Shown here in pieces: positions 1 to 64,000 of a stretch of DNA of 64,000 nt. Positions within the stretch are counted from its first letter, which is position 1; each line of letters starts with the position of its first letter. The notes beneath the pieces are model-generated. The model was not told the origin of the DNA. It saw only the letters and a list, made by a program, of their open reading frames with translations, and ran no database searches. The DNA is from Leisingera sp. ANG-M7 (lineage in GTDB: Bacteria > Pseudomonadota > Alphaproteobacteria > Rhodobacterales > Rhodobacteraceae), in the NCBI RefSeq assembly GCF_000813965.1, contig NZ_JWLI01000001.1, positions 186,001 through 250,000 on the forward strand. The letters are read 5' to 3'. The translations under genes were made by a program, and so were the position numbers.

Positions 1-232
1 CCGGAAGCCCCCCAGCTTCCAGGCCTGAAATTGAATTGAAATCCAGCACTTCACGGCGGGCTTTTCCCCCCCTCCCCGGCAAAAGCCCGCCGCTGTGCGC
101 CCCCCTCCGGCAGAATTGCGCTGCTGTCGTAACCGCGCGCATTTATACGGAACCATCCTGCAGAGGCCGGCGTTATAGTCCCGTCTGCGGCCAGCAATAT
201 GGCCGCACCGGACCTGAAAATGGAGATATCAA
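1..232. other. Left-edge intergenic region
   Basis: No open reading frame here resembles a protein, and no tRNA or clear terminator is visible. The only functional signal is a GGAG ribosome binding site at 222-225, which belongs to the small lipoprotein gene starting at 233. The gene further left lies outside the window. Confidence 0.5.
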
Positions 233-508
233 ATGACTTTCCGCTGGATCCCTGCACTTGCAAGTTCCGCCGTACTGGGCCTTGGCGCCTGTACCAACCT
301 GACCCCGGAACAGCGCACTGTTGCCGGTGTGGCAGGCGGCGCCGCAGCTGGCCTGATTGCCGCTGACGCGCTCAAGGCTGACGACGACTGGCGGCTTATC
401 GCGGCGCTTGGCGGCGCTGCCGCTGGCACCCTGGTCGCCCAAAACAACCAGTCAAATCAGTGCGCCTATTCCCGCGGCGACGGCACCTATTACACCGCAG
501 CCTGTTAA
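233..508 (+). CDS. Small glycine-zipper lipoprotein
   Basis: The 91-residue protein starts with a short signal peptide ending in a lipobox (LGAC, Cys20), so it should be lipid-anchored after export. Two Gly/Ala-rich stretches (about residues 30-44 and 57-69) follow the small-residue spacing of glycine-zipper domains, which insert in or pack against membranes. The C-terminus carries two cysteines (CAYSRGDGTYYTAAC) that could form a disulfide in the periplasm. A GGAG site 7 nt upstream supports the start. The gene stands alone, facing the small lipoprotein at 591-743 across a 13-bp stem-loop. The specific role is unknown. Confidence 0.8.
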   Translation: MTFRWIPALASSAVLGLGACTNLTPEQRTVAGVAGGAAAGLIAADALKADDDWRLIAALGGAAAGTLVAQNNQSNQCAYSRGDGTYYTAAC

Positions 509-517
509 GAGTTTTTT

Positions 518-553
518 GATCTGGCGCCCTCCCCCCGGCTAGGGCGCCAGATC
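518..553. terminator. Stem-loop between convergent lipoprotein genes
   Basis: There is a perfect 13-bp inverted repeat, GATCTGGCGCCCT at 518-530 and its complement at 541-553, with a 10-nt loop. It lies just after the plus-strand gene ending at 508 and after the minus-strand gene ending at 591. A T-run sits 5' of the stem on the plus strand, not 3', so this is a stem-loop 3' end and not a textbook intrinsic terminator. Confidence 0.5.
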
Positions 554-590
554 TCCGGCTGCAGCCTGCGTTCAAGCCGCAGCCCTGGTA

Positions 591-743
591 TCAGCGTATT
601 TCCCCGCCAAGGTTCAGCCGCTGGACCGGATCATCCGGTGACGCGGCCTGACCGCTGAACGGGTACATCCCCGGTCCGCTGCACCCCAAAAGGGTTGAAA
701 GAACTGCGCAGATTGCCACTGTGCGCATCATCCGCATCGTCAT
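591..743 (-). CDS. Tiny (50-aa) lipoprotein
   Basis: A 50-codon frame starts with a basic N-terminus (MTMRMMR), a hydrophobic segment and a lipobox-like LLGC (Cys at about 20), followed by a short polar tail. A purine-rich GGAAAGGGG sequence precedes the ATG on the minus strand. The longer frame extending to 1109 overlaps the MEKHLA gene and has no protein-like character, so the short start is chosen. Function is unknown. Such small lipoproteins are common in this family and easily missed. Confidence 0.6.
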   Translation of the reverse strand: MTMRMMRTVAICAVLSTLLGCSGPGMYPFSGQAASPDDPVQRLNLGGEIR

Positions 744-856
744 GGCCTGTTCCCCTTTCCCGCAGCGCCTTTGCACCGCGTAAGAACACGCTAGCATGAC
801 GCCCGCGTGAGCGTCTGTGATCCGGGCCACATATGCCGTTTCCGGCAGGTATGCTG

Positions 857-1309
857 TCAGAAAAACCCGTACTCCCGGAAACTTGCTGCCTCTCCCAGCT
901 TCACGCCGTCCGGCCCCAGCAGCGGCCAGATCACCGCTCCCCGGATCTCGAACCGCCGCCCCGAGGCGCTGGTTCTGACGCCCGCATAATCTTCGATAAA
1001 CCCTTTGGCGCGCATCTGCGCAAACATCGCTTCGCGCTGCTCCCGGTGCGCAGGCTCCGCTGTCAGCCGCGAGGGCATCGCGGTCAGCTGCTCCCAGCCC
1101 ATCTCCCACAGCGCCTGCGCCGCCAGGTTGCCATAGGTCAGCACCGGATCGGCGGCGGTGTTATGCGACAGAACCGGGAATGGCGCGTGATAGAGTGCTT
1201 CGGCGTCCGCGCGATTGAGCAGCGTTCGGCCCGTCACATTCAAAAATGACGTCAGCAGTAGCTCTGCGTGCGCGGCTTGATAGCTGTTCTCCGGTCCGGG
1301 CACCTGCAT
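857..1309 (-). CDS. MEKHLA domain-containing protein
   Basis: The 150-residue protein matches, by recognition of its sequence pattern, the MEKHLA domain, a PAS-like fold found as a stand-alone protein in bacteria and at the C-terminus of some plant transcription factors. The stretch AEALYHAPFPVLSHNTAADPVLTYGN followed by ALWEMGWEQLTAMPSRL is typical, reading like a PAS core with a conserved Asn-rich loop. The rest (about residues 95-150) ends in a predicted beta-rich region. Ligand and partners are unknown. It lies alone upstream of enolase's terminator on the same strand. Confidence 0.75.
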   Translation of the reverse strand: MQVPGPENSYQAAHAELLLTSFLNVTGRTLLNRADAEALYHAPFPVLSHNTAADPVLTYGNLAAQALWEMGWEQLTAMPSRLTAEPAHREQREAMFAQMRAKGFIEDYAGVRTSASGRRFEIRGAVIWPLLGPDGVKLGEAASFREYGFF

Positions 1310-1400
1310 CTTTGCCTCTTAAGAAGTCTCGTAGGGGAGCAATAGACTGCGCTTGCCGCTTCTTCCAGCCGCCGGACGTTCAAACGGACCGGCAAACAGG

Positions 1401-1430
1401 AAAAAAGCCCCGCCATTCAGGCGGGGCTTT
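1401..1430 (-). terminator. Intrinsic terminator of eno
   Basis: Read on the minus strand, a 9-10 bp GC-rich stem (AAAGCCCCGCC / GGCGGGGCTTT) with the 5-nt loop TGAAT is followed by a run of six T residues. It lies 39 nt past the eno stop codon. This is a canonical rho-independent terminator. Confidence 0.9.
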
Positions 1431-1468
1431 CCTGCAAGATAGACATGCAAATCTTCCGGCCTCAGGCC

Positions 1469-2791
<1,323 letters not shown>

Positions 2792-2825
2792 TCATACCAG
2801 CCGCTGCAGGAAAGTAAACCGGGAT

Positions 2826-2868
2826 CGTTATCGCTAACACGCATAAAAGCGGCAGGTTAGGGCTAACA
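2826..2868. promoter_or_regulatory. Paired dyad operators upstream of eno
   Basis: Two 14-bp near-palindromes, CGTTATCGCTAACA (2826-2839) and GGTTAGGGCTAACA (2855-2868), each match the symmetric sequence TGTTAGCGCTAACA at 12 of 14 positions. Their centres are 29 bp apart, close to three helical turns. This resembles, from memory, the LacI-family CceR-type operator used for central carbon genes in alphaproteobacteria. The regulator assignment is inference; the dyads are directly visible. Confidence 0.6.
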
Positions 2869-2916
2869 AGGCGCTGTTTGCGCCAACAGGGTAGAGGATT
2901 TCCGCCAGCAGGGACG

Positions 2917-3810
2917 TCAGGCCGCAGCAGCAGCCGCCCGGCGGGCCCGCCGTGCCAGCCGCTGCTCGCGCACAAAGGTGTAAAGCCCCGATCCGATGAT
3001 CAGCGCAGCCCCTGTCAGCGTCAGTGCATCCGGCCTTTCGCCAAAGACCAGCACGCCCGCCAGGATCGAAAACAACAGCCTAGTATAGCGGAACGGCGTC
3101 ACCGCAGAGGCATCCCCCACCCGCGTTGCCGTGACAATGCCGTAATACCCCAGCACGCCGAACAGCACACCGCCTGCCAGCATCAGGTATTCATTCTGCT
3201 CCATCACCTGCGCGTCGCCAGGGGTGAACGCAAGCAGTAGCAGACCCGCAGGAATGACCGACAGGAACGCCTGAAAACTGACAATGGTGGAGGGCACCGC
3301 GCTGTCCATTACCCGTGTCATCAGATCACGCGTGGCAACACCCAGCACCGCGATCAAAACCAGTAATGCCGCAGGCTCAAAGCTGTCCAGCCCCGGCCGG
3401 ATGATCAGCAGCACCCCGGCAAAACCGACGCAAATCGCCAGCCAGCGCCGCCAGCCGACCTGCTCGCCCAGAAACAGCGCAGCCCCCATAGTGATCACCA
3501 GCGGCGTCGCCTGAAACACGGCGGCCACAACCGAGATGTCGACCAGCGCTAGCGCCGAGGCAAAGCCCATTGCCGATACCGCCTCTGTCCCCGCACGCAG
3601 TACGGGCCGCAGCCGCCAGGACCGCGGCGCAAACAGGTTGTGCCCTTGCATCTTGGCCATTACCGCAAAGACCAGCCCGCTGCCAACACCAAGGCAGATC
3701 AGGATCTGCCCGACGGGCAAGGTACCGGACAGCTGCTTGATGAACATGTCTTCAAGCGTGAAGGCGGCCATCGAGACGATGACCAGCAAAATGCCGTGCA
3801 GGTTGTTCAT
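2917..3810 (-). CDS. EamA/DMT-family transporter
   Basis: This is a 297-residue inner-membrane protein with about ten hydrophobic segments arranged as two EamA repeats. Sequence landmarks are the N-terminal FTLEDMFIKQLSG, the mid-protein LFLGEQVGWRRWLAICVGFAGVLLI and the late LVFGERPDALTLTGAALIIGSGLY, all typical of drug/metabolite exporters. The C-terminus is basic and alanine-rich, so probably cytoplasmic. The ATG at 3810 gives the usual length; a frame 17 codons longer has no support. Substrate cannot be inferred. This is one of three such transporters in the window. Confidence 0.85.
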   Translation of the reverse strand: MNNLHGILLVIVSMAAFTLEDMFIKQLSGTLPVGQILICLGVGSGLVFAVMAKMQGHNLFAPRSWRLRPVLRAGTEAVSAMGFASALALVDISVVAAVFQATPLVITMGAALFLGEQVGWRRWLAICVGFAGVLLIIRPGLDSFEPAALLVLIAVLGVATRDLMTRVMDSAVPSTIVSFQAFLSVIPAGLLLLAFTPGDAQVMEQNEYLMLAGGVLFGVLGYYGIVTATRVGDASAVTPFRYTRLLFSILAGVLVFGERPDALTLTGAALIIGSGLYTFVREQRLARRARRAAAAAA

Positions 3811-4064
3811 GTTCGCGCGTCCTGTATTGCAGACCGGCAGCACGCCAGACCATCCGGGCAAAAAACATCAGTGTCCCGGCGTGGGCAACTCCGTTTCCGA
3901 CGCCCTGCCATGACAAGTCGTTACGGCAACCATCAAGACTTCTGATATATATTAAGGAGTACCAGCTCCCGGTTGCAGCCGCAGCATATCGGCAGTGTCC
4001 CGGGGTTCCGCCGCACCACATATCGCGCCGCACACCGTTTCCATATCCAGCAGGAGACACCCTG

Positions 4065-4628
4065 ATGCCAGACTTCGACCCGCTGAATTCACTGATCAAA
4101 ACCGCCAAGGACGCCGAGAAGGCGATCGACGAGCTTGGCAAATCCGCCGTGGATGAAATCAGGGCAGCCATGCATGATGCCAACAAGGCGGAGAACAAGA
4201 GCTATCCCATCGCCTATGAGCACATGAAACGTTCCATTGATGGCAAGGGGAACATCAGTCACGGGGTGAAATCAAAAATCTCGCAAGCCATCCTGAACAG
4301 CGCGGAACTGCGCAAGATTGCTGCAAAGCACAAGAATCCGGTCAAGCTGAAGAATGTGACGATCTTCTTCGTCAAGAACCGCGACCTTGCCAGAACACTG
4401 TATCAGGCGTCCCTCTCCGGCAATCTGACCCCCAAGGGCAAGACGTTCGAATTCGATGGAACAGTGAACGATGTCTATGACTTCCGCTGGGACTGGGTCC
4501 CCAAGAAGAAAACAGTCAGAGGGTTCAAGCTGCGCTATGCAGGCAATGCCGCTTATCTGGCGCAGCAAATGAAACTGATGAAGTCCTACAAGATCACGGT
4601 GCAGATCAAAGGCGAAGCCAAGCTGTAG
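4065..4628 (+). CDS. Uncharacterised 187-aa protein, atypical composition
   Basis: I do not recognise a family. The protein has no signal peptide or membrane segment, is Lys-rich and soluble in appearance. It begins with a helical region (residues 1-50) and ends with predicted beta strands. The segment FDGTVNDVYDFRWDW (about residues 129-143) loosely recalls GTxxDxYDF motifs seen in the C-terminal parts of some bacterial toxins, but this is weak. A strong AGGAG site precedes the ATG. By eye the GC content is clearly lower than in its neighbours, and it sits alone between convergent and divergent core genes, consistent with recent acquisition. Confidence 0.7.
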   Translation: MPDFDPLNSLIKTAKDAEKAIDELGKSAVDEIRAAMHDANKAENKSYPIAYEHMKRSIDGKGNISHGVKSKISQAILNSAELRKIAAKHKNPVKLKNVTIFFVKNRDLARTLYQASLSGNLTPKGKTFEFDGTVNDVYDFRWDWVPKKKTVRGFKLRYAGNAAYLAQQMKLMKSYKITVQIKGEAKL

Positions 4629-4650
4629 CTTGGCCAGTTCTCCGGCAGGT

Positions 4651-5064
4651 TCAGGCCTTCTTGGCCGGCACCCCGTAAAGCTCCAGCTTGTGCCCGCGCA
4701 GTTCATAGCCCAGCTTACGCGCGATCCGCTCCTGCAGTGCCTCGATTTCCGGGTCGCAGAACTCAATCACCTCGCCGGTGTTCATGTCGATCAGGTGGTC
4801 ATGATGCTCACGTTCAGCATCCTCATACCGCGCCCGCCCATCGCCGAACTCCAGCCGTTCCAGAATCCCCGCTTCCTCGAACAGCTTCACAGTGCGGTAC
4901 ACTGTGGCGATGGAAATCCCCGCGTCCATCGCGCTGGCGCGCGTATACAGCTCCTCGACATCCGGATGATCATCGCTGTCCTGCAGCACCTGGGCAATCA
5001 CCCGGCGCTGGCCGGTCATGCGCAGCCCCTTGGCCTCGCAGCGGGCGATAATCGTCTTTCGCAT
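4651..5064 (-). CDS. fur: Fur-family regulator (Fur/Mur type)
   Basis: This 137-residue protein has an N-terminal winged helix (GLRMTGQRRVIAQVL, then SIATVYRTVKLFEEAGI) and a C-terminal dimerisation and metal-binding domain with HHDHLIDM. Wording such as ERLEFGDGRARYE and LELYG matches the alphaproteobacterial Fur group that usually acts as Mur, the Mn-responsive repressor of sitABCD-type uptake, rather than Irr. It lacks an Irr-type haem regulatory motif. Whether it senses Mn or Fe here is inferred from the family. It is a single gene convergent with the orphan gene at 4065-4628. Confidence 0.9.
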   Translation of the reverse strand: MRKTIIARCEAKGLRMTGQRRVIAQVLQDSDDHPDVEELYTRASAMDAGISIATVYRTVKLFEEAGILERLEFGDGRARYEDAEREHHDHLIDMNTGEVIEFCDPEIEALQERIARKLGYELRGHKLELYGVPAKKA

Positions 5065-5414
5065 CTCTTCCTCGTGGTTTTCTGACCTTCCTCTTTAACG
5101 GATGCATTCTGCGGCGAAAACAGGCTTTTCACCCGTATCAAAGCTTGACAAACACCTTATCCACAGCCATTTGGCGCACAGGCATCCCTCCCTGCCGCGT
5201 GAGCAGAGGCCATGAGACCGGGCGCGCATCCAGCGCATGACAATATTCCGGGGTCTAGTGATATGCCGCCATTCCCAAGATCACGCGTGGGGATTGCAGA
5301 GGCCAGCGGCCTGGCATCCGGCCAGCGCGCGCCCGAGGTCCCTGCCCCGCATGAACCCGCTGCCGCGCAGCGGACCCGGCCCGTGCAGACCGCAGGGCCG
5401 TGAAAGGACGATAC
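5065..5414. other. 350-bp divergent region between fur and DEAD-box helicase
   Basis: No credible gene is present. A TTGACA hexamer lies at 5145-5150, but no good -10 hexamer follows at 16-18 bp, so no promoter is called. The helicase mRNA may have a long GC-rich leader with several short inverted repeats, as is common for RNA helicase genes. Confidence 0.4.
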
Positions 5415-6731
5415 GTGACTGAATTTTCGACCATGGGGCTGCCTGAGAAGCTCCTCGCCCGCCTCAAGGACATGGGTCTGAACGACCCCACCCCGATCCA
5501 GGCCCGCGCCATTCCCCATGCCCTGAACGGCAAGGACGTGCTGGGCCTGGCGCAGACCGGCACCGGCAAAACCGCCGCATTCGGTGTGCCGCTGGTGGCA
5601 CGGATGCTGGAATACGGCCGCAAGCCCGCCGCGATGACCGTGCGCGGCCTGGTGCTGGCGCCGACCCGCGAGCTGGCCAACCAGATCGCCGACACGCTGA
5701 AGGGCCTGACCGAGGGCACCCCGATGAAAGTGGGCCTGGTGGTCGGCGGTGTTTCCATCAACCCGCAGATCGCCCGCATCGCCAAGGGCACCGACATCCT
5801 GGTTGCCACCCCCGGCCGCCTGATCGACATCCTCGACCGCGGCGCGCTGGACCTCGGCTCCTGTGATTTCCTGGTGCTGGACGAGGCCGACCAGATGCTG
5901 GACCTCGGCTTCATCCACACGCTGCGCAAGATCGCGGCGCTGATCCCGGCAGAACGCCAGACCATGCTGTTCTCGGCCACCATGCCCAAACAGATGAACG
6001 AGATCGCCAACTCCTACCTGCAAAGCCCGGTCCGGATCGAGGTCTCACCTCCGGGCAAGGCCGCCGACAAGATCACCCAGTCGGTGCATTTCATCGCCAA
6101 GGCCGCCAAGCTGGACCTGCTGAAGGAACTGCTGAACGAGCACAAGGACGAACGCACCCTGGTCTTCGGCCGCACCAAATGGGGCATGGAGAAGCTGATG
6201 AAGACGCTGGACAAGGCAGGTTTTGCCGCGGCGTCCATCCATGGCAACAAATCCCAGGGCCAGCGCGAGCGCGCGCTTGCCGCCTTCAAGGCAGGTGAGA
6301 TCAAGGTTCTGGTTGCCACCGACGTGGCGGCCCGCGGTCTCGACATTCCGGATGTGAAATTCGTCTACAACTACGAATTGCCCAATGTCCCGGACGCTTA
6401 TGTCCACCGTATCGGCCGCACCGCCCGCGCGGGCAAGGACGGTCAGGCAATCGCGCTCTGCGCCCCGGATGAAATGGAAGAGCTGAAGGCGATCCAGAAG
6501 GTGATGAAGATCACCATCCCCACCGCTTCCGGCCGCCCCTGGGAAGCGATGCCCGATCCGGCAGCCCCCGCAGGCAAACCGGGCGGCCGTCCCGGCGGAC
6601 GCCGCGGCGGCGGCAAACCCGGCGGCCAGCGCCGCCGCGGTGGCGGCGGCGGTAACAGCGGCCAGGGCAAACCGCAGGGCGGCAAGCCCGGCAACGCCCA
6701 GCGCCGCAGCCAGAAACAGCGCGCGCGATAA
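5415..6731 (+). CDS. DEAD-box ATP-dependent RNA helicase (RhlE-like)
   Basis: All helicase motifs are present: Q motif (DPTPIQARAIP), Walker A (AQTGTGKT, about residues 46-53), PTRELANQ, TPGR, DEAD, SAT, ATDVAARGLDI and HRIGRTARAG. The last ~60 residues form a Gly/Arg/Lys-rich tail typical of RhlE/CsdA-type proteins, which binds RNA non-specifically. The role is remodelling RNA duplexes in ribosome assembly, cold adaptation or mRNA decay. The GTG at 5415, with AAAGGA 6 nt upstream, is preferred over the in-frame GTG at 5400. A family A structured repeat begins just after the stop codon. Confidence 0.93.
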   Translation: MTEFSTMGLPEKLLARLKDMGLNDPTPIQARAIPHALNGKDVLGLAQTGTGKTAAFGVPLVARMLEYGRKPAAMTVRGLVLAPTRELANQIADTLKGLTEGTPMKVGLVVGGVSINPQIARIAKGTDILVATPGRLIDILDRGALDLGSCDFLVLDEADQMLDLGFIHTLRKIAALIPAERQTMLFSATMPKQMNEIANSYLQSPVRIEVSPPGKAADKITQSVHFIAKAAKLDLLKELLNEHKDERTLVFGRTKWGMEKLMKTLDKAGFAAASIHGNKSQGQRERALAAFKAGEIKVLVATDVAARGLDIPDVKFVYNYELPNVPDAYVHRIGRTARAGKDGQAIALCAPDEMEELKAIQKVMKITIPTASGRPWEAMPDPAAPAGKPGGRPGGRRGGGKPGGQRRRGGGGGNSGQGKPQGGKPGNAQRRSQKQRAR

Positions 6732-6740
6732 GCTCTCTCC

Positions 6741-6869
6741 GCCAGCGCCGGGTCAAGGGTCCCGAAGGGACCGCGCGAAACGCGCGGCTTGCCCTTGACG
6801 CGGCACTGGCAAACCACACATTTGAATTCGCGCCCAAGGGCAAATCTGCCCTTGGGCGCCTCTCAGCAT
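6741..6869 (+). repeat. Family A structured intergenic repeat, copy 1
   Basis: An outer stem GTCAAGGG (6752-6759) / CCCTTGAC (6792-6799) encloses two small hairpins. It is followed by a terminal stem-loop (GCGCCCAAGGGCA / TGCCCTTGGGCGC) and the shared end CTCTCAGCA. The same layout recurs at 14341-14467 and 16438-16618, always 3' of a plus-strand gene and in the same orientation. Confidence 0.75.
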
Positions 6870-6948
6870 ATAATCCCTGCGCTGAGCAGCAGCGCCACGC
6901 CCAAGCCTGACGGCAATTTGCCGGAAAAGGCGCGGAAGCGCGCCCGCC

Positions 6949-7653
6949 TCAAACCGCCCGCAGATCCGCCCAGACCGGCAAATGGTCCGAAGCGATATGG
7001 GCAGGCCGCCCCCCATGCACCCCATGCGCCACGGCCTGCAAACGCTTGCAATGAGCGATCCGGTCCAGCGCCCCCAGGGGCCTGAGCGCTGGAAAGCTGG
7101 GCCTGGGCGGCAGGAACTTCAGCGCCGGTGCGATATGCTCCAGCACCTGGCCGCGCGACCATTCATTGAAATCACCCGCCAGCACCACGGCAGCGTCATC
7201 ATGTTTGGCGGCCCGTGCCAGCGCATGCATCTGCTCGCGCCGCGCCCGGCCTGTCAGCCCCAGATGCGCACCAATCACCCGCACCACGCCCAGTCCAGTG
7301 TCCAGTTCCACCCAAACCGCACCGCGCGGTTCCAGCCCCGGCAGGGCGATATGTCCCTTGGCCCTCAGCCGAACCGCATTCCTGAACAGCACCGCATTCC
7401 CGTGCCAGCCCAGCGAACCCGCGCCGCCCAGGTCCGCCGCCTGCCAGCCGGTTTCCTCCACCAGGAAATGCGGCAGTGCCGCCGGGCGCGGCGGCAGGCG
7501 CTTGTCCGCCTCCTGCAACACAGCCACATCGGCCTTGATCCCGCCCAGCACCTGCAGAATCCGCTCGGGCCGCCGACGCAGGTCCAGGCCGATGCATTTC
7601 TGAATGTTGTACGTGGCAATCCGCAGCGTATCAGGCCTTTTGGCTTTCGGCAT
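6949..7653 (-). CDS. Endonuclease/exonuclease/phosphatase (EEP) family protein
   Basis: The 234-residue protein has the EEP fold signature: ATYNIQ at the N-terminus, LQEAD (metal-ligand Glu), the HLGLTGRARREQ segment, GDFNEWSRG and a C-terminal SDHLPVWADL. These provide the metal and catalytic His/Asp residues of Mg-dependent phosphodiesterases. Members cleave DNA, RNA, phospholipid headgroups or nucleotides; the substrate here cannot be named. Start at ATG 7653 with GGGGGA upstream; a longer frame to 7815 runs into the divergent transporter promoter. No signal peptide is present, so it is cytosolic. Confidence 0.85.
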   Translation of the reverse strand: MPKAKRPDTLRIATYNIQKCIGLDLRRRPERILQVLGGIKADVAVLQEADKRLPPRPAALPHFLVEETGWQAADLGGAGSLGWHGNAVLFRNAVRLRAKGHIALPGLEPRGAVWVELDTGLGVVRVIGAHLGLTGRARREQMHALARAAKHDDAAVVLAGDFNEWSRGQVLEHIAPALKFLPPRPSFPALRPLGALDRIAHCKRLQAVAHGVHGGRPAHIASDHLPVWADLRAV

Positions 7654-7775
7654 CCGTCCCCCTTTCGCTGTCCCGATCTTGCGCAAAACCCGTGCCGCCG
7701 TACAGCCCCGATCCGGCCGCCAGCGCCACCGGGTTCCGCTTGACTTGCCGCGGCTGCCCGCCTCCAGTTGCCGCC

Positions 7776-8654
7776 ATGACAGAAAAACGCCCCATCGACA
7801 CCTCCGGCGCTGCACTTCTGACCGGCTTTGCCCTGCTCCTCGCCTTCAACCAGGTGGTGATCAAGGTGACAGGCGGCGGCTTTGGCCCGGTGTTTCAGGC
7901 CGGGCTTCGCTCCGCCATTGGCCTCCTGGTGCTGGCGGTCTGGATCATCCTCCGCCGTCCGCGGCTCGGCCCGCTGCCCCGCGGCGCCGCGCTCTGGGGT
8001 GTGGTTGCGGGCCTTCTGTTCTGCTTTGAATTCATCTGCCTGTTCATCGCACTGGATGTGACCTCCGTCTCGCGCGCGTCGATCATCTTCTACTCCATGC
8101 CGGTCTGGCTGGCGCTGGCTGCGCATCTGCTGCTGCCCGGCGAACAGTTCAACCGGGTCCGCAGCCTCGGCCTGGTTCTGGCGATGGGCGGGGTGGCGCT
8201 GGCGGTTCTGGACCGGGGCGGCGGCACCGCCAGCCTGGCGGGCGATCTGCTGGCACTAGGTGCCACCTTCGGCTGGGCGGGCATTGCGCTTTGCCTGCGT
8301 ATCACGCCGCTGGCCGCAGTGCCGCCGGTCACCCAGCTTGTGTTCCAGCTGGCAGTCTCAGCCGTGCTGCTGACGGCTGCTGCGCCGCTGTTCGGACCGC
8401 TGATCCGCGGTATCGAACCCCTGCACCTCTGGGGGCTAGCCTTCCAGGGGATCTGCATCGCCAGCCTCGGCTATCTCCTGTGGTTCCAGCTGATCAAGAT
8501 CTACCGCGCCAGTTCGGTGGCATCCTTCAGCTCTCTTTCGCCGGTGCTGGCAGTGCTCATGGGCTGGGCGCTGCTGGATGAGGTGATCGGGCTGCAGGTC
8601 TGGGCCGCCCTGGCGCTGGTTGCTGCAGGCGTGTTCCTGATCAACCGCAAATAA
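7776..8654 (+). CDS. EamA/DMT-family transporter
   Basis: This is a 292-residue membrane protein with ten predicted transmembrane helices in two EamA halves (FNQVVIKVTGGGFGPVFQAGLRS in the first; SVASFSSLSPVLAVLMGWALLDEVIGLQVW in the second). It probably exports small metabolites across the inner membrane; substrate unknown. The ATG at 7776 is chosen over an upstream in-frame start because the extra N-terminus has no membrane character. It is transcribed divergently from the EEP gene, and it converges on selO. Confidence 0.87.
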   Translation: MTEKRPIDTSGAALLTGFALLLAFNQVVIKVTGGGFGPVFQAGLRSAIGLLVLAVWIILRRPRLGPLPRGAALWGVVAGLLFCFEFICLFIALDVTSVSRASIIFYSMPVWLALAAHLLLPGEQFNRVRSLGLVLAMGGVALAVLDRGGGTASLAGDLLALGATFGWAGIALCLRITPLAAVPPVTQLVFQLAVSAVLLTAAAPLFGPLIRGIEPLHLWGLAFQGICIASLGYLLWFQLIKIYRASSVASFSSLSPVLAVLMGWALLDEVIGLQVWAALALVAAGVFLINRK

Positions 8655-8694
8655 ACCAGATCTGTTCTGGTTAAGTAGGGCTGCCTGCCCCCTC

Positions 8695-8745
8695 TTGAGC
8701 CGTTCGGCTCAATTCACCCCCGGGGTATTTTGCACCAGAAAGAAG
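8695..8745 (+). repeat. Family C element, copy 1 (hairpin plus GTATTTT tail)
   Basis: A hairpin with 8-bp arms (TTGAGCCG / CGGCTCAA, 8695-8712) is followed by ACCCCCGGGGTATTTT and an AGAAAGAAG tail. The same composite occurs at 57503-57550, and a hairpin-less version at 20166-20194 on the minus strand. It lies between the convergent DMT transporter and selO genes, so it may act as a 3' end. Confidence 0.6.
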
Positions 8746-8749
8746 CCAG

Positions 8750-10168
8750 TCAGGTGCCGCAGAAGGTCGCCTGCACCACTTCCTCCGGCAGCGGCGGGCG
8801 CTGCAGATCCTTGTGCTCCGGCTGGTCCTCATAAGGGTTGGCCAGCACCGTGTTCAGCCGGTGGAACAGCGCATAGTCGCCTGCCACCGCACCGGCAATC
8901 ATCTCCTCGATCCGGTGGTTGCGCGGAATGAAGGCAGGGTTCGCCGCACGCATGACCGCCTGCGGGTCTGGTTCGCCTTCCAGCCGCGCCTGCCAGTCCG
9001 GCTCCCAAGCATCAAAAGCCACCGGATCGGTGAACTGGTCCCTTGCCGTGCCTTCACCCAGGGTACGGAACGTATTGGTGAAATCGCTCTGGTTCTCTGC
9101 CATCCGCCCCAGCAGGGAAGTAACCAGCTCCAAATCACTCTCCTGTTCTGAAGTGATCCCCAGTTTTGCGCGGAACCGCCGCAGCCAGGCCGCTTCGGTC
9201 AGCGCGGGCATCGCATGCACAATCTCTGTCGCCGCCGCGACACCGTCCTGCGGGTCGTCCATCTGTTGGATCAGCGCGGTTGCCAGCTGCGCCAGGTTCC
9301 AGACCGCAATCGCGGGCTGGTTGGCATAGGCATAGCGCCGCCCCCGGTCGATCGAGGAAAACACAGTATGCGGGTGATAAACATCCATGAAGGCGCACGG
9401 GCCATAATCGATGGTCTCGCCGGAGATCGAAGAATTGTCGGTATTCATCACCCCGTGAATGAACCCCACGGACATCCAGGCGGCTATCAGCTCCGCCTGC
9501 GCATCGCGCACGGCTTGCAGCAGGCCCATCGGGCCTTCCACCTCCGGGTAATGGCGGGCAATGGCATAGTCCGTCAGCTGCTGCAGGCTCGCCTTGTCAC
9601 CGCGGGCCGCGAACACCTGGAAGGTGCCCACCCGCAAATGGCTCGCCGCCACCCGGGTCAGCACCGCACCGGGCAGGCCGCCCTCGCGCCAGACGGTCTC
9701 ACCCGTCTCCACCGCCGCCAGCGCGCGGGTGGTCGGGATGCCCAGGCTGTGCATCGCCTCGCTCACCACATATTCGCGCAGTACCGGCCCCAGCCAGGCC
9801 CGCCCGTCGCCATTGCGCGAATACGGCGTCCGTCCCGAACCCTTCAGCTGGATATCACGGCGCCTGCCGTCCGTTCCCACCACTTCGCCCAGCAGGATCG
9901 CGCGCCCGTCGCCCAGCTGCGGATTATACGTGCCGAACTGATGCCCGGAATAAAGCTGCGCCAGCGGATCAGCCCCCTCCGGCACCAGATTGCCGCCGAA
10001 CACCGCCGCCATCTCCCCGGCCTCACCGGATGTGATCCCCATGATCCGCGCCAGATCCTCGTTAAAGGCCGCCAGCCGCGGCGCCTTTACCGCCTGCGGC
10101 GGCAGTTTGGAGTAGAACTGCCCCGGCAGGGCAGCATAGGTGTTGTCAAAGGGGATCGTGAATGTCAT
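8750..10168 (-). CDS. selO: Protein adenylyltransferase SelO
   Basis: This 472-residue YdiU/SelO-family pseudokinase transfers AMP from ATP to Ser/Thr/Tyr of target proteins and is linked to redox stress. Conserved blocks include [56 protein letters not shown] and the metal-binding HGVMNTDN with DYGPCAF. The C-terminus FCGT has a cysteine three residues from the end, near where eukaryotic SelO carries selenocysteine. The start at 10168 gives family length; the open frame continues to 10702 without support. It is divergent from the cupin gene. Confidence 0.95.
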
Positions 10169-10225
10169 GGCCCAAACATATGACTGGAATAGAGATTTAC
10201 CAGCACCAAAGCGGAGGCAGCAGCA

Positions 10226-10645
10226 ATGGACGCAGACCGGATCATCGAACACCTGGGACTGCAGCAGCACCCGGAGGGCGGCTGGTACAAGGAAACCTGG
10301 CGTGCGGAAAATGAAGGCCGCCCCACAGGCACCTGTATTTACTTCCTTTTGAAGGCAGGCGAAGCCAGCCACTGGCACCGGGTCGATGCCGCCGAGATCT
10401 GGCTCTACCACGCCGGCGCACCGCTGGTGCTGTCGCTGGCGGCGACCGATGAGGGCCCGGCGCAGGACCACCTGCTCACCCCGGACCTGACCAAAGGCGC
10501 GCCGCAGCTGATTGTGCCCGAGGGCCACTGGCAGGCTGCCCGCAGCACCGGGGACTACACGCTGGTCAGCTGCACGGTTTCGCCGGGGTTTGAGTTTGAG
10601 GGGTTTGAACTGGCTGCTCCGGGCTTCGACATCCCGCGCAGCTGA
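10226..10645 (+). CDS. Cupin-5 (DUF985) family protein
   Basis: The 139-residue protein is a single beta-barrel cupin of the DUF985 type: [17 protein letters not shown] at the N-terminus, then [29 protein letters not shown], with the paired His of HWHRVD and the Glu of AEIW as metal-site candidates. Function is not known for the family; some members bind sugars or metals. AGCAGCAATG precedes the coding start. The fatty acid desaturase follows 44 nt later and may share its transcript. Confidence 0.87.
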
Positions 10646-10689
10646 CCAGCCCCTTGCAGCGAATCGCCAGACTGGACAAGAGTGTCCAC

Positions 10690-11592
10690 ATGTCTGCCGC
10701 ACTGGATCACACAGCCCTGATCAAATCGCTGCCGCCAGAGACAAAGGCCGCCCTGACGGCCCGTTCCGATGCGGCGGGACTTCGGCATCTTGCCCTGTAT
10801 CTGGCTGCCCTTGCTGCCTGCACCGCGGGTCTCGCTCTGCAAATACCCTTCTGGCCGCTGCTGATGGTGCCGCAAGGCATACTGCTGGTCTTTCTCTTCA
10901 CGCTCAGCCACGAATGCACCCACCAGACGCCGTTCCGCAGCAAATGGCTGAATGAAGCAGCGGGCCATTTCTGCGCCATTGCCATCGCGCTGCCCTTTGT
11001 CTGGTTCCGCTACTTTCACCTGGCGCATCACAAATACACCAACGACCCCCAGCGCGACCCGGAGCTGGAACATGGCGGACGGCCTGGGACATTCGGCCAA
11101 TGGCTCACATACCTGAGCGGCTGGGGCTATTGGCGCGCAATGGCCGCAACCCTCTGGCGCAACGCCTTTGGCACCATCAACGCCCCCTACCTGCCCGAAC
11201 GCCGCCACGCGCATGTGCAGCTAGAGGCGCGTGCGCTGCTGGTCCTCTACGCCGCCGCCCTGCTGAGCCTGCTGGCCTCACCCTTGGTTCTATGGCTGTG
11301 GATTGTCCCGTTGCTGATCGGCCAGCCTTTCTTGCGCGCCTATCTGCTGGCGGAACACGGTCTCTGCCCCCCGGTGGCGAACATGCTGGAGAACTCCCGC
11401 ACCACCTTCACCAACCGGGTGGTGCGTTTCCTGGCCTGGAACATGCCCTACCACGCCGAGCATCACGCCTTTCCGAACGTGCCCTTCCACAGGCTCCCCG
11501 CATTCCACACCTTTACCCGGGCACATCTGAAGTCGACGTCAGACGGGTACGGGGAGTTCACGGCGGACTACCTCCGCCAGCTCTCCCGCTGA
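10690..11592 (+). CDS. Membrane fatty acid desaturase family protein
   Basis: The 300-residue protein has the three histidine boxes of di-iron membrane desaturases/hydroxylases: HECTH (74-78), HLAHH (110-114) and HAEHH (255-259), with hydrophobic helices between them. It inserts double bonds or hydroxyls into acyl or carotenoid-like substrates using O2 at the inner membrane; substrate is unassigned. The ATG at 10690 is used in preference to a TTG at 10654. It probably follows the cupin gene in one transcript and converges on anmK across a twin palindrome. Confidence 0.85.
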
Positions 11593-11611
11593 TCCGCCGC
11601 CAGAGGCCGCA

Positions 11612-11656
11612 CAAATTTCTTGGAAGAAATTTGCCAAGAAACTTCGAAGTTTCTTG
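11612..11656. terminator. Twin AT-rich palindromes between desaturase and anmK
   Basis: Two adjacent hairpins are visible: CAAATTTCTT / AAGAAATTTG (11612-11633) and the perfect 22-bp palindrome CAAGAAACT-TCGA-AGTTTCTTG (11635-11656). They sit between two convergent stop codons (11592 and 11673) and are AT-rich in a GC-rich genome. No U-tract follows on either strand. A bidirectional 3'-end or pausing function is plausible. Confidence 0.55.
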
Positions 11657-11672
11657 TCCGCCGGTCACAACC

Positions 11673-12782
11673 TTACGCCCCCGGCACGCTCACCACACCG
11701 CCGCCCACACAGGCGCTGACTCCGGTGGTGCCAGGCGCCGATGTCGGCATTCCCCGCGCCACCCGCACCGCCAGATGGGCAAAGGCCTGCGCCTCCAGCA
11801 TGTCACCGTCCAGCCCTGCGTCCTCTACCGGCTTCACCGGGCAATCAAGCGACACCCGCAGCATCTCCATCAGTACCGGATTGTGCCGCCCGCCGCCGGT
11901 GACAAGCACCATCTCCGGCGGTTCCGGGCAATGCTCCATGCCCTGCGCGACGGCAGCGGCGCACATGGCAATCAGGGTGGCCGCAGCATCCGCGTCGCTC
12001 AGTTCATTGACCAGTTCAACCATCTCAGCAAAATCGTTCCTGTCCAGCGACTTGGGCGGCATTCTTGCAAAATACGGCTCGGCCAGGAACAGCTCCAGCG
12101 CGCCTGTTTCCACTTTGCCTGAGCGCGCCACCTTGCCATCCGCGTCCCAGGGAATGCCCAAACGCTCCTGTACCAGATCATTGACCGGCGCATTGGCCGG
12201 GCCGGTGTCAAAGGCCAACAGCGCTCCTGGCTCCTCTGGCCGCTCAAACCGCGGATCTACATAGGTGATATTGCCAACCCCACCCAGGTTCAGGAAACAC
12301 AAGGGCCGCTCAGCACCTATATACTTGGCGCAGGCAAAGTGAAAGAACGTCGCCAGCGGCGCGCCCTCGCCGCCCATTGCCACGTCGTCACTGCGGAAAT
12401 CCCAGACCACCGGCTTGCCCAGGTGTTCGGCCAGCGCCGCGCCGTCGCCTACCTGCAGGGTTCCCTGCAGCCGCGGCGCATGGGCCAGGGTCTGGCCGTG
12501 AAAGCCGATGATTTCCACATCGCCGAACTCCGCCAGCGCCGCCGCATGGGCCGCATCGCAGACCTCTGCCGCAGCCTCCACCTCCGGCCCCGCCCACTTG
12601 CCGAGGCCCGCACGCAACACGCTGCGTTCTTCTGCCGAATACTCGCGGTAGCTGCTCTCGCCAAACCCGTGAATGCGCGCGCCGTCGGTCACCACCACCG
12701 CCGCATCCACCCCGTCCAGCGAGGTGCCGCTCATCGCCCCCAGCGCCCGTACCGCACCCGTTTTTGCAATGGCCCTGCTCAT
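11673..12782 (-). CDS. anmK: Anhydro-N-acetylmuramic acid kinase
   Basis: AnmK hydrolyses and phosphorylates 1,6-anhydroMurNAc to MurNAc-6-phosphate during peptidoglycan recycling in the cytosol. The 369-residue protein opens with [12 protein letters not shown] (about residues 15-26), the ATP-binding signature. It also has [11 protein letters not shown], the [11 protein letters not shown] segment with [12 protein letters not shown], and [12 protein letters not shown]. It begins at ATG 12782, and tyrS is divergent. NagZ, which supplies the substrate in the same pathway, is encoded at 32240-33244. Confidence 0.95.
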
Positions 12783-12925
12783 GGCCTGCCCCCATCCTTC
12801 TGGATCCGGGCCGTACCGCCCGTTGCTGGGGATACTACAGCGCATAATTTGCCGGGAAAACAGGTTCCAACCGGCGCCAATGCGATTTATAGGGCATGGT
12901 GCAAAATCAAAGACCGAGGCATATT

Positions 12926-14182
12926 ATGACCTACACACCGAAATCGGATTTCGTCGCAGTCATGATGGAACGCGGGTTCCTCGCGGACTGCACCGATTAT
13001 CAGGGCCTTGACGACGCCCTGCTGCAAGGTGTGCGCCCGGCCTATATCGGCTTTGACGCCACAGCGAAATCGCTGCACGTCGGCTCACTCATTCAGATCA
13101 TGATGCTGCGCTGGTTCCAGAAGACCGGCCACCAGCCGATCACCCTGATGGGCGGCGGCACCACCAAGGTGGGCGACCCGTCTTTCCGCGCCGACGAGCG
13201 CCCGTTGCTGACCGAAGCACAGATCGACGACAATATCGCCGGCATCAAAAAGGTGTTCTCGGCCTATATCGACTATGACAGCGACGCGCCGAACAAGGCG
13301 CTGATGCTGAACAACGCCGAATGGCTGGATGGGCTGAACTACCTGGAATTCCTGCGCGACATTGGCCGCCATTTCTCGGTGAACCGGATGCTGTCGTTCG
13401 AGAGCGTCAAATCGCGCCTCGATCGCGAGCAGTCCCTGTCGTTCCTTGAATTCAACTACATGATCCTGCAAGCCTATGACTTCATGGAGCTGAACAACCG
13501 CTACGGTTGCATCCTGCAGATGGGCGGCTCTGACCAGTGGGGCAATATCGTCAACGGCATCGACCTCACCCGCCGCACCATCGATCATGAGGTCTACGGC
13601 CTCACCTCGCCGCTGCTGACCACCTCGGACGGCAAGAAGATGGGCAAGACCGCCGAAGGCGCGATCTGGCTCAACGCCGACATGCGGTCGCCTTATGAAT
13701 TCTGGCAGTTCTGGCGCAACACCACCGACGCCGACGTGGGCCGCTTCCTGAAGCTCTACACCGAACTGCCGGTGGAGGAATGCGAACGCATCGGCGCGCT
13801 GGCGGGCTCTGAGATCAACGAGGGCAAGGTCATCCTCGCCAACGAAGTGACCACCCTCCTGCACGGCGCCGAGGCCGCAGCCGCCGCCGAAGCCACCGCA
13901 CGTGAAGTGTTCGAGAAGGGCGGCGTGGGCGATGACCTGCCCACTCTCTCGCTGACGACTGCCGATCTGGGCGACGGCATCTCGATCGTGCAACTGATCG
14001 TGAAATCCGGCCTTGCCAAATCCGGCAAGGACGCCAAGCGGCTGATTTCCGAGAATGGTGCCAAAATCGACGACCAGCCGCTGACCGATGCAGGCCTGAT
14101 GATCGACGCGGGCGCTCTGTCTTCGCCGATCAAGCTGAGCGCCGGCAAAAAGCGCCACGCGCTGGTGCGGCTGGACGGCTGA
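12926..14182 (+). CDS. tyrS: Tyrosine-tRNA ligase
   Basis: This class I aminoacyl-tRNA synthetase charges tRNA-Tyr. The 418-residue protein has the HIGH-box variant HVGS (51-54), [11 protein letters not shown], the tyrosine-binding [10 protein letters not shown] and GGSDQWGN segments, and the KMSKS variant KKMGKT. A C-terminal S4 RNA-binding domain starts near [18 protein letters not shown]. The ATG at 12926 follows a GAGG site; an upstream in-frame ATG at 12896 would add ten non-conserved residues. An intrinsic terminator lies 20 nt after the stop codon. Confidence 0.97.
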
Positions 14183-14202
14183 GCCTTCTGCCATGAAACG
14201 GA

Positions 14203-14232
14203 AAAAGGGAGCCATTGGCTCCCTTTCTTTTT
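14203..14232 (+). terminator. Intrinsic terminator of tyrS
   Basis: A stem AAAGGGAGCC / GGCTCCCTTT with a 3-nt loop is followed by CTTTTT on the plus strand, 20 nt after the tyrS stop codon. The form is canonical. Confidence 0.9.
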
Positions 14233-14340
14233 GCCCGCAGATGCTCCCGCCCATTCCAGCCTCATCCAAGATGAGCCTTCACGGTTGGGCCGCGCGCCGC
14301 TGCGCGGCGCGCCAGCACTTCCTCGCAACACCCCACTCAG

Positions 14341-14467
14341 GCCAGCCCCGGGTCAAGGGCCGCGCATGCGGCCGTGCGCAGCACGGTTCACCCTTGAGGC
14401 GGGGATGGCCGGGATACACTGGAACAGGCGCCTAAGGGCAGACCTGACCTTAGGCGCCTCTCAGCAA
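14341..14467 (+). repeat. Family A structured intergenic repeat, copy 2
   Basis: The outer stem GTCAAGGG (14352-14359) / CCCTTGA (14391-14397) encloses two hairpins (CCGCGCATGCGG, CCGTGCGCAGCACGG). A terminal stem-loop AGGCGCCTAAGG / CCTTAGGCGCCT and the end CTCTCAGCA follow. Relative to copy 1, the terminal stem carries paired changes (CCCAA/TTGGG to CCTAA/TTAGG) that keep pairing. With the tyrS terminator it fills most of the ~300-bp stretch between tyrS and the small ORF at 14480. Confidence 0.75.
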
Positions 14468-14479
14468 ATCATCCTGCCT

Positions 14480-14617
14480 CTAAAACAGCAGCGCCTCCAC
14501 CAGCGTCAGCACCAGAAAGACCGGCACCGACAACCCGATCGCAATCAGCAGCGCCGCCGCCTTGGTCATCCGCGGGGCGGCTGCCGCCTGCCCCATGATC
14601 TGTTTTGCATTTCTCAT
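14480..14617 (-). CDS. Small single-pass membrane protein (45 aa)
   Basis: A 45-codon frame encodes a basic N-terminus (MRNAKQIMGQ, then MTKA) and one hydrophobic helix of about 22 residues (LLIAIGLSVPVFLVLTLVEALLF), predicting a single-pass inner-membrane protein. It starts at ATG 14617, divergent from the acyltransferase at 14664. A longer minus-strand frame to 15103 overlaps that gene and is rejected. The function is unknown, and the ribosome binding site is weak. Confidence 0.55.
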   Translation of the reverse strand: MRNAKQIMGQAAAAPRMTKAAALLIAIGLSVPVFLVLTLVEALLF

Positions 14618-14663
14618 ACTGGAAATTAACCATAATTTAGGTTTCCAGCGCGTTAATGGAATT

Positions 14664-15581
14664 ATGTTCGACAGCGCCCCCGATCCCGATCTGCCCGCAG
14701 CAGCTACCGCCCGCCCCCAACCCCGCGCGCTCCAGCAATCACCGGAGTTCGCCCGCGCGCTGATGGCCTGCGGCCAAGACCCGCTGTTACTCGACGATAC
14801 GCTGGTGCTGCACCGCCGCCTGCCCGGCGGGCTGCGGCTGGCGATGGTGAACCGGGCGGATCTGACAGATCCCGCCCCCCTGCTGGCGGCCCTGCGCGCA
14901 GGCGCCCTTGCCCGTACGCCGCTGATCCTGTCGCCCGAATCCCCAGCGCCGCATCTTGCCCGCCTCGGCGCCGTGCCGCTGGCCACGCCCGCCCACGCCG
15001 CGCTCTGGGACCTCAGCGGCGATGCGGACCAGCGCCGCGCCGCGCTGCACCCGAAATGGCGCAACCGGCTGAAACACGGCGAGGCGCAGCCCCTCCGCCT
15101 CACCCGCCAGAACCTGCCGCATGACGTGCGCCACTGGCTGTTCCGCGCCGACGCAAAACAGCAATCCGCTCGCGGCTATCGCAGCTGGCCGATTGGTCTC
15201 ACCCTCGCCTATGCGCGCGAGAACAAGGGGCAGGTAAAACTCTTCCAGGCGTTTGAGGGCAAGGAACCGGTCGCCGCAATCCTGATCCTCACCCATGGCA
15301 ATGCCGCCAGCTACCACATCGCCCACACCACCACGCGCGGTAAACGGCTCAGCGCCCACCCGCTCCTGCTATGGGAGGCCGCAAACTGGCTCGCCGCCAA
15401 GGGCGTCTGCCGCCTGGACCTCGGCCTCATCAACACCGAGGACGCCCCCGGCCTTGCCCGCTTCAAGCTTGGCACCGGCGCACAACTGCACCGCCTGGGC
15501 GGCACCTGGGGCCTATGGCCACCGCTGGGCCGCCTTCTGCAACCGCTATCCTTGCTCGACCGCCGCCTGATGGGCGCTTAA
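14664..15581 (+). CDS. FemAB/GNAT-like acyltransferase (BioF2-like domain)
   Basis: The 305-residue protein has the GNAT-6/FemAB-like fold. The WRNRLKHGEA segment precedes the acyltransferase core, then AILILTHGNAASYHIAHTTTRGK leads into the pattern HPLLLWEAANWLAAKGVCRLDLGLINTE and APGLARFKLGTGAQLHRLGGTWG. That last pattern is typical of peptidyltransferases that use aminoacyl-tRNA and of related N-acyltransferases acting on cell-envelope or lipid substrates. The substrate is not evident. The ATG at 14664 is preferred over a frame starting inside the upstream small gene. Confidence 0.75.
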   Translation: MFDSAPDPDLPAAATARPQPRALQQSPEFARALMACGQDPLLLDDTLVLHRRLPGGLRLAMVNRADLTDPAPLLAALRAGALARTPLILSPESPAPHLARLGAVPLATPAHAALWDLSGDADQRRAALHPKWRNRLKHGEAQPLRLTRQNLPHDVRHWLFRADAKQQSARGYRSWPIGLTLAYARENKGQVKLFQAFEGKEPVAAILILTHGNAASYHIAHTTTRGKRLSAHPLLLWEAANWLAAKGVCRLDLGLINTEDAPGLARFKLGTGAQLHRLGGTWGLWPPLGRLLQPLSLLDRRLMGA

Positions 15582-15632
15582 ACACCCGCGACGCCCCGTC
15601 CCGCTGGACAGATCCCCGGCCCCTCCATTATA

Positions 15633-15646
15633 TGAACACATGTTCA
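15633..15646. promoter_or_regulatory. Inverted repeat upstream of the SDR gene
   Basis: TGAACA-CA-TGTTCA, a pair of perfect 6-bp arms, lies 24 bp before the SDR start codon and just before its GGGAGGA ribosome binding site. Its size and position fit the operator of a TetR-type or similar dimeric repressor, but no regulator gene is adjacent. Confidence 0.4.
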
Positions 15647-15669
15647 GATAACCGGGAGGAGCCCCGCTC

Positions 15670-16425
15670 ATGAAACTTGCAGACACTGCAGCCGTCGTCA
15701 CCGGCGGCGCGTCCGGCCTGGGTGAGGCCACCGCGCGCTACTTCGCCGAACAAGGCGCCCAGGTCACCATTCTGGACCGCGACGCCGAACGCGGCCAGCA
15801 GGTGGCCGAAGAAATCGGCGGCAACTTCGCCCAGACCGACGTGACCAGCGAAGAGTCTGTTTCTGCTGCCATCGCCGACGCTGCTGAGAAGATGGGCAAG
15901 ATCACTGCCTGCGTGAACTGCGCCGGTATCGCCATCGGCGCCAAGACCGTGGGCAAGGAAGGCGCGCACCCCTTGGATGCTTACAAGCGCACCATCGACA
16001 TCAATCTGGTCGGCACCTTCAACGTCGCCCGCCTTGCCGCTGTCGAGATCACCAAGAACGCGCCCGATGCAGACAACGCCCGCGGCGTGATCATCAACAC
16101 CGCGTCGATTGCGGCCTTTGACGGGCAAAAGGGCCAGGCCGCCTATGCTGCCTCCAAGGGCGGGGTTGCCGGCATGTGCCTGCCAATGGCGCGGGATCTA
16201 GCGTCCTCCGGCATCCGGGTGATGACCATCGCGCCGGGCATCTTCATGACCCCCATGCTGGCTGGCCTGCCGGAAGAGGTGCAGCAGCAGCTGGCTGCAG
16301 ATGTTCCCAACCCCGCCCGCCTGGGCGATCCGCGCGAATACGGCCGCCTCGCGGGCTTCATCGTCGAGATGGGATACCTCAACGGCGAAGTCATCCGCAT
16401 CGACGGCGCCCTGCGCATGCGCTGA
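15670..16425 (+). CDS. Short-chain dehydrogenase (3-hydroxyacyl-CoA dehydrogenase type-2 like)
   Basis: This is a 251-residue classical SDR with the NAD-binding TGGASGLG (11-18), NCAG, the catalytic Ser in NTASIAA, and YAASK (Tyr-x3-Lys). The whole sequence resembles HSD17B10/type-2 3-hydroxyacyl-CoA dehydrogenases, for example the acidic insert KNAPDADNARGVIINTASIAAFDGQ. These oxidise short 3-hydroxyacyl-CoAs in fatty- or branched-acid breakdown. GGGAGGA precedes the ATG. No beta-oxidation partners are adjacent. A family A repeat starts within 15 nt of the stop codon. Confidence 0.9.
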   Translation: MKLADTAAVVTGGASGLGEATARYFAEQGAQVTILDRDAERGQQVAEEIGGNFAQTDVTSEESVSAAIADAAEKMGKITACVNCAGIAIGAKTVGKEGAHPLDAYKRTIDINLVGTFNVARLAAVEITKNAPDADNARGVIINTASIAAFDGQKGQAAYAASKGGVAGMCLPMARDLASSGIRVMTIAPGIFMTPMLAGLPEEVQQQLAADVPNPARLGDPREYGRLAGFIVEMGYLNGEVIRIDGALRMR

Positions 16426-16437
16426 CACCCCGCTGCT

Positions 16438-16618
16438 GAGGCCGGGTCAAGGGGTGAGCAAGCTCCCTGGAAACGCTCCGGGGGAGCGTTTCGCTTGCGA
16501 ACGGGCGGAGCCCAAAGCGGCGGCGCCTGCGCCGTTCACCCTTGAAGCGGCCTCAGCAGATCACACACTGGAAATCGCGCCTTCAGGGCAAGCCTGCCCC
16601 TAAAGCGCGTCTCAGCAG
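16438..16618 (+). repeat. Family A structured intergenic repeat, copy 3
   Basis: This is the longest copy. The outer stem GTCAAGGG (16446-16453) / CCCTTGA (16539-16545) encloses a larger AAACGCTCC / GGAGCGTTT hairpin and CGGCGCCTGCGCCG. It ends with an imperfect terminal stem and the shared GTCTCAGCA. Together with the family B copy that follows, it occupies the ~300-bp interval between the SDR and hxlR genes. Confidence 0.7.
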
Positions 16619-16640
16619 AATCTTCTGCATTGCGCAGCAA

Positions 16641-16704
16641 TGCCCGGCCCAAGGCCGCACAAAGGCGCCTTGGCGCAGCCAGGGCACCTGCGGCCGCGGG
16701 AGCT
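16641..16704 (+). repeat. Family B intergenic repeat, copy 1
   Basis: The block GCCCGGCCCAAGGCCGCAC, then AAAGGCGCCTTGGCG, CAGCCAGGGC and CGCGGGAG, is nearly repeated at 17493-17553. A partial, inverted version is seen at 49559-49625. It sits between the SDR's family A repeat and the end of hxlR. Confidence 0.65.
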
Positions 16705-16722
16705 TCTTGCCAAACTGCCGCC

Positions 16723-17079
16723 TTAGCTCCCCGGACCGGCACCCCAGGCCGCCAGCGCCTCGATCACCGGGCGCAGCGCCTGCCCTTTGCCGGTCAGGCT
16801 GTATTCCACCCGCGGCGGCACCTCGGCATAGACCTTGCGGTGCACGATGCCATCCGCCTCCAGCTCCCGCAGCTGCTTGGTCAGGCTGCGCTGTGTCACA
16901 TCCCCCAGCGCCCGCGCCAGGGCATTGAACCGCAAGGTGCCGGGCAGCAGGTGATAGACGATCAGTCCCTTCCACTTGCCTGAGATCTGCTCCAGCGCCG
17001 CCTCAACCGGGCAGCCGCCGCTGCAATCGTAAGTCTCAAACCGTGCCGCCCGGCTTTCGCCCTGATTTCCAGTATCCAT
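16723..17079 (-). CDS. HxlR-family winged-helix regulator
   Basis: The 118-residue protein has the HxlR core: [48 protein letters not shown] (recognition helix) and the wing [19 protein letters not shown]. An N-terminal cysteine pair ([10 protein letters not shown]) could sense redox or electrophiles, as in HypR/YodB-type members. It is divergent from the quinol-monooxygenase-like gene at 17175, which is its likely target, so it probably controls that gene and itself. Start at ATG 17079. Confidence 0.9.
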
Positions 17080-17174
17080 TCTGTACCTACCCTCACAAAA
17101 CGTGCGTTCTTGCGCAGAATACACCATGCAGCCATATCCCGTCCCGTCAAACCACTCAAGCACAGGAGGCCCAA

Positions 17175-17462
17175 ATGGCCCTGACCATTCTCGCCCAGAT
17201 CACCGCCCAGCCCGGCAAAGAAGCCCTAGTCAAAGCCGAACTCGAAAAGCTGGTGCCCATCACCCGCGCCGAGGAAGGCTGCATCCGCTATGACCTGCAC
17301 CAGGACAACCAGACACCCGGCTTCTTTGTGTTCTACGAAACCTGGGAATCGCGGGCGCTGTGGCAGCAGCACATGAACGCGCCGCACCTGGCCGCCTATA
17401 TGGCCGCAACAGAGGGCGCAGTGGCCGCTTTTACCCTCAACGAGATGACCCAAACCGCCTGA
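17175..17462 (+). CDS. Putative quinol monooxygenase (ABM domain)
   Basis: The 95-residue single-domain ABM protein matches the YgiN type: [21 protein letters not shown], the central [26 protein letters not shown] and a final [14 protein letters not shown] helix. Family members dimerise and oxidise quinols or related aromatics without cofactor. A strong CAGGAGG lies upstream of the ATG. The divergent hxlR gene is the presumed regulator, a common pairing that suggests induction by quinones or electrophiles. Confidence 0.87.
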
Positions 17463-17492
17463 GTTGCAGCCCGCCCGGCACCGCGCCAGCGG

Positions 17493-17553
17493 TGCCGGGC
17501 CCAAGGCCGAACAAGGGCGCCTTGGCGAAGCCAGGGCGCCTGCGGGCGCGGGA
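17493..17553 (+). repeat. Family B intergenic repeat, copy 2
   Basis: The sequence TGCCGGGCCCAAGGCCGAAC, then AAGGGCGCCTTGGCGAAG and CCAGGGCGCCTGCG, ending CGCGGGAG, aligns with 16641-16704 over about 60 bp with few changes. It lies between the ABM gene and the O-acetyltransferase gene, both on the plus strand. Confidence 0.65.
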
Positions 17554-17612
17554 GTTGCCCGGGCGTTGACAATCCCGGCCCTCCGCCCTTCACTCCGGGT
17601 CAGGAGGCCCCG

Positions 17613-18167
17613 ATGAACAAATCCGAACGGCAGAAAATGCAGGCAGGCGACTGGTACTGTTGCCTGGACAGCGAACTCTCGGCGTTGCGCCACCAGGCCC
17701 GCGTTGCGGTGCATCAGCACAACGGCGCACTGCCTGATCCGGCTGAAAACCTCAGCCCGCCGCTCGCCAAACTCTTCGCCGCCGCCGGCGAAAACTGCCT
17801 GATCGAGGCGCCGTTTCACTGCGCCTACGGCATCAACATCACCCTCGGCAACAACGTCTATTTGAACGCGGGCTGCACCATTCTGGACACCGCTCCCGTC
17901 AGCATCGGCGACGGCACCATGCTGGGGCCGAACGTGCAGATCTACTGTGCCCAGCACCACAAAAACAGTGCGTTGCGGGCCAAAGGGCTGGAGATTGCCT
18001 ATCCCGTCACCCTTGGCGCAGATGTCTGGATCGGCGGCGGCGCGATCATCCTGCCGGGCGTCACCATCGGCGACGGCGCCATCGTTGGCGCGGGCGCCGT
18101 GGTAACCACAGATGTCGCCGCGGGCCAGACCGTCACCGGCAATCCCGCCCGCCTCCGGCAGGGGTAA
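17613..18167 (+). CDS. Sugar O-acetyltransferase (maltose/nodulation acetyltransferase type)
   Basis: The 184-residue protein has an N-terminal Mac domain (KMQAGDWYCCLDSELSALRHQAR) and a left-handed beta-helix of hexapeptide repeats (ITLGNNVYLN, VSIGDGTMLG, VTLGADVWIG, VTIGDGAIVG). The catalytic His lies in YCAQHHKNS. It transfers acetyl from acetyl-CoA to the 6-hydroxyl of maltose-like or other hexopyranosides and works as a trimer in the cytosol. GGTCAGGAGG precedes the start codon. The last residues end shortly after GNPARLRQG, as in the family. Confidence 0.92.
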   Translation: MNKSERQKMQAGDWYCCLDSELSALRHQARVAVHQHNGALPDPAENLSPPLAKLFAAAGENCLIEAPFHCAYGINITLGNNVYLNAGCTILDTAPVSIGDGTMLGPNVQIYCAQHHKNSALRAKGLEIAYPVTLGADVWIGGGAIILPGVTIGDGAIVGAGAVVTTDVAAGQTVTGNPARLRQG

Positions 18168-18249
18168 TCAAAGGGTAAAGCCAGCGCCCGCCGCCTTCAC
18201 CCAAGATTCAACTTTCTCGATAGTTTCCAAAGCATTATGGCAGCATCTT

Positions 18250-18283
18250 TGACCAAATGTTTCGCGCGCGAAACATTTGGTCA
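18250..18283. terminator. Perfect 34-bp palindrome between convergent genes
   Basis: The arms TGACCAAATGTTTCGCG and its exact complement meet with no spacer, giving a 34-bp palindrome centred on CGCG. It lies between the acetyltransferase (ends 18167) and uup (ends 18313). As RNA it would form a strong hairpin on either strand, but no U-tract follows. It could be a bidirectional transcript end or a protein-binding site. Confidence 0.6.
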
Positions 18284-18312
18284 GACGTTCTGACCTAACT
18301 GAGGAACCGGCC

Positions 18313-20121
18313 TCAGGCCCCGGCCTTTTCCTCCAGCTCCAGCCATTCCTCTTCAGCGGCGGCCAGCTTTTCCTGCCGTTCCACCAGCGCCTCAGTGGCC
18401 TTCTTGAACTTGACCGGCTCGCGGGTGAACAGCTCCGGATCGTTCATCAGCTCCTGCAGCTTGCCGATCTCCGCCTCCAGCCGTTCGATCTCCGCAGGCA
18501 GCGCCTCCAGCCGGTGCTTTTCCTTGAAGCTCAGGCCGCCCTTGGGCTGGCTCTCTTGCTTAGGCTTCGCCTTCGCGGGCTTCACCTTCTCCGCTCTAGC
18601 CGCAACCTCTAGCGGCCCGCGCTGCGCGATGTAGTCGCTCCAGCCGCCGGCATAGGCGGTGGCCTTGCCGTTGCCTTCCATTGCAATGGTGGTGGTCGCC
18701 ACCCGGTCCAGAAAATCCCGGTCGTGGCTGACCAGCAGAACGGTACCGTCGTAATTGTCCAGCAGCTCCTGCAGCAGATCCAGCGTTTCCACATCCAGAT
18801 CGTTGGTCGGTTCGTCCAAAACCAGCAGGTTCGAGGACCGCGCCATCAGCCGCGCCAGCAACAGCCGCGCCTTTTCACCGCCCGACAGCGAACGCACCGG
18901 CGCCCGCGCCTGTCGCTCGTCGAACAGGAACTCCTTCAGATACCCAACCACGTGCTTGGGCTGGCCGCGCACCATCACCTGATCGGCCTTGCCGGAAATC
19001 CCCAGCAGCGGATCGGCGGTCAGATTCTCCCACAGGGTCGAATCGCCGTCCAGCTGGTCGCGGGTCTGGTCGAACAACGCAATCTCCAGGTTGGTGCCCA
19101 GTTTGACCGCACCTGCATCCGGGTCTTCCATACCTAGAAGCATCTTCAGCAGCGTGGTTTTCCCTGCGCCGTTGGGACCGACAAAAGCCACCCGGTCACC
19201 GCGCTGCACCTTCAGCGAGAAGTCCCGGACGATCTGCTTGCCGCCGAACGCCTTGCTCAGCCCTTCGGCCTCGATCACCTTGCGGCCCGACTTGGGGCCG
19301 GATTCCAGCGCCATCTCGGCGGTGCCCTGCCGTTTGATCTGGCCTGCGCGCTCCGCCTTCAGATCCTGCAGCGCCCGCACCCGGCCCATGTTGCGCTTGC
19401 GGCGCGCGGAAATCCCTTCCACCGCCCAGCGGCTTTCCGACTTGATCAGCCGGTTCAGCTTGTGGCGCTGCATGTCTTCATCTTCCCAGACCTTATCGCG
19501 CCAGGCCTCGAAATGTTCAAACCCCTTTTCCTGCCGGCGCACCTCGCCGCGGTCCACCCACAGGGTGGCCCGGGTCAGCGCCCTCAGAAACGCGCGGTCG
19601 TGGGAGATCAGCACAAAAGCCGCGCGGGTGTTTTTGAGTTCGTTCTCCAGCCAGGTGATTGCCTCGATATCCAGATGGTTGGTCGGCTCGTCCAGCAGCA
19701 TCAGGTCCGGCGCCTCGGCCATCAGCTTGGCCAGCGCCGCGCGCCGCCGCTCACCTCCGGAGGCGGTTTCAACCGGCCGTGCGGGATCGAATTTCAGACC
19801 CTCGCCTGCACGTTCCACCTTGTACATCTCGCCGGGATCCAGCTCGCTGGCGGCAAAATCACCTAAGGTAGCAAACCCCTCCATCTTCGGGTCCTGCTCC
19901 ATGTAGCCGACCGACTTGCCCGGCGGCACCACGATATCGCCCTGATCGGCTTCAACAATCCCCGCCATCACCTTCATCAGGGTGGATTTTCCGGAACCAT
20001 TGCGGCCCACCAGCGCCACCCGGTCGCCGGGCTGCACCACCAGATCGAGGTTCGAAAAAACCGGATCGCCCCCAAAGGTGAGGGAAATGCCGGACATCTG
20101 CAAAAGAGGAATACGTGCCAT
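18313..20121 (-). CDS. ABC-F family ATPase (Uup-like)
   Basis: The 602-residue soluble protein has two ABC cassettes: Walker A GRNGSGKST, signature SGGERRR, Walker B LMLLDEPTNHLD; and GPNGAGKTT, SGGEKARL, LLVLDEPTNDLD. There is an inter-domain linker and a Lys/Glu-rich C-terminal coiled coil (about residues 520-602), the DNA-binding tail of the Uup branch. ABC-F proteins act on ribosomes; Uup affects transposon excision and ribosome function. No transmembrane domain is present. The GNAT gene ends 64 nt upstream on the same strand. Confidence 0.93.
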   Translation of the reverse strand: MARIPLLQMSGISLTFGGDPVFSNLDLVVQPGDRVALVGRNGSGKSTLMKVMAGIVEADQGDIVVPPGKSVGYMEQDPKMEGFATLGDFAASELDPGEMYKVERAGEGLKFDPARPVETASGGERRRAALAKLMAEAPDLMLLDEPTNHLDIEAITWLENELKNTRAAFVLISHDRAFLRALTRATLWVDRGEVRRQEKGFEHFEAWRDKVWEDEDMQRHKLNRLIKSESRWAVEGISARRKRNMGRVRALQDLKAERAGQIKRQGTAEMALESGPKSGRKVIEAEGLSKAFGGKQIVRDFSLKVQRGDRVAFVGPNGAGKTTLLKMLLGMEDPDAGAVKLGTNLEIALFDQTRDQLDGDSTLWENLTADPLLGISGKADQVMVRGQPKHVVGYLKEFLFDERQARAPVRSLSGGEKARLLLARLMARSSNLLVLDEPTNDLDVETLDLLQELLDNYDGTVLLVSHDRDFLDRVATTTIAMEGNGKATAYAGGWSDYIAQRGPLEVAARAEKVKPAKAKPKQESQPKGGLSFKEKHRLEALPAEIERLEAEIGKLQELMNDPELFTREPVKFKKATEALVERQEKLAAAEEEWLELEEKAGA

Positions 20122-20165
20122 GAAAGGCTGCTACCCCGGCGGCAAAATCGCGTCAACGCTCCCCG

Positions 20166-20194
20166 TTCATCTTTCCTGAAATACTCAGTCCCCG
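20166..20194 (-). repeat. Family C element, copy 3 (no hairpin)
   Basis: On the minus strand GGGGACTGAGTATTTC, followed by AGGAAAGATGAAC, contains the stop codon of the OlsB-like gene (TGA, 20185-20187). It shares the GTATTT core and AAGA-GAA tail with the copies at 8716-8745 and 57524-57550 but has no preceding hairpin. Confidence 0.45.
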
Positions 20195-20931
20195 CCAGCC
20201 ACAGCCCGCAGCAACCGCTTGCGGGTATCAGGAATGGCGCCAATCTCCAGCCCGGTAAACACATGCAGCGTGTTCATCTGCCGGTCCACCACCGCGTGAT
20301 CGCTGACCCAGCCGCCCATCAGCAGATAGGTCCGCAACAAGGGCGGCATCTTCTGAAGGGCCTTCTTAGTCTCCGCCTCCCGCAGCGGTTCCGCGCCAAA
20401 ACACACCACCTCGGGCGCTTTGATGCCCGGCCGCCACTGCGCCGGCGCCAGATGCCGCTGCCGAAGCAGCGCCAATGCCTCAGCGTAGGGTGCGGCAGAG
20501 ATGCCTGCAAAGGACGAGCAGCCAAACAGCATCTGCACCCCCTGCCCGTCAACAAGGCCCGTCATTGCCCCCCAAGCGACACGCAGAATATCTGCATCCT
20601 GCCAATTCGGGTGAATGCAGAACCGGCCCAGTTCGGCCATCCGCCCCTCAAAAGCCTGCAATGCTGTCAGATCATAAAACTGTGCTGAATAGCTCCGCGC
20701 CAGCTCCGCGCCGCTTTCCAGCAGCAGCAGCCGGAAACAGCAGACCAGTGCGCCGCCGGGCTGCTCCTCCACCAGAACATGGCAGCATTCGCTGTCAAAA
20801 GCATCGCTGTCTGTGCACCCGGAGCGGAAACACTGGGCCCGCAGGGCCTGCGCCGCAGCCACATCCGCTGCACTTGCAGCCAGCCGGGCGCGATAGCGCC
20901 CCCTGTTCAGCAGCATGTCAGGTTCCGCCAT
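20185..20931 (-). CDS. OlsB-type N-acyltransferase (aminolipid synthesis)
   Basis: The 248-residue protein belongs to the Acetyltransf_5 group: RYRARLAASAADVAAAQALRAQCF at the start, EEQPGGALVCCFRLLLLESG, MAELGRFCIHPNWQDADILRVAWGAM and the end PLLRTYLLMGGWVSDHAVVDRQMNTLHVFTGLEI. OlsB makes lyso-ornithine lipid from 3-hydroxyacyl-ACP; the paralogous GlsB of roseobacters makes glutamine lipid by the same chemistry, and sequence alone does not decide between them here. No olsA acyltransferase is adjacent. The head-group amino acid therefore remains open. Confidence 0.75.
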   Translation of the reverse strand: MAEPDMLLNRGRYRARLAASAADVAAAQALRAQCFRSGCTDSDAFDSECCHVLVEEQPGGALVCCFRLLLLESGAELARSYSAQFYDLTALQAFEGRMAELGRFCIHPNWQDADILRVAWGAMTGLVDGQGVQMLFGCSSFAGISAAPYAEALALLRQRHLAPAQWRPGIKAPEVVCFGAEPLREAETKKALQKMPPLLRTYLLMGGWVSDHAVVDRQMNTLHVFTGLEIGAIPDTRKRLLRAVAGGD

Positions 20932-20997
20932 GGCAGCGGCCTCCAGCTTTCCAGCTCAGACCTTAGCATATGCGCAGTGACAGAGCAGGAAGCAGTC

Positions 20998-21471
20998 CTA
21001 TTCGTTGTTCAGCAGCTGACCGGGGGCGAAATTGCCCAGGTTGCCCAACAGCTGGCGCAGGAATGTGTTGTCCTGAACGCCGGAGCTGGTCACGCGGCGC
21101 TCCAGGGGCACCACCTTGCCGTCTTCCAGGCTGTAACGCTCGATCGCCTGCACCACGCCGGATGTGTCAAAGCTGATCGCCACCAGGTCGCGTGCCACCG
21201 GCTCCGGCGCCTTGGCACCGTAGTGGCGGAACCGGGTGGCCACGTAGTAGTAGCCGCTTTCGTTGAGCACGCCGGTCGAGGATGGAATACCGATGGTCTC
21301 GGCCACCGAATCCCGGGTGTCGACACCCGGCACCACCTCTGCCAGCAGTTCCGGCGCCGGCACATAGCCGTGCTTGCGGTAGACCGAAGTACAGGCCGCC
21401 AGGGCCAGCCCCGCTGCCGCAAATACCGCCCCGCGCAAAACCGCCTTGAAGTGAAATGCCTTTGCAACCAT
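20998..21471 (-). CDS. bamE: Outer membrane assembly lipoprotein BamE (SmpA)
   Basis: The 157-residue protein has a lipoprotein signal ending in LAAC, then a BamE/SmpA domain: HGYVPAPELLAEVVPGVDTRDSVAETIGIPSST, with the strands YYYVATRFRHYG and VVQAIERYSLEDG. It supports the BamA complex that folds outer-membrane proteins. ATG 21471 is chosen over 21498 because of the GGGGGCA site just upstream and normal signal-peptide length. It is divergent from the DUF177 operon, an arrangement common in Rhodobacteraceae. Confidence 0.93.
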   Translation of the reverse strand: MVAKAFHFKAVLRGAVFAAAGLALAACTSVYRKHGYVPAPELLAEVVPGVDTRDSVAETIGIPSSTGVLNESGYYYVATRFRHYGAKAPEPVARDLVAISFDTSGVVQAIERYSLEDGKVVPLERRVTSSGVQDNTFLRQLLGNLGNFAPGQLLNNE

Positions 21472-21572
21472 GACTGCCCCCCAGCCTGCCGCCATCACCG
21501 GCGGCTTGAATACGTCTTTTAACCCGATTACCTAATGACCGCCTCCGGTTCAAGAAACGAAAGTCCCCGAAT

Positions 21573-22109
21573 ATGTCTGACAGCACCGCTTTGCGGGTCG
21601 CGGACCTGCCGCAGAACACCCCGACCGCCTTTGAAATCATCCCGGACAAGGCCGCCATGGCCGCGCTGGCGGCGGAACTGGGGGTGAACGCCTTGCGCAA
21701 ACTGCGCTTCAGCGGCGAGATCAAGGCGATGGGCAAGAAGGACTGGAAACTGTCAGGCCGGCTGGGGGCAACCGTGGTGCAGGACTGTGTAGTGACGCTG
21801 GAGCCGGTGACCACAAGGGTCGAGGAAGCGGTGGAAATCACCTATCTGGCCCGCATCGAAACCCCGGAAGGCGCCGAGGTTGAAATGCCCGAGGATGACA
21901 GCATTGAACCGCTAGGCAGCCACATCGACCCTGCTGCGGTGATGGCAGAGGCGCTGGCACTGCACATCCCCGCCTATCCGCGCAAAGACGGCGCCGAACT
22001 GGGCGAGGCGGTCTATGCCGAGGACGGCGTGCAGCCGATGCGCGACGAGGACACCCGGCCGTTCGCAGGCCTTGCGGCGCTGCGCGGCCAGCTGAAAGAT
22101 GAGGACTGA
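21573..22109 (+). CDS. DUF177 (YceD-like) protein
   Basis: The 178-residue protein shows the DUF177 pattern: LRKLRFSGEIKAMGKKDWKLSGRLGATVVQDCVVTLEPVTTRVEE, then an acidic segment and YPRKDGAELGEAVYAEDG. Across bacteria, DUF177 genes precede rpmF, as here; in plants the relative aids 23S rRNA maturation. A role in large-subunit assembly is inferred. rpmF follows after 224 bp, which contain a possible separate promoter. Confidence 0.92.
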   Translation: MSDSTALRVADLPQNTPTAFEIIPDKAAMAALAAELGVNALRKLRFSGEIKAMGKKDWKLSGRLGATVVQDCVVTLEPVTTRVEEAVEITYLARIETPEGAEVEMPEDDSIEPLGSHIDPAAVMAEALALHIPAYPRKDGAELGEAVYAEDGVQPMRDEDTRPFAGLAALRGQLKDED

Positions 22110-22176
22110 GCGCAGATTTTTTGCAGCGCAGAAAATCATCTCTGGCGCCGCACCGCCGGCTGCCTTAAAAAACAGC

Positions 22177-22204
22177 TTGCGCCAGCGAAGATTCGCAGTA
22201 TTTT
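22177..22204 (+). promoter_or_regulatory. Possible sigma-70 type promoter for rpmF
   Basis: TTGCGC (22177-22182) and TATTTT (22199-22204) are separated by 16 bp, 130 bp before the rpmF start. The match is moderate, and the position in the 224-bp gap between DUF177 and rpmF makes a promoter reasonable. No terminator is evident in the gap. Confidence 0.3.
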
Positions 22205-22333
22205 CGCGCGCTCATCGGAATTTTTGGTTGGACAATGCTTGGGCAGACGCCTAAACGCACGTCAGACTGATCGAACAGAATGCAATCGCGCCGCGGGGAT
22301 GGCCCCAAGGCCCAAACAGACAAAGGTTGAGAC

Positions 22334-22540
22334 ATGGCCGTCCAACAGAACAAAGTATCCAAATCGCGCCGCAACAACCGCCGCGCGCACGATGCACTGG
22401 TTGCTGCGAATCCGAACGAATGCGGCAACTGCGGCGAGCTGAAGCGCCCGCACCACGTATGCCCCTCCTGCGGCCACTACGACGACAAGGAAATCGTCGC
22501 AGCTGCAGACGAGATCGAGATCGATGAGGACGCGGCGTAA
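22334..22540 (+). CDS. rpmF: 50S ribosomal protein L32
   Basis: The 68-residue protein has the L32 N-terminus [20 protein letters not shown] and the zinc-ribbon cysteines CGNCGEL and [13 protein letters not shown]. Retention of all four cysteines indicates the zinc-binding form. It is part of the 50S subunit. Its position between DUF177 and plsX is conserved in alphaproteobacteria and ties ribosome production to phospholipid synthesis. Confidence 0.98.
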
Positions 22541-22577
22541 GCCACGGACAGGATCCTGATGCCAGGCAGGCTTTCGC

Positions 22578-23690
22578 ATGACGGGTAAACCCGATCAAAA
22601 TCAGGCAAAAGCCGGCCGCATCACTATTTCTGTTGACGCCATGGGCGGAGACGCCGGCCCTGCAGTTGTAGTGGCCGGCATTGCCATGTCTGCGGAAAAG
22701 AATCCGGATATCGGGTTCATCCTGCATGGGCCTACCGAACAGCTGGAACCTCTGGTTGCCAAAAAGCGCGCGCTCAAGGGCCGCGTCGAGATTCGCGATG
22801 CCCGCGATGTGGTCACCATGGAGGACAAGCCCTCCCAGGTGATGCGCAACGGCAAGGGCACCTCGATGTGGTCGGCCCTGGACGCGGTCAAGAACGGCGA
22901 GGCTTCGGGCGCGGTCTCCTGCGGCAACACCGGCGCGCTGATGGCGCTCTCGATGCTGCGGCTGCGCAAGCTGCCGGGCGTCAACAGGCCCGCCATTGCA
23001 ATCCTGTGGCCCTCGCTGAACCCGCAAGGTTTCAACGTGATGCTGGATGTCGGCGCCGACGTGAAGGCGGATGCCGAGGATCTGCTGCAATACGCCCTGA
23101 TGGGCACATCTTACGTGCGCAACTCGATGGACATCGCCCGCCCCCGCGTGGGCCTGCTGAATGTCGGCACCGAAGAGCACAAAGGCCGCGCCGAACTGAA
23201 GGAGGCCTTCGGGCTGATCTCAGAACAAGCGGAGCAGGCGAATTACGAATTCGTCGGCTTTGTCGAAGGCAGCGATATTCCCGGCGATGTCGCCGATGTG
23301 ATCGTGACCGACGGCTTTACCGGCAATGTCGCGATCAAGACCGGCGAAGGCACTGCTAGCCTGATGCGCACCGCACTGCGCGAGGCGTTCGGGTACTCGT
23401 TCCTGTCAAAGATTGCCGCAGTGCTGGCGATGACCTCCCTGAAACGGCTATCCAAACGGATGGACCCCCGCCGCGTCAATGGCGGCGTGTTTCTCGGGCT
23501 CAACGGCACGGTGGTGAAATCCCACGGCGGCGCCGATGCCATGGGCGTCTCCGCTGCGGTCAAACTGGCCTTCCGGCTGGCACAGCACGGATTCGCCGAA
23601 AAGCTGGCAGCGCGGGTTGCATCTGCCGGTTTGCATACCCAAGATAATACTGCCCCCCGCAAGATGCGGGCGGCCACCGAAAAAGACTGA
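22578..23690 (+). CDS. plsX: Phosphate acyltransferase PlsX
   Basis: PlsX converts acyl-ACP to acyl-phosphate for PlsY and so starts phospholipid synthesis. The 370-residue protein shows ISVDAMGGDAGPAVVVAG, the SCGNTGALMALSMLRL region, KGRAELKEAF and VTDGFTGNVAIKTGEG, all family hallmarks. It acts as a peripheral membrane dimer. It begins 37 nt after rpmF and ends 18 nt before fabH, consistent with one transcript. The C-terminal ~20 residues are basic and poorly conserved. Confidence 0.96.
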   Translation: MTGKPDQNQAKAGRITISVDAMGGDAGPAVVVAGIAMSAEKNPDIGFILHGPTEQLEPLVAKKRALKGRVEIRDARDVVTMEDKPSQVMRNGKGTSMWSALDAVKNGEASGAVSCGNTGALMALSMLRLRKLPGVNRPAIAILWPSLNPQGFNVMLDVGADVKADAEDLLQYALMGTSYVRNSMDIARPRVGLLNVGTEEHKGRAELKEAFGLISEQAEQANYEFVGFVEGSDIPGDVADVIVTDGFTGNVAIKTGEGTASLMRTALREAFGYSFLSKIAAVLAMTSLKRLSKRMDPRRVNGGVFLGLNGTVVKSHGGADAMGVSAAVKLAFRLAQHGFAEKLAARVASAGLHTQDNTAPRKMRAATEKD

Positions 23691-23708
23691 AAATAGGCAG
23701 GCAGACGG

Positions 23709-24680
23709 ATGACGCGACGCGCGGTAGTTGTTGGCACAGGACACTATCTCCCCGAACGGGTGGTTGAAAACGCGGAATTCGAAGCCACGCTGGACACAAC
23801 GGACGAATGGATCCGCAGCCGCTCCGGCATCGAACGCCGCCATTTTGCCGCTGAGGGAGAGACCACATCGGATATGGCCGCCAGGGCAGCTGAACGCGCT
23901 TTGGCGGACGCGGGCCTGACCGCGGATGATGTGGACGCCATTGTTGTCGCGACATCCACCCCCGACCTCACCTTCCCGTCTGCCGCCACGATGGTGCAGT
24001 CCAAACTGGGCATGACCAAGGGCTTTGCCTTTGACGTGCAGGCGGTTTGCGCAGGCTTCGTCTATGCGCTGTCCAATGCCAGCGCCCTGATTGCTTCGGG
24101 CCAGGCATCCCGTGTGATGGTGATCGGCGCGGAAACCTTCAGCCGGATCATGGACTGGACCGACCGCTCCACCTGCGTGCTGTTCGGCGACGGCGCCGGC
24201 GCGCTGCTGCTGGAAGCGCAGGACCAGCCCGGCACCAACAAGGACCGCGGCATCCTGGCCACCGACCTCAATTCCGATGGCCGCTACAAGGACCTGCTGT
24301 ACGTCGACGGCGGCGTCTCCACCCATACCACCGGCCACCTGCGGATGCAGGGCAACCAGGTGTTCCGCCACGCGGTCGAAAAACTCGCCTCCACCGCTAA
24401 TACCGCGCTGGACCGCGCAGGCCTGTCTGCGGGGGATGTCGACTGGATCGTGCCGCATCAGGCCAACATCCGCATTATCCAGGGCACGGCCAAGAAAATG
24501 GGCCTCAGCATGGACAACGTGGTGGTTACCGTGCAGGATCACGGCAATACCTCCGCCGCCTCCATTCCGCTGGCCCTGTCGGTCGGCAAGGACCGCGGCC
24601 AGATCAAGGAAGGCGATCTGATCGTGACTGAGGCCATCGGCGGCGGCCTGGCCTGGGGCGCTGTTGTGTTGCGCTGGTAA
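23709..24680 (+). CDS. fabH: 3-oxoacyl-ACP synthase III
   Basis: FabH condenses acetyl-CoA with malonyl-ACP to begin fatty acid synthesis. The 323-residue protein has the active-site Cys in FDVQAVCAGFVYAL (about residue 113), the His in WIVPHQANIRII and the Asn in DHGNTSAASIPLAL. The N-terminal GTGHYLPERVVEN and SGIERRHFA regions are typical. It lies directly after plsX in the conserved lipid-synthesis operon. ihfA downstream has its own promoter. Confidence 0.97.
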   Translation: MTRRAVVVGTGHYLPERVVENAEFEATLDTTDEWIRSRSGIERRHFAAEGETTSDMAARAAERALADAGLTADDVDAIVVATSTPDLTFPSAATMVQSKLGMTKGFAFDVQAVCAGFVYALSNASALIASGQASRVMVIGAETFSRIMDWTDRSTCVLFGDGAGALLLEAQDQPGTNKDRGILATDLNSDGRYKDLLYVDGGVSTHTTGHLRMQGNQVFRHAVEKLASTANTALDRAGLSAGDVDWIVPHQANIRIIQGTAKKMGLSMDNVVVTVQDHGNTSAASIPLALSVGKDRGQIKEGDLIVTEAIGGGLAWGAVVLRW

Positions 24681-24729
24681 CCGCGCAGCTCTAATTTCCG
24701 CCCGAATACCCCCGTGCAATTCATTGATA

Positions 24730-24759
24730 TTGACAGGGAAATTCCCTCCGCCCTATGCT
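24730..24759 (+). promoter_or_regulatory. Promoter of ihfA
   Basis: TTGACA (24730-24735) and TATGCT (24754-24759) are separated by 18 bp, close to the sigma-70 consensus. Transcription would start near 24766, upstream of ATG 24782. The alternative ATG at 24755 would lie inside the -10 box, so it is unlikely to be used from this promoter. The spacer contains the odd palindrome GGGAAATTCCC. Confidence 0.6.
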
Positions 24760-24781
24760 TTGGCAAACAACGGGGATTGGT

Positions 24782-25084
24782 ATGGGCGAAAAAACACTGA
24801 CAAGAATGGATTTGAGTGAAGCTGTTTTCCGGGAAGTCGGCCTGTCGCGCAACGAAAGCGCGCAGCTGGTGGAAAGCATGCTGCAGCATATGTCGGATGC
24901 CCTGGTGCGCGGTGAACAGGTTAAGATTTCCTCGTTCGGCACCTTCAGCGTAAGGGACAAGTCGGCCCGCGTCGGGCGCAACCCGAAGACGGGCGAAGAA
25001 GTGCCGATCCAGCCGCGCCGCGTGCTGACTTTCCGGCCCTCCCACCTGATGAAAGACCGCGTGGCAGACGGCAACCGTAAGTAA
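24782..25084 (+). CDS. ihfA: Integration host factor alpha subunit
   Basis: The 100-residue DNA-bending protein of the HU/IHF family has [22 protein letters not shown], the [31 protein letters not shown] beta-arm region and [10 protein letters not shown], which assign it to the alpha subunit. It heterodimerises with IhfB to shape the nucleoid and activate promoters. ATG 24782 gives the family N-terminus; the longer reading frame from 24755 overlaps the promoter -10. The merR gene follows after 16 nt. Confidence 0.95.
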
Positions 25085-25100
25085 CGGGACCTATTAAGTC

Positions 25101-27266
25101 ATGTCGAAATCACCGGACGCCTTCCGCACCATCAGCGAAGTTGCGGAATGGCTGGACGTGCAGGCGCATGTTCTGCGCTTCTGGGAGAGCAAGTTCACCC
25201 AGGTCAAACCTGTAAAGCGCGCCGGCGGGCGGCGCTATTACCGGCCTGCGGACATGCAGCTTCTGGGCGGGATCAGGAAACTGCTGCACGTTGACGGATT
25301 GTCGATCAAGGAAGTGCAGGCACTGTTGCGCGAACAGGGCGTGGCCCATGTCGCCAGCCTGTCGCACCCACTGGACGGAGAGGAAGAGCCTGTTGTTGAG
25401 GCGCCACCGCCCGCGGACAAGCTGGGTGATGACTGGCAGGAATCGCTGGAGATGAGCGCGGAGGTCGCGCCCCAGCCCACCCCCGAAGACAGCAATGTCG
25501 TGGGATTCCCGAAACCTACCCTGCCGGACACCCCGCCGCCTGCTTCCCTCTCTACGCCTTCCCCGGCAACCCCAAGGCCCGAAGCCGCCGCTGCCCCGCA
25601 GATGCAGATGGACCTGGCACCGCCCGCCGCAAGCGGCGGCACCGCCCCGTCCGGAAACGCGCCGGCGGCCCCGGCATCGGCATCCCCCGCCCCTGCGGCA
25701 GAGCCCGCTGCCTCAGCAGGTGAGGATGCCGGTCAGGCCCAAGAGCAGGCCGAAGATGAAGCACAGTTTGCGGATCAGCCGGTTGAGCATCCGCCGGAAG
25801 CAGCGCAGCCATCCTCTGCCCTTGAACCGGAGGCACAGCCCGAAGCTGAGGACGCAGAACAGCCTGCCGCCGTAGACGCAGTGCGGGATCATGAGCCGGA
25901 AGCTGCCGAGACAAACCTTCCGCCTAGTGACGAAGCGGCCCAGGAGCAGGTTGCCGGACCCGCGGCCGAGGCGCCCCAAAAGCTTTTCGCGGATGACAGC
26001 GCCACAGAACCGGAAACCAGTACACCGCTGATGGAGGACGTCGCGGAGCCTGTCCCCGCGCCTGAAACCGCCGACCGGGTTAAGGAGCCTCAGGCCGGTT
26101 TTGCCGATGCGCCCGCCACTGCGGAGGAAGCGGCACCGGAAGCAACCGAGACAGCTGAAACAGCTGAACCTGTTGAAGACATTCCGGAAACCGCGCCGGA
26201 ACCGGCAGCGGAACCCGCCCCTGTTGCTCCCCCCTCCCCGCTGGAGGATATTGCTCCGCTGACAGGCCAGGAGCACTTACCGGAACCAGAGCTGAACTCC
26301 GAAGATGCCCCCGCAGAGGAGCCAGCCGCGGCCGCCGCCGAGCTGCCGCCTGTGGCCGGGAATCTGTTGCAGGAAGAAATTCAGGAAACCGCCCTGGAAG
26401 CGACTGCAGAGCCAGCCTCTGAGGCACCGTCCGCACCGCTGGAAGAGATCACGCCGCTGACCGGTCAGGATGACCTGTCAGAGCCGGAAGAACCTGAGGA
26501 GCCGGAACCGGATCTCACCGCTGCAGAAATGCCTCTGACCGCCAGGCTGCCCGCGGAAGAGGGTATTCAGGACCCTGCTCCGCAAGCCGAACCTGCGCCG
26601 GAACCCGCTGCCGCAGCCATGGATTTTGAGGAAGAGGACCTTACCTCTGCCGCCGGTCCTGATGCAGAAGAGCAGACGCCGCTTGCAGCAGAGCCTGCTG
26701 AGGAAGAGGCGCCGGCAGAACCGGCCCCGGCGGAAGACACGCTGGTTGCCGCCGCAGGGATGCAGCCGGAGGAGCCGCTGGATTTCGCCTTTGCCGCGGA
26801 AGAACCGGTGCCCGAGCCGGAGGAATCCCCCCTCTCCGACCCAGCCTCAGCCTTCCCGCCGCACGACTTGGACGAAGCTGCCCGCCAGGTGGATGCGCTG
26901 GAGTTTGCTGCTGGTTTCAACGGTGGCGATGGTGACGGCGCCGGGGAGGCAGCCCATCCGGACACAGCACTTGAGGACGAACCGGACGTGCAAACGGCTG
27001 CCGTGGAGGAGCCATCCGCCCAGCCGGACATTGTGCCCGGGGAAATGCCGGATGAGCCAGCCGAACCGGCAGCAGAGCCTGCGCTGGAGCATGCCGCTGA
27101 AGAGCCGGCAGAAACGCTCAGCGAAGAGTCTTCGGCTGCCCCGGCCCCAATTCAGCCCGGCATTCTGGCGCTGCTGGCAGAAACCCGCAGCCTGCCGCCG
27201 CAGTCGCTGGCGGCAATTGCCGCCTGCGCCGAAGAGCTGCGCACGCTTGTTCAGGACAGGTCCTGA
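25101..27266 (+). CDS. MerR-family protein with ~600-aa acidic Pro/Ala/Glu-rich extension
   Basis: Residues 1-90 form a MerR-type winged helix ([42 protein letters not shown]), as in the regulator usually found after ihfA in this group. From about residue 90 to 680 the protein is a low-complexity chain rich in Glu, Pro and Ala, presumably disordered. It contains a 39-residue duplication at 359-397 and 425-463 (shared core PLTGQ). A short, probably helical C-terminus (about 683-721, [31 protein letters not shown]) follows. The orthologues I recall are much shorter. No frameshift is visible. DNA target unknown. Confidence 0.85.
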
Positions 27267-27405
27267 AGCCGGCACGCCGGAAATCACCTGATTTCCGGGC
27301 CTGCCCCGGCAACTGCTTCTGCCTGCTGAATTTCTTTGCGGGGCGGCAAAAAATCTTGCCGCCCCCTCTTGCCCCTGCCGCCAAAACGGTTAGAAGGCTT
27401 TGCAA

Positions 27406-27482
27406 CGGGCTATGGCGCAGCCTGGTAGCGCGTCCGTCTGGGGGACGGAAGGTCGCAGGTTCGAGTCCTGCTAGCCCGACCA
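27406..27482 (+). tRNA. tRNA-Pro (anticodon GGG)
   Basis: This is a 77-nt cloverleaf with acceptor stem CGGGCTA / TAGCCCG, discriminator A and an encoded CCA end. The D arm contains GGCGCAGCCTGGTAGC. The anticodon stem TCCGT / ACGGA flanks the loop CTGGGGG, giving anticodon GGG. The T arm contains GGTTCGAGTCC. It reads proline codons CCC and CCU. A strong intrinsic terminator follows within 10 nt. Confidence 0.97.
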
Positions 27483-27487
27483 TATGA

Positions 27488-27522
27488 AAAACGCCCGGGT
27501 GTTCACGCACCCGGGCGTTTTC
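27488..27522 (+). terminator. Terminator after tRNA-Pro
   Basis: The stem AAACGCCCGGGTG / CACCCGGGCGTTT with a 6-nt loop ends in TTTTC on the plus strand. It lies directly 3' of the tRNA. Confidence 0.85.
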
Positions 27523-27620
27523 GTATCCAGCGCAAGGCGTTGCCGGTTGCGAACTGGGATTGCGAACCGGCCCCGTTTGGGCCAGCATCGCCGCAAAGCC
27601 GGCGCGGAGGGGGACAGGAC

Positions 27621-28700
27621 ATGACAGGCGTATTGCCCAGCCAGACCATCGAAACAATGCTGGAGCGCGGGGAGATCACCGTCAGCACGCCGCTGGTGGA
27701 GGGCCAGGTGCAGCCCGCCAGCCTTGATTTGCGCCTGGGCAACGTGGCCTACCGGGTGCGGGCGTCTTTTCTGGCCGGTCAAGGCCGCAGCGTTTCCGAC
27801 CGGCTGACCGAGTTTGAGATGCACCGGATCGACCTGAGCAATGGCGCTGTTCTGGAAAAGGGTTGCGTCTATGTGGTGCCGCTGATGGAAGGGCTGGCGC
27901 TGCCGCAGGATGTTTCTGCCGTCGCCAATGCCAAAAGCTCCACCGGGCGTCTGGACCTCCTGACCCGCACCATCACCGACGGCGGCGAGGAGTTTGACCG
28001 CATCAAGCCCGGCTACACCGGGCCGCTTTATGCGGAGATCTGCCCCCGCTCCTTCTCGGTGCTGGTGCGCCCTGGCATGCGCCTCAATCAGATCCGTTTC
28101 CGCACCGGCCAGGCGGTCCTAAGTGATGCCGAACTGAAGATGCTGCACGCCGGAAGCCCGCTGGTGGATGGCGAGGCAGTGATCGAGGATGGGCTGGGTT
28201 TTTCCGTCGACCTGAAGCTGCCCAGCACCGATCTGGTCGGCTACCGCGCCAAGCCCCACACCGGCGTCATCGACCTGGACCGAATCGGCGAATACGACCC
28301 GCAGGAATACTGGGAAGAGGTCCGCACCAAGGATGGCCGCATCATCCTGGACCCCGGCGCGTTTTATATTCTGGTGAGTCGCGAGGCGGTGCATATCCCG
28401 CCCGCCTATGCGGCGGAGATGGCCCCCTATCTGGCGATGGTCGGTGAATTCCGGGTGCATTACGCCGGTTTCTTCGACCCCGGTTTCGGCCATGACGCGG
28501 CCGGCGGCACCGGCTCGCGCGGGGTGCTGGAAGTGCGCTGCCACGAGGCACCCTTTGTGCTGGAGCACGGCCAAGTGGTCGGCCGCCTCGTCTATGAGAA
28601 GATGGCCGAGGTGCCGGAGCAGCTTTATGGTGCTGGCATTGCCTCGAACTACCAGGGCCAGGGGCTGAAGCTGTCGAAGCATTTCAAGACGCCTGCTTGA
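27621..28700 (+). CDS. dcd: 2'-deoxycytidine 5'-triphosphate deaminase (double-domain)
   Basis: This is the ~360-residue alphaproteobacterial DCD, in which two dUTPase-like domains are joined in one chain. The segment VQPASLDLRLGNVAYRV, the NAKSSTGRLDLLTRTI motif containing the active-site Ser/Arg, and YAEICPRSFSVLVRPGMRLNQIR are present, with a second domain repeating VSREAVHIPPAYAAEM. It converts dCTP to dUTP for thymidylate synthesis. ATG 27621 follows GGAGGGGGACAGGAC. It converges on the Lrp gene. Confidence 0.9.
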   Translation: MTGVLPSQTIETMLERGEITVSTPLVEGQVQPASLDLRLGNVAYRVRASFLAGQGRSVSDRLTEFEMHRIDLSNGAVLEKGCVYVVPLMEGLALPQDVSAVANAKSSTGRLDLLTRTITDGGEEFDRIKPGYTGPLYAEICPRSFSVLVRPGMRLNQIRFRTGQAVLSDAELKMLHAGSPLVDGEAVIEDGLGFSVDLKLPSTDLVGYRAKPHTGVIDLDRIGEYDPQEYWEEVRTKDGRIILDPGAFYILVSREAVHIPPAYAAEMAPYLAMVGEFRVHYAGFFDPGFGHDAAGGTGSRGVLEVRCHEAPFVLEHGQVVGRLVYEKMAEVPEQLYGAGIASNYQGQGLKLSKHFKTPA

Positions 28701-28708
28701 CCCCGTTC

Positions 28709-28728
28709 GCCCGGCGGCACCGCCGGGC
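28709..28728. terminator. Stem-loop between dcd and lrp-type gene
   Basis: The 9-bp arms GCCCGGCGG / CCGCCGGGC with a 2-nt centre (28709-28728) lie in the 44-bp gap between convergent stop codons. No U-tract is present. Confidence 0.4.
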
Positions 28729-28744
28729 CGCGGCATCCGCGCCC

Positions 28745-29278
28745 TCAACGCTTGATATACAGTTCCTCCTCCAGTTCCGCGCTGACGCCGGCCTGCACAG
28801 TGCGCTCCAGATGAGTGGAGAGCGTCATGTAGGTGCGGGTGCCGCGCACCCCTTCGACGTCGTAGATGCGGGCCAGCAGCCCCTCCAGAGCATGGGGTGA
28901 GGCGACTCGAACCTTGAGGATCAGACAGGTGTCGCCGGTGGCGGTGTGGATCTCCTCCACCTCCGGCCAGGCCTCCAGTGACAAAAGTTCTGCCGTCTTG
29001 CCCCAGCCGACCGTGTCCACATGGATGAAGGCCAGCATCGGCTTGCCCACCGCAGGCCCGTCCAGCTGCGCCACCGTCGCCCGGATCGCGCCAGAGGCCC
29101 TGAGCCGCTTCACCCGCTCATGAACCGCGGGCGCCGAGAGGCCCACCTCCTGCCCTATGGCGGCATAGGACAGGGTCGCATCGACGCTCAGCGCGCCTAA
29201 TATTTTTCGGTCCAAAGCGTCGAGAACACGGGCAGCGCCGCCGTTCCTCCGAACCTCATCTGTTTTTTCCCTGACCAT
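28745..29278 (-). CDS. Lrp/AsnC-family regulator
   Basis: The protein (177 residues from ATG 29278; 186 if 29305 is used) has an N-terminal helix-turn-helix (LDALDRKILGALSVDATLSYAAIGQEVGLSAPAVHERVKRL) and an AsnC ligand domain with EEIHTATGDTCLILKVRV. It is divergent from the MFS transporter gene at 29350, 71 bp away, so it likely controls that exporter in response to an amino acid. The 29278 start has a better purine-rich site and is preferred. Confidence 0.9.
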   Translation of the reverse strand: MVREKTDEVRRNGGAARVLDALDRKILGALSVDATLSYAAIGQEVGLSAPAVHERVKRLRASGAIRATVAQLDGPAVGKPMLAFIHVDTVGWGKTAELLSLEAWPEVEEIHTATGDTCLILKVRVASPHALEGLLARIYDVEGVRGTRTYMTLSTHLERTVQAGVSAELEEELYIKR

Positions 29279-29349
29279 TTCCGCCCGCCCTTCACAGAAC
29301 CTCATTCAGCATTTAGCAAGGATACCTGAACATTCTTCAAGGTAAACCC

Positions 29350-30504
29350 ATGCGAACCCCAATTCTGATCCTGATGAGCGCCATTGGCGTGATTGGCGCG
29401 AACTCCCTGCTGCTGTCGCCAGTGGTGACGGCGGTCAGCCAGACGCTGAATGCCACCACCGCAGAGGTGATGCGGGCCGCCAGCGCCTATGGGCTGGGGG
29501 TTGCAGCGGCGGCGCTGCTGCTGGCACCGCTGGGGGACCGGATCGGCGCCGGGCGGCTAATGCGCGCGGCGCTCTTGCTGCTGGGCGCCGGGCTGGGCGC
29601 AAGTGCTGCAGCGCCGGATGCCTGGTGGCTGATGGCGGCACAGGCTGTCTGCGGGCTGGCGGCCGGGGCAGCCCTGCCCTCAATCTACACGCTGGCGATG
29701 GTGATTGCGCCCAAGGGGCGCGAGGCGCGGGTTCTGGGCTATGTGCTGGCGGGCTGGACGGTGTCGATGGTGCTGGGTGTCAGCGTCAGCGCCTGGGCCA
29801 CTGATCTCGCGGGCTGGCGCGCGGTCTATGGCACGCTGGCGGGTGTGGCGCTGCTGCTGTGGGGCGCTTCGGCCCAAATGCGTGCTGCGGGCAGCCCCAG
29901 CGGCCAGGCCACCTCGCCGCTGACGGCGCTGCGGGTGCCAGGGATTTTCCGCGGCCTGCTGGCAACCGGGCTGCTGATGATGGGGTTTTACAGCAGCTAT
30001 TTCTTTACCGGTGCCCATATCACCCAAGCGCTTGGCCTCAGCACCACGCAGGCGGGCCTGTTGCCGCTGTTCTACGGCATCGGCTTTGGCCTCGCCGTGC
30101 TGCTGGATCCGCTGCTGGACCGGCTGGGACTGGCCCGCGCCACTGCGCCGGTGCTGCTGGTGGTCACAGCCAGCTACCTGCTGATGATGGCGGTGGCACC
30201 GCAATACCTGCTGCTGTTGGGGGCGGCCCTGGTCTGGGGCATGTTCCAGCATCTTGCCCTCAACCTGCTGGTGGCGCGCCTTACGGCGCTGGAGCCTGCG
30301 CAGCGCGGCGCGATCATGGGGCTTTACAGCACCGTCACCTATCTCTGCGTCTTTGCGGCGCCCTTTGCCGGCGGTCTGCTGTTCACTGCCTGGGGCCTCG
30401 CAGGCTGCCTGATGCTGTCCGCGCTGCTGGCGCTCAGCGGCGCGGCTGAGGCGCTTAGCCTCCGGCACAAGCCCGGCGCACTGCACGCCGGTTCTGCTAC
30501 TTGA
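29350..30504 (+). CDS. MFS transporter (drug/metabolite efflux type)
   Basis: The 384-residue protein has twelve predicted membrane helices, with the MFS loop signature LLAPLGDRIGAGRLMRA between helices 2 and 3. A C-terminal half beginning near GIFRGLLATGLLMMG mirrors the first. It most likely exports small molecules by proton antiport; substrate unknown, though the divergent Lrp-type regulator hints at amino acids or related compounds. Its last 8 nt overlap the opposing 65-aa gene. Confidence 0.87.
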   Translation: MRTPILILMSAIGVIGANSLLLSPVVTAVSQTLNATTAEVMRAASAYGLGVAAAALLLAPLGDRIGAGRLMRAALLLLGAGLGASAAAPDAWWLMAAQAVCGLAAGAALPSIYTLAMVIAPKGREARVLGYVLAGWTVSMVLGVSVSAWATDLAGWRAVYGTLAGVALLLWGASAQMRAAGSPSGQATSPLTALRVPGIFRGLLATGLLMMGFYSSYFFTGAHITQALGLSTTQAGLLPLFYGIGFGLAVLLDPLLDRLGLARATAPVLLVVTASYLLMMAVAPQYLLLLGAALVWGMFQHLALNLLVARLTALEPAQRGAIMGLYSTVTYLCVFAAPFAGGLLFTAWGLAGCLMLSALLALSGAAEALSLRHKPGALHAGSAT

Positions 30505-30694
30505 CCTTGGGAATGCGTGACCTTGCATTGCGGAATTTGAGCTGCGGGCTGGGGCCAGGTCCGAATCCCGGTGCCGGCCCCTTGCTCTTGCCCATACGCT
30601 TCGCGCCCTGCTGCGCGGCATGGCGCAGCCCGGCATTGACGGCGCGCCCGATCAGGCGGCGCAGCACCATGCGGATGATCCAGTTCGCGTTCAT
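30497..30694 (-). CDS. Small basic protein (65 aa), function unknown
   Basis: The frame encodes a 65-residue strongly basic protein: an amphipathic N-terminal helix (NWIIRMVLRRLIGRAVNAGLRHAAQQGAKRMGK) and a Pro/Gly-rich tail ending in IPKVK. No signal peptide or metal motif is present. Its stop codon overlaps the opposing MFS gene by 8 bp. It follows scpB by 81 nt on the same strand and may share its transcript. I recognise no characterised family. Confidence 0.6.
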   Translation of the reverse strand: MNANWIIRMVLRRLIGRAVNAGLRHAAQQGAKRMGKSKGPAPGFGPGPSPQLKFRNARSRIPKVK

Positions 30695-30775
30695 GGCTTC
30701 AGTCCTCTGCCTAGCCCTACGGGCATCTTAGAAAACCAATGCGGCAATTTCCGGGCGTTCCGGGACGCGCAGGCG

Positions 30776-31453
30776 TTACTCCTCGAACAGTTCCGCCTGT
30801 TCTTCTGCCTCGTCGTCCTCGTCGCTGCCCTGCCCCAGCGGCAGGCTGCCCGGCGGCGGGCGGTTCTCCAGGAGGCCCGCGGCGCGCAGCTCCTTGAGCC
30901 CCGGCAGGTCGCGGGCGCTTTCGAGGCCGAAGTGATCCAGGAAGTCCGGCGTCACCACAAAGGTCACCGGGCGGCCCGGCGTCATCCGGCGGCGGCCCAG
31001 GCGGATCCAGTCCATCTCCATCAGCTGGTCGATGGTGCCGCGCGACACCGAGACGCCGCGGATTTCCTCGATCTCCGCCCGTGTCACCGGCTGGTGATAG
31101 GCGACAATCGCCAGGGTCTCGATGGCGGCACGGCTCAGCTTGCGCAGCTCGGTGGTTTCCTTTTGCATCAAGAAGCCCAGATCCGGCGCCGTGCGGATCG
31201 CCCAGGCATCGCCCAGACGCACGACGCGCACCCCGCGGCCCTCATAGCGTTTGCGCAGATGCTCCAGCGCCTCGCGCGGGTTGCAGCCGGGCGGCATGCG
31301 GCCCTCAAGGTCGCGTAAAGTAACAGGCTCGGCGCTGGCGAACAGCACCGCCTCGACCATCCGCTCCTGCTCTGCCATCGGCGGCGCATCAAACAGGGTG
31401 TCGTTCTCGGTCCGGCCAGAGCTGCTGGCCGCATCCATGATCTGATCTTCCAT
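30776..31453 (-). CDS. scpB: Segregation and condensation protein B
   Basis: ScpB binds ScpA and helps Smc compact and segregate the chromosome. The 225-residue protein has the two winged helices typical of ScpB: MVEAVLFASAEPVTLRDLEGRMP and LSRAAIETLAIVAYHQPVTRAEIEEIRGVSV, with FVVTPDFLDHFGLESARDLPGL. It ends in an acidic tail. The ATG overlaps the scpA stop codon by 1 nt (TGATG), indicating translational coupling. Confidence 0.95.
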   Translation of the reverse strand: MEDQIMDAASSSGRTENDTLFDAPPMAEQERMVEAVLFASAEPVTLRDLEGRMPPGCNPREALEHLRKRYEGRGVRVVRLGDAWAIRTAPDLGFLMQKETTELRKLSRAAIETLAIVAYHQPVTRAEIEEIRGVSVSRGTIDQLMEMDWIRLGRRRMTPGRPVTFVVTPDFLDHFGLESARDLPGLKELRAAGLLENRPPPGSLPLGQGSDEDDEAEEQAELFEE

Positions 31454-32247
31454 CAGGTATCCTCGTCGAGGCTGCGCAGCTGAATGGGCGCAAATGTTTC
31501 GCTCTGGCGCAGCTCGGCCTTGCCTTCCTTGACCAGCTGCAGCGAGGCGGCAAAGGTCGCCGCGGTGGCAGAGCGCCGCTTCACGGGATCGCTGTGCCAG
31601 CCGTCGGGCAGATAGCTGATCAGGTCGGTCCAGTCGCCGGTGAAGCCCAGCAAATGGCGCATCCGGTCCAGCGCCTCCTCCATGGTGAAGACCGAGTCGC
31701 GGTCCATCACGAAGGGGCGGAAATCCTCCTTGGTGCGGATGCGGGCGTAGGCCTGCATCAGATCCAAGAGGTTGGCGGTATAGGTGACGGTCTTGATGCG
31801 GGCGACGCTCTCTTCCTCGCCGCGGGCAAAGAAGTCGCGGCCCAGCCGGTCGCGGGCCATCAGCCGCGCGGCGGCGTCGCGCATTGCCTGCAGACGTTCG
31901 AGCTGGAACGCCAGGTGCGCCGCCAGTTCTTCGCCCGACGGCCCCTCTTCCTCCGGGTCCGGGGGCAAAAGCAGGCGGGATTTCAGGAACGCCAGCCAGG
32001 CCGCCATCACCAGATAGTCGGCCGCCAGTTCGATCCGCAGTTCCTTGGCCTTCTCGACAAAGGCCAGATACTGCTTTGCCAGCTCCAGCACCGAGATCCG
32101 GCGCAGGTCCACCTTCTGGGTACGCGACAGCGTCAGCAGAAGGTCCAGCGGGCCTTCGAACCCGTCCACGTCCACGATCAGGGCTTCGGCCGCCAGCCGT
32201 TCCTCTACGCTCGTGTCCGCTTCTGAAAAAAGTGTCTGCTCAGCCAT
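31453..32247 (-). CDS. scpA: Segregation and condensation protein A
   Basis: The 264-residue kleisin has the ScpA N-terminus VDGFEGPLDLLLTLSRTQKVDLRRISVLELAKQYLAF and a C-terminal winged helix (TAATFAASLQLVKEGKAELRQSETFAPIQL) that closes the Smc ring. It starts at ATG 32247, inside the last 8 nt of nagZ, and overlaps scpB by 1 nt. nagZ, scpA and scpB therefore form a translationally coupled unit. Confidence 0.95.
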   Translation of the reverse strand: MAEQTLFSEADTSVEERLAAEALIVDVDGFEGPLDLLLTLSRTQKVDLRRISVLELAKQYLAFVEKAKELRIELAADYLVMAAWLAFLKSRLLLPPDPEEEGPSGEELAAHLAFQLERLQAMRDAAARLMARDRLGRDFFARGEEESVARIKTVTYTANLLDLMQAYARIRTKEDFRPFVMDRDSVFTMEEALDRMRHLLGFTGDWTDLISYLPDGWHSDPVKRRSATAATFAASLQLVKEGKAELRQSETFAPIQLRSLDEDT

Positions 32248-33244
32248 ACACCTGCCCGCCCATGAGGGCGGCAAGTTCTCTTTCAGCGCTCATAATGTCA
32301 AGGGCAACAGGCGCGCGGCGGGCCTCCAGCGCGCGCTCTGCGCGGGTCTGTGCCGCCTCGCTCATGGTGCCTGCGGCCTCAGCCACGGCGATCCGCTCCT
32401 CCAGCGGGGCATTGCACAGCAGGACCACATCGCAGCCTGCCTCGATCGAGGCGCGGGCGTTGCCGGCCAGCGATCCCTGCAGCGCCTTCATCGAGATGTC
32501 GTCGGTCATGATCAGCCCGTCAAAGCCGATGCGTTCCCGAATGAGCCGCATCATCACCGGCGAGGTGGTGGCGGGCCGGTCGTCATAAGCCTCATAGACC
32601 AGATGCGCGGTCATCCCCAGCGGCAGGTCGCTAAGCGCTGCGAAGGCTGCGAAGTCGTTTTCCTCCAGCATTTCCGGGTGGCTGGCCACATGCGGCAGGT
32701 CCAGGTGGCTGTCGGCGGTGGCGCGGCCGTGGCCGGGAATGTGCTTCAGCACCGGCAGCACGCCGCCATCCAGATGCGCGGTGGCCACCGTGCGGGCAAT
32801 CCGCGCCACGGTTGCAGCGCTGGTGCCATAGCAGCGGTTGCGCAGGAATTCGTGGGTCTCCGCATAGGCGATGTCAGCGATTGGCGCGCAATTGCTGTCG
32901 ATGCCCAGCGTGTGCAGCTCATGCGCAATCAGCCGGTAGCGCAGATACATCGCCCGGACGGCATCCTCGCCGGCCAGCTGCACATGCTGCAGCGGCGGAT
33001 GCCAGTTGCGCGCCAAGGGTTTGCGCAGCCGCTGTACCCGGCCGCCCTCCTGGTCGATGGTGATGGGGCAATTGCGGCCCACCGCCTCGCGGAAGTCACT
33101 GCACAGGGCCTGGATCTGCTCGACGTCTTCCAGATTGCGGGCAAACAGGATGAAGCCAAACGGATCAGCATCGCGGAAGAACGCCTTTTCGTCTGCTGTC
33201 AGCCGCAGGCCTTCAGCGTCAAGGATCGTAGCTCCGTAGGTCAT
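32240..33244 (-). CDS. nagZ: Beta-N-acetylhexosaminidase NagZ
   Basis: This glycoside hydrolase family 3 enzyme (334 residues) removes GlcNAc from GlcNAc-anhydroMurNAc in cytosolic peptidoglycan recycling. It has FGFILFARNLED, ITIDQEGGRVQRL, KHIPGHGRATADSHLDLPHV (the Asp/His catalytic loop) and LIMTDDISMKAL with the nucleophile Asp. No signal peptide is present, as expected. It overlaps scpA by 8 nt. Its product feeds AnmK, encoded at 11673-12782. Confidence 0.95.
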   Translation of the reverse strand: MTYGATILDAEGLRLTADEKAFFRDADPFGFILFARNLEDVEQIQALCSDFREAVGRNCPITIDQEGGRVQRLRKPLARNWHPPLQHVQLAGEDAVRAMYLRYRLIAHELHTLGIDSNCAPIADIAYAETHEFLRNRCYGTSAATVARIARTVATAHLDGGVLPVLKHIPGHGRATADSHLDLPHVASHPEMLEENDFAAFAALSDLPLGMTAHLVYEAYDDRPATTSPVMMRLIRERIGFDGLIMTDDISMKALQGSLAGNARASIEAGCDVVLLCNAPLEERIAVAEAAGTMSEAAQTRAERALEARRAPVALDIMSAERELAALMGGQVYG

Positions 33245-33369
33245 GAGTGCCCCCTGCGCTTCCTCCTAGAAACAAAAGCACCTGTTTCAGGATGCCGACG
33301 ACCCGCCGGGGAGGTACCGGCGGGCGTCGCCCGGAACTGCCAGGCAGTAGAAGTATTTCACTTACATCA

Positions 33370-34584
33370 TTACCGGGTGGTTACCGGAATACAATCCGCG
33401 TTCCCTGCCACCAGCGCCGAGCAGAACCGGCGCGCATCCGACAGCCCGTCAAACCCCATCGCCCGCAAGCGGTAGAACGTCCGACCGCCGCTTTCGGCAC
33501 GCTGAATCACCCGCTGCTTGGTGTCCAGATACTCCGGGAAGCGGGCGCTGATACGGTTCCATTCCGCGCGCGCAACTTCCGGGCTTTCATAGGCGCCCAG
33601 CTGCGCCAGGCGGGTGCCGGCGGCAAGGGTTGCAGGGTCCACATCGACGGTTCCGGCACGCGCTGCCGGTGCGGCTGCGGCCGGAGCGGAGCTGAACCGT
33701 GCGGGGCGGGCCGAGGGCCGCAGCGAGACCTTGACGCCGGGCGCATTCAGCACCGCCGGAGAAGCTGCGGCTGCAGCCAGTGCCGGCTGCAGCGGTTCCG
33801 GCTGCACGATCGCCGGAGCTGCTGCCGAGGCGGGAACCGCAGCGGAAACATCCTCGGCTTCGCGCGCAAGCTCCGCCACCAGCGCATCAATGTCACCGTT
33901 CTGGAAGGAGGCCACCGCTTCATCGCTGACATTGGTTGAGGCACCAGGGGCAGAAGGAATCTCAGGCTCAGCCGGGACAGCAGGCAATTCCGCTGCCGGC
34001 GCGGCTTCGGCTGCCAGTTCCGGCAGCGGCTTGTCATCTTCTGTCAGCTCAATGGCAGCGGGCGCCAGGGTGAGCCGGTCCGCGGGCGCCTCGGCGCTGC
34101 CGCTGGCCGCCACCGCGTTCACCGCCAGCCCCTGATGGTCGGCCTGGCTGCCGCCCGGGTTTTCGGGCTGCTCGCGCATCGGGCCTTCGGCGGCACGCAC
34201 CACCGGCACACCGCTGACGTCGCGCATCACCAGCTTGTAGCCCCAGAAGCCGACACCTGCGACCAGCGCGATGGAGGCCACCGCGCCCAGGATGCTCAAC
34301 GATTTGGAAAACCGCGCCCGCAGCCCCGCCGGCGCCGCGGCATAGGCCGCATACGCATCCGCGCCGTAGCCCTGCCCCTCTGGCTGATAGCCATAGGCCG
34401 GGTCTTCATAGCCGTAACCCGGCTCTGCCCCGGGCCCGGAGTACTGCTGGCCGGCATACGGCTGCGCCGCATAGGTCTGATCGGTGTACTGCTGCCCGTA
34501 TGAGCCGCCAGTTGCGGTGTTCTGCTCCTGAACATCGCCCTGTGAATAGGCGTGGCCCTGGCCCGCCTGCGCAAAATACGCCAT
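33370..34584 (-). CDS. SPOR-domain cell-envelope protein
   Basis: The 404-residue protein has a Gln/Tyr/Gly-rich cytoplasmic N-terminus (residues 1-85), one membrane helix (about 92-116, LGAVASIALVAGVGFWGYKLVM), a Pro/Ala/Glu-rich periplasmic linker and a C-terminal SPOR domain (about 325-404; TRLAQLGAYESPEVARAEW). SPOR domains bind peptidoglycan lacking stem peptides at the division septum, so a role in cell division is inferred. It lies between argS and nagZ, as in relatives. Start at ATG 34584. Confidence 0.88.
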   Translation of the reverse strand: MAYFAQAGQGHAYSQGDVQEQNTATGGSYGQQYTDQTYAAQPYAGQQYSGPGAEPGYGYEDPAYGYQPEGQGYGADAYAAYAAAPAGLRARFSKSLSILGAVASIALVAGVGFWGYKLVMRDVSGVPVVRAAEGPMREQPENPGGSQADHQGLAVNAVAASGSAEAPADRLTLAPAAIELTEDDKPLPELAAEAAPAAELPAVPAEPEIPSAPGASTNVSDEAVASFQNGDIDALVAELAREAEDVSAAVPASAAAPAIVQPEPLQPALAAAAASPAVLNAPGVKVSLRPSARPARFSSAPAAAAPAARAGTVDVDPATLAAGTRLAQLGAYESPEVARAEWNRISARFPEYLDTKQRVIQRAESGGRTFYRLRAMGFDGLSDARRFCSALVAGNADCIPVTTR

Positions 34585-34702
34585 TGTCCGCCTCACTGCC
34601 CGGTTCGGCAGCACCTAAGGTGGTGCTGCGACCCAAGTCTCTTGAACTGCCTCAGTCCGGCGGAATGTGTGATTTATTCCCTCAGGGGACAGGCCCCTTT
34701 GG

Positions 34703-36448
34703 TTATCGCATCTCTTCTGCCGGTTTCACGCCAAGAATACCAAGACCTGCGGAAATGACAACGGAAACGGCCCGCGCCAGCGCCAAATTCGCATGTGTTG
34801 CCGATTGGCTGCTTTCATTAACAAATCGTAAACCTTCGTTCGATTTGCCGAGGTGGTACAGCCCGTGCAGCTCAGACGCGAGATCGTAGAGATAGAATGC
34901 CACCCGGTGCGGCTCATGGGTGCGGGCGGCGATTTCCACCTGGCGCGGCCATTCGGCCAGCTTCTTGGCCACAGCCAGCTGCGCCGGATCGGCGATCAGG
35001 CTCAGGTCGGCAGCATTCAGGGCGGCGTCATCCGCGGCAATCCCCTGCTCCTCTGCCTTGCGCAGGGTCGAGCAGATCCGCGCGTTGGCGTATTGCACGT
35101 AGAACACCGGGTTGTCCTTGGACTGCTCCAGCGCCTTGTCGAGGTCGAAGTCGAAGCCCTGGTCGTTCTTGCGTGTCAGCAGCATGAAGCGGGTCACGTC
35201 CGCGCCGACAGCATCAACCACATCGCGCAGGGTGACAAAGGTCCCTGCCCGCTTGGACATCTTGAATTCCTGGCCGTCCTTGAACAGCTTCACCAACTGG
35301 CACAGCTTGATATCCAGCGGCACCTTGCCGTCGGAGAGCGCCGAAACCGCTGCCTTCATGCGTTTGACGTAACCGCCGTGGTCGGCGCCGAAAATGTCGA
35401 TCAGCTCGTCAAAGCCGCGCTCCACCTTGTCGTAGTGATAGGCGATATCGGGCGCGAAATAGGTCCAGGAACCGTCGGATTTCTTCACCGCCCGATCCAC
35501 GTCGTCGCCGTGATCGGTGGATTTGAACAGGGTCTGCTCGCGCGGCTCCCAATCGTCGGGCTTTTTGCCCTTCGGCGGCTCCAGCACGCCCTGATAAATC
35601 AGCCCCTTGGATTCCAGGCTGGCCAGTGCCGCCTCGATCTTGCCGGTGCCATAGAGCGATTTCTCGGAGTAGAACTTGTCCATTTTGATGCCGAGCTGGG
35701 CCAGATCCTCGCGGATCAGCTCCATCATCGCGTCGGTGGAGAACTCACGCACCTCGGCCAGCCAGACGTCCTCGCCCTTGCCGACATAGGCATCGCCAAC
35801 CTTGTCCTTCAGCGCCTGCCCGACGGGGACCAGGTAGTCGCCCGGATAGGTGCCATCGGCAAAGGCCACCTCCTGCCCGTGCGCCTCCAGGTAGCGCAGG
35901 TAGACAGAACGCGCCAGCACATCCACCTGGCCGCCGCCGTCGTTGATGTAATACTCGCGGGTGACGTCATAGCCGGCATAGGCCAGCAGTGCCGCCAGCG
36001 CATCGCCGAACACCGCGCCGCGGGTGTGGCCCACATGCAGCGGCCCTGTCGGGTTGGCAGAGACATATTCGACGTTCACGCGCTTGTCCGCGCCCATGTC
36101 CGAGCGGCCGAAATCCGTGCCTGCGTCCAGGACCGATTTCAGAACGCCCTGCCAGATGCCAGGCGCCAGCCGCAGGTTCAGGAAGCCGGGGCCTGCAACC
36201 TCAGCGCTGGTGATCCGCCCGTCCGCGGCCAGCTTGGCCGCCAGCGCCTCGGCAATGTCGCGCGGCTTCATTTTGGCGGGCTTGGCCAGCACCATCGCCG
36301 CATTTGTCGCCATGTCGCCATGGGCGGCATCGCGCGGCGGCTCCACCGCCACATTGGCAAAGTCGAGCCCCTCGGGCAGCGCGCCTTCGCCTGTCATGGC
36401 GGTCAGGCTGTCAATCACAAGCGTGCGGATATCGGTAAAGAGGTTCAT
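34703..36448 (-). CDS. argS: Arginine-tRNA ligase
   Basis: This is a 581-residue class I synthetase with the HIGH variant in [16 protein letters not shown] and a real KMSKS-type motif ([16 protein letters not shown]). The N-terminal Arg-add1 domain and the C-terminal DALR anticodon-binding domain ([19 protein letters not shown] onward) are complete. It charges tRNA-Arg. It probably leads the argS, SPOR, nagZ, scpA, scpB group, with a 118-bp gap before the SPOR gene. Confidence 0.97.
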
Positions 36449-36536
36449 ATCTGGCGTCCCAATGGTTCGGCTTTGCGGCTTATCATGCCTAGCCAGAGGG
36501 TCAACACTTCTGTGGACTCTTCACCGTTCAGGCAGC

Positions 36537-36875
36537 TCAAAGAACCGCGGTGCGGTCTTCCAGGATCTTGCCCCAGGTGAAGATCTCGTAGGAGCGGAAG
36601 GCGGGCACGTAGAACGGGTCGCCATGGATCAGATGCTCCACCTCGATCCGGTCCTCGGCCTCGACAATCCACAGCGCACCGCAGAAATCGCCATCCGTGT
36701 CCGGTTTCAGCCCGCCGCCGATGCGCAGTTCCGGGTGATCCTCGACATAGGCCACATGGGCATCGCGCCGGGCTTTATCGGCGCGGATATCCATCATCGC
36801 AGGCGCATCGCGGAACATCACCGCCCAGCGGGTCAGTGCAGGTGCGGATTTGCGGGCTTCAATTGCGGCGGTCAT
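36537..36875 (-). CDS. YciI-like protein, copy 2 of a tandem pair
   Basis: The 112-residue alpha/beta barrel protein of the YciI family has the conserved RRDAHVAYVEDHPELRIGGGL with the His-containing active-site dyad, and FCGALWIVEAEDRIEVEHLIHGDPFY. Family members are small dimeric proteins of uncertain enzymatic role. It overlaps the upstream paralogue (36872-37171) by 4 nt, so the two are co-translated. An N-terminal extension of about 15 residues separates it from its neighbour. Confidence 0.87.
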   Translation of the reverse strand: MTAAIEARKSAPALTRWAVMFRDAPAMMDIRADKARRDAHVAYVEDHPELRIGGGLKPDTDGDFCGALWIVEAEDRIEVEHLIHGDPFYVPAFRSYEIFTWGKILEDRTAVL

Positions 36876-37171
36876 GAAAACATCCCCTGGATGGCGGAGG
36901 CGGTGCCCCATTCGGTAATCTTGTAAGTGCGCAAGGAAGCCACGTAATACGGATCCTGCAGAATCAGCCGCTCCACATCCTGGCGGGTCTCGGCCTCCAC
37001 ATTCCAGATCGCACCGGGAAAGTCCTGCATCGGCCGCATCGCCAGCGCGCCGCCGATCTGCAGCTCCGGCCGCGCACGCACAAAGGCGATATGCGCCTCG
37101 CGCCGCTTCTTGTCGCTGCGCACCCGGTCCATTTCGGGCTTGTCCGTGAATGTGACGGTCCAGCGTGCCAT
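36872..37171 (-). CDS. YciI-like protein, copy 1 of a tandem pair
   Basis: The 99-residue paralogue of the downstream gene has the same framework: KKRREAHIAFVRARPELQIGGAL, then FPGAIWNVEAETRQDVERLILQDPYYVASLRTYKI. The conserved His, Pro and Asp residues match. It starts at ATG 37171. The 4-nt ATGA overlap with 36537-36875 suggests the two proteins are made together and might form a heterodimer; this is inference. Confidence 0.85.
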   Translation of the reverse strand: MARWTVTFTDKPEMDRVRSDKKRREAHIAFVRARPELQIGGALAMRPMQDFPGAIWNVEAETRQDVERLILQDPYYVASLRTYKITEWGTASAIQGMFS

Positions 37172-37316
37172 GGCTTTCCCCTCGTTAGGCCTCCTCTCGC
37201 GGATAACGCCGATGCCCTGCAGCATCATAGGGCCAGATCATAACACGGCTTACGGCCAATTTGGGAAACCGCATGGCACGCAAGACGGGCAGTCCGCCCG
37301 CCCTGCGCTGCCATGC

Positions 37317-37709
37317 CTAGGCCGGATGCCCCTGCGACTGCTTTGCCCCGTCGCAGATTTCATACCAGCCGGGTTTCTCACCCACGAACTCATGAAAGCT
37401 GTTTGCCGCCTGCAGCACCCCGTCCAGCGCATTTGCAGCAATCGGGAAGCTCTCCTCCTCCGACAGGATCTCCCCCAGCGAGCTGCCGCAGATCCGGCAG
37501 AAGCAGCGCCCGTACTTATAGGGCGGCGCAGGCTGATACAGCGCCACCTCCTGCTTGCCCGCAATCCAGCGCAGATCGCCCTTCTTCACAAACACGATGG
37601 TGCTGGCCCCGGCCTTGCGGCAGCGGGAGCAATGGCAAGTGCCCATTAAGCCGGGTTGCGCCAGCAGTTCAAACCTGACCGCGCCGCAGCAGCAGCTTCC
37701 CTCAATCAT
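37317..37709 (-). CDS. GFA-family zinc protein
   Basis: The 130-residue protein has the cysteine pattern of the Gfa (glutathione-dependent formaldehyde-activating) family: GSCCCGAVRFE, TCHCSRCRKAGAS and CRICGS. These cysteines bind two zinc ions, one structural and one possibly catalytic. Many members are not formaldehyde enzymes, so no reaction is assigned. ATG 37709 with AAGGA upstream is preferred over a TTG start at 37730. Confidence 0.88.
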   Translation of the reverse strand: MIEGSCCCGAVRFELLAQPGLMGTCHCSRCRKAGASTIVFVKKGDLRWIAGKQEVALYQPAPPYKYGRCFCRICGSSLGEILSEEESFPIAANALDGVLQAANSFHEFVGEKPGWYEICDGAKQSQGHPA

Positions 37710-38108
37710 TCCGGCAATCCTTCTGTTCAATTGAATTTGATGAGAACATTACAGGAACACTCGCTATCAAACAAGCCGCCGCAGCGTGTTGCGCAAAGGC
37801 CCGCCGCAGCGCACGCCCCGCTTGCGCGGCCTTAACCCGGATCTGCGATTGTCATTTCCGCTGCAGCATTTGGCACGGGTCTGGCACCCCGTGCGAACAG
37901 GAGACCAGGACCCCCAAGACCACCTCCCCAAAAGGTGCAGGGATGTCCGAACGATAAAGCTTTTGACCGGACCCGGGGCGCGCAGGCGTTCCGGCCCTAC
38001 CCTCCGCCCCCGTTGGCGCCGCCGCCATCATTCACCGTCCTCTGACAGGCAGCCAGGCAGGACACGCGCAGACAGAAAGACAGCAGATACGGCAGCCCAC
38101 GGAAGCCT
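37710..38108. other. 399-bp intergenic region upstream of the GFA gene
   Basis: The first ~90 bp (to about 37780) are relatively AT-rich and should hold the GFA promoter on the minus strand. The rest is GC-rich. A plus-strand frame (37786-38112) has no start signal and an arginine-rich, non-protein-like composition. I see no RNA gene or repeat here. Confidence 0.4.
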
Positions 38109-39278
38109 CTAGACCTCGACCTTCACCCCGACCAGCCGCTCATGCAGCTGCAGGGCAAAGCGGTCGGTCATGCCGGCGATATAGTCGGACACGATCCGCG
38201 CCAGCGCGGTGCGGCCCTGTGCCGCCGCGATCTCGGCGTGCCAGCGCTCCGGCATGTCCTGCGGATTGTCCAGGAAATAGGGAAACAGCGCCTCCACCAC
38301 CTTGGCCACCTTGGCGCGCTTCTCCATCACCGAGGGCGCCCGGTACATGCGGGTGAACAGGAAGGCGCGGATTTCCTTCAGCCCCTCCCAGATCTCGGGC
38401 GAGAACTGCACCACCGGGTGATCCAGCGCCCGCACTTCCTCGACGCTTTGCACCCCGGTCTCCGCCAGCAGGGTCCGGGCGGTGGAAATCACATCCCCCA
38501 CCATCACCCCGAAAAACCGCCGCAGCGCTTCATGCCGGCGGCGGTTCGGGTCGAGGCCGGGATAGAGCCGGTCCACCTCGCCATAGGCCTGATCCAACAG
38601 CGGCAGCCGCGCCAGATCATCGTCGCCGAACAGCCCGGCCCGCAGCGCATCATGCAGATCGTGGTTGTTATAAGCGATGTCATCGGACAGCGCCGCCACC
38701 TGTGCTTCGGCGCTGGCGTGGGTGTGCAGTTCCAGGTCGATGGCCGCATTGCATTCCGCCAAGGCCCAGGGCAGTTCTCCCACCACCGGGCCATTGTGTT
38801 TGGCAATCGCTTCAAGGGTTTCCCAAGTGAGGTTCAGGCCGTCGAACTCGGCGTAGTGGCGCTCCAGGCAGGTCACGATGCGGATCGCCTGGGCATTGTG
38901 GTCAAAGCCGCCATAAGGTGCCATCAGCGCATGCAGCGCGTCCTCGCCGGTGTGGCCGAACGGCGTGTGGCCCAGATCATGCGCCAGCGCCACCGCCTCG
39001 GTCAGCTCCTGGTTCAAACCCAGGGCACCGGCGATGGTGCGGCCCACCTGCCCGACCTCGATGGAATGGGTCAGCCGGGTGCGGTAATTGTCGCCCTCGT
39101 GCTCCACAAAAACTTGCGTCTTGTGCTTCAGCCGCCGGAAGGCACTGGCATGAATGATGCGGTCGCGGTCGCGCTGGTACGGCGAACGGAAGGAGCTTTC
39201 CTCCTCCGGCACCTGCCGCCCGCGGCTGCGGTCCGGCATCGTGGCATAAGGTGCGTGCAGTTCAAATCTTTTAACCAA
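38109..39278 (-). CDS. dgt: Deoxyguanosinetriphosphate triphosphohydrolase-like protein
   Basis: This is a 389-residue HD-domain dNTPase of the alphaproteobacterial type: FRRLKHKTQVFVEHEGDNYRTRLTHSIEV, the HD core ALAHDLGHTPFGHTGEDAL, and DDIAYNNHDLHDALRAGL with the distal Asp. It hydrolyses dNTPs to deoxynucleoside and triphosphate, controlling the nucleotide pool. erpA is divergent 84 bp away, a gene pairing I recall from this family. A GTG/ATG N-terminus shift is possible but minor. Confidence 0.93.
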   Translation of the reverse strand: MVKRFELHAPYATMPDRSRGRQVPEEESSFRSPYQRDRDRIIHASAFRRLKHKTQVFVEHEGDNYRTRLTHSIEVGQVGRTIAGALGLNQELTEAVALAHDLGHTPFGHTGEDALHALMAPYGGFDHNAQAIRIVTCLERHYAEFDGLNLTWETLEAIAKHNGPVVGELPWALAECNAAIDLELHTHASAEAQVAALSDDIAYNNHDLHDALRAGLFGDDDLARLPLLDQAYGEVDRLYPGLDPNRRRHEALRRFFGVMVGDVISTARTLLAETGVQSVEEVRALDHPVVQFSPEIWEGLKEIRAFLFTRMYRAPSVMEKRAKVAKVVEALFPYFLDNPQDMPERWHAEIAAAQGRTALARIVSDYIAGMTDRFALQLHERLVGVKVEV

Positions 39279-39362
39279 AGCTGGGGCTCCACATCTTGCC
39301 GCGTGAATTGCACCTTTCTATATAAAGCTTTGCGCTGCAACCTACGCCCGTGGAGAAAGCTG

Positions 39363-39686
39363 ATGAACCTGCCCCCCAAAGTCACCGACCGCGCCTTTGC
39401 CCGGCTGGCCGAGATCGGCGCCGCGGACCAGGGCCAGGCGCTGCGGGTCGCGGTGGAGGGCGGCGGCTGCTCCGGCTTCCAGTACGAAATTGCGCTGGAT
39501 GAGGCCAAGGAGGATGACCTGGTGCTCGAAGGCCAGGGCGAGAAAGTGGTTGTCGACAGCGTCTCCCTGCCGTTTCTGGAAAACGCGGTGATTGATTTCA
39601 CCGAGGAATTGATCGGCGCGCGCTTCACCATCGAGAACCCCAACGCCACCTCCAGCTGCGGCTGCGGCACTTCGTTCTCCATGTGA
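39363..39686 (+). CDS. erpA: A-type iron-sulfur carrier (ErpA/IscA family)
   Basis: The 107-residue protein has the three cluster-binding cysteines of A-type carriers in GGGCSGFQYEIALDEA and SSCGCGTSFSM. It receives Fe-S clusters from the scaffold and passes them to target proteins. The wording PNATSSCGCGTSFS is closest to ErpA. Start at ATG 39363, only 84 bp from the divergent dgt gene. Other isc/suf genes are absent from the window. Confidence 0.88.
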   Translation: MNLPPKVTDRAFARLAEIGAADQGQALRVAVEGGGCSGFQYEIALDEAKEDDLVLEGQGEKVVVDSVSLPFLENAVIDFTEELIGARFTIENPNATSSCGCGTSFSM

Positions 39687-39727
39687 CGGTAAATCTGAGC
39701 ATTTCCCAGCCTTGCTCCTGCAAGGCC

Positions 39728-39774
39728 GCGCCCGCCCCCAACTCAAGGGGCGGGCGCTTCGCCCCTTAAGGGGC
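39728..39774. terminator. Double stem-loop between erpA and the DMT transporter gene
   Basis: An 11-bp stem GCGCCCGCCCC / GGGGCGGGCGC with an 8-nt loop (39728-39757) is followed by the 14-bp palindrome GCCCCTTAAGGGGC (39761-39774). It lies between convergent stop codons at 39686 and 39795. No long U-tract follows, so a bidirectional stem-loop end is inferred. Confidence 0.55.
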
Positions 39775-39794
39775 TCAACAGGTGGTTTCCAGCG

Positions 39795-40712
39795 TTACGG
39801 ATCCGTCCGCAACCGCCCAGCACCACGAAAACGCGGCATCGCAGGGGCGAACTGATCCCAGACCAGATAGAGACCCGAGGCGATCACGATGGCGCCTCCC
39901 AGATAGGTTGTGGCGGGCGGAAACTCCTCAAAGAATACCGCACCTATGACGGCCATCCAAATAAACTGCAGGTTCATCAGAGGCGTCACGGCGTAGGAGG
40001 CCAGAAGCCGTAGCGCCACTACCAAGAGCCAGCGCGCGCCGAACAACAAAAATGCATAGGCGGCCGCCCAAGCAACATCCGCCAACGGCATCGGCACCCA
40101 GACAAAGGGCAGCGCCAGCAGCATCGCGCCGCACAGCGTCAAGTTCGGGTAAAACACCTGCGCCAGCGCGTTGCTCTCATGGCGCCCAATGAACCGGGCC
40201 ATGGTCATGGAAAACGTGCCGGAAACAACCGCTGCAAAAGCAACAAAATGCCCAGTTGAGGTATGACTGCCATCACCGCCATGCGGCAGCAGGAACAGCA
40301 CCCCGGCAAAACCCGCCAGCAACGCAATCCAGGCCGCCGGACGCACCGGCTCCTTCAGCACGAGGCCGGACATCGCCCCCGCCAAGAGCGGCATCAGGCC
40401 GATGAAGACAAACACCTCGGCAAAGGGCAGCAGCCGGAAGGCATAGAAAAAACAGACAGCGGCAATCAGCGTCGCCACAGAGCGCAGCGCCATCGCCCGC
40501 GGGCAGCGGGTGCGAAAGCCGCCGCGCAAGCGGGGCACACGGTCAGCCAGCAGGCAGAAGCCAACCACCATGGCCCCCGACAATGCATAAAGCTGCGCCG
40601 CCGCATACTGGCCCGCCAGAAGCTTGGTGATCCCGTCGGCCGAGGCGATCAGCCCGGTATAAGCCACGACCAGCAGCGCCCCGCCCAGGGCTTGGTTGCG
40701 GGAACTGGCCAT
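39795..40712 (-). CDS. EamA/DMT-family transporter in the FSSGS-repeat locus
   Basis: This is a 305-residue protein with ten predicted helices in two EamA halves (LLPFAEVFVFIGLMPLLAGAMSGLVLKEPVRPAAW; YAVTPLMNLQFIWMAVIGAVFFEEFPPATTYLGGAIVIASG), placing it among drug/metabolite exporters. Its ATG overlaps the stop of the upstream 353-aa gene (TAATG), so the two are translationally coupled. That links it to the repeat-protein locus. It may export a product of that locus, but DMT proteins usually carry small molecules, so this remains a hypothesis. Confidence 0.87.
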   Translation of the reverse strand: MASSRNQALGGALLVVAYTGLIASADGITKLLAGQYAAAQLYALSGAMVVGFCLLADRVPRLRGGFRTRCPRAMALRSVATLIAAVCFFYAFRLLPFAEVFVFIGLMPLLAGAMSGLVLKEPVRPAAWIALLAGFAGVLFLLPHGGDGSHTSTGHFVAFAAVVSGTFSMTMARFIGRHESNALAQVFYPNLTLCGAMLLALPFVWVPMPLADVAWAAAYAFLLFGARWLLVVALRLLASYAVTPLMNLQFIWMAVIGAVFFEEFPPATTYLGGAIVIASGLYLVWDQFAPAMPRFRGAGRLRTDP

Positions 40713-41773
40713 TACGCCGCCCCCGCACTGCCCGCCCGGGCAAACCCTTCAAAGAAATGGTCAAACCCGGCGCAGCTGCGCTCAGCTGCGCAGAGCAAAC
40801 CGTGCTGCTCCTCAGTCAGCATGGCCTCAGTCCGCGCCCTGACAGCACTCCAGCCCGATCGGCCCGTTCCGGCCTCAAAGACGGCTTCTGAAAGGCTCCT
40901 CAAGATACTTCCTCCCCGCACCGCTGACACATGCACGCCCCCTGCGGGAACTGCCTGTCGGAAGGGTTTTCGACCGGACAGGACCATGAGCCAGTTAGTA
41001 ACAAAATACTCGTGATAAGAATCGTGAAGTCCAGAAAATTCTCGCTCCGATAGAGTAAAGGCGGATACATGCCTGTCAAGCCAGCACTCCCAGGCCGCGG
41101 GCGGCTGCTGCCCGGCATAGCGCAGCGCGATGCAGATTTCGGCCAGCAGATCGGCGTTCTGGTCCAGAAAAGCCACCAGCCCTGCGAACTCCAGGCTGGT
41201 CAGCGCGGCCTGCGGCAGCTGCGGATCCCGGCGGCCGTATTCCGACAGGTAAAAGACAATATGGGTCAGCTCGTAAGCAGCTTTCTTGTTCGGAATGGCA
41301 AAGGTTTCCGGGCGCGAGATGAAAGCGCGCAGCCGGTCGTCCAGCCCATAGTCCTGCAGGGTCTCGCCGCGGCGGGCCAAAAGGCGGCGGGCCTCGGCGC
41401 GCTGCAGATCGGACAGCTCTGCCTGCGCCAGCCCTTGGTCCCGGATCCATGCGGCCAGCTGCGCCCCGGTGCCGCCGGGCAGGCCCAGATCCTCCAGATC
41501 CAGGCAGATCGACAGGATGAAGCGGTAATACTGGCGGAAGAAACTGATGTGCCGCGCCGCACCGTCGTAAAACCCCTGCAAGGGCGCCAGGGCATCAGCG
41601 GCAACATCGGCCCCGGTGCATTCCAGAATGTTCAGAAGCTCGGCGTTTTCCTTGAGCCAGAACACGTCTTCCTGGGTGCGCCGCTGTGCGGCGAAACCGC
41701 CGATCAGCGCAGCTTGCGCAGCCGCCCGGGACTGGCGGGCGGCGGGTGAGAAGAACGGGATGATCTGGGCCAT
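40712..41773 (-). CDS. Unknown 353-aa protein of the FSSGS-repeat locus
   Basis: I do not recognise a characterised family. The protein is largely alpha-helical with no signal peptide or membrane helices. Notable conserved-looking motifs are FYDGAARHISFFRQYYRF, a central KKAAYELTHIVFYLSEYG, and LHDSYHEYFVTNWLMVLSGR. Their His, Glu and Tyr residues could form a metal or active site. A strong AGGAGG precedes ATG 41773. It is 97 bp after the repeat gene and overlaps the transporter gene by 1 nt. A role in processing or modifying the repeat protein is inferred from context only. Confidence 0.75.
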   Translation of the reverse strand: MAQIIPFFSPAARQSRAAAQAALIGGFAAQRRTQEDVFWLKENAELLNILECTGADVAADALAPLQGFYDGAARHISFFRQYYRFILSICLDLEDLGLPGGTGAQLAAWIRDQGLAQAELSDLQRAEARRLLARRGETLQDYGLDDRLRAFISRPETFAIPNKKAAYELTHIVFYLSEYGRRDPQLPQAALTSLEFAGLVAFLDQNADLLAEICIALRYAGQQPPAAWECWLDRHVSAFTLSEREFSGLHDSYHEYFVTNWLMVLSGRKPFRQAVPAGGVHVSAVRGGSILRSLSEAVFEAGTGRSGWSAVRARTEAMLTEEQHGLLCAAERSCAGFDHFFEGFARAGSAGAA

Positions 41774-41841
41774 GGAAACCTCCTGCGGGTGAGTACGGCG
41801 CGGCAAGGGCGGCCCCGGGTTCGAGACCGCCATTGGTCAGA

Positions 41842-41861
41842 GGCCGGGAGGGAGACCGGCC
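41842..41861 (-). terminator. Short stem-loop between repeat gene and partner gene
   Basis: GGCCGG / CCGGCC arms with an 8-nt loop lie 10 nt after the repeat-gene stop codon (minus strand). Without a U-tract it may stabilise the 3' end of the repeat-gene message or partly attenuate downstream expression. Confidence 0.3.
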
Positions 41862-41870
41862 CCGTCCTGA

Positions 41871-42476
41871 TCAGCTGCCGGAGGAGAACAGCCGGGTTGC
41901 ATCGCCATCGCTGGTGCGGGCCTCTGCCGCCGGTGCGGAGCCGGAGGAGAACAGATGCGTCCCCTCGCCCGCGCCGCGCTCAGCCGTGGCGGCCGGCGCC
42001 GAGCCGGAGGAGAACATCTCCACGCCTTCGCCGGCACCGGTTCCGGCCTGCGCCGCAGGAGCGGAGCCGGACGAGAACATTTCCGTCAGATCACCGGAGG
42101 CAGTTTCGCCTTCCATTGCCGGAGCCGAGCCGGAAGAAAACATTTCCGTCAGATCGCCTTCAGCAACCTCTGATTGATTATCGGGCGCAGATCCGGAAGA
42201 AAACATTTGCACGAGGTCGCCCGCAGACGTGTCAGCATGTGACGCAGGCGCAGAGCCGGAGGAGAACATTTCCACCAGGTCGCCAGCCGCGGTTTCGCTG
42301 CAGGCCGACGGCGCCGAACCGCTGGAGAACAGCCCGGTTTCCCCGCCTGCCCAGCTCTCCGCCGTCTGCGGCATGGAGCCCGAGGAGAACAGCGAAACGC
42401 CTTCTCCTGCTGCCAGACCGGCAGTGCATTCAGGCGCGGAGCCGGAGGAGAACAACTCTGTTGCATCACCCTCGAA
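41871..42476. repeat. Coding tandem repeats (~63-bp period)
   Basis: The repeats of the FSSGS protein are visible as DNA: on the plus strand, GAGCCGGAGGAGAAC or close variants recur about every 60-66 bp, each being the reverse complement of the FSSGS-core codons. Codon variation among copies (AGCCGGAGGAG, ATCCGGAAGAA, GAACCGCTGGAG) shows the copies are old and not recent slippage products. Confidence 0.85.
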
Positions 42477-42539
42477 CAGGCTGGCGCCTGCGGCCGGGCG
42501 GGTGACGCGGACGGTCTGGATTTTACGCTGAGCAGTCAT
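41871..42539 (-). CDS. Ten-repeat FSSGS protein (possible peptide precursor)
   Basis: The 222-residue protein starts with a ~20-residue basic leader (MTAQRKIQTVRVTRPAAGAS). Ten repeats of 20-22 residues follow. Each contains an invariant FSSGS (start residues 30, 51, 71, 92, 113, 134, 154, 175, 197, 218), usually preceded by an acidic GD/GE-x-x-x-L/M and followed by AP (MP once). The last repeat stops exactly after FSSGS. There are only two cysteines and no lysine after residue 6. No signal peptide is visible. Linkers vary while the core does not. It heads the minus-strand group with the 353-aa protein and the DMT transporter. Confidence 0.9.
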   Translation of the reverse strand: MTAQRKIQTVRVTRPAAGASLFEGDATELFSSGSAPECTAGLAAGEGVSLFSSGSMPQTAESWAGGETGLFSSGSAPSACSETAAGDLVEMFSSGSAPASHADTSAGDLVQMFSSGSAPDNQSEVAEGDLTEMFSSGSAPAMEGETASGDLTEMFSSGSAPAAQAGTGAGEGVEMFSSGSAPAATAERGAGEGTHLFSSGSAPAAEARTSDGDATRLFSSGS

Positions 42540-42901
42540 GTTTGGAACCCCATTCGTTAAGGACAAAAGGCTCCTTGACGCTGGCACGGGCGCCGCGCAG
42601 CGCAAACAAAAAATGCAATTTCACATTGTATTTTGTAGTTTCAATTACTTTAACTTCAAGCCGCTATTTTTTGCGCAATTTCAATTATTTCAATTCATCC
42701 ACAGGATATGCACCGCGTTATTCACACGCATATTATTGCAAAGTAAAGAAACTCAACCTTAGGGGTATTTTTCACCCATGCAAAACGCTGGTGAGTCGCA
42801 GCGCCAAAGGTGATTCGCGAATCGCGCATCGGGCTTGCCCCGGGACGCTGATTCAGCGATAGATCGGCCCCGAATAAAGAATTCTGCGCCGGAGGCAAGC
42901 C
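42540..42901. promoter_or_regulatory. AT-rich divergent regulatory region of the FSSGS locus and xthA
   Basis: About 200 bp (42600-42780) are strikingly AT-rich compared with the chromosome. Three TTTCAATT octamers occur at 42639-42646, 42679-42686 and 42688-42695, two of them 9 bp apart. The region separates the minus-strand repeat operon from plus-strand xthA. No gene is credible. It probably holds promoters for both and binding sites for a nucleoid protein or regulator. Confidence 0.55.
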
Positions 42902-43708
42902 ATGAAAATCGCCACTTTTAACATCAATGGCATCAAGGCCCGGGCGCAGGCGCTGCCGGACTGGCTGGAGGAGGCGCAGCCAGATGTGGTGCTGCTGCAG
43001 GAAATCAAGTCGGTGGATGAGGCGTTCCCGCGCGAGATCTTCGAGGAGCGCGGCTATAACGTCGAAACCCACGGCCAGAAAAGCTTCAACGGCGTGGCGA
43101 TCCTGTCCAAACTGCCGCTGGAGGACGTGACCCGCGGCCTGCCCGGCGACGACAGCGACGAACAGGCGCGCTGGATCGAGGCGACGGTGGTGGGCAAACA
43201 GGCGATCCGGATCTGCGGCCTGTACCTGCCCAATGGCAATCCGGTGGAGCTGGAGGCGGACGGCAGCCCGGTAACGGGCGGCAAATATGCTTATAAACTC
43301 GCTTGGATGGAACGGCTTAAGGCCCGCGCAGAGGCGCTGATGGCTGCAGAGATGCCCGCGCTGATGGCCGGGGATTACAACATCATCCCGCAGGCCGAAG
43401 ATGCCAAGCGCCCGGAAGCCTGGACCGAGGACGCACTGCACCGGCCGGAAAGCCGTGCGGCGTTTCAGAGGATCGTCAACCTGGGCTTTACAGAAGCCTT
43501 CCGCGCCCGCCACCAGGGGCCGGGGCATTATTCCTTCTGGGATTACCAGGCCGGCGCCTGGAACCGCGACGATGGTATCCGCATTGATCATTTCCTGCTC
43601 ACACCGCAGGCCGCCGATCTGCTGCGGGACTGCCAGATCGACAAAGACGTGCGCGGGCGCGAAAAACCGTCCGACCATGTTCCGGTCTGGGTGGATCTGG
43701 ACATCTGA
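42902..43708 (+). CDS. xthA: Exodeoxyribonuclease III
   Basis: This 268-residue EEP-fold nuclease cuts at abasic sites and removes 3' blocks in base-excision repair. It shows MKIATFNINGIKAR, VVLLQEIKSVDEAFP (metal Glu), GDYNIIPQ, the IRIDHFLLTPQA segment and PSDHVPVWVDLDI with the catalytic His. It lies alone, divergent from the repeat-protein operon, with a GGAGGCAAGCC site before the ATG. It is separated from the FAD monooxygenase by a strong stem-loop. Confidence 0.93.
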   Translation: MKIATFNINGIKARAQALPDWLEEAQPDVVLLQEIKSVDEAFPREIFEERGYNVETHGQKSFNGVAILSKLPLEDVTRGLPGDDSDEQARWIEATVVGKQAIRICGLYLPNGNPVELEADGSPVTGGKYAYKLAWMERLKARAEALMAAEMPALMAGDYNIIPQAEDAKRPEAWTEDALHRPESRAAFQRIVNLGFTEAFRARHQGPGHYSFWDYQAGAWNRDDGIRIDHFLLTPQAADLLRDCQIDKDVRGREKPSDHVPVWVDLDI

Positions 43709-43717
43709 ACACTGCCC

Positions 43718-43739
43718 GCGCCGCGCATCCGCGCGGCGC
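43718..43739. terminator. Stem-loop between xthA and FAD monooxygenase
   Basis: A 9-bp stem GCGCCGCGC / GCGCGGCGC with loop ATCC lies 10 nt after the xthA stop and upstream of the convergent stop at 43815. No U-tract follows. Confidence 0.5.
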
Positions 43740-43814
43740 TCCGCCCAACGGGAGCGGTTCATTTTCAATGAAACTGCGACGGGCGGGAGCCGCGCCTGTC
43801 CGCCTCTGCCCTCC

Positions 43815-44981
43815 TCAGGCGGTGACGTCGTGGCGGTAGATCCAGTCGAACTGGCTGACCATGCGGTCCGGGGCAAATCGGCCGCCCAGCTTCAGCACCT
43901 GATGCGCCGGCCAGCTGAGCGGTGCGCGCAGGTGGTATTTCCAGGCATTGTTGCTGGCCGCCTGCACGACTTTCTCGGCCCGCGCGCGTCGGCGTTCCTG
44001 ATACATGGCCAGGCCGGAAGCCATTCCCGCGGCTTCCTGCAGCGAGCGCGCCAGCACCCAGGCATCCTCCAGCGCCAGATTAGCGCCCTGCGCCATGAAG
44101 GGCAGCGTCGGGTGTGCGGCATCGCCCAGAATGGCGGTGTTTTCGCCGTGCCAGCGTTCCGCCACCGGATGGCGGAACAGCCCCCACAGCAGCACCTCGT
44201 CCACCGCCTCCAAGAGCGCCGCGGCATTGCCGCCGAAACCGCGGAAGGCGGTGCGCAGATTGTCAGGGTTATCCTTGAGGTTCCAGCCTTCCTCTGCCCA
44301 GGCCCGGCGCTCCTGCACCGCGACCAGGTTCATCAGGCTGCCATCACGCAAAGGGTAAGCCACCAGGTGCCGACCCGGCCCCATGAACACCTGCGCCTCC
44401 GGCGGCAGGTTCAGATGGTTAGGCACCGTGGCCCGCCATGCGACCTGGCCGGTGAAGAAGGGTTTACGGTCGCCGTTCAAAGCCACCCGGGCTTTGGAAT
44501 GCAGCCCGTCGGCACCCACCACCAGATCGCCGCCGCACTGTGCGCCATTGCTGAGATGCACCAGCGGTTGCGGGCCAGGCACAACCCGGTCGGCCCTTTG
44601 CAGCAGCCGCACCTGGACGCCTTCGCGGCGGGCCGCACCGGCCAGAATGCCAACGAGGTCGGAACGGTGCACAAAGTAATAAGGCAGCCCGGCAGCGTAT
44701 TCATCCAGATCCAGCCGCAGTACCTGATTGCCGCGCCGGTGGCCGCGCAGCACCACCGCACGCGCCCGCTGAGAGCACCAGGCCAGATCATCGGCCAGCC
44801 CCAGCGCCTTGAGCACCTGCACGCCATTTGGGGTGATCTGCAGGCCCGCACCCACTTCGGAGATCTTCTCGGCCTGCTCCAGCACGGTGACGGATGCCCC
44901 GAAGCGGCGCAGCGCCAGCGCTGCGGCCAAGCCGCCGATCCCGGCGCCGATGACGGTTGTTTTCAGGCCTTTGAGGTCCAT
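43815..44981 (-). CDS. FAD-dependent aromatic monooxygenase
   Basis: This 388-residue flavoprotein is of the salicylate/3-hydroxybenzoate hydroxylase type. It has GAGIGGLAAALALRRFG (FAD-binding, residues 12-28), the VVGADGLHSKARVAL (DG) motif and AILGDAAHPTLPFMAQGANLALEDA (second FAD and GD motif). It would hydroxylate an aromatic acid with NAD(P)H and O2. No pathway partners are adjacent and the substrate is unassigned. The gene lies downstream of dksA on the same strand, separated by the dksA terminator. Confidence 0.88.
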   Translation of the reverse strand: MDLKGLKTTVIGAGIGGLAAALALRRFGASVTVLEQAEKISEVGAGLQITPNGVQVLKALGLADDLAWCSQRARAVVLRGHRRGNQVLRLDLDEYAAGLPYYFVHRSDLVGILAGAARREGVQVRLLQRADRVVPGPQPLVHLSNGAQCGGDLVVGADGLHSKARVALNGDRKPFFTGQVAWRATVPNHLNLPPEAQVFMGPGRHLVAYPLRDGSLMNLVAVQERRAWAEEGWNLKDNPDNLRTAFRGFGGNAAALLEAVDEVLLWGLFRHPVAERWHGENTAILGDAAHPTLPFMAQGANLALEDAWVLARSLQEAAGMASGLAMYQERRRARAEKVVQAASNNAWKYHLRAPLSWPAHQVLKLGGRFAPDRMVSQFDWIYRHDVTA

Positions 44982-45018
44982 GGGGCTCCCGCAGATTCTC
45001 CGCCCGCCCCCAATGGAA

Positions 45019-45049
45019 CAAAAAACGCCGGAGCAAAAGGCCCCGGCGT
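45019..45049 (-). terminator. Intrinsic terminator of dksA
   Basis: Read on the minus strand, the arms ACGCCGG / CCGGCGT with an 11-nt loop are followed by TTTTTTG, 37 nt after the dksA stop codon. Confidence 0.8.
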
Positions 45050-45085
45050 CAATGTTTCCTGCGATTTTGCCGCCATAATCAGCGG

Positions 45086-45508
45086 TTAATCGTCGCGGTG
45101 GACCTTTTCGCGGCGCTCGTGGCGCTCCTGCGCTTCCAGGCTCATGGTTGCGATCGGACGCGCATCCAGGCGTTTCAGCGAGATCGGATCGCCGGTCACT
45201 TCGCAGTAACCGTATTCGCCCTCGTCGATGCGGCGCAGGGCCGAGTCGATCTTGGCGACCAGCTTGCGCTGGCGGTCACGGGTACGCAGTTCCAGCGCGC
45301 GGTCGGTCTCTTCGCTGGCACGGTCGGCGACATCGGGAATATTGCGGGTGCTGTCCTGCAGCCCCTCAATCGTGTCGCGGGTATCGGCCAGCAGGTCCTG
45401 CTTCCATTCCAATAGCTTGCGTCGGAAATATTCGGTCTGCCGTTCATTCATGAACGGCTCATCTTCAGCCGGTCGGTAGTCGTCCGGCAGAAACACTTCT
45501 TGCTTCAT
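45086..45508 (-). CDS. dksA: RNA polymerase-binding transcription factor DksA
   Basis: The 140-residue DksA has the coiled coil with the DxxDxA-type tip (NIPDVADRASEETDRALELR) that enters the polymerase secondary channel, followed by the C-terminal globular fold. The usual CxxC...CxxC zinc finger is reduced to a single cysteine (YGYCEVTGDPISL and ATMSLEAQ), as in the Rhodobacter sphaeroides homologue that still works as DksA with ppGpp. It tunes rRNA and amino acid promoters. A strong AAGGAG precedes ATG 45508. Confidence 0.93.
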   Translation of the reverse strand: MKQEVFLPDDYRPAEDEPFMNERQTEYFRRKLLEWKQDLLADTRDTIEGLQDSTRNIPDVADRASEETDRALELRTRDRQRKLVAKIDSALRRIDEGEYGYCEVTGDPISLKRLDARPIATMSLEAQERHERREKVHRDD

Positions 45509-45683
45509 TTCGGCTCCTTCGGTCTGGCCCATAATGCTGGTCATAAACTGCACCTCAACATTTTGGCTCCCCCTCTGCCGCAGCGTTTATCCCTATCGGA
45601 CAGGAATGTCACTACACAATAGTGGCGCTGTTTGGTTAAAACCGTGATAACAAGACGGCAACCACGGCTGACACGGGAAAGAT

Positions 45684-46523
45684 ATGCGATTTCAGGGCAC
45701 TAAGGAATATGTTGCGACCGATGACCTTAAGGTGGCGGTTAACGCGGCGGTGACGCTGGAGCGGCCGTTGCTGGTGAAGGGCGAGCCCGGAACCGGCAAA
45801 ACCGAGCTGGCCAAGCAGGTTGCAGAGGCGCTGGGGCTCAGGATGATCGAGTGGAACGTGAAATCCACCACCCGCGCCCAGCAGGGCCTCTATGAATACG
45901 ATGCGGTCAGCCGCCTGCGCGACAGCCAGCTGGGCGAGGAGCGCGTGCATGATGTGAAGAACTACATCCGCAAGGGCAAGCTCTGGGAGGCATTTGAAGC
46001 GGACGAGAAGGTCGTACTGCTGATCGACGAAATCGACAAGGCCGACATCGAGTTCCCCAACGACCTCCTGCAGGAGCTCGATAAGATGGAATTCCACGTC
46101 TACGAGACCGGCGAGACCATCAAGGCGAAGCACCGCCCGATCATGATCATCACCTCCAACAACGAAAAAGAGCTGCCGGACGCCTTCCTGCGCCGCTGCT
46201 TCTTCCACTACATCCGCTTCCCGGATGCGGAAACGATGAAAAAGATCGTCGAGGTGCACCACCCAGGCATCAAGGAAAGCCTGCTGACCGCCGCGCTGAC
46301 CCAGTTCTACGAGATCCGCGAGACGCAAGGCTTGAAGAAAAAGCCCTCCACCTCCGAGGTGATCGACTGGCTGAAGCTGCTGCTGGCCGAGGACCTGAGC
46401 CCCGAAGACATTGCCCGTGACGGCGCCGATGCACTGCCCAAGCTGCACGGGGCGCTGCTGAAGAACGAGCAGGACGTGCACCTGTTCGAACGGCTCGCCT
46501 TCCTGGCGCGCGGGCGGCGCTGA
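45684..46523 (+). CDS. MoxR-family AAA+ ATPase
   Basis: The 279-residue AAA+ protein has Walker A KGEPGTGKTELAK, Walker B VVLLIDEIDKAD, sensor 1 MIITSNNEKELPDAF and the arginine-finger region LRRCFFHYIRFPDAE. MoxR ATPases act as chaperones with a VWA-domain partner, inserting metals or assembling complexes. The partner here is the CoxE-like protein at 48347-49531. Two genes separate them: a DUF2927 lipoprotein and a tiny membrane protein. Confidence 0.92.
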   Translation: MRFQGTKEYVATDDLKVAVNAAVTLERPLLVKGEPGTGKTELAKQVAEALGLRMIEWNVKSTTRAQQGLYEYDAVSRLRDSQLGEERVHDVKNYIRKGKLWEAFEADEKVVLLIDEIDKADIEFPNDLLQELDKMEFHVYETGETIKAKHRPIMIITSNNEKELPDAFLRRCFFHYIRFPDAETMKKIVEVHHPGIKESLLTAALTQFYEIRETQGLKKKPSTSEVIDWLKLLLAEDLSPEDIARDGADALPKLHGALLKNEQDVHLFERLAFLARGRR

Positions 46524-46654
46524 CGGCGGTATGAAGCCACACTGGCAGGCGCACTTGCAGCGGCCTGCCTGTTTCGCTTCAATTCGCCGCCGCATTCCCC
46601 TATCAGAGGTGAAGGGCCAGGCTGCGGCAGCCAGGCCGCTAGGGAGACACCTGA

Positions 46655-48076
46655 GTGCCCGCGGACGCAGCAATTGAACCGTTCAAGACACCCCGCAACG
46701 GCGGGCGCCGCCTGATGCAGGCTGCTGCCGGAGTTCTGGCGGCACTGGCGCTGGCCGCCTGCACCGCCCCAACAGCCCGGGTCGAGGCGCCAACCCGCGC
46801 GGCCGCAACGCCACTGGCGCTGCCGCCGGTCAAGGTCTTTTCCGCGCCGCGCCCGCAAGCCCCGCAGCGCGCCAATGCGGAGATTGCCCGCGACTTCCTG
46901 GATCTGCATTTCCAGCTGGAGGGCGGCAGCACCCTGCCCCATTTCACCCGGTTCGAAACGCCAATCACCCTGCGCGTCACCGGCGCGCCGCCGCCGGGTT
47001 TCAACCGCGACCTGTCCGCACTGCTCAGCCGCTTGCAAGCCGAGGCCGGGATTTCCATCCGCCGGGTCGCATCCGGTGACGCCAGCATCACCATCCAGGC
47101 CGTCACCCGTGCCGAGATCCGCCGCGCCCTGCCCAAGGCGGCCTGTTTCGTGGTGCCCAATGTCTCGTCCCTGGCGGAGTACCGGCGCAACCGGCGCAGC
47201 CCGCGCACCAATTGGGCGCTGCTGCGCGAGCGCAGCCGGCTGGCGGTGTTCATTCCCAATGACACCAGCCCGCAGGAAGTGCGCGACTGCCTGCACGAGG
47301 AGCTGGCACAGGCCATCGGCCCGCTGAATGACCTGTACCGGCTGCCGGATTCGATCTTCAACGACGACAACATGCACGCGGTGCTGACCGGGTTCGACAT
47401 GCTGATCCTGCGCGCAACCTATGCGCCGGAACTGCAGACCGGCATGACCCGCGCGCAGGTGGCCGCCCGCCTGCCCGCGATCCTGTCCCGGCTGAACCCG
47501 CGCGGGAACCGCGTTGCAGCCTGGCCGCTGCCGGCAACCCCGCGCGCCTGGTCTGCAGCCTACGAACAGGCACTGGGGCCGCAGGCCGCCCTGCGTGAGC
47601 GGCTGCGCGCCGCCAACAGGGCTGCGGAAATCGCCCGCGACCTGGGCTGGAGCGACCACCGCCGCGCCATGAGCCACTATACGCTGGGACGGATGCTGCA
47701 TATCCGCGAGCCGGAGCTGGCACTGCGGCATTTCCTGACCGCTCAGACCTATTTGCAGGCGCAGCGCGGCACTGCCATCCACCAGGCCAAGCTGGCGGTG
47801 CAGCTGGCCGCCCATGACGTGGCCACCGGAGACGGCGCGGCAGCCCTGGCCCGGCTGAAACCCGCCGCAGCAACGGCGGCGGCGCATGAAAATGCCGCGC
47901 TTCTGTCCACGCTGCTGATGCTGCAGGCAGAGGCCCTGGATCTGCAGGGCAAGACGGTTGAGGCACGCCGGGTCAGACTGGACAGCCTGGGATGGGCACG
48001 CTACGGCTTTGGCCCGGACTGGGTGGTGGAGGCCCGGCTTGAGGAGGTTGCAGCGCTGCGGCCCGCTGGTTCCTGA
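46655..48076 (+). CDS. DUF2927 lipoprotein
   Basis: The 473-residue protein starts at GTG 46655 (GGGAGAC upstream) and has a lipoprotein signal ending in LAAC (about residue 36). The DUF2927 domain covers roughly residues 75-250. It includes CLHEELAQAIGPLNDLYRLPDSIFNDDN and LTGFDMLILRATYAPEL; its HEExxQ motif recalls metalloprotease sites, but no activity is established. The C-terminal half is helical and TPR-like. It lies between moxR and the VWA gene and may be an envelope client of that pair, which is inference. Confidence 0.85.
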   Translation: MPADAAIEPFKTPRNGGRRLMQAAAGVLAALALAACTAPTARVEAPTRAAATPLALPPVKVFSAPRPQAPQRANAEIARDFLDLHFQLEGGSTLPHFTRFETPITLRVTGAPPPGFNRDLSALLSRLQAEAGISIRRVASGDASITIQAVTRAEIRRALPKAACFVVPNVSSLAEYRRNRRSPRTNWALLRERSRLAVFIPNDTSPQEVRDCLHEELAQAIGPLNDLYRLPDSIFNDDNMHAVLTGFDMLILRATYAPELQTGMTRAQVAARLPAILSRLNPRGNRVAAWPLPATPRAWSAAYEQALGPQAALRERLRAANRAAEIARDLGWSDHRRAMSHYTLGRMLHIREPELALRHFLTAQTYLQAQRGTAIHQAKLAVQLAAHDVATGDGAAALARLKPAAATAAAHENAALLSTLLMLQAEALDLQGKTVEARRVRLDSLGWARYGFGPDWVVEARLEEVAALRPAGS

Positions 48077-48123
48077 TGCGGCCTGCAAGAAACAGATCCT
48101 GAAAGACAACGGACGGAAAGAAC

Positions 48124-48291
48124 CATGATCGTAATCCTCGGCGTTCTGCTGGGCGGCCTGATCGGCGCCCTGAAGGCAAAGAAACGGGGCGGCAACACCC
48201 TGGACATGCTGCAATACGGGGCTGTTTATGCCATCATCTTTGGTGTGCTCGGCCTACTGGCCACCATCCTGACCCACCGGGTGCTGGCCTA
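48124..48291 (+). CDS. Tiny two-helix membrane protein (55 aa)
   Basis: A 55-codon frame starts at ATG 48124 with GGAAAG upstream. It encodes helix 1 (MIVILGVLLGGLIGALKAKK), a short basic loop (KKRGGNTLDMLQYG) and helix 2 (AVYAIIFGVLGLLATIL). The small-xxx-small spacing of glycines suggests a tight hairpin in the inner membrane. It is 47 nt after the DUF2927 gene and 55 nt before the VWA gene. Function unknown. Confidence 0.7.
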
Positions 48292-48346
48292 GCGCCCCGC
48301 AAAGATCCGACGGCGCCAGCTTACCCCTGCCGGAGACCCTTCCGCG

Positions 48347-49531
48347 ATGTTCCAGCCCTTCTTTGAAAACCTGCGCAACGCGTCCATTCCTGTCAGCTTG
48401 CGCGAATATCTGACCTTTCTGGAGGGGATGAAGGCGGGGCTCGCCACCTATGACATCGAGGCGTTCTACTTCCTCGCCCGCGCGGCGATGGTGAAGGATG
48501 AGCGCAATATCGACAAGTTCGACCGGGCCTTTGCCGCTACATTTGAAGGGCTGGAGGCGATCCCGTCTGAGGCGGTCATGGAGGCCGTGGACATTCCGGA
48601 GGCGTGGCTGCGCAAGATGGCGGAGAAGCATCTGAGCGCGGAGGAAAAAGCCGAGATCGAGGCGCTTGGCGGGTTCGACAAACTGATGGAGACGCTGAAG
48701 GAGCGCCTCAAGGAGCAGCAGGGCCGCCACCAGGGCGGCAACAAGTGGATCGGCACCGCGGGCACCTCGCCCTTTGGCGCCTATGGCTACAATCCCGAGG
48801 GCGTGCGGATCGGCCAGAAGGAAAGCCGCCACCAGCGCGCGGTCAAGGTCTGGGACAAGCGCGAGTTCAAGAACCTTGACGGAGATGTCGAACTAGGCAC
48901 CCGCAACATCAAGGTGGCCCTGAAACGGCTGCGCCGCTGGGTGCGCGAAGGCGCGCAGGAAGAGCTGGATCTGGACAATACCATCCGCGCCACCGCTGAA
49001 CACGGCTATCTGGATGTGAAGACCCGGCCGGAGCGGCACAATGCGGTGAAAGTCTTGCTGTTTCTCGACGTGGGCGGCTCAATGGATCCGCATATCCAGG
49101 TGGTGGAGGAGCTGTTCTCGGCTGCGCGCGCCGAGTTCAAGCATCTGGAATACTACTACTTCCACAATTGCCTCTATGAGGGCGTGTGGCGCGACAACCG
49201 GCGGCGCTGGAACGAGAAGACCCCCACCCACGAGGTGCTGCGCACCTACGGGCCGGATTACAAATGCATCTTCGTTGGCGATGCCTCGATGTCGCCTTAC
49301 GAGATCGCCTATCCCGGCGGCGCCAATGAGCACTGGAACGAGGAAGCGGGACAGCTCTGGCTGCAGCGCGCGCGCGAGGCCTGGGCTTCACACCTCTGGA
49401 TCAACCCGGTGCCGGAGAAATACTGGGACTACACGCATTCGATCGGCATGATCCGGGAGATCTTCGAGAACCGGATGGTGCCCATGACGCTGGACGGGCT
49501 GGAACGCGGCATGCGGGAGCTGAGCCGCTAA
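48347..49531 (+). CDS. VWA domain-containing CoxE-like protein
   Basis: The 394-residue protein has a helical N-terminal region (MFQPFFENLRNASIPVSLREYLTFLEGMKAGL) and a C-terminal von Willebrand A domain starting near VKVLLFLDVGGSMDPH. The MIDAS motif reads DxGxS and not DxSxS, a variant known in this MoxR-partner group. The protein includes the central GGNKWIGTAGTSPFGAYG motif seen in relatives. It works with the MoxR ATPase encoded at 45684-46523. The substrate complex is unknown. Confidence 0.9.
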   Translation: MFQPFFENLRNASIPVSLREYLTFLEGMKAGLATYDIEAFYFLARAAMVKDERNIDKFDRAFAATFEGLEAIPSEAVMEAVDIPEAWLRKMAEKHLSAEEKAEIEALGGFDKLMETLKERLKEQQGRHQGGNKWIGTAGTSPFGAYGYNPEGVRIGQKESRHQRAVKVWDKREFKNLDGDVELGTRNIKVALKRLRRWVREGAQEELDLDNTIRATAEHGYLDVKTRPERHNAVKVLLFLDVGGSMDPHIQVVEELFSAARAEFKHLEYYYFHNCLYEGVWRDNRRRWNEKTPTHEVLRTYGPDYKCIFVGDASMSPYEIAYPGGANEHWNEEAGQLWLQRAREAWASHLWINPVPEKYWDYTHSIGMIREIFENRMVPMTLDGLERGMRELSR

Positions 49532-49554
49532 ACTCCATCGCCTTCTGACACCGC

Positions 49555-49720
49555 AGTTCTCCCGCGCCTGCAGGTACAGCGGCTGGCGCCGCCACCCCTT
49601 GGCAGCCTTGGGCAGGGCATTCTGCCTGCCTTGGGCAGGCAGAATGCGCGCCGGACCAGCAGGTCCGGCGCCGGGCCCAACCGGGTGGTTTGCATTTCCA
49701 ATGCAGCCCGGCCGGGCGGG
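49555..49720. repeat. Hairpin cluster with a partial, inverted family B element
   Basis: CTCCCGCGCCTGCAGG (from 49559) and a following GGCTGGCGCC match the reverse complement of family B (16641-16704, 17493-17553). They are followed by a perfect 13-bp stem CATTCTGCCTGCC / GGCAGGCAGAATG (49618-49646) and CCGGACC / GGTCCGG (49651-49668). The cluster lies between convergent genes ending at 49531 and 49741 and probably ends both transcripts. Confidence 0.5.
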
Positions 49721-49740
49721 AGGGCCCTCTTTGCAATCCC

Positions 49741-50109
49741 TCAGCCGGCCCACAGCCCCCAGGCGCCCAGGCCCGCAACCGGCACGAACAGCCAGCCCTG
49801 CGGCAGCAGGCGGTAGCCTGCCTGGCGCAGCAGCGGCAGCAGCAGGCCAACCAGCGCCGCCATTGCCGCCATGGAAGTCCCCGCCAGCGCCATCCCGGCT
49901 GCCCCGCGGGCGCCGAGGAAAAGGAACAGGGCCATCAGGCCAAGAAAGCCGGTGACCATGTGCCAGCACAAAAGCATGGTTTCGCGCGCTGAGTCGGGCA
50001 ACTGCTGCTCCTGCGCCAGCGGCCGGGCGCATTCACGGCCGCCAGCAACAGCGTGTACAAGCATCCACAGAGCGGCCAGCACCGCAGCGGCTAGAAGACT
50101 CCATTGCAT
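49741..50109 (-). CDS. Four-helix membrane protein, function unknown
   Basis: The 122-residue protein has four hydrophobic segments (WSLLAAAVLAALWMLVHAVAGG; LLCWHMVTGFLGLMALFLFLGA; MALAGTSMAAMAALVGLLLPLL; LPQGWLFVPVAGLGAWGLWAG) joined by short polar loops, so it spans the inner membrane four times. A periplasmic-side loop carries GRECARPLAQEQQLPDSARET, and a His lies in CWHMVTG. I recognise no named family. It is transcribed alone, divergent from the PhoD-like gene. Confidence 0.75.
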   Translation of the reverse strand: MQWSLLAAAVLAALWMLVHAVAGGRECARPLAQEQQLPDSARETMLLCWHMVTGFLGLMALFLFLGARGAAGMALAGTSMAAMAALVGLLLPLLRQAGYRLLPQGWLFVPVAGLGAWGLWAG

Positions 50110-50296
50110 CTCAAATCTCCTAAAAAATCAGCCGCATCGGTCGGGCAGAAGGCGGCAGGGAAACACGCGCGGCCACTCAGACCACGGCGGCCTCGGCAGC
50201 GCCACTGGCAATTCTGCCGCAGTCCCGGGCCATGACCCGGGACATTGCCGCCCGCGGTTGAATGCTGTGCAAGGCGCACTTAGGTGCTGTGGCGGC

Positions 50297-51763
50297 ATGA
50301 GCAGCAGCACCCGGACAACAGGCCCCGCCGGCGGACCCGCCGTGAAAGCAATCACCGGCCCCATCCTGATCCTCGATGATCTGCGTGATGGCCGAATGTT
50401 TCTGGCTGCCCTGTTCATTGCCCCGAAAGGTGCCACCCTGCCGCCGCTGCTGCTGGAAGATGGCGCAGCGCACCCCGAGCCGCTGGCGGAATACAGCGCC
50501 TGCACGGTGCTCAGGGCGCGGTTCAGCCTGCCTGCGGACCGGCCCTCTGCCTACCAGTGGAACGGCACCCGCTATGCGCTGGCCGGCGGTTTTGGCGGCC
50601 GCCTGCGGATCGCCTATGCCTCCTGCAATGGCGAGGAGCATGGCGACCTGGACCGCGACGGCGCCGAGCGTAACGCGATGTGGGCGCGGATGGGCGCGGA
50701 ACATGCGGAACAGCCGTTCTCGCTGCTGCTGCATGGCGGTGATCAGGTCTATGCGGATGAGGTCACACACGGCCACCCCCTGAGCGAAGACTGGCCGGAC
50801 CGCCTCCCCCGCGATCCTGCACCCGAAGAGCTGAACAGTCTGCGCCGCCACCTGCGCGAACGGTTCCTGGAGCGGTATCTGGCGGTCTACAGCGCGCCGG
50901 AGTTTGCCTGGATCGCCGCCCGGGTGCCATCGCTGATGCAATGGGATGACCACGACATCTGCGACGGCTGGGGATCCCTGCGCCGCTCACGCACCTGTTC
51001 CCCGGTCGGCCAGACCCTGTTTGCCGCTGCGCGGGAGGCGGCGCTGCTGTTTCAGCACGGCTGTGCGGACGGCGACCTGCCTGCCCGCTTTGCCGATCCC
51101 GAAGGCAGCCACCTGGGCTGGCGCATCGAAGCGCCGGGCCTGCGGCTGCTGGCCCCTGACCTGCGCTCGGAACGCAGCCGCCGCCGGGTGATGGCGCGGG
51201 GCGGCTGGCGGATGATGAAGGCAGCGGCCAAGCAGCGCTTTGACGGGCGCAGCCTGATCCTATCGAGCGTTCCGCTGCTGGGGCCGCGGCTGTCGCTGCT
51301 GGAGCTATTGATGGTGCTGACACCCCGGATGCAGAAATACGAGGACGACCTGCGCGATCAGTGGCAGAGCCGGGCGCACCGGGCCTCGTGGCGGCGGATG
51401 CTGCGGCTGGTACGGGACATGGCTGCGCAGGACGGCCAGCAGGTGACAGCCCTTTCCGGCGAGATCCACCTGGCCACGCGCGGCGAAATGGTGCTTGGCG
51501 GCGGCAAGCTGCTGCACCAGCTGGTGGCCTCGGGCATTTCCCACCGGGCGCCGCCGCGGGCCTGGGCCAGGGTGCTGGGGATGCTTTCGTGGCTGGGCGA
51601 CGCGCCCCTGCCCGGCCACCCCATCCGCATCCGCAAGATCCCCGGCCAGACCGGGCGCTATACCGCCGAGCGGAACTATCTGGTTCTGGAGCGCAACGGT
51701 GAAACCTGGTCTGCCGTATGGGAGCTGGAAACCTCCGGCCGGTCTGCGCCTCTGGCGCTCTAG
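50297..51763 (+). CDS. PhoD-like phosphatase/phosphodiesterase family protein
   Basis: The 488-residue protein shows the metallophosphatase core of PhoD-type enzymes: LLLHGGDQVYADE, MQWDDHDICDGWGSL, the LRLLAPDLRSERSRRRV segment and ALSGEIHLATRGEM with the distal His. Unlike secreted PhoD it has no Tat or Sec signal, so a cytosolic role is likely. The exact substrate (phosphomonoester or diester) is not evident. ATG 50297 gives a plausible start; the frame continues to 49871 without support. minC follows after 200 bp. Confidence 0.8.
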   Translation: MSSSTRTTGPAGGPAVKAITGPILILDDLRDGRMFLAALFIAPKGATLPPLLLEDGAAHPEPLAEYSACTVLRARFSLPADRPSAYQWNGTRYALAGGFGGRLRIAYASCNGEEHGDLDRDGAERNAMWARMGAEHAEQPFSLLLHGGDQVYADEVTHGHPLSEDWPDRLPRDPAPEELNSLRRHLRERFLERYLAVYSAPEFAWIAARVPSLMQWDDHDICDGWGSLRRSRTCSPVGQTLFAAAREAALLFQHGCADGDLPARFADPEGSHLGWRIEAPGLRLLAPDLRSERSRRRVMARGGWRMMKAAAKQRFDGRSLILSSVPLLGPRLSLLELLMVLTPRMQKYEDDLRDQWQSRAHRASWRRMLRLVRDMAAQDGQQVTALSGEIHLATRGEMVLGGGKLLHQLVASGISHRAPPRAWARVLGMLSWLGDAPLPGHPIRIRKIPGQTGRYTAERNYLVLERNGETWSAVWELETSGRSAPLAL

Positions 51764-51963
51764 GCGCCGCGCCACTGCCAGGGCGGCAACCGTTTTCTGC
51801 GCAACCCCCGGCAGATCATCTGCGGAAATCCGCCGCCAGACATGACGGCAGGCGCATGTCCGCCGACCCTGACCGGCTGCGGTTGAACGGCCTGCCTGCC
51901 TGGCGCTACCCAAGGGAAAAGCCGCGGCAAAACAAGGCCGCCATTTCCGAGCAGGAGCATCGC

Positions 51964-52713
51964 GTGAGCGTGCCGCATCAAGACATCAAACCGCGTAGCA
52001 GCGCCCCTGCCGCCAGCGTGAAACCGTTCCAGATCCGCGGGCGGTATTTCACCGCGGTCGCCTTGCGCCCCGAAGACGGGCCGCTGGACCAGGCGTTCTA
52101 TGCCGCGCTGGACGCGCAGCTGCGCTGGAGCCCGCATTTCTTTGACGGCGCGCCGCTGATCCTGGATCTGGCGCAGGCTCCGGGGCTGAGCCGGCCTGCC
52201 GAGATCCGGGCGCTGGCCGACAGCCTGCGCAGCCGCGATCTGGCGGTCTTCGGGGTGCAGAACGCCACCCCCGCACAGGCCGCTGCGGCAGAGGACGCGG
52301 GGCTGATCACGCTGGCGAGCGGCAAGGACGCGCCGCTGAACACCGGCCCCGGCACCCGCCGGGAAATCCCCAAGAAATTGCGCCCGCCCCAGAACGTTGT
52401 GATTACCCGCCCGGTGCGCTCCGGCCAGACCGTTGTGGCTGAGGGCGGCGACCTGGTGGTGGTTGGGCCAGTCAGCTCCGGCGCTGAGCTGATCGCGCGC
52501 GGCAATATCCATGTCTACGGTCTGCTGCGGGGCCGCGCGATGGCCGGCGCCGAGGGCGACGAGAGCGCGCGCATCTTCTGCCAGCGGCTGGATGCGGAGC
52601 TGCTGGCAGTGGCGGGCCTTTACCGGACGAACGAGAATTTGGAGCCGGAGCTTTTGAACCGCGCAGCACAGGTATTCCTGCGCGACGGCCGGCTGTGTGT
52701 GGAGGCACTGTAA
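51964..52713 (+). CDS. minC: Septum site-determining protein MinC
   Basis: MinC blocks FtsZ polymerisation away from mid-cell. The 249-residue protein has an N-terminal domain (PFQIRGRYFTAVALRPEDGPLDQAF) and a C-terminal beta-helix (QNVVITRPVRSGQTVVAEGGDLVVVGPVSSGAELIARGNIHVYGLLRGRAMAGAEGD), where MinD and FtsZ bind. The GTG at 51964 with GGAG 6 nt upstream is preferred; an in-frame ATG at 51856 would add 36 Arg-rich residues. The stop overlaps the minD start (TAATG). Confidence 0.92.
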   Translation: MSVPHQDIKPRSSAPAASVKPFQIRGRYFTAVALRPEDGPLDQAFYAALDAQLRWSPHFFDGAPLILDLAQAPGLSRPAEIRALADSLRSRDLAVFGVQNATPAQAAAAEDAGLITLASGKDAPLNTGPGTRREIPKKLRPPQNVVITRPVRSGQTVVAEGGDLVVVGPVSSGAELIARGNIHVYGLLRGRAMAGAEGDESARIFCQRLDAELLAVAGLYRTNENLEPELLNRAAQVFLRDGRLCVEAL

Positions 52714-53561
52714 TGAGCAAGGACCTGACATTGGAAGAACCGCTTGGCAAGGTGATCGTTGTCACCTCAGGCAAGGGCGGCGTCGGCAAGACCACAACCT
52801 CGGCGGCGGTGGGCGCTGAGCTGGCGCGGCGCGGGCACAAGACAGTGGTGATCGATTTCGACGTCGGATTGCGCAACCTGGACATGATCATGGGCTGCGA
52901 GCGCCGGGTGGTCTTTGACTTCATCAACGTCATTCAGGGCGACGCCAAGCTGAAGCAGGCGCTGATCCGCGACCGGCGGCTGGAAAACCTGGCGGTGCTG
53001 CCGACCTCGCAGACCCGTGACAAGGACGCGCTGACCAAGGCGGGCGTCGAAAAGGTGCTGGACGAACTGCGCAAGGAGTTCGACTATATCATCTGCGACA
53101 GCCCGGCAGGGATCGAGCGCGGCGCCCAGATGGCGATGCATTTCGCCGATGAAGCCATTGTGGTCACCAACCCCGAAGTCTCCTCGGTGCGCGACAGCGA
53201 CCGGGTGCTGGGGCTCCTTAACAGCATCACCGACCGGGCCGGCAAGACCGGCGCGGAGCCGGTGAAGGCGCAGGTGTTGATCACCCGTCACGACAAATCC
53301 CGCGTCGACAGCGGCGAAATGATGACAGTGGAGGACGTGCTGGAGGTGCTGGCGGTGCCGCTCTTGGGGATCATTCCCGAAAGCAAGGCGGTGTTGCGTG
53401 CCTCCAACCTCGGCGTGCCGGTCGTGCTGGATGACCCGTCCGCCGCCGCTGCCGCCTATGAGGACGCGGTGGGCCGGCTGATCGGCGAGCAGATCGAGAT
53501 GCGGATAGCCGCAGATCCGCGTCGCGGGCTGCTGCAGCGGCTGTTCCGGCGGGCGGTGTAA
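52713..53561 (+). CDS. minD: Septum site-determining ATPase MinD
   Basis: This is a 282-residue deviant Walker ATPase (VTSGKGGVGKTTTSAA, with the signature Lys before GGVGKT). FDVGLRNLDMIMG and DYIICDSPAGIERGA are the switch and Walker B regions. A short amphipathic C-terminal helix (RRGLLQRLFRRAV) targets it to the membrane. It recruits MinC and oscillates with MinE. It overlaps minC by 1 nt, and minE follows 3 nt after its stop codon. Confidence 0.97.
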   Translation: MSKDLTLEEPLGKVIVVTSGKGGVGKTTTSAAVGAELARRGHKTVVIDFDVGLRNLDMIMGCERRVVFDFINVIQGDAKLKQALIRDRRLENLAVLPTSQTRDKDALTKAGVEKVLDELRKEFDYIICDSPAGIERGAQMAMHFADEAIVVTNPEVSSVRDSDRVLGLLNSITDRAGKTGAEPVKAQVLITRHDKSRVDSGEMMTVEDVLEVLAVPLLGIIPESKAVLRASNLGVPVVLDDPSAAAAAYEDAVGRLIGEQIEMRIAADPRRGLLQRLFRRAV

Positions 53562-53564
53562 AGA

Positions 53565-53831
53565 ATGTTCGGATTTTCCCTTCGCCCCCGCAAAGCGGCC
53601 TCTGCCAACACCGCCAAGGAACGGCTGCAGATCCTGCTGGCGCATGAGCGCAGCGGCAGCGGCGGCGCCCGCCCCGACTGCCTGCCGCAGCTGCAGCGCG
53701 AGATCCTGGACGTGATCCGCCGCCACATGCAGATCGGCGACGAGGCGATCGACATCCGCATGGAGCGCGGCGACGAGCTGTCGAGCCTGGAGATCAATAT
53801 CGAGTTCCCGGGCAAGCTGGGTGTGAACTAG
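53565..53831 (+). CDS. minE: Cell division topological specificity factor MinE
   Basis: The 88-residue MinE has an N-terminal membrane-binding stretch (MFGFSLRPRKAASANTAKERLQILLAHERSG), which also forms the MinD-binding helix, and the C-terminal dimerisation domain (LPQLQREILDVIRRHM, SSLEINIEFPG). It stimulates MinD ATPase to drive pole-to-pole patterning. It is the third gene of the minCDE operon. A stem-loop at 53921-53954 probably marks the transcript end. Confidence 0.95.
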   Translation: MFGFSLRPRKAASANTAKERLQILLAHERSGSGGARPDCLPQLQREILDVIRRHMQIGDEAIDIRMERGDELSSLEINIEFPGKLGVN

Positions 53832-53920
53832 GGCCGGGGTGCCCCGGGGCGGCCTGCAGGCGGCTCCGCACTGCTGAGCAAGGGGCTGCCATCCGGCGGC
53901 CCCGGACATTTTAGGAAAAT

Positions 53921-53954
53921 CCGGCGCAGAGTCCCCACCCCTATCCTGCGCCGG
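53921..53954 (+). terminator. Stem-loop after minE
   Basis: CCGGCGCAG / CTGCGCCGG arms with a 16-nt loop lie 90 nt after minE. No U-tract follows. It may mark the end of the min operon transcript. Confidence 0.4.
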
Positions 53955-53985
53955 GTAAGGGCAGGTTAATCCTGTCCGTGCTGTC

Positions 53986-54020
53986 ATGGGCCTTCCGCAT
54001 TTTCCCTGCCGAAGGCCCAT
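53986..54020 (+). promoter_or_regulatory. Hairpin covering the ribosome binding site of the HD-GYP gene
   Basis: Perfect 10-bp arms ATGGGCCTTC (53986-53995) and GAAGGCCCAT (54011-54020) are separated by 15 nt. The right arm contains the GAAGG ribosome binding site and the first two bases of ATG 54019, so folding would hide the start. An alternative in-frame ATG at 53986 lies in the left arm. Confidence 0.55.
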
Positions 54021-55470
54021 GACACATTACGTTTCCCCTTTCAGTCCCGGACAGGCCGGAAATGCCGCGCCGCAGGATACCTTGCGCCTTGGCGAGCTGC
54101 TGGGCGCGCTCAGCCATGCGCTGGATCTGACCGAAGGCCAGCCCGAAGGCCATTGCGTCCGCTGCTGCTGGATCGGCATGCAGGTGGCGGCCGAACTGGG
54201 ATTGGCGCCGCAGGCGCGCTCGGACCTCTATTTCACGCTGCTGATGAAAGATCTGGGCTGCAGTTCCAACGCGGCGCGGATCTGCCAGCTGTACATGACC
54301 GACGACCTGGCTTTCAAACGCAGCTTCAAGACCGTCAGCGGCCTGCGCCAAGGGCTTGGCTTCCTGTGGCGCAACACAGCTGCCGCAGCTGCCCCGTGGA
54401 CCCGGCTGAAGACGCTGAAGAATGTGCTGGCGAGGAACAGCGAAATTGCCGGGGAGCTGATCGAGACCCGCTGCAACCGCGGCGCGGCGATTGCCCGGCA
54501 GATGCGGTTCTCCGAAGACGTGGCGGAAGGCATCGCCTGCCTTGATGAGCATTGGGACGGCGGCGGCCAGCCGCTGGGACTGACGGGCGATGCGATCCCG
54601 CTGTTTGCGCGCATCGCGCTGATGGCGCAGGTGACGGATGTTTTTGCCACGGATCTGGGGGCTGAGGCCGCAGCAGAGGAACTGGAGCGGCGCGCTGGAA
54701 CCTGGTTCGATCCGGACCTGGTGCCGGTCTTCACCGCAGTGATCCGGCGGCCGCGGTTTCTGGCGGATCTGCAGGACCCCGGACTGGAGGCAGAGGTCTT
54801 TGCCACTCCGCAGACGCAGCACATCCATGCCGTCGACGAGGAATACCTGGATGAGATCGCCCGGGCGTTTTCGCTGGTGATCGACGCCAAGAGCCCCTTT
54901 ACCCACGGCCATTCGCAGCGGGTCGCGCGGTACACCGGGCTGATCTGCGACCAGCTGGGATATACGCCTGAGCGCCGCCGCTGGATGGTGCGCGGGGCGC
55001 TGTTGCATGACATCGGCAAGCTGGGGATCTCAAACACCATCCTGGACAAGCCCGGCAAGCTGACAGAGGAGGAGTTTGTCCTGATGAAGCAGCACCCGGT
55101 ATTGGGCCACGAGGTGCTGAGCCGGATCCATGCCTTCCGGGATCTGGCAGATGTCAGCGCCGCGCATCATGAGCGGCTGGACGGCAAGGGCTATCCCTAC
55201 GGGATGGATGCCAGCCAGCTGACCCAGGAGATGCGGGTGATGGCAGTGGCGGATATCTTTGATGCGCTGACCGCCGAACGCCCCTACCGCGCGGCGCTGC
55301 CGCTGGAGAAGACCTATGCCATCATGGACGGCATGTCCGGCTCCGGCATTGATCCCGAGTGTTATGCCGCACTGCAGGATGCGGTGGCGGCCAGCGGCTG
55401 GCCCGCAGCCACCGACGCGCCTCTGGCCGGCGGCGAATGGGAACTGTCCGAAGCCGAACGCAGCGCATAG
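54019..55470 (+). CDS. Tandem HD-GYP domain protein (probable c-di-GMP phosphodiesterase)
   Basis: The 483-residue cytosolic protein has two HD-GYP-like units. The C-terminal one (from about residue 285) is intact: HSQRVARYTGLICDQLG, LLHDIGKLGI, HPVLGHEVL, HHERLDGKGYPYG and VADIFDALTAERPYR, matching c-di-GMP phosphodiesterases. The N-terminal unit is degenerate (MKDLGC replaces HD; DEHWDGGGQPLG replaces the HHE-GYP motif), so it may be regulatory. ATG 54019 is chosen; 53986 would add 11 residues. Its ribosome binding site can pair in a hairpin. Confidence 0.85.
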   Translation: MTHYVSPFSPGQAGNAAPQDTLRLGELLGALSHALDLTEGQPEGHCVRCCWIGMQVAAELGLAPQARSDLYFTLLMKDLGCSSNAARICQLYMTDDLAFKRSFKTVSGLRQGLGFLWRNTAAAAAPWTRLKTLKNVLARNSEIAGELIETRCNRGAAIARQMRFSEDVAEGIACLDEHWDGGGQPLGLTGDAIPLFARIALMAQVTDVFATDLGAEAAAEELERRAGTWFDPDLVPVFTAVIRRPRFLADLQDPGLEAEVFATPQTQHIHAVDEEYLDEIARAFSLVIDAKSPFTHGHSQRVARYTGLICDQLGYTPERRRWMVRGALLHDIGKLGISNTILDKPGKLTEEEFVLMKQHPVLGHEVLSRIHAFRDLADVSAAHHERLDGKGYPYGMDASQLTQEMRVMAVADIFDALTAERPYRAALPLEKTYAIMDGMSGSGIDPECYAALQDAVAASGWPAATDAPLAGGEWELSEAERSA

Positions 55471-55480
55471 GGTCCCGACC

Positions 55481-56653
55481 CTAGCTGGCGAGGTTGCGGT
55501 TCTTCTGCGAATAGAGTGCCAGTGCCGTGACCTGCCCCGCCACGATGGCCGAGAACATCAGAAGCGCCGACAGGCCGATGCTGGCATCCGCCATCAACGT
55601 CTCGTTGAACAGCGACTGGGTGGCGCTCATCAGCACCCGGCTGCCGGGAACCAGGATCAAGATGCCCTGCACGATATAGATGGCGCCGGTCAGGTTCAGC
55701 GTTTTGGCGAGCCAGGTGCCATAGAGAGTGATGCACATGGCGGTGACCCAGGTGCCGACGATCCAGCCGCCGCCAAAGCCCAGGTACAGCGGGCCCCACA
55801 TGCCCAGAACAGTGACCGGCAGCGCCCGCAGGATATCCGCCATGCGTGCATTAAAGATCACCCCGATCGAGAACGACAGCGCCGGCAGCGCCAGATAGGG
55901 CATCCACCACAAGACCCCGTTCACGTTCGCCACCTGCGGCGTTGCCCCCCACAGTGCCGCGCCGATGCTGACACCGATATAGATGCCGATGAACAGTTTC
56001 ATCAGCACAAAGATCGACTGTGCAAACAGGCTGGAGCCGGAGATCACGTCATTGAAGGCAAGGCATTCCAAGGAGTTGGCAATCGACAGTCCCGGCACAA
56101 ACAGCACGATGGCGGCAATGCAGGTGCCCCAGACCGGCACCTCCACCCCCATGCTGCTGACCAGCGAAACAGTCAGGCCTGCGACCAGCGCCGACAGGAA
56201 TTCGACCAGGATCACCCGGTCGCCGCGGCAGAACAGCTGGCAGAGCCAGACCAGGAAGCCCAGCACTGCCGAGAGCGCAATGGTGGTGAGCGCGCTGCCG
56301 ATCAGGGTCAGGAAAGCGGGCGGGATGGCGATATTGGCCAGCATGATCAGCCAGCCGGGATAGCGGCCCGGCTCCTCGATCCCCGGGTCCTCCACCGCAT
56401 TGATGCGGATGATGGTGCGCGCCAGCAGGCTGAGGTTGATCTGCGCGGGCTCCAGCCGGCGGATGATGAACTGGTTGTCCTCGTCCGGGAACTGGCAGGA
56501 GATCGAGGTGGGGGTGGCCTGCACGATCACGTTGATGCCCTGTTTGCGGGCATAGAACTGCAGGTATTTCTCGATCTTGTAGGGCGCACAGCCGCTGCGG
56601 TGCAGGGTCTCGCCGGTGTCAGCGATATTGCGGAGCTGTGAAAGCGGTGCCAT
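55481..56653 (-). CDS. Threonine/serine exporter family protein (ThrE)
   Basis: The 390-residue protein joins a soluble N-terminal region (LHRSGCAPYKIEKYLQFYARKQGINVIVQATPTSISC, DUF1212/ThrE) to about ten membrane helices, the last five forming the ThrE-2 half. Members export threonine and serine or related solutes. ATG 56653 is chosen; the open frame to 56821 includes an in-frame ATG at 56737 but no ribosome binding site is clear for either. Divergent from the M48 gene. Confidence 0.87.
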   Translation of the reverse strand: MAPLSQLRNIADTGETLHRSGCAPYKIEKYLQFYARKQGINVIVQATPTSISCQFPDEDNQFIIRRLEPAQINLSLLARTIIRINAVEDPGIEEPGRYPGWLIMLANIAIPPAFLTLIGSALTTIALSAVLGFLVWLCQLFCRGDRVILVEFLSALVAGLTVSLVSSMGVEVPVWGTCIAAIVLFVPGLSIANSLECLAFNDVISGSSLFAQSIFVLMKLFIGIYIGVSIGAALWGATPQVANVNGVLWWMPYLALPALSFSIGVIFNARMADILRALPVTVLGMWGPLYLGFGGGWIVGTWVTAMCITLYGTWLAKTLNLTGAIYIVQGILILVPGSRVLMSATQSLFNETLMADASIGLSALLMFSAIVAGQVTALALYSQKNRNLAS

Positions 56654-56802
56654 GTGCCGGAAGCCGTTGTTAACTGGAGCCTTTGGGAAGCCCCCCTTAT
56701 AGGATGGACTACCCGGCAGCGAGTGCGGATTTTGCATGGCGGTTTGCACGGAATGCAAGGCTGACCCTTGCTGCTGCCGGGCTTTCCGCCCATATCTGTG
56801 CC

Positions 56803-57489
56803 ATGCTGCGCCTACTTCCAATTCTGCTGGCCGTTGCCTATGGCCTTGTCATGTACCGGATCTCGATCTGGCGCACCCACCGGGAGCTGGACCAGCGCTC
56901 AACCGAACTGGCGGACCCCAGGCTGAAACAGCTGACGGACCGGCTGGCAGCGGCGCTGAACGTGGCCCGCATCCCGGTCCATATCTACGAGGTCGATCCG
57001 GTGAACGGGCTGGCGGCGCCGGACGGGCGGATCTTCATCACCCGCGGGTTTTACCGCAAGTACCAGAACGGCGATGTCAGCGCCGAGGAGATGGCCTCGG
57101 TCATCGCGCATGAGCTGGGCCATGTGGCGCTGGGGCATGCCAAGAAGCGGATGATCGATTTCTCCGGCCAGAATGCGCTGCGCACCGCGCTGATGATGAT
57201 CCTGGGCCGCTACATCCCCTTTATCGGACCGTGGATTGCCGGGGTGCTGACATCACTGCTGGCAGCAAGGCTGTCGCGCGGCGATGAATATGAGGCCGAC
57301 GAATATGCCGCCGCGCTGCTGACCAAGGCAGGGATCGGGCTGGCGCCGCAGAAAAGCCTTTTCACCAAACTTGAGGCGCTGACCCAGCAGCGGGCGGGCA
57401 TGGCACCGGCCTGGCTGATGAGCCATCCCAAAACCGAAGAGCGCATCGCCGCGCTGGAACGGCTAGAAGACAAATGGGCCAAGGGCTGA
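56803..57489 (+). CDS. M48-family metallopeptidase
   Basis: The 228-residue protein has an N-terminal hydrophobic segment (MLRLLPILLAVAYGLVMYRI) that should anchor it in the inner membrane, and the zinc motif HELGH in SVIAHELGHVALGHAKKR. The distal Glu lies in RGDEYEADEYAAALLTKAG. This is the core of HtpX/Ste24-like peptidases involved in membrane protein quality control. ATG 56803 starts at the hydrophobic segment. It is divergent from the ThrE gene, and a family C element follows. Confidence 0.88.
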   Translation: MLRLLPILLAVAYGLVMYRISIWRTHRELDQRSTELADPRLKQLTDRLAAALNVARIPVHIYEVDPVNGLAAPDGRIFITRGFYRKYQNGDVSAEEMASVIAHELGHVALGHAKKRMIDFSGQNALRTALMMILGRYIPFIGPWIAGVLTSLLAARLSRGDEYEADEYAAALLTKAGIGLAPQKSLFTKLEALTQQRAGMAPAWLMSHPKTEERIAALERLEDKWAKG

Positions 57490-57502
57490 GGCAACAGCAG
57501 AG

Positions 57503-57550
57503 TTGAGGGGTCGGCCCCTCAAACTCCCGGAGTATTTTCACAAAGAAGAA
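57503..57550 (+). repeat. Family C element, copy 2 (hairpin plus GTATTTT tail)
   Basis: A hairpin TTGAGGGG / CCCCTCAA (57503-57522, loop TCGG) is followed by CTCCCGGAGTATTTT and CACAAAGAAGAA. The layout matches copy 1 at 8695-8745 (TTGAGCCG hairpin). It lies after the M48 gene and overlaps the last codons of the convergent PIN gene. Confidence 0.6.
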
Positions 57551-58086
57551 GAGAGCGCCTTGGCGAGCCGCGGCAGCCGGGCTTTCTTGAGCAGCGGGCG
57601 GATCTCCCAGCTGCCCCCCGACAAGCGGTTGGCTTCGTCCAGAACCGCTGCGCCCAGCGCCTCCATGCCGGTGCTGTCCTGCAGCCAGAAGCCATAAAGC
57701 AGCTCGTCCGGGCCGAGGCGCTGCAACCCTTCCTCTGCCAATGTGTGGCGCGGGAAGTCCTTGTTGTTGACGGTCACAACTGCATCGGCGTGGCCTGCGA
57801 TGGCTGCGGCCAGCACATGGGTGTCGGCGCTGTCGGGCAGCCAGAGGCGCGCCTCGATACCCGGTGCCGGAGCGACCTCCGCCTTGGGCCAGTTGGCGCG
57901 GATCAGGGCGATCTCCGCCTTGGCCTGTGCGGTACCGGCGGGGCCGAGTTTCACTGCAGCCCGCTCCCATTCACCCAGGATCCGCGCGGACCAGAGCGGG
58001 GTGAAATGGCCGCGGCGCGCCGCGCCCAGCAGCATCTCCCGCATCACCGTCGGGTAGAGGACGCAAGTGTCGAGGAGCAGCTTCAC
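57538..58086 (-). CDS. PIN-domain protein (RSP_2648 type)
   Basis: The 182-residue protein has a PIN-fold start (MKLLLDTCVLYPTVMREML) with the acidic metal ligand Asp6, the LPDSADTHVLAAAIAGHADAVVTVNNKDF motif providing further acidic residues, and a C-terminal helical extension. PIN domains are Mg-dependent RNases. No antitoxin partner is adjacent, so it is probably not a VapC-type toxin. It is 5 nt after the RNA methyltransferase gene on the same strand, as in Rhodobacter sphaeroides (RSP_2647/RSP_2648). Confidence 0.85.
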   Translation of the reverse strand: MKLLLDTCVLYPTVMREMLLGAARRGHFTPLWSARILGEWERAAVKLGPAGTAQAKAEIALIRANWPKAEVAPAPGIEARLWLPDSADTHVLAAAIAGHADAVVTVNNKDFPRHTLAEEGLQRLGPDELLYGFWLQDSTGMEALGAAVLDEANRLSGGSWEIRPLLKKARLPRLAKALSSSL

Positions 58087-58091
58087 CTGCG

Positions 58092-59306
58092 TCAGTCCAG
58101 CCGGAAGAACACGGCCTTCAGATAGCCGCTTTCGGCCAGCTGCGGCAGTTGCGGGTGGTCGGGGCCTGCGTATCCGGTATGGATGAGCGCCGCACGGCGG
58201 CCGCCCTTGCCAATGCCGCGGGCGGAGGCGTTGCGGAAACGGGTGAGGTCAGCGGCGTGCGAGCAGGAGCAGAGGCCCAGGTATCCGCCGGGCTTGACCA
58301 GCGGGGCTGCCAGTTTGGCGACGCGCTCATAGGCGCGCAGGCCTGCCTCCAGCGCCTGTTTCGAGGGCGCAAATGCGGGCGGGTCGCAGATGACGACGTC
58401 GAAGGTTTCGCCCTCTTCCCCAAGTGCTGCCAGCACGTCGAAGGCGTCGCCCTGGCGGGCGGTGAACTTGTCCTTGAACCCGGCAGCGTCCGCGCCTTGC
58501 GCGGCCAGGTCCAGCGCGGCGGCGGAGCCGTCAACGCAGGTGGCCTGCCCTGCCCCGCCTGCCAGCATCGCAAGACCAAAGCCGCCGACGTGGGAAAACA
58601 CGTCCAGCACCTTGGCGCCCGGCGCGGTCAGGCGGGCGGCAAAGGCGTGGTTTTCGCGCTGATCAAAGAACAGCCCCGTTTTCTGGCCGCCGGTAAGGTC
58701 GGCCATATAGGTGGCGCCGTTCATCTGCACCGGAAGCGGCGCGGCGGGGGCTTCGCCCAGCAGGGTGTGGTTCACGTCATCCAGGCCTTCCAGACCGCGG
58801 GTACGGCCCGACGCGTTTTTCAGGATCACCTCCGCCCCCGTGACCTCCGCCAAAGCGGCGGTGAGCAGATCCAGATGCGCCTCGGCCCAGGCGGCATTTG
58901 GCTGGACCACGCAAGCTGCGCCAAAACGGTCGATCACCACGCCGGGCAGACCATCGGATTCGGCGTGTACCAGCCGGTAGAACGGCGCTTCATACAAGCG
59001 TTCGCGCATGTCCAGCGCACGCGACAGGCGGGCGGAAAACCACGCCTGATCAATCACCGCCTCCGGGTTGCGGTCCAGCATCCGGGCAATGATCTTGCTT
59101 TCCGGGTTCACCGAGACCAGCCCCAGCGGGCGTTGCGCTTCATCCTCCAGCACCGCCAGGGTGCCGGGCGCCAGTTTGCGGGTGCGGCGGTCGGTCACCA
59201 GTTCATTCGCATAAACCCAAGGAAACCCGTGCCGGATGGCGCGGGCGTTGGATTTGGGTTTCATTTTCACGCGGGGGCGCTGGAGCGCATCGGAGGAGGC
59301 TGTCAT
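58092..59306 (-). CDS. Class I SAM-dependent RNA methyltransferase (RlmI-like, RSP_2647 type)
   Basis: The 404-residue protein starts with a PUA-like RNA-binding domain (about 1-90: RAIRHGFPWVYANELV, PGTLAVLEDEAQRPLGLVSVNPESKIIARML). A Rossmann methyltransferase fold follows, with the SAM-binding VLDVFSHVGGFGLAMLAGGA, DVVICDPPAFAPSK catalytic motif and GGYLGLCSCSHAAD. It resembles 23S rRNA m5C methyltransferases such as RlmI. The target base is unproven. The PIN gene follows within 6 nt, so the two RNA-acting proteins are co-expressed. Confidence 0.9.
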   Translation of the reverse strand: MTASSDALQRPRVKMKPKSNARAIRHGFPWVYANELVTDRRTRKLAPGTLAVLEDEAQRPLGLVSVNPESKIIARMLDRNPEAVIDQAWFSARLSRALDMRERLYEAPFYRLVHAESDGLPGVVIDRFGAACVVQPNAAWAEAHLDLLTAALAEVTGAEVILKNASGRTRGLEGLDDVNHTLLGEAPAAPLPVQMNGATYMADLTGGQKTGLFFDQRENHAFAARLTAPGAKVLDVFSHVGGFGLAMLAGGAGQATCVDGSAAALDLAAQGADAAGFKDKFTARQGDAFDVLAALGEEGETFDVVICDPPAFAPSKQALEAGLRAYERVAKLAAPLVKPGGYLGLCSCSHAADLTRFRNASARGIGKGGRRAALIHTGYAGPDHPQLPQLAESGYLKAVFFRLD

Positions 59307-59442
59307 GGGGTCCTCTTAGCGGCAAGCACGGGACAGGAAAAGGGGCCGCATGCCCTTGTTGCCCGGCAGCCCATTGCTGACCGCCCCTGCCGCTACGACA
59401 TTGGCAACAGCCTGTGGTAACCTTTCAGCAGGAGGACCCGCC

Positions 59443-60576
59443 ATGAGCACATCCGCAAGAGTTCTTCTTGGCACCACCAAGGGCGCCTTTGTTCTGACAC
59501 TGGACGGCAAGGGCTGGTCTGTCAGCGGCCCCCACTGCGACGGCTGGTGCATCAACCATGTGATCGGCGATCCGGACAGCGGCATTCTGTGGGCGGGCGG
59601 TGGCGGCGACTGGCCAGGTGCCGGGGTCTGGCGCTCTCAAGATGGCGAGGCATGGGAGCTCAGCAAGCTGTCAAATGGCCAGATAGATGAATGGGCGGCC
59701 ACGGACCCGGAAACAGCGGCGTTTTTCAACTGGGAACCTGTGGAGGTTCCTTTTAAGGACCTCAAATCTGTGTGGTCGCTGCACCAAGCGCATGGGGTCC
59801 TTTTTGCGGGCACCAAACCGGCAGCGCTGCTGTCCAGCCGGGATGGCGGCAGGACTTGGGAGAGGAATGCCGCTCTCGACAACCACCCGTCGCGCGAAAG
59901 CTGGAATCCCGGAGCCGCCGGACTGGTCCTGCACACGCTGCTGAGCGATCCGGAGAGCGCGGAGAAGCTGTGGCTGGGGATTTCCGCGGCGGGTGTCTTT
60001 GCCACCGAGGACGGCGGCAACAGCTGGGAGCGGCGCAACCGGCTGTCCAATGACACGGTCTGCACGGAGCATCACCACCCGGCTGCACCGCGCGACGGCG
60101 AGACCGGCCACTGCGTGCACAACATGCAGCGCGGCCCAGGTGATCTCCTATACCAGCAAAACCACCATGGCACCTACCGCAGCAGCGATGGCGGACGCAC
60201 TTGGAGTGACATTACTGCTGGGTTGCCCTCCACCTTCGGCTTTCCAATAGCGGTGCATCCGCAGGATCCGGATACAATCTGGGTGCTGCCGCTGAACGGA
60301 GATGCCGCCGGGCGGTTTCCGCCGGAAGCCTCGGCGGCGGTCTGGAAGTCCAACGATGGCGGAGAGACGTGGGAGGCCAAACGCGAAGGGCTGCCGCAAG
60401 GCGCGTGTTTCTTCACCGTGCTGCGCCAGGCCATGGCAACCGATGCGAATGCAGGGGTCTATTTCGGCACCAACTCCGGCTCAGTCTTTGCCAGTTTTGA
60501 TGCAGGCGAAAGCTGGTCGGAAATCGCCCGGCACCTGCCGACGATCCTGTCTGTTGAAACATTTAGCTGCACGTAG
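59443..60576 (+). CDS. BNR/sialidase-like beta-propeller protein
   Basis: The 377-residue protein contains repeated Asp-box (SxDxGxTW) motifs: SRDGGRTWE, TEDGGNSWE, SSDGGRTWS, SNDGGETWE and DAGESWSE, one per propeller blade. This is the BNR fold of sialidases and photosynthesis-associated HCF136-like proteins. No signal peptide is present; AGGAGG precedes ATG 59443. The glycosidase residues of true sialidases are not obvious, so a binding or assembly role is as likely. Confidence 0.85.
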   Translation: MSTSARVLLGTTKGAFVLTLDGKGWSVSGPHCDGWCINHVIGDPDSGILWAGGGGDWPGAGVWRSQDGEAWELSKLSNGQIDEWAATDPETAAFFNWEPVEVPFKDLKSVWSLHQAHGVLFAGTKPAALLSSRDGGRTWERNAALDNHPSRESWNPGAAGLVLHTLLSDPESAEKLWLGISAAGVFATEDGGNSWERRNRLSNDTVCTEHHHPAAPRDGETGHCVHNMQRGPGDLLYQQNHHGTYRSSDGGRTWSDITAGLPSTFGFPIAVHPQDPDTIWVLPLNGDAAGRFPPEASAAVWKSNDGGETWEAKREGLPQGACFFTVLRQAMATDANAGVYFGTNSGSVFASFDAGESWSEIARHLPTILSVETFSCT

Positions 60577-60595
60577 CGGCCAGCCAGCCTTGAGC

Positions 60596-60868
60596 CTAGC
60601 GCTCGCGTGAACGCCAGCCGCCGCGGCGGCGCGGTTTTTCGGCGCCTTGCAGCCCGTCGCGCAGCACTGCGGTCATCGGATGCTCCGGCTGGGCAGTGCC
60701 GTAAAGCTCCAGCAGCGCCTGGATGTCGGCGCGGCTGTCGCGCGCGGCGTCCATGCCCAGCGCCCAGTCAAAGAAGATGCTGCGGCACTGGGCATCGGTG
60801 ATGCCCTCGATCCGGTAGGATTCGTAGATCAGCCCGCGCGGGTCCTGTTCAGTGCTGCCCGTCTTCAT
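60596..60868 (-). CDS. Small conserved-looking protein (90 aa) overlapping glnE
   Basis: The 90-residue helical protein (YRIEGITDAQCRSIFFDWALGMDAARDSRADIQALLELYG) has a basic C-terminus (RRRGGWRSRER) and no membrane or export signal. Its ATG 60868 follows GGGAAG on the minus strand and lies 20 nt inside the 3' end of glnE, so translation is probably coupled. I do not recognise a named family. A start at 60898 is possible but less likely. Confidence 0.65.
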   Translation of the reverse strand: MKTGSTEQDPRGLIYESYRIEGITDAQCRSIFFDWALGMDAARDSRADIQALLELYGTAQPEHPMTAVLRDGLQGAEKPRRRGGWRSRER

Positions 60869-63656
60869 CCGCTGCTTCCCTTTCCAAGGTTTCGCCAATC
60901 AGCGCAGCACAGCGGCCGTAGCGGTCCTGCAACTCCTGCTCCAGCGCGTCCAGCCGGTCGAACCCGGTGGTGCGGCAGAGGAACTGCGCCCCGCCCTCCC
61001 CCATCTTTTCGGCATCGAGCGCCTTGGCAGAGAGCAGCCGCGCTGCGCATTGCACGGACCAGAATAGACGGTATCCGGCAGTCAGGTATTCTGCATCCGC
61101 GTCATTCAGCCACCCGGCAGCGACAGCGCCCCGAAGACCTGAGGCCACATCGCGGGCAGCGGAGGCGGATGTGAGCGTGCCGGCCTGCGACAGCAGCTCG
61201 ATATCCATCATCCGCCCCGGCCCGTTCTTGGCATCCCAGGTACCCGAAGGAGTCTTGGCGGCAGCGAGCCGTTCGCGCATCTGCGCAACCTCGAGCAGAA
61301 CCTTGCCGCTGTCTCGCGACTCTGACAGGAAGCCTGTGCGGAAGTCCTCGATTTCGGAGGTCAGGCTGCGGTCGCCAGCAATGGTGCGGGCACGGGTGAG
61401 GGCCAGATGCTCCCACACCCAGGCCTCGTTCTGCTGATAAAGTGTGAAGCCTGCAAAGCTGACAGCGACGGGGCCTTGTGTACCGGACGGGCGCAGGCGC
61501 ATGTCGACCTCATACAGCCGGCCCTGCGCCATCGGGGCCGACAGCGCGGTGACAAAAGCCTGGGTCAGGCGCGCGTAGTAGGGCCTTGTGGCCAGCGGGC
61601 GTTTGCCATCGGACATTTCCACACCTGCGGGGTCGTAAATCACGATCAGGTCGAGGTCGGACTGCGCGTTGATCTGCCCGGCCCCCATCGAGCCCATTGC
61701 CAGCACTGCGGCGCCGCGGCCGGGCGGGGGCCCGTGCTTTTCCGAGAACTGCGCCACAACCTCCGGCGCGATGCCGGCAATCACCACCTCTGCCAGTTCG
61801 GCATACTGGGCGCCTGCCTGGTGGCCGTCGATCAGCCCGCGCAGATGGTGCACACCGATCCGGAAGTGCCACTCCTTGCACCAGCGCCGGGTGGCGTCGA
61901 GACGGGTTTCATAGTCCTCTTCCTGCTCCAGACGCGTTTTCAGCTCCGCCCGCAACCTGTCCGCCCCCGGCCAGGGGTCGAAGAAAGAGCCCCCGATCAC
62001 CGCATCAAAAACGGCGGAATTGCGTGACAGGAAGGCGGCCAGATCGCTTGAGGTGCCCGCGATATCCACCAGCAAGTCGATGAGCTGCGGATTGGCGCCC
62101 AGGAGCGAGAACAGCTGCACGCCGGCGGGCAGTCCGGCCAGGAAGCCGTCGAGCGCCAGCAGGGTTTCAGCCGGCTTTGCGGTCTTGGCCACGCGGGACA
62201 GAAGTTCCGGCTTCAATCCTTCAAAAATCCGCGCGCCGCGCGAAGAGCGCAGCGCCGGATAGGTGGGCCACCGGGCGATGATGGCGCCATCCAGTTCCGC
62301 CGTATCCGCCGCCAAGGGCGCTTGCCGCGGCGCCGCGCCGGGGGAGAAGAAGCCCTCGGTCAGCTCATGCACCTCTTCCAGGCGGGTTCTGATTTCCGCC
62401 TGCAGTTCCGTTGGGTCCCGGTCCATCAGGCAGGCGATGCGGGCGATGCCGTCTTCCGACTTGGGCATCTTGTGGGTCTGTGCGTCATGCACCATCTGGA
62501 TGCGGTGCTCGACCTCCCGGTGGGCACGGTAATGGGCTGTCAGAATCTCTGCCGCTTCCGGCGGCACCCAGCCCTTGTTCGCCAGTGCGGTCAGCCCCTC
62601 CACCGTGCCGCGCAGGCGCAGGGACTCGTCGCGCCCGCCGGCGATCAGCTGGCGAGTCTGGGTAAAAAATTCGATCTCGCGGATGCCGCCGCGGCCCAGC
62701 TTCATGTCGTGGCCCGGCACGTGGAGTGCGCCGCCGGTGCCTTTGTTCTCACGGATGCGCAGGCGGATGTCATGGGCGTCCTGGATCGCGGCAAAGTCCA
62801 GGTGTCGCCGCCACACGAAGGGCCGCAGGGTATTCAAAAAACGCTCCCCCGCCGCGATATCGCCGGCGCAGGGACGCGCCTTGATATAGGCGGCGCGTTC
62901 CCAGGTGCGGCCGAGACTTTCATAGTAGCGCTCTGCCGCTTCCATCGCCAGGCAGACGGGGGTGACCGCCGGGTCCGGGCGCAGCCGCAGGTCGGTGCGG
63001 AACACATAGCCGTCGCCGGTGCGGTCGCTGAGCGCGGCGCACATATTCTTGGTGGCGCGCACCATGCCCTGGCGCGCTTCGTAGAAATCCTCCGGATCGA
63101 ACCGGGTTTCGTCGAACAGGCAGATGAGGTCGATGTCGGAGCTGTAGTTCAGCTCATGCGCGCCCATCTTGCCCATCGCCAGGATAGTGAGGCCGCCCGC
63201 GGTTTCCAAGTCGTCTTCTGCCAGGCCGGGCAGTTTCTTGCGGCGGATCAGATTGGCGACCTCCGCCTTGATCGCTACGTCTGCACACAGCGCCCCGAAA
63301 TCGGTGAGCGCCCCGGTCACCTGCTCCAGGCTCCAGCCGCCCGAGAGGTCGCAAAGAGCAGTCAGCAGCGCCAGCCGCCGCTTGGCCTGGCGCAGGCCCG
63401 GTTTCAGCTGCGCCGCTTCCAGCCCGCGGCAGTCCGCAAAGACCCGCTGCAATGCGGCCTCCGGATCGTGCAACGCTTCCGGCAGCCAGTCAGCCTCCCG
63501 GTCCGTCAGTTCCTTAAGGTACGGGCTGGAGCCGCAGGCGCCGGCAACCAGCTGTGCCAGTGCGCCGGACAGTTCCGGAACCAGTGCACGCGCCTCGGCG
63601 CCAAGCTCCGGGTCATAAGGGCGGGGAATGCGGGAGATCGTCAGGCCAGTCGTCAT
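60849..63656 (-). CDS. glnE: Bifunctional glutamine synthetase adenylyltransferase/removase
   Basis: The 935-residue GlnE adds or removes AMP on glutamine synthetase in response to PII, setting nitrogen assimilation. Two nucleotidyltransferase domains are present: N-terminal (SSDIDLICLFDETRFD, the removase side) and C-terminal (QSDLDLIVIYDPAGVE, the transferase side), each with the DxD metal ligands, and PII/GlnB-responsive linkers between. It starts at ATG 63656. The C-terminus overlaps the 90-aa gene by 20 nt. Confidence 0.96.
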   Translation of the reverse strand: MTTGLTISRIPRPYDPELGAEARALVPELSGALAQLVAGACGSSPYLKELTDREADWLPEALHDPEAALQRVFADCRGLEAAQLKPGLRQAKRRLALLTALCDLSGGWSLEQVTGALTDFGALCADVAIKAEVANLIRRKKLPGLAEDDLETAGGLTILAMGKMGAHELNYSSDIDLICLFDETRFDPEDFYEARQGMVRATKNMCAALSDRTGDGYVFRTDLRLRPDPAVTPVCLAMEAAERYYESLGRTWERAAYIKARPCAGDIAAGERFLNTLRPFVWRRHLDFAAIQDAHDIRLRIRENKGTGGALHVPGHDMKLGRGGIREIEFFTQTRQLIAGGRDESLRLRGTVEGLTALANKGWVPPEAAEILTAHYRAHREVEHRIQMVHDAQTHKMPKSEDGIARIACLMDRDPTELQAEIRTRLEEVHELTEGFFSPGAAPRQAPLAADTAELDGAIIARWPTYPALRSSRGARIFEGLKPELLSRVAKTAKPAETLLALDGFLAGLPAGVQLFSLLGANPQLIDLLVDIAGTSSDLAAFLSRNSAVFDAVIGGSFFDPWPGADRLRAELKTRLEQEEDYETRLDATRRWCKEWHFRIGVHHLRGLIDGHQAGAQYAELAEVVIAGIAPEVVAQFSEKHGPPPGRGAAVLAMGSMGAGQINAQSDLDLIVIYDPAGVEMSDGKRPLATRPYYARLTQAFVTALSAPMAQGRLYEVDMRLRPSGTQGPVAVSFAGFTLYQQNEAWVWEHLALTRARTIAGDRSLTSEIEDFRTGFLSESRDSGKVLLEVAQMRERLAAAKTPSGTWDAKNGPGRMMDIELLSQAGTLTSASAARDVASGLRGAVAAGWLNDADAEYLTAGYRLFWSVQCAARLLSAKALDAEKMGEGGAQFLCRTTGFDRLDALEQELQDRYGRCAALIGETLEREAADEDGQH

Positions 63657-64000
63657 GGAGCGAGACTGTGCCGCAGGCAAGATGGCGTCAATGGGTGAAT
63701 TGCCGCGCTGCCGCACAGGTTTACCATGGGTCAGGAATACCCGCATAGATTAAGATTGAGTTTTAAAGTAATGTTAACGTTACGGTTATGCTCCCGTTAC
63801 GGAGCCATTTCGAAGTTAAGAGTGTTTTGTTTTCAAGGGGCGTTTGGATCTGTCCGTGAATTCTGACTGGTTCTCGCAACTGCATTGCAGTGTCTCCCCC
63901 GCATCCGGCCATGTAACCGGAGCATAACCGCGCACCCTCTTCCCAGCCTTCTTCGCAGCTTCCTGTACGCACCAACCGTATACGCGGATTTCGAGCCAGG
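63657..64000. other. Right-edge intergenic region upstream of glnE
   Basis: About 345 bp without a credible gene. Around 63740-63840 it is AT-rich, with the octamer CGTTACGG twice (63778-63785 and 63795-63802, 17 bp apart) next to TGTTAACGTTA (63772-63782). These may be promoter or operator sites for glnE or for a gene beyond the window. The rest shows no pattern I can assign. Confidence 0.4.

Follow-up and report, generated by a model that had tools for sequence, protein, structure and literature searches.

The locus described here raises the question of whether a protein built of ten FSSGS repeats, the 353-residue protein encoded behind it and a transporter together form a peptide-producing system, as the initial annotation proposed. 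In the stretch of DNA analysed (64,000 nucleotides, called here the window), all three genes lie on the minus strand in the order repeat precursor, 353-residue protein, EamA transporter, and the transporter gene shares 1 nt with the stop codon of the gene before it (Table 1). Reading of the DNA bore out the layout as first described, including the common strand, the ten FSSGS motifs, the 1-nt overlap and the AT-rich upstream region, of which positions 42606-42790 have a G+C content of 34% versus 64% for the window. A single weak σ70-like match is present in this intergenic region (minus strand, 42693-42666), at a level comparable to that of shuffled sequences.

Table 1. Positions of the precursor locus and its flanking genes in the window
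Feature	Position	Strand	Basis or remark
Multi-core precursor, 222 aa, ten FSSGS	41871..42539	-	ATG at 42539, stop ends 41871
Span of the ten FSSGS cores	41874..42452	-	Translation read directly; first core at residue 30
DUF6902 protein, 353 aa, putative peptide-modifying enzyme	40712..41773	-	ATG at 41773, stop ends 40712
EamA (DMT) transporter, 305 aa, optional accessory	39795..40712	-	Pfam match and locus survey
AT-rich intergenic region separating the precursor gene from the divergent xthA	42540..42901		47% G+C
xthA (exonuclease III-like, PF03372), upstream flank	42902..43708	+	Pfam; divergent in 104/106 loci
erpA (iron-sulfur carrier-like, PF01521), downstream flank	39363..39686	+	Pfam; convergent in 100/106 loci

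The precursor begins with the short N-terminal stretch MTAQRKIQTVRVTRPAAGAS, which may act as a leader, followed by ten units that each end in FSSGS, the tenth FSSGS being the last five residues of the protein. Comparison of the precursor with Pfam and NCBIfam models gave no significant match and none near the cut-off. At the DNA level, TRF detected a 63-nt tandem array at 41926-42084 that covers part of the gene, and synonymous codons vary among the ten cores (108 of 225 codon comparisons differ). The repetition of FSSGS is thus not a product of chance, since a tandem array is found together with differing synonymous codons across the cores.

The 353-residue protein had initially been assigned to no recognised family. 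This proved incorrect, as it matches Pfam DUF6902 (PF21843) over the entire profile (E = 8.1e-145, 482.6 bits against a cut-off of 27, profile positions 1-351 of 351), a family that is itself uncharacterised, without described function and not named in the open-access literature searched. The protein also lies above the cut-off of DUF6895 (PF21836; E = 4.3e-21, 76 bits against 23.8, profile positions 17-241 of 289), and comparison of the two profiles with hhalign gave a probability of 97.3. Among Pfam and NCBIfam models, only DUF6902, DUF6895 and transporter models matched the 353-residue protein and the transporter, and no known housekeeping family was found for the former. Y, H, G, D, E and the pair YH are invariant at matching positions in both DUF6902 and DUF6895; the candidate active residues of the DUF6902 protein are Y167, H171, D208, E212, Y253 and H254. 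Its structure model is nearly all helical. A Foldseek search with this model returned no PDB match at E 0.001 or better, so that no mechanism can be read from the structure, and searching solved structures by sequence turned up no convincing relative, with a single row at E 0.3. The top Foldseek row, a fragment of complement C4A at E 0.11, is a mere hint of an alpha/alpha fold.

Across the order (Rhodobacterales), DUF6902 matches were found in 108 of 390 genomes and matches to the repeat profile in 100, of which 97 also carry DUF6902; the remaining three have single repeat-profile matches at E 0.002-0.008. This co-occurrence corresponds to a Fisher p of about 1e-74, uncorrected for genome relatedness. 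Moreover, 105 of the 106 loci examined have a repeat ORF directly upstream of DUF6902 and in the same orientation, 96 of them recognised by a blind 4-mer criterion and 9 more by reading, and a stricter blind criterion retrieved a repeat ORF at 89 of 106 DUF6902 loci versus 12 of 949 control positions. DUF6902 without a precursor was encountered at locus L109. The repeat protein and the 353-residue protein therefore do co-occur in other genomes, and the initial proposal of a precursor with a partner enzyme is supported by this two-way co-occurrence, by the fixed gene order and by the selection on the repeated core described below. The unit occupies a fixed site between erpA and xthA, and these two genes lie within 1.4 kb of each other in 12 of 19 loci that lack it. 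A mobile element is not supported, as the unit gave no match on plasmids and stays at one site.

The same survey bears differently on the transporter, which had been considered an integral part of the system. The protein belongs to the EamA family (PF00892, 47.3 bits against a cut-off of 28.2), a transporter class that usually moves small metabolites, and its gene follows DUF6902 in about half of the genomes. However, ErpA is recognisable downstream in 100 loci; in 44 of these, erpA lies within 250 nt of DUF6902 and EamA is absent downstream. These loci rule out the exporter as a defining third gene; the EamA transporter is an optional accessory of the unit.

The precursors from the different loci share the unit consensus G-[DE]-x-x-x-[ML]-F-x-[STC]-x-x, with one lineage-specific core throughout each precursor. 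The number of units matched per precursor has a median of 5 and a maximum of 20, some related precursors having two copies only. Ser, Thr or Cys stands at position +2 after Phe in 508 of 509 units, and the F-x-[STC] core is absent from a few DUF6902-linked precursors. In 69 of 96 precursors the C-terminus lies exactly four residues past an F, and 41 of 96 start with MTA or MSA. Twenty-seven dominant core types were counted across lineages. Core identity reaches 96% within a protein versus 43% between proteins, the corresponding values for the two flanks being 60 versus 42% and 48 versus 22%; the core is thus kept uniform within a protein more than the linker. Relatives differ by wholesale replacement of the core, as in five congeneric species that have four different cores with enzymes 75-82% identical. 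Since codons differ at 48% of the identical core residues, the uniformity of the cores within a protein points to selection, and gene conversion is ruled out as its sole cause. Recent duplication of units also clearly occurs, for instance at locus L033.

Taken together, we consider it fairly probable that two genes of the locus make up a minimal RiPP-type unit: a multi-core precursor and a modifying enzyme of the DUF6895 superfamily, perhaps an epimerase. The first gene would provide a short leader followed by units that all carry one lineage-specific core, here FSSGS, and DUF6902 would be the dedicated enzyme for every core, its most likely target being the near-invariant Ser/Thr/Cys two residues past Phe or a residue beside it. 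Cleavage behind each core would then yield one short peptide in many copies, which the EamA transporter might export where present. As to the chemistry, epimerisation is preferred, since the title given in a reference entry (Shi et al. 2026, in PMC13352647) reports a DUF6895 protein as an epimerase of lasso peptides. Several observations speak against this reading as a whole: Pfam shows neither a protease nor a RiPP enzyme family among the eight flanking proteins, the transporter is missing from nearly half of the loci and belongs to a class that usually moves small metabolites, a few precursors are without the F-x-[STC] core, locus L109 is without a precursor, and the presumed targets of DUF6902 and DUF6895 differ. 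We further propose, tentatively and as a conjecture that may well prove wrong, that the unit represents a new two-gene RiPP class of Rhodobacteraceae in which a DUF6895-superfamily enzyme modifies every copy of the F-x-[STC]-x-x core, the lineage-specific peptides diversifying by wholesale core replacement and so serving as a species recognition or signalling code.

A variant of this explanation, compatible with its gene-level part, is that DUF6902 uses another core chemistry, such as dehydration, cyclisation, acylation or a crosslink at the +2 Ser/Thr/Cys. We regard it as the lesser but still a serious possibility: the hydroxyl or thiol at this position is nearly invariant, and the invariant His, Asp, Glu and His of both families could hold a metal or perform acid-base catalysis. 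Against it, the activity reported by title for DUF6895 is epimerisation, and the +2 pattern would suit an epimerase as well, Ser, Thr and Cys having relatively acidic alpha protons.

It is unlikely, in our view, that the repeat protein is instead a finished, uncleaved product with a scaffold, surface or sequestering role, DUF6902 being its chaperone, modifier or motif-binding partner. Strict pairing and fixed order would suit any obligate pair of partners, the wide range of copy numbers would be as fitting for a valency-type scaffold as for a precursor, and Pfam detected no protease family among the eight flanking proteins. Nevertheless, a uniform core that is replaced wholesale between relatives is more in keeping with a recognition tag or a product that is released than with a structural repeat; the relatives with two copies only and the relation of DUF6902 to a family with a peptide epimerase, reported by title, also argue against an uncleaved product. 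The tandem array over part of the ORF would even allow a functionless translated DNA repeat that happens to neighbour a conserved gene. This we hold to be extremely improbable, given the codon differences at identical core residues, linkers more divergent than the cores, the recurrent MTA or MSA start and the presence of the ORF at nearly all DUF6902 loci.

The two-gene unit found in many marine Rhodobacteraceae has the look of a so far unstudied factory that makes small modified peptides, their motif varying by lineage. If the two-gene reading is correct, a widespread group of marine bacteria would possess such a peptide system, located at one constant place in the chromosome and made up of unusually few genes, a precursor gene and an enzyme gene. 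That all cores of a precursor are replaced together would pose the evolutionary question of what makes every copy match, and both the chemistry (F-x-[STC]) and the biology (a lineage-specific peptide) would be open to testable predictions.

With regard to known systems, the results speak against a lasso peptide system: the window's genome is without a match to the lasso leader-peptidase-type PF13471, for which 2 of 14 control genomes were positive, and the flanks (xthA, erpA, dgt and others) contain no lasso families. The FxSxx-COOH family (TIGR04268) recalls the precursors that end four residues past an F, mostly as F-x-[STC]-x-x, but TIGR04268 gave no match to the precursor up to E = 1, nor to any protein of the window's genome, where the controls gave none either. 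FxSxx-COOH peptides have a radical SAM partner; none was seen next to the locus by Pfam among the eight flanking proteins, nor were other RiPP enzyme families. Such repeat proteins may correspond to DUF6749, a name not found in the open-access literature searched; three papers there contain FSSGS as a string of letters. A narrow search of that literature also retrieved no RiPP of this kind from Rhodobacteraceae or alphaproteobacteria.

The closest parallel to the enzyme is offered by DUF6895, whose gene, as in the DUF6902 loci, comes right after one for a small peptide: a small ORF is found directly upstream in 9 of 10 distant DUF6895 loci read, three with a duplicated unit, and the ORFs and annotations of the loci read revealed no lasso genes. 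Unlike the DUF6902 precursors, the DUF6895 peptides have longer units, a leader-like stretch (with [SA]G in 7 of 8 aligned peptides) and aromatic-rich cores, of GPWFVL and AGYVLAW types, that on reading have no common S/T/C. The presumed targets thus differ, and the chemistry may therefore not carry over. If the two-gene reading holds, these comparisons suggest that DUF6895 and DUF6902 belong together in a single superfamily of enzymes that modify peptides and are linked to precursors, with members in Pseudomonadota, Actinomycetota and Bacillota. As to the precursor, multi-core RiPP precursors are known from the cyanobactin and microviridin types; these differ from the one described here, which has no significant Pfam or NCBIfam match, but are alike in their short N-terminal stretch, many identical cores, divergent linkers and adjacent enzyme gene. 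At the level of the genes, the locus thus has the architecture of a RiPP system, a ribosomal precursor carrying cores, and a putative leader, beside a dedicated partner enzyme.

The unit considered here, a repeat protein (the precursor) and a 353-aa protein, is followed by an EamA transporter gene. A single reading direction, ten FSSGS copies, a 1-nt overlap and an AT-rich upstream region, as described in the initial annotation, were all borne out. The tenth FSSGS copy forms the C-terminus of the precursor. The view that the 353-aa protein has no recognised family did not hold, as it matches the Pfam profile DUF6902 (E 8.1e-145) and scores above the cut-off for DUF6895 (E 4.3e-21) as well. Among 80 relatives kept of 382, the 11 best share 77-92% identity with it; nine are titled Leisingera and two Rhodobacteraceae bacterium.

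Coordinates of the features in the window and in two DUF6895 loci
Sequence	Feature	Position	Strand	Remarks
Window	Upstream region	42606-42790		G+C 34%, against 64% for the window
Window	Repeat protein	ATG 42539, stop ends at 41871	minus	222 aa; ten FSSGS copies
Window	353-aa protein (DUF6902)	41773-40712	minus	
Window	EamA transporter	40712-39795	minus	1-nt overlap with the 353-aa gene
L233	DUF6895-kinase fusion	2539-5247	plus	903 aa
L227	Second predicted protein	6824-7720	plus	No Pfam match

DUF6902 matches were found in 108 of the 390 Rhodobacterales genomes sampled, 107 of them over the cut-off, and in 47 of 139 genera. Flanks of about 5 kb per side were taken around the matches of 107 genomes, the window's own excepted, and 106 loci were retained after dropping L138, the below-cut-off match of genome G177, which gave no DUF6902 match on re-scan. 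Using a blind criterion, a low-Arg ORF with a 4-mer recurring at least twice was found upstream of DUF6902 and on its strand at 96 of the 106 loci, compared with 134 of 949 control positions from these loci; when three or more copies were required, the counts were 89 and 12, respectively. Reading of the ten loci missed revealed a repeat ORF in nine (L050, L055, L087, L074, L119, L115, L057, L116 and L120), the weakest being L115 with two units of differing cores (FVSGL, FCCSI), and none upstream of DUF6902 at L109. In total, 105 of 106 loci carry such an ORF, nine of these resting on reading. Conversely, a 36-position profile of two repeat units (A3), built from 36 of the 64 extracted unit pairs, or close to that, plus the window's pair, matched 100 of the 390 genomes, 97 of which hold DUF6902; G101, G323 and G385 lack it and gave single matches each (E 0.002-0.008). 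The eleven DUF6902 genomes missed by the profile are nine with divergent or gap-broken cores, by reading, G117 (the genome of L109, without precursor) and G177. The association reaches a Fisher p of ~1e-74 over the 390 genomes, a value that ignores relatedness. The co-occurrence of the two proteins is supported in both directions.

EamA lies behind DUF6902 on the same strand, within the 5 kb fetched, at 57 of 106 loci. Among the 100 loci bearing erpA, less than 250 nt separate the DUF6902 open frame from erpA in 44, none of which holds EamA, whereas 53 of the other 56 do. EamA is an optional addition to the unit, and therefore an essential role in peptide export, and with it the exporter as an integral part of the system, is unsupported.

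The chromosomal site is shared, with xthA (exonuclease III-like) divergent upstream at 104 and erpA (iron-sulfur carrier-like) convergent downstream at 100 of the 106 loci. Among 103 DUF6902 proteins compared (L109, L135 and L137 omitted), the nearest was of the same genus for 69 of the 73 having a congener, as expected for vertical descent. When xthA was searched in 20 genomes without DUF6902 and 19 loci were read with 1.5-kb flanks, erpA lay at most 1.4 kb from xthA in 12, with a spacing of only 59-72 bp in three of them, and was not found inside the sequence read in seven. The unit was thus gained or lost at one site, at least in part of the group. None of the plasmids in the collection searched encodes a relative.

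The pattern G-[DEANSHG]-x4-F, with the four residues after F left free, retrieved 509 units from 91 of the 96 blind-criterion precursors. Ser, Thr or Cys occupies the second position past F in 508 of them and the first in 93.5%; 27 dominant cores were counted, including FSSGS, FTTSM, FTSGL, FTSWS, FTSSL, FSTSC, FTCGL and FTSCA. Some or all units of certain precursors lack the F (LMPTSN in L128, MTSVA in L134, MAQSFSAP in L136, STSSF in L129 and L135, VSSTC in L119 and L125) and fall outside this count. Sixty-nine of the 96 precursors terminate exactly four residues past an F. Identity was measured over the 76 proteins that hold four or more units (546 units). For the four residues that follow F it amounts to 96% within a protein and 43% between proteins, both values being raised by the S, T or C that the regular expression used for this set required at the second position; the corresponding identities are 60% and 42% for the six residues before F, and 48% and 22% for the six after the core. 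Codons for identical core residues are unlike in 4514 of 9477 comparisons (48%), and in 108 of 225 in the window alone. Taken together, these codon differences and identities argue that selection keeps copies alike inside one protein while cores change between lineages. In genus g34, the DUF6902 proteins of five species are 75-82% identical in all ten pairs, yet four different cores are present.

Two core types, e.g. FSTSC with FSSGS, occur in one protein in L065, L067, L070, L076, L077, L092 and L100, perhaps caught midway between cores. In L041, L042, L043, L047, L049, L052, L103, L104 and L112, single cores alternate with pairs of cores joined by three residues (such as FTSGL-VQM-FTSGL), which amounts to a higher-order repeat. 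Among the L055 and L074 precursors and contigs C4 and C13 of G021 (L057), runs of N interrupt the arrays and one array holds a contig end; since assemblies break in these repeats, copy numbers there are lower bounds. At L137 (G150), DUF6902 matched in five separate pieces, either a decaying gene or sequencing errors, with a two-core precursor ORF still upstream.

When the DUF6902 profile (104 rows) was compared with nine DUF6895 proteins, the probability was 97.3. The residues invariant across six DUF6902 and four DUF6895 proteins in a joint alignment include W39, Y167, H171, G180, D208, E212 and H254, with Y253 nearly invariant, and the positions matching Y, H, G, D, E, Y and H are likewise invariant in the nine DUF6895 proteins. 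In the literature searched, DUF6895 is named in one entry, Shi et al., of the reference list of a review (PMC13352647). AlphaFold2 predicts an almost entirely helical structure for the 353-aa protein with high confidence (mean pLDDT 93), and the model matched no PDB entry at E 0.001. No mention of DUF6902 by name, nor any description of this system of repeat precursor and DUF6902, was found in the open-access literature searched.

We propose that DUF6902 is a putative enzyme dedicated to the multi-core precursor encoded with it, where it would act on every core, probably at the Ser/Thr/Cys in the second position after Phe, through an acid-base or metal mechanism involving the invariant His, Asp and Glu. 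Going by the title of Shi et al., a DUF6895 protein is reportedly a lasso-peptide epimerase; epimerisation is, by analogy, the putative reaction that we favour, because it is the sole activity reported for DUF6895. The main rival is that the repeat protein stays uncleaved and DUF6902 is its partner. Pfam revealed no protease or RiPP enzyme family among the eight flanking proteins of the window; precursors stopping exactly at the end of a core suggest that cleavage may occur behind each one.

Beyond the Rhodobacterales sample, ten loci with DUF6895 were read. Six of them (L227, L228, L233, L234, L305 and L306) exceed the Pfam cut-off; the other four, L301-L304, lie on plasmids of Kitasatospora, Pseudalkalibacillus and two Streptomyces, came from a tblastn search (23-30% identity) and were assigned from their alignment. 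A small ORF (65 to 161 aa) lies directly upstream on the same strand in nine, those of the four plasmid loci being annotated genes; none is visible upstream of DUF6895 at L306. Eight of the peptides, without that of L233, were aligned; a leader-like stretch has SG in five of them and AG in two at the corresponding position and is followed by aromatic cores, GPWFVL and AGYVLAW among them. By reading, the unit is present twice in the small ORFs of L228, L234 and L305. In L233, DUF6895 is fused to a kinase domain of the aminoglycoside phosphotransferase type (PF01636, E 1.2e-21), and a small ORF of 128 aa precedes the fusion gene; an annotated APH-family gene lies about 3 kb downstream of DUF6895 in L304. 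The second protein of L227, encoded right behind the DUF6895 gene, is a possible partner subunit. Judged from ORFs and annotations rather than lasso models, the DUF6895 loci showed no sign of a lasso cyclase, and PF13471, the family of lasso leader peptidases, has no match in the window's own genome. The DUF6902 precursors differ from the DUF6895 peptides in their target residues, which are not common to both.
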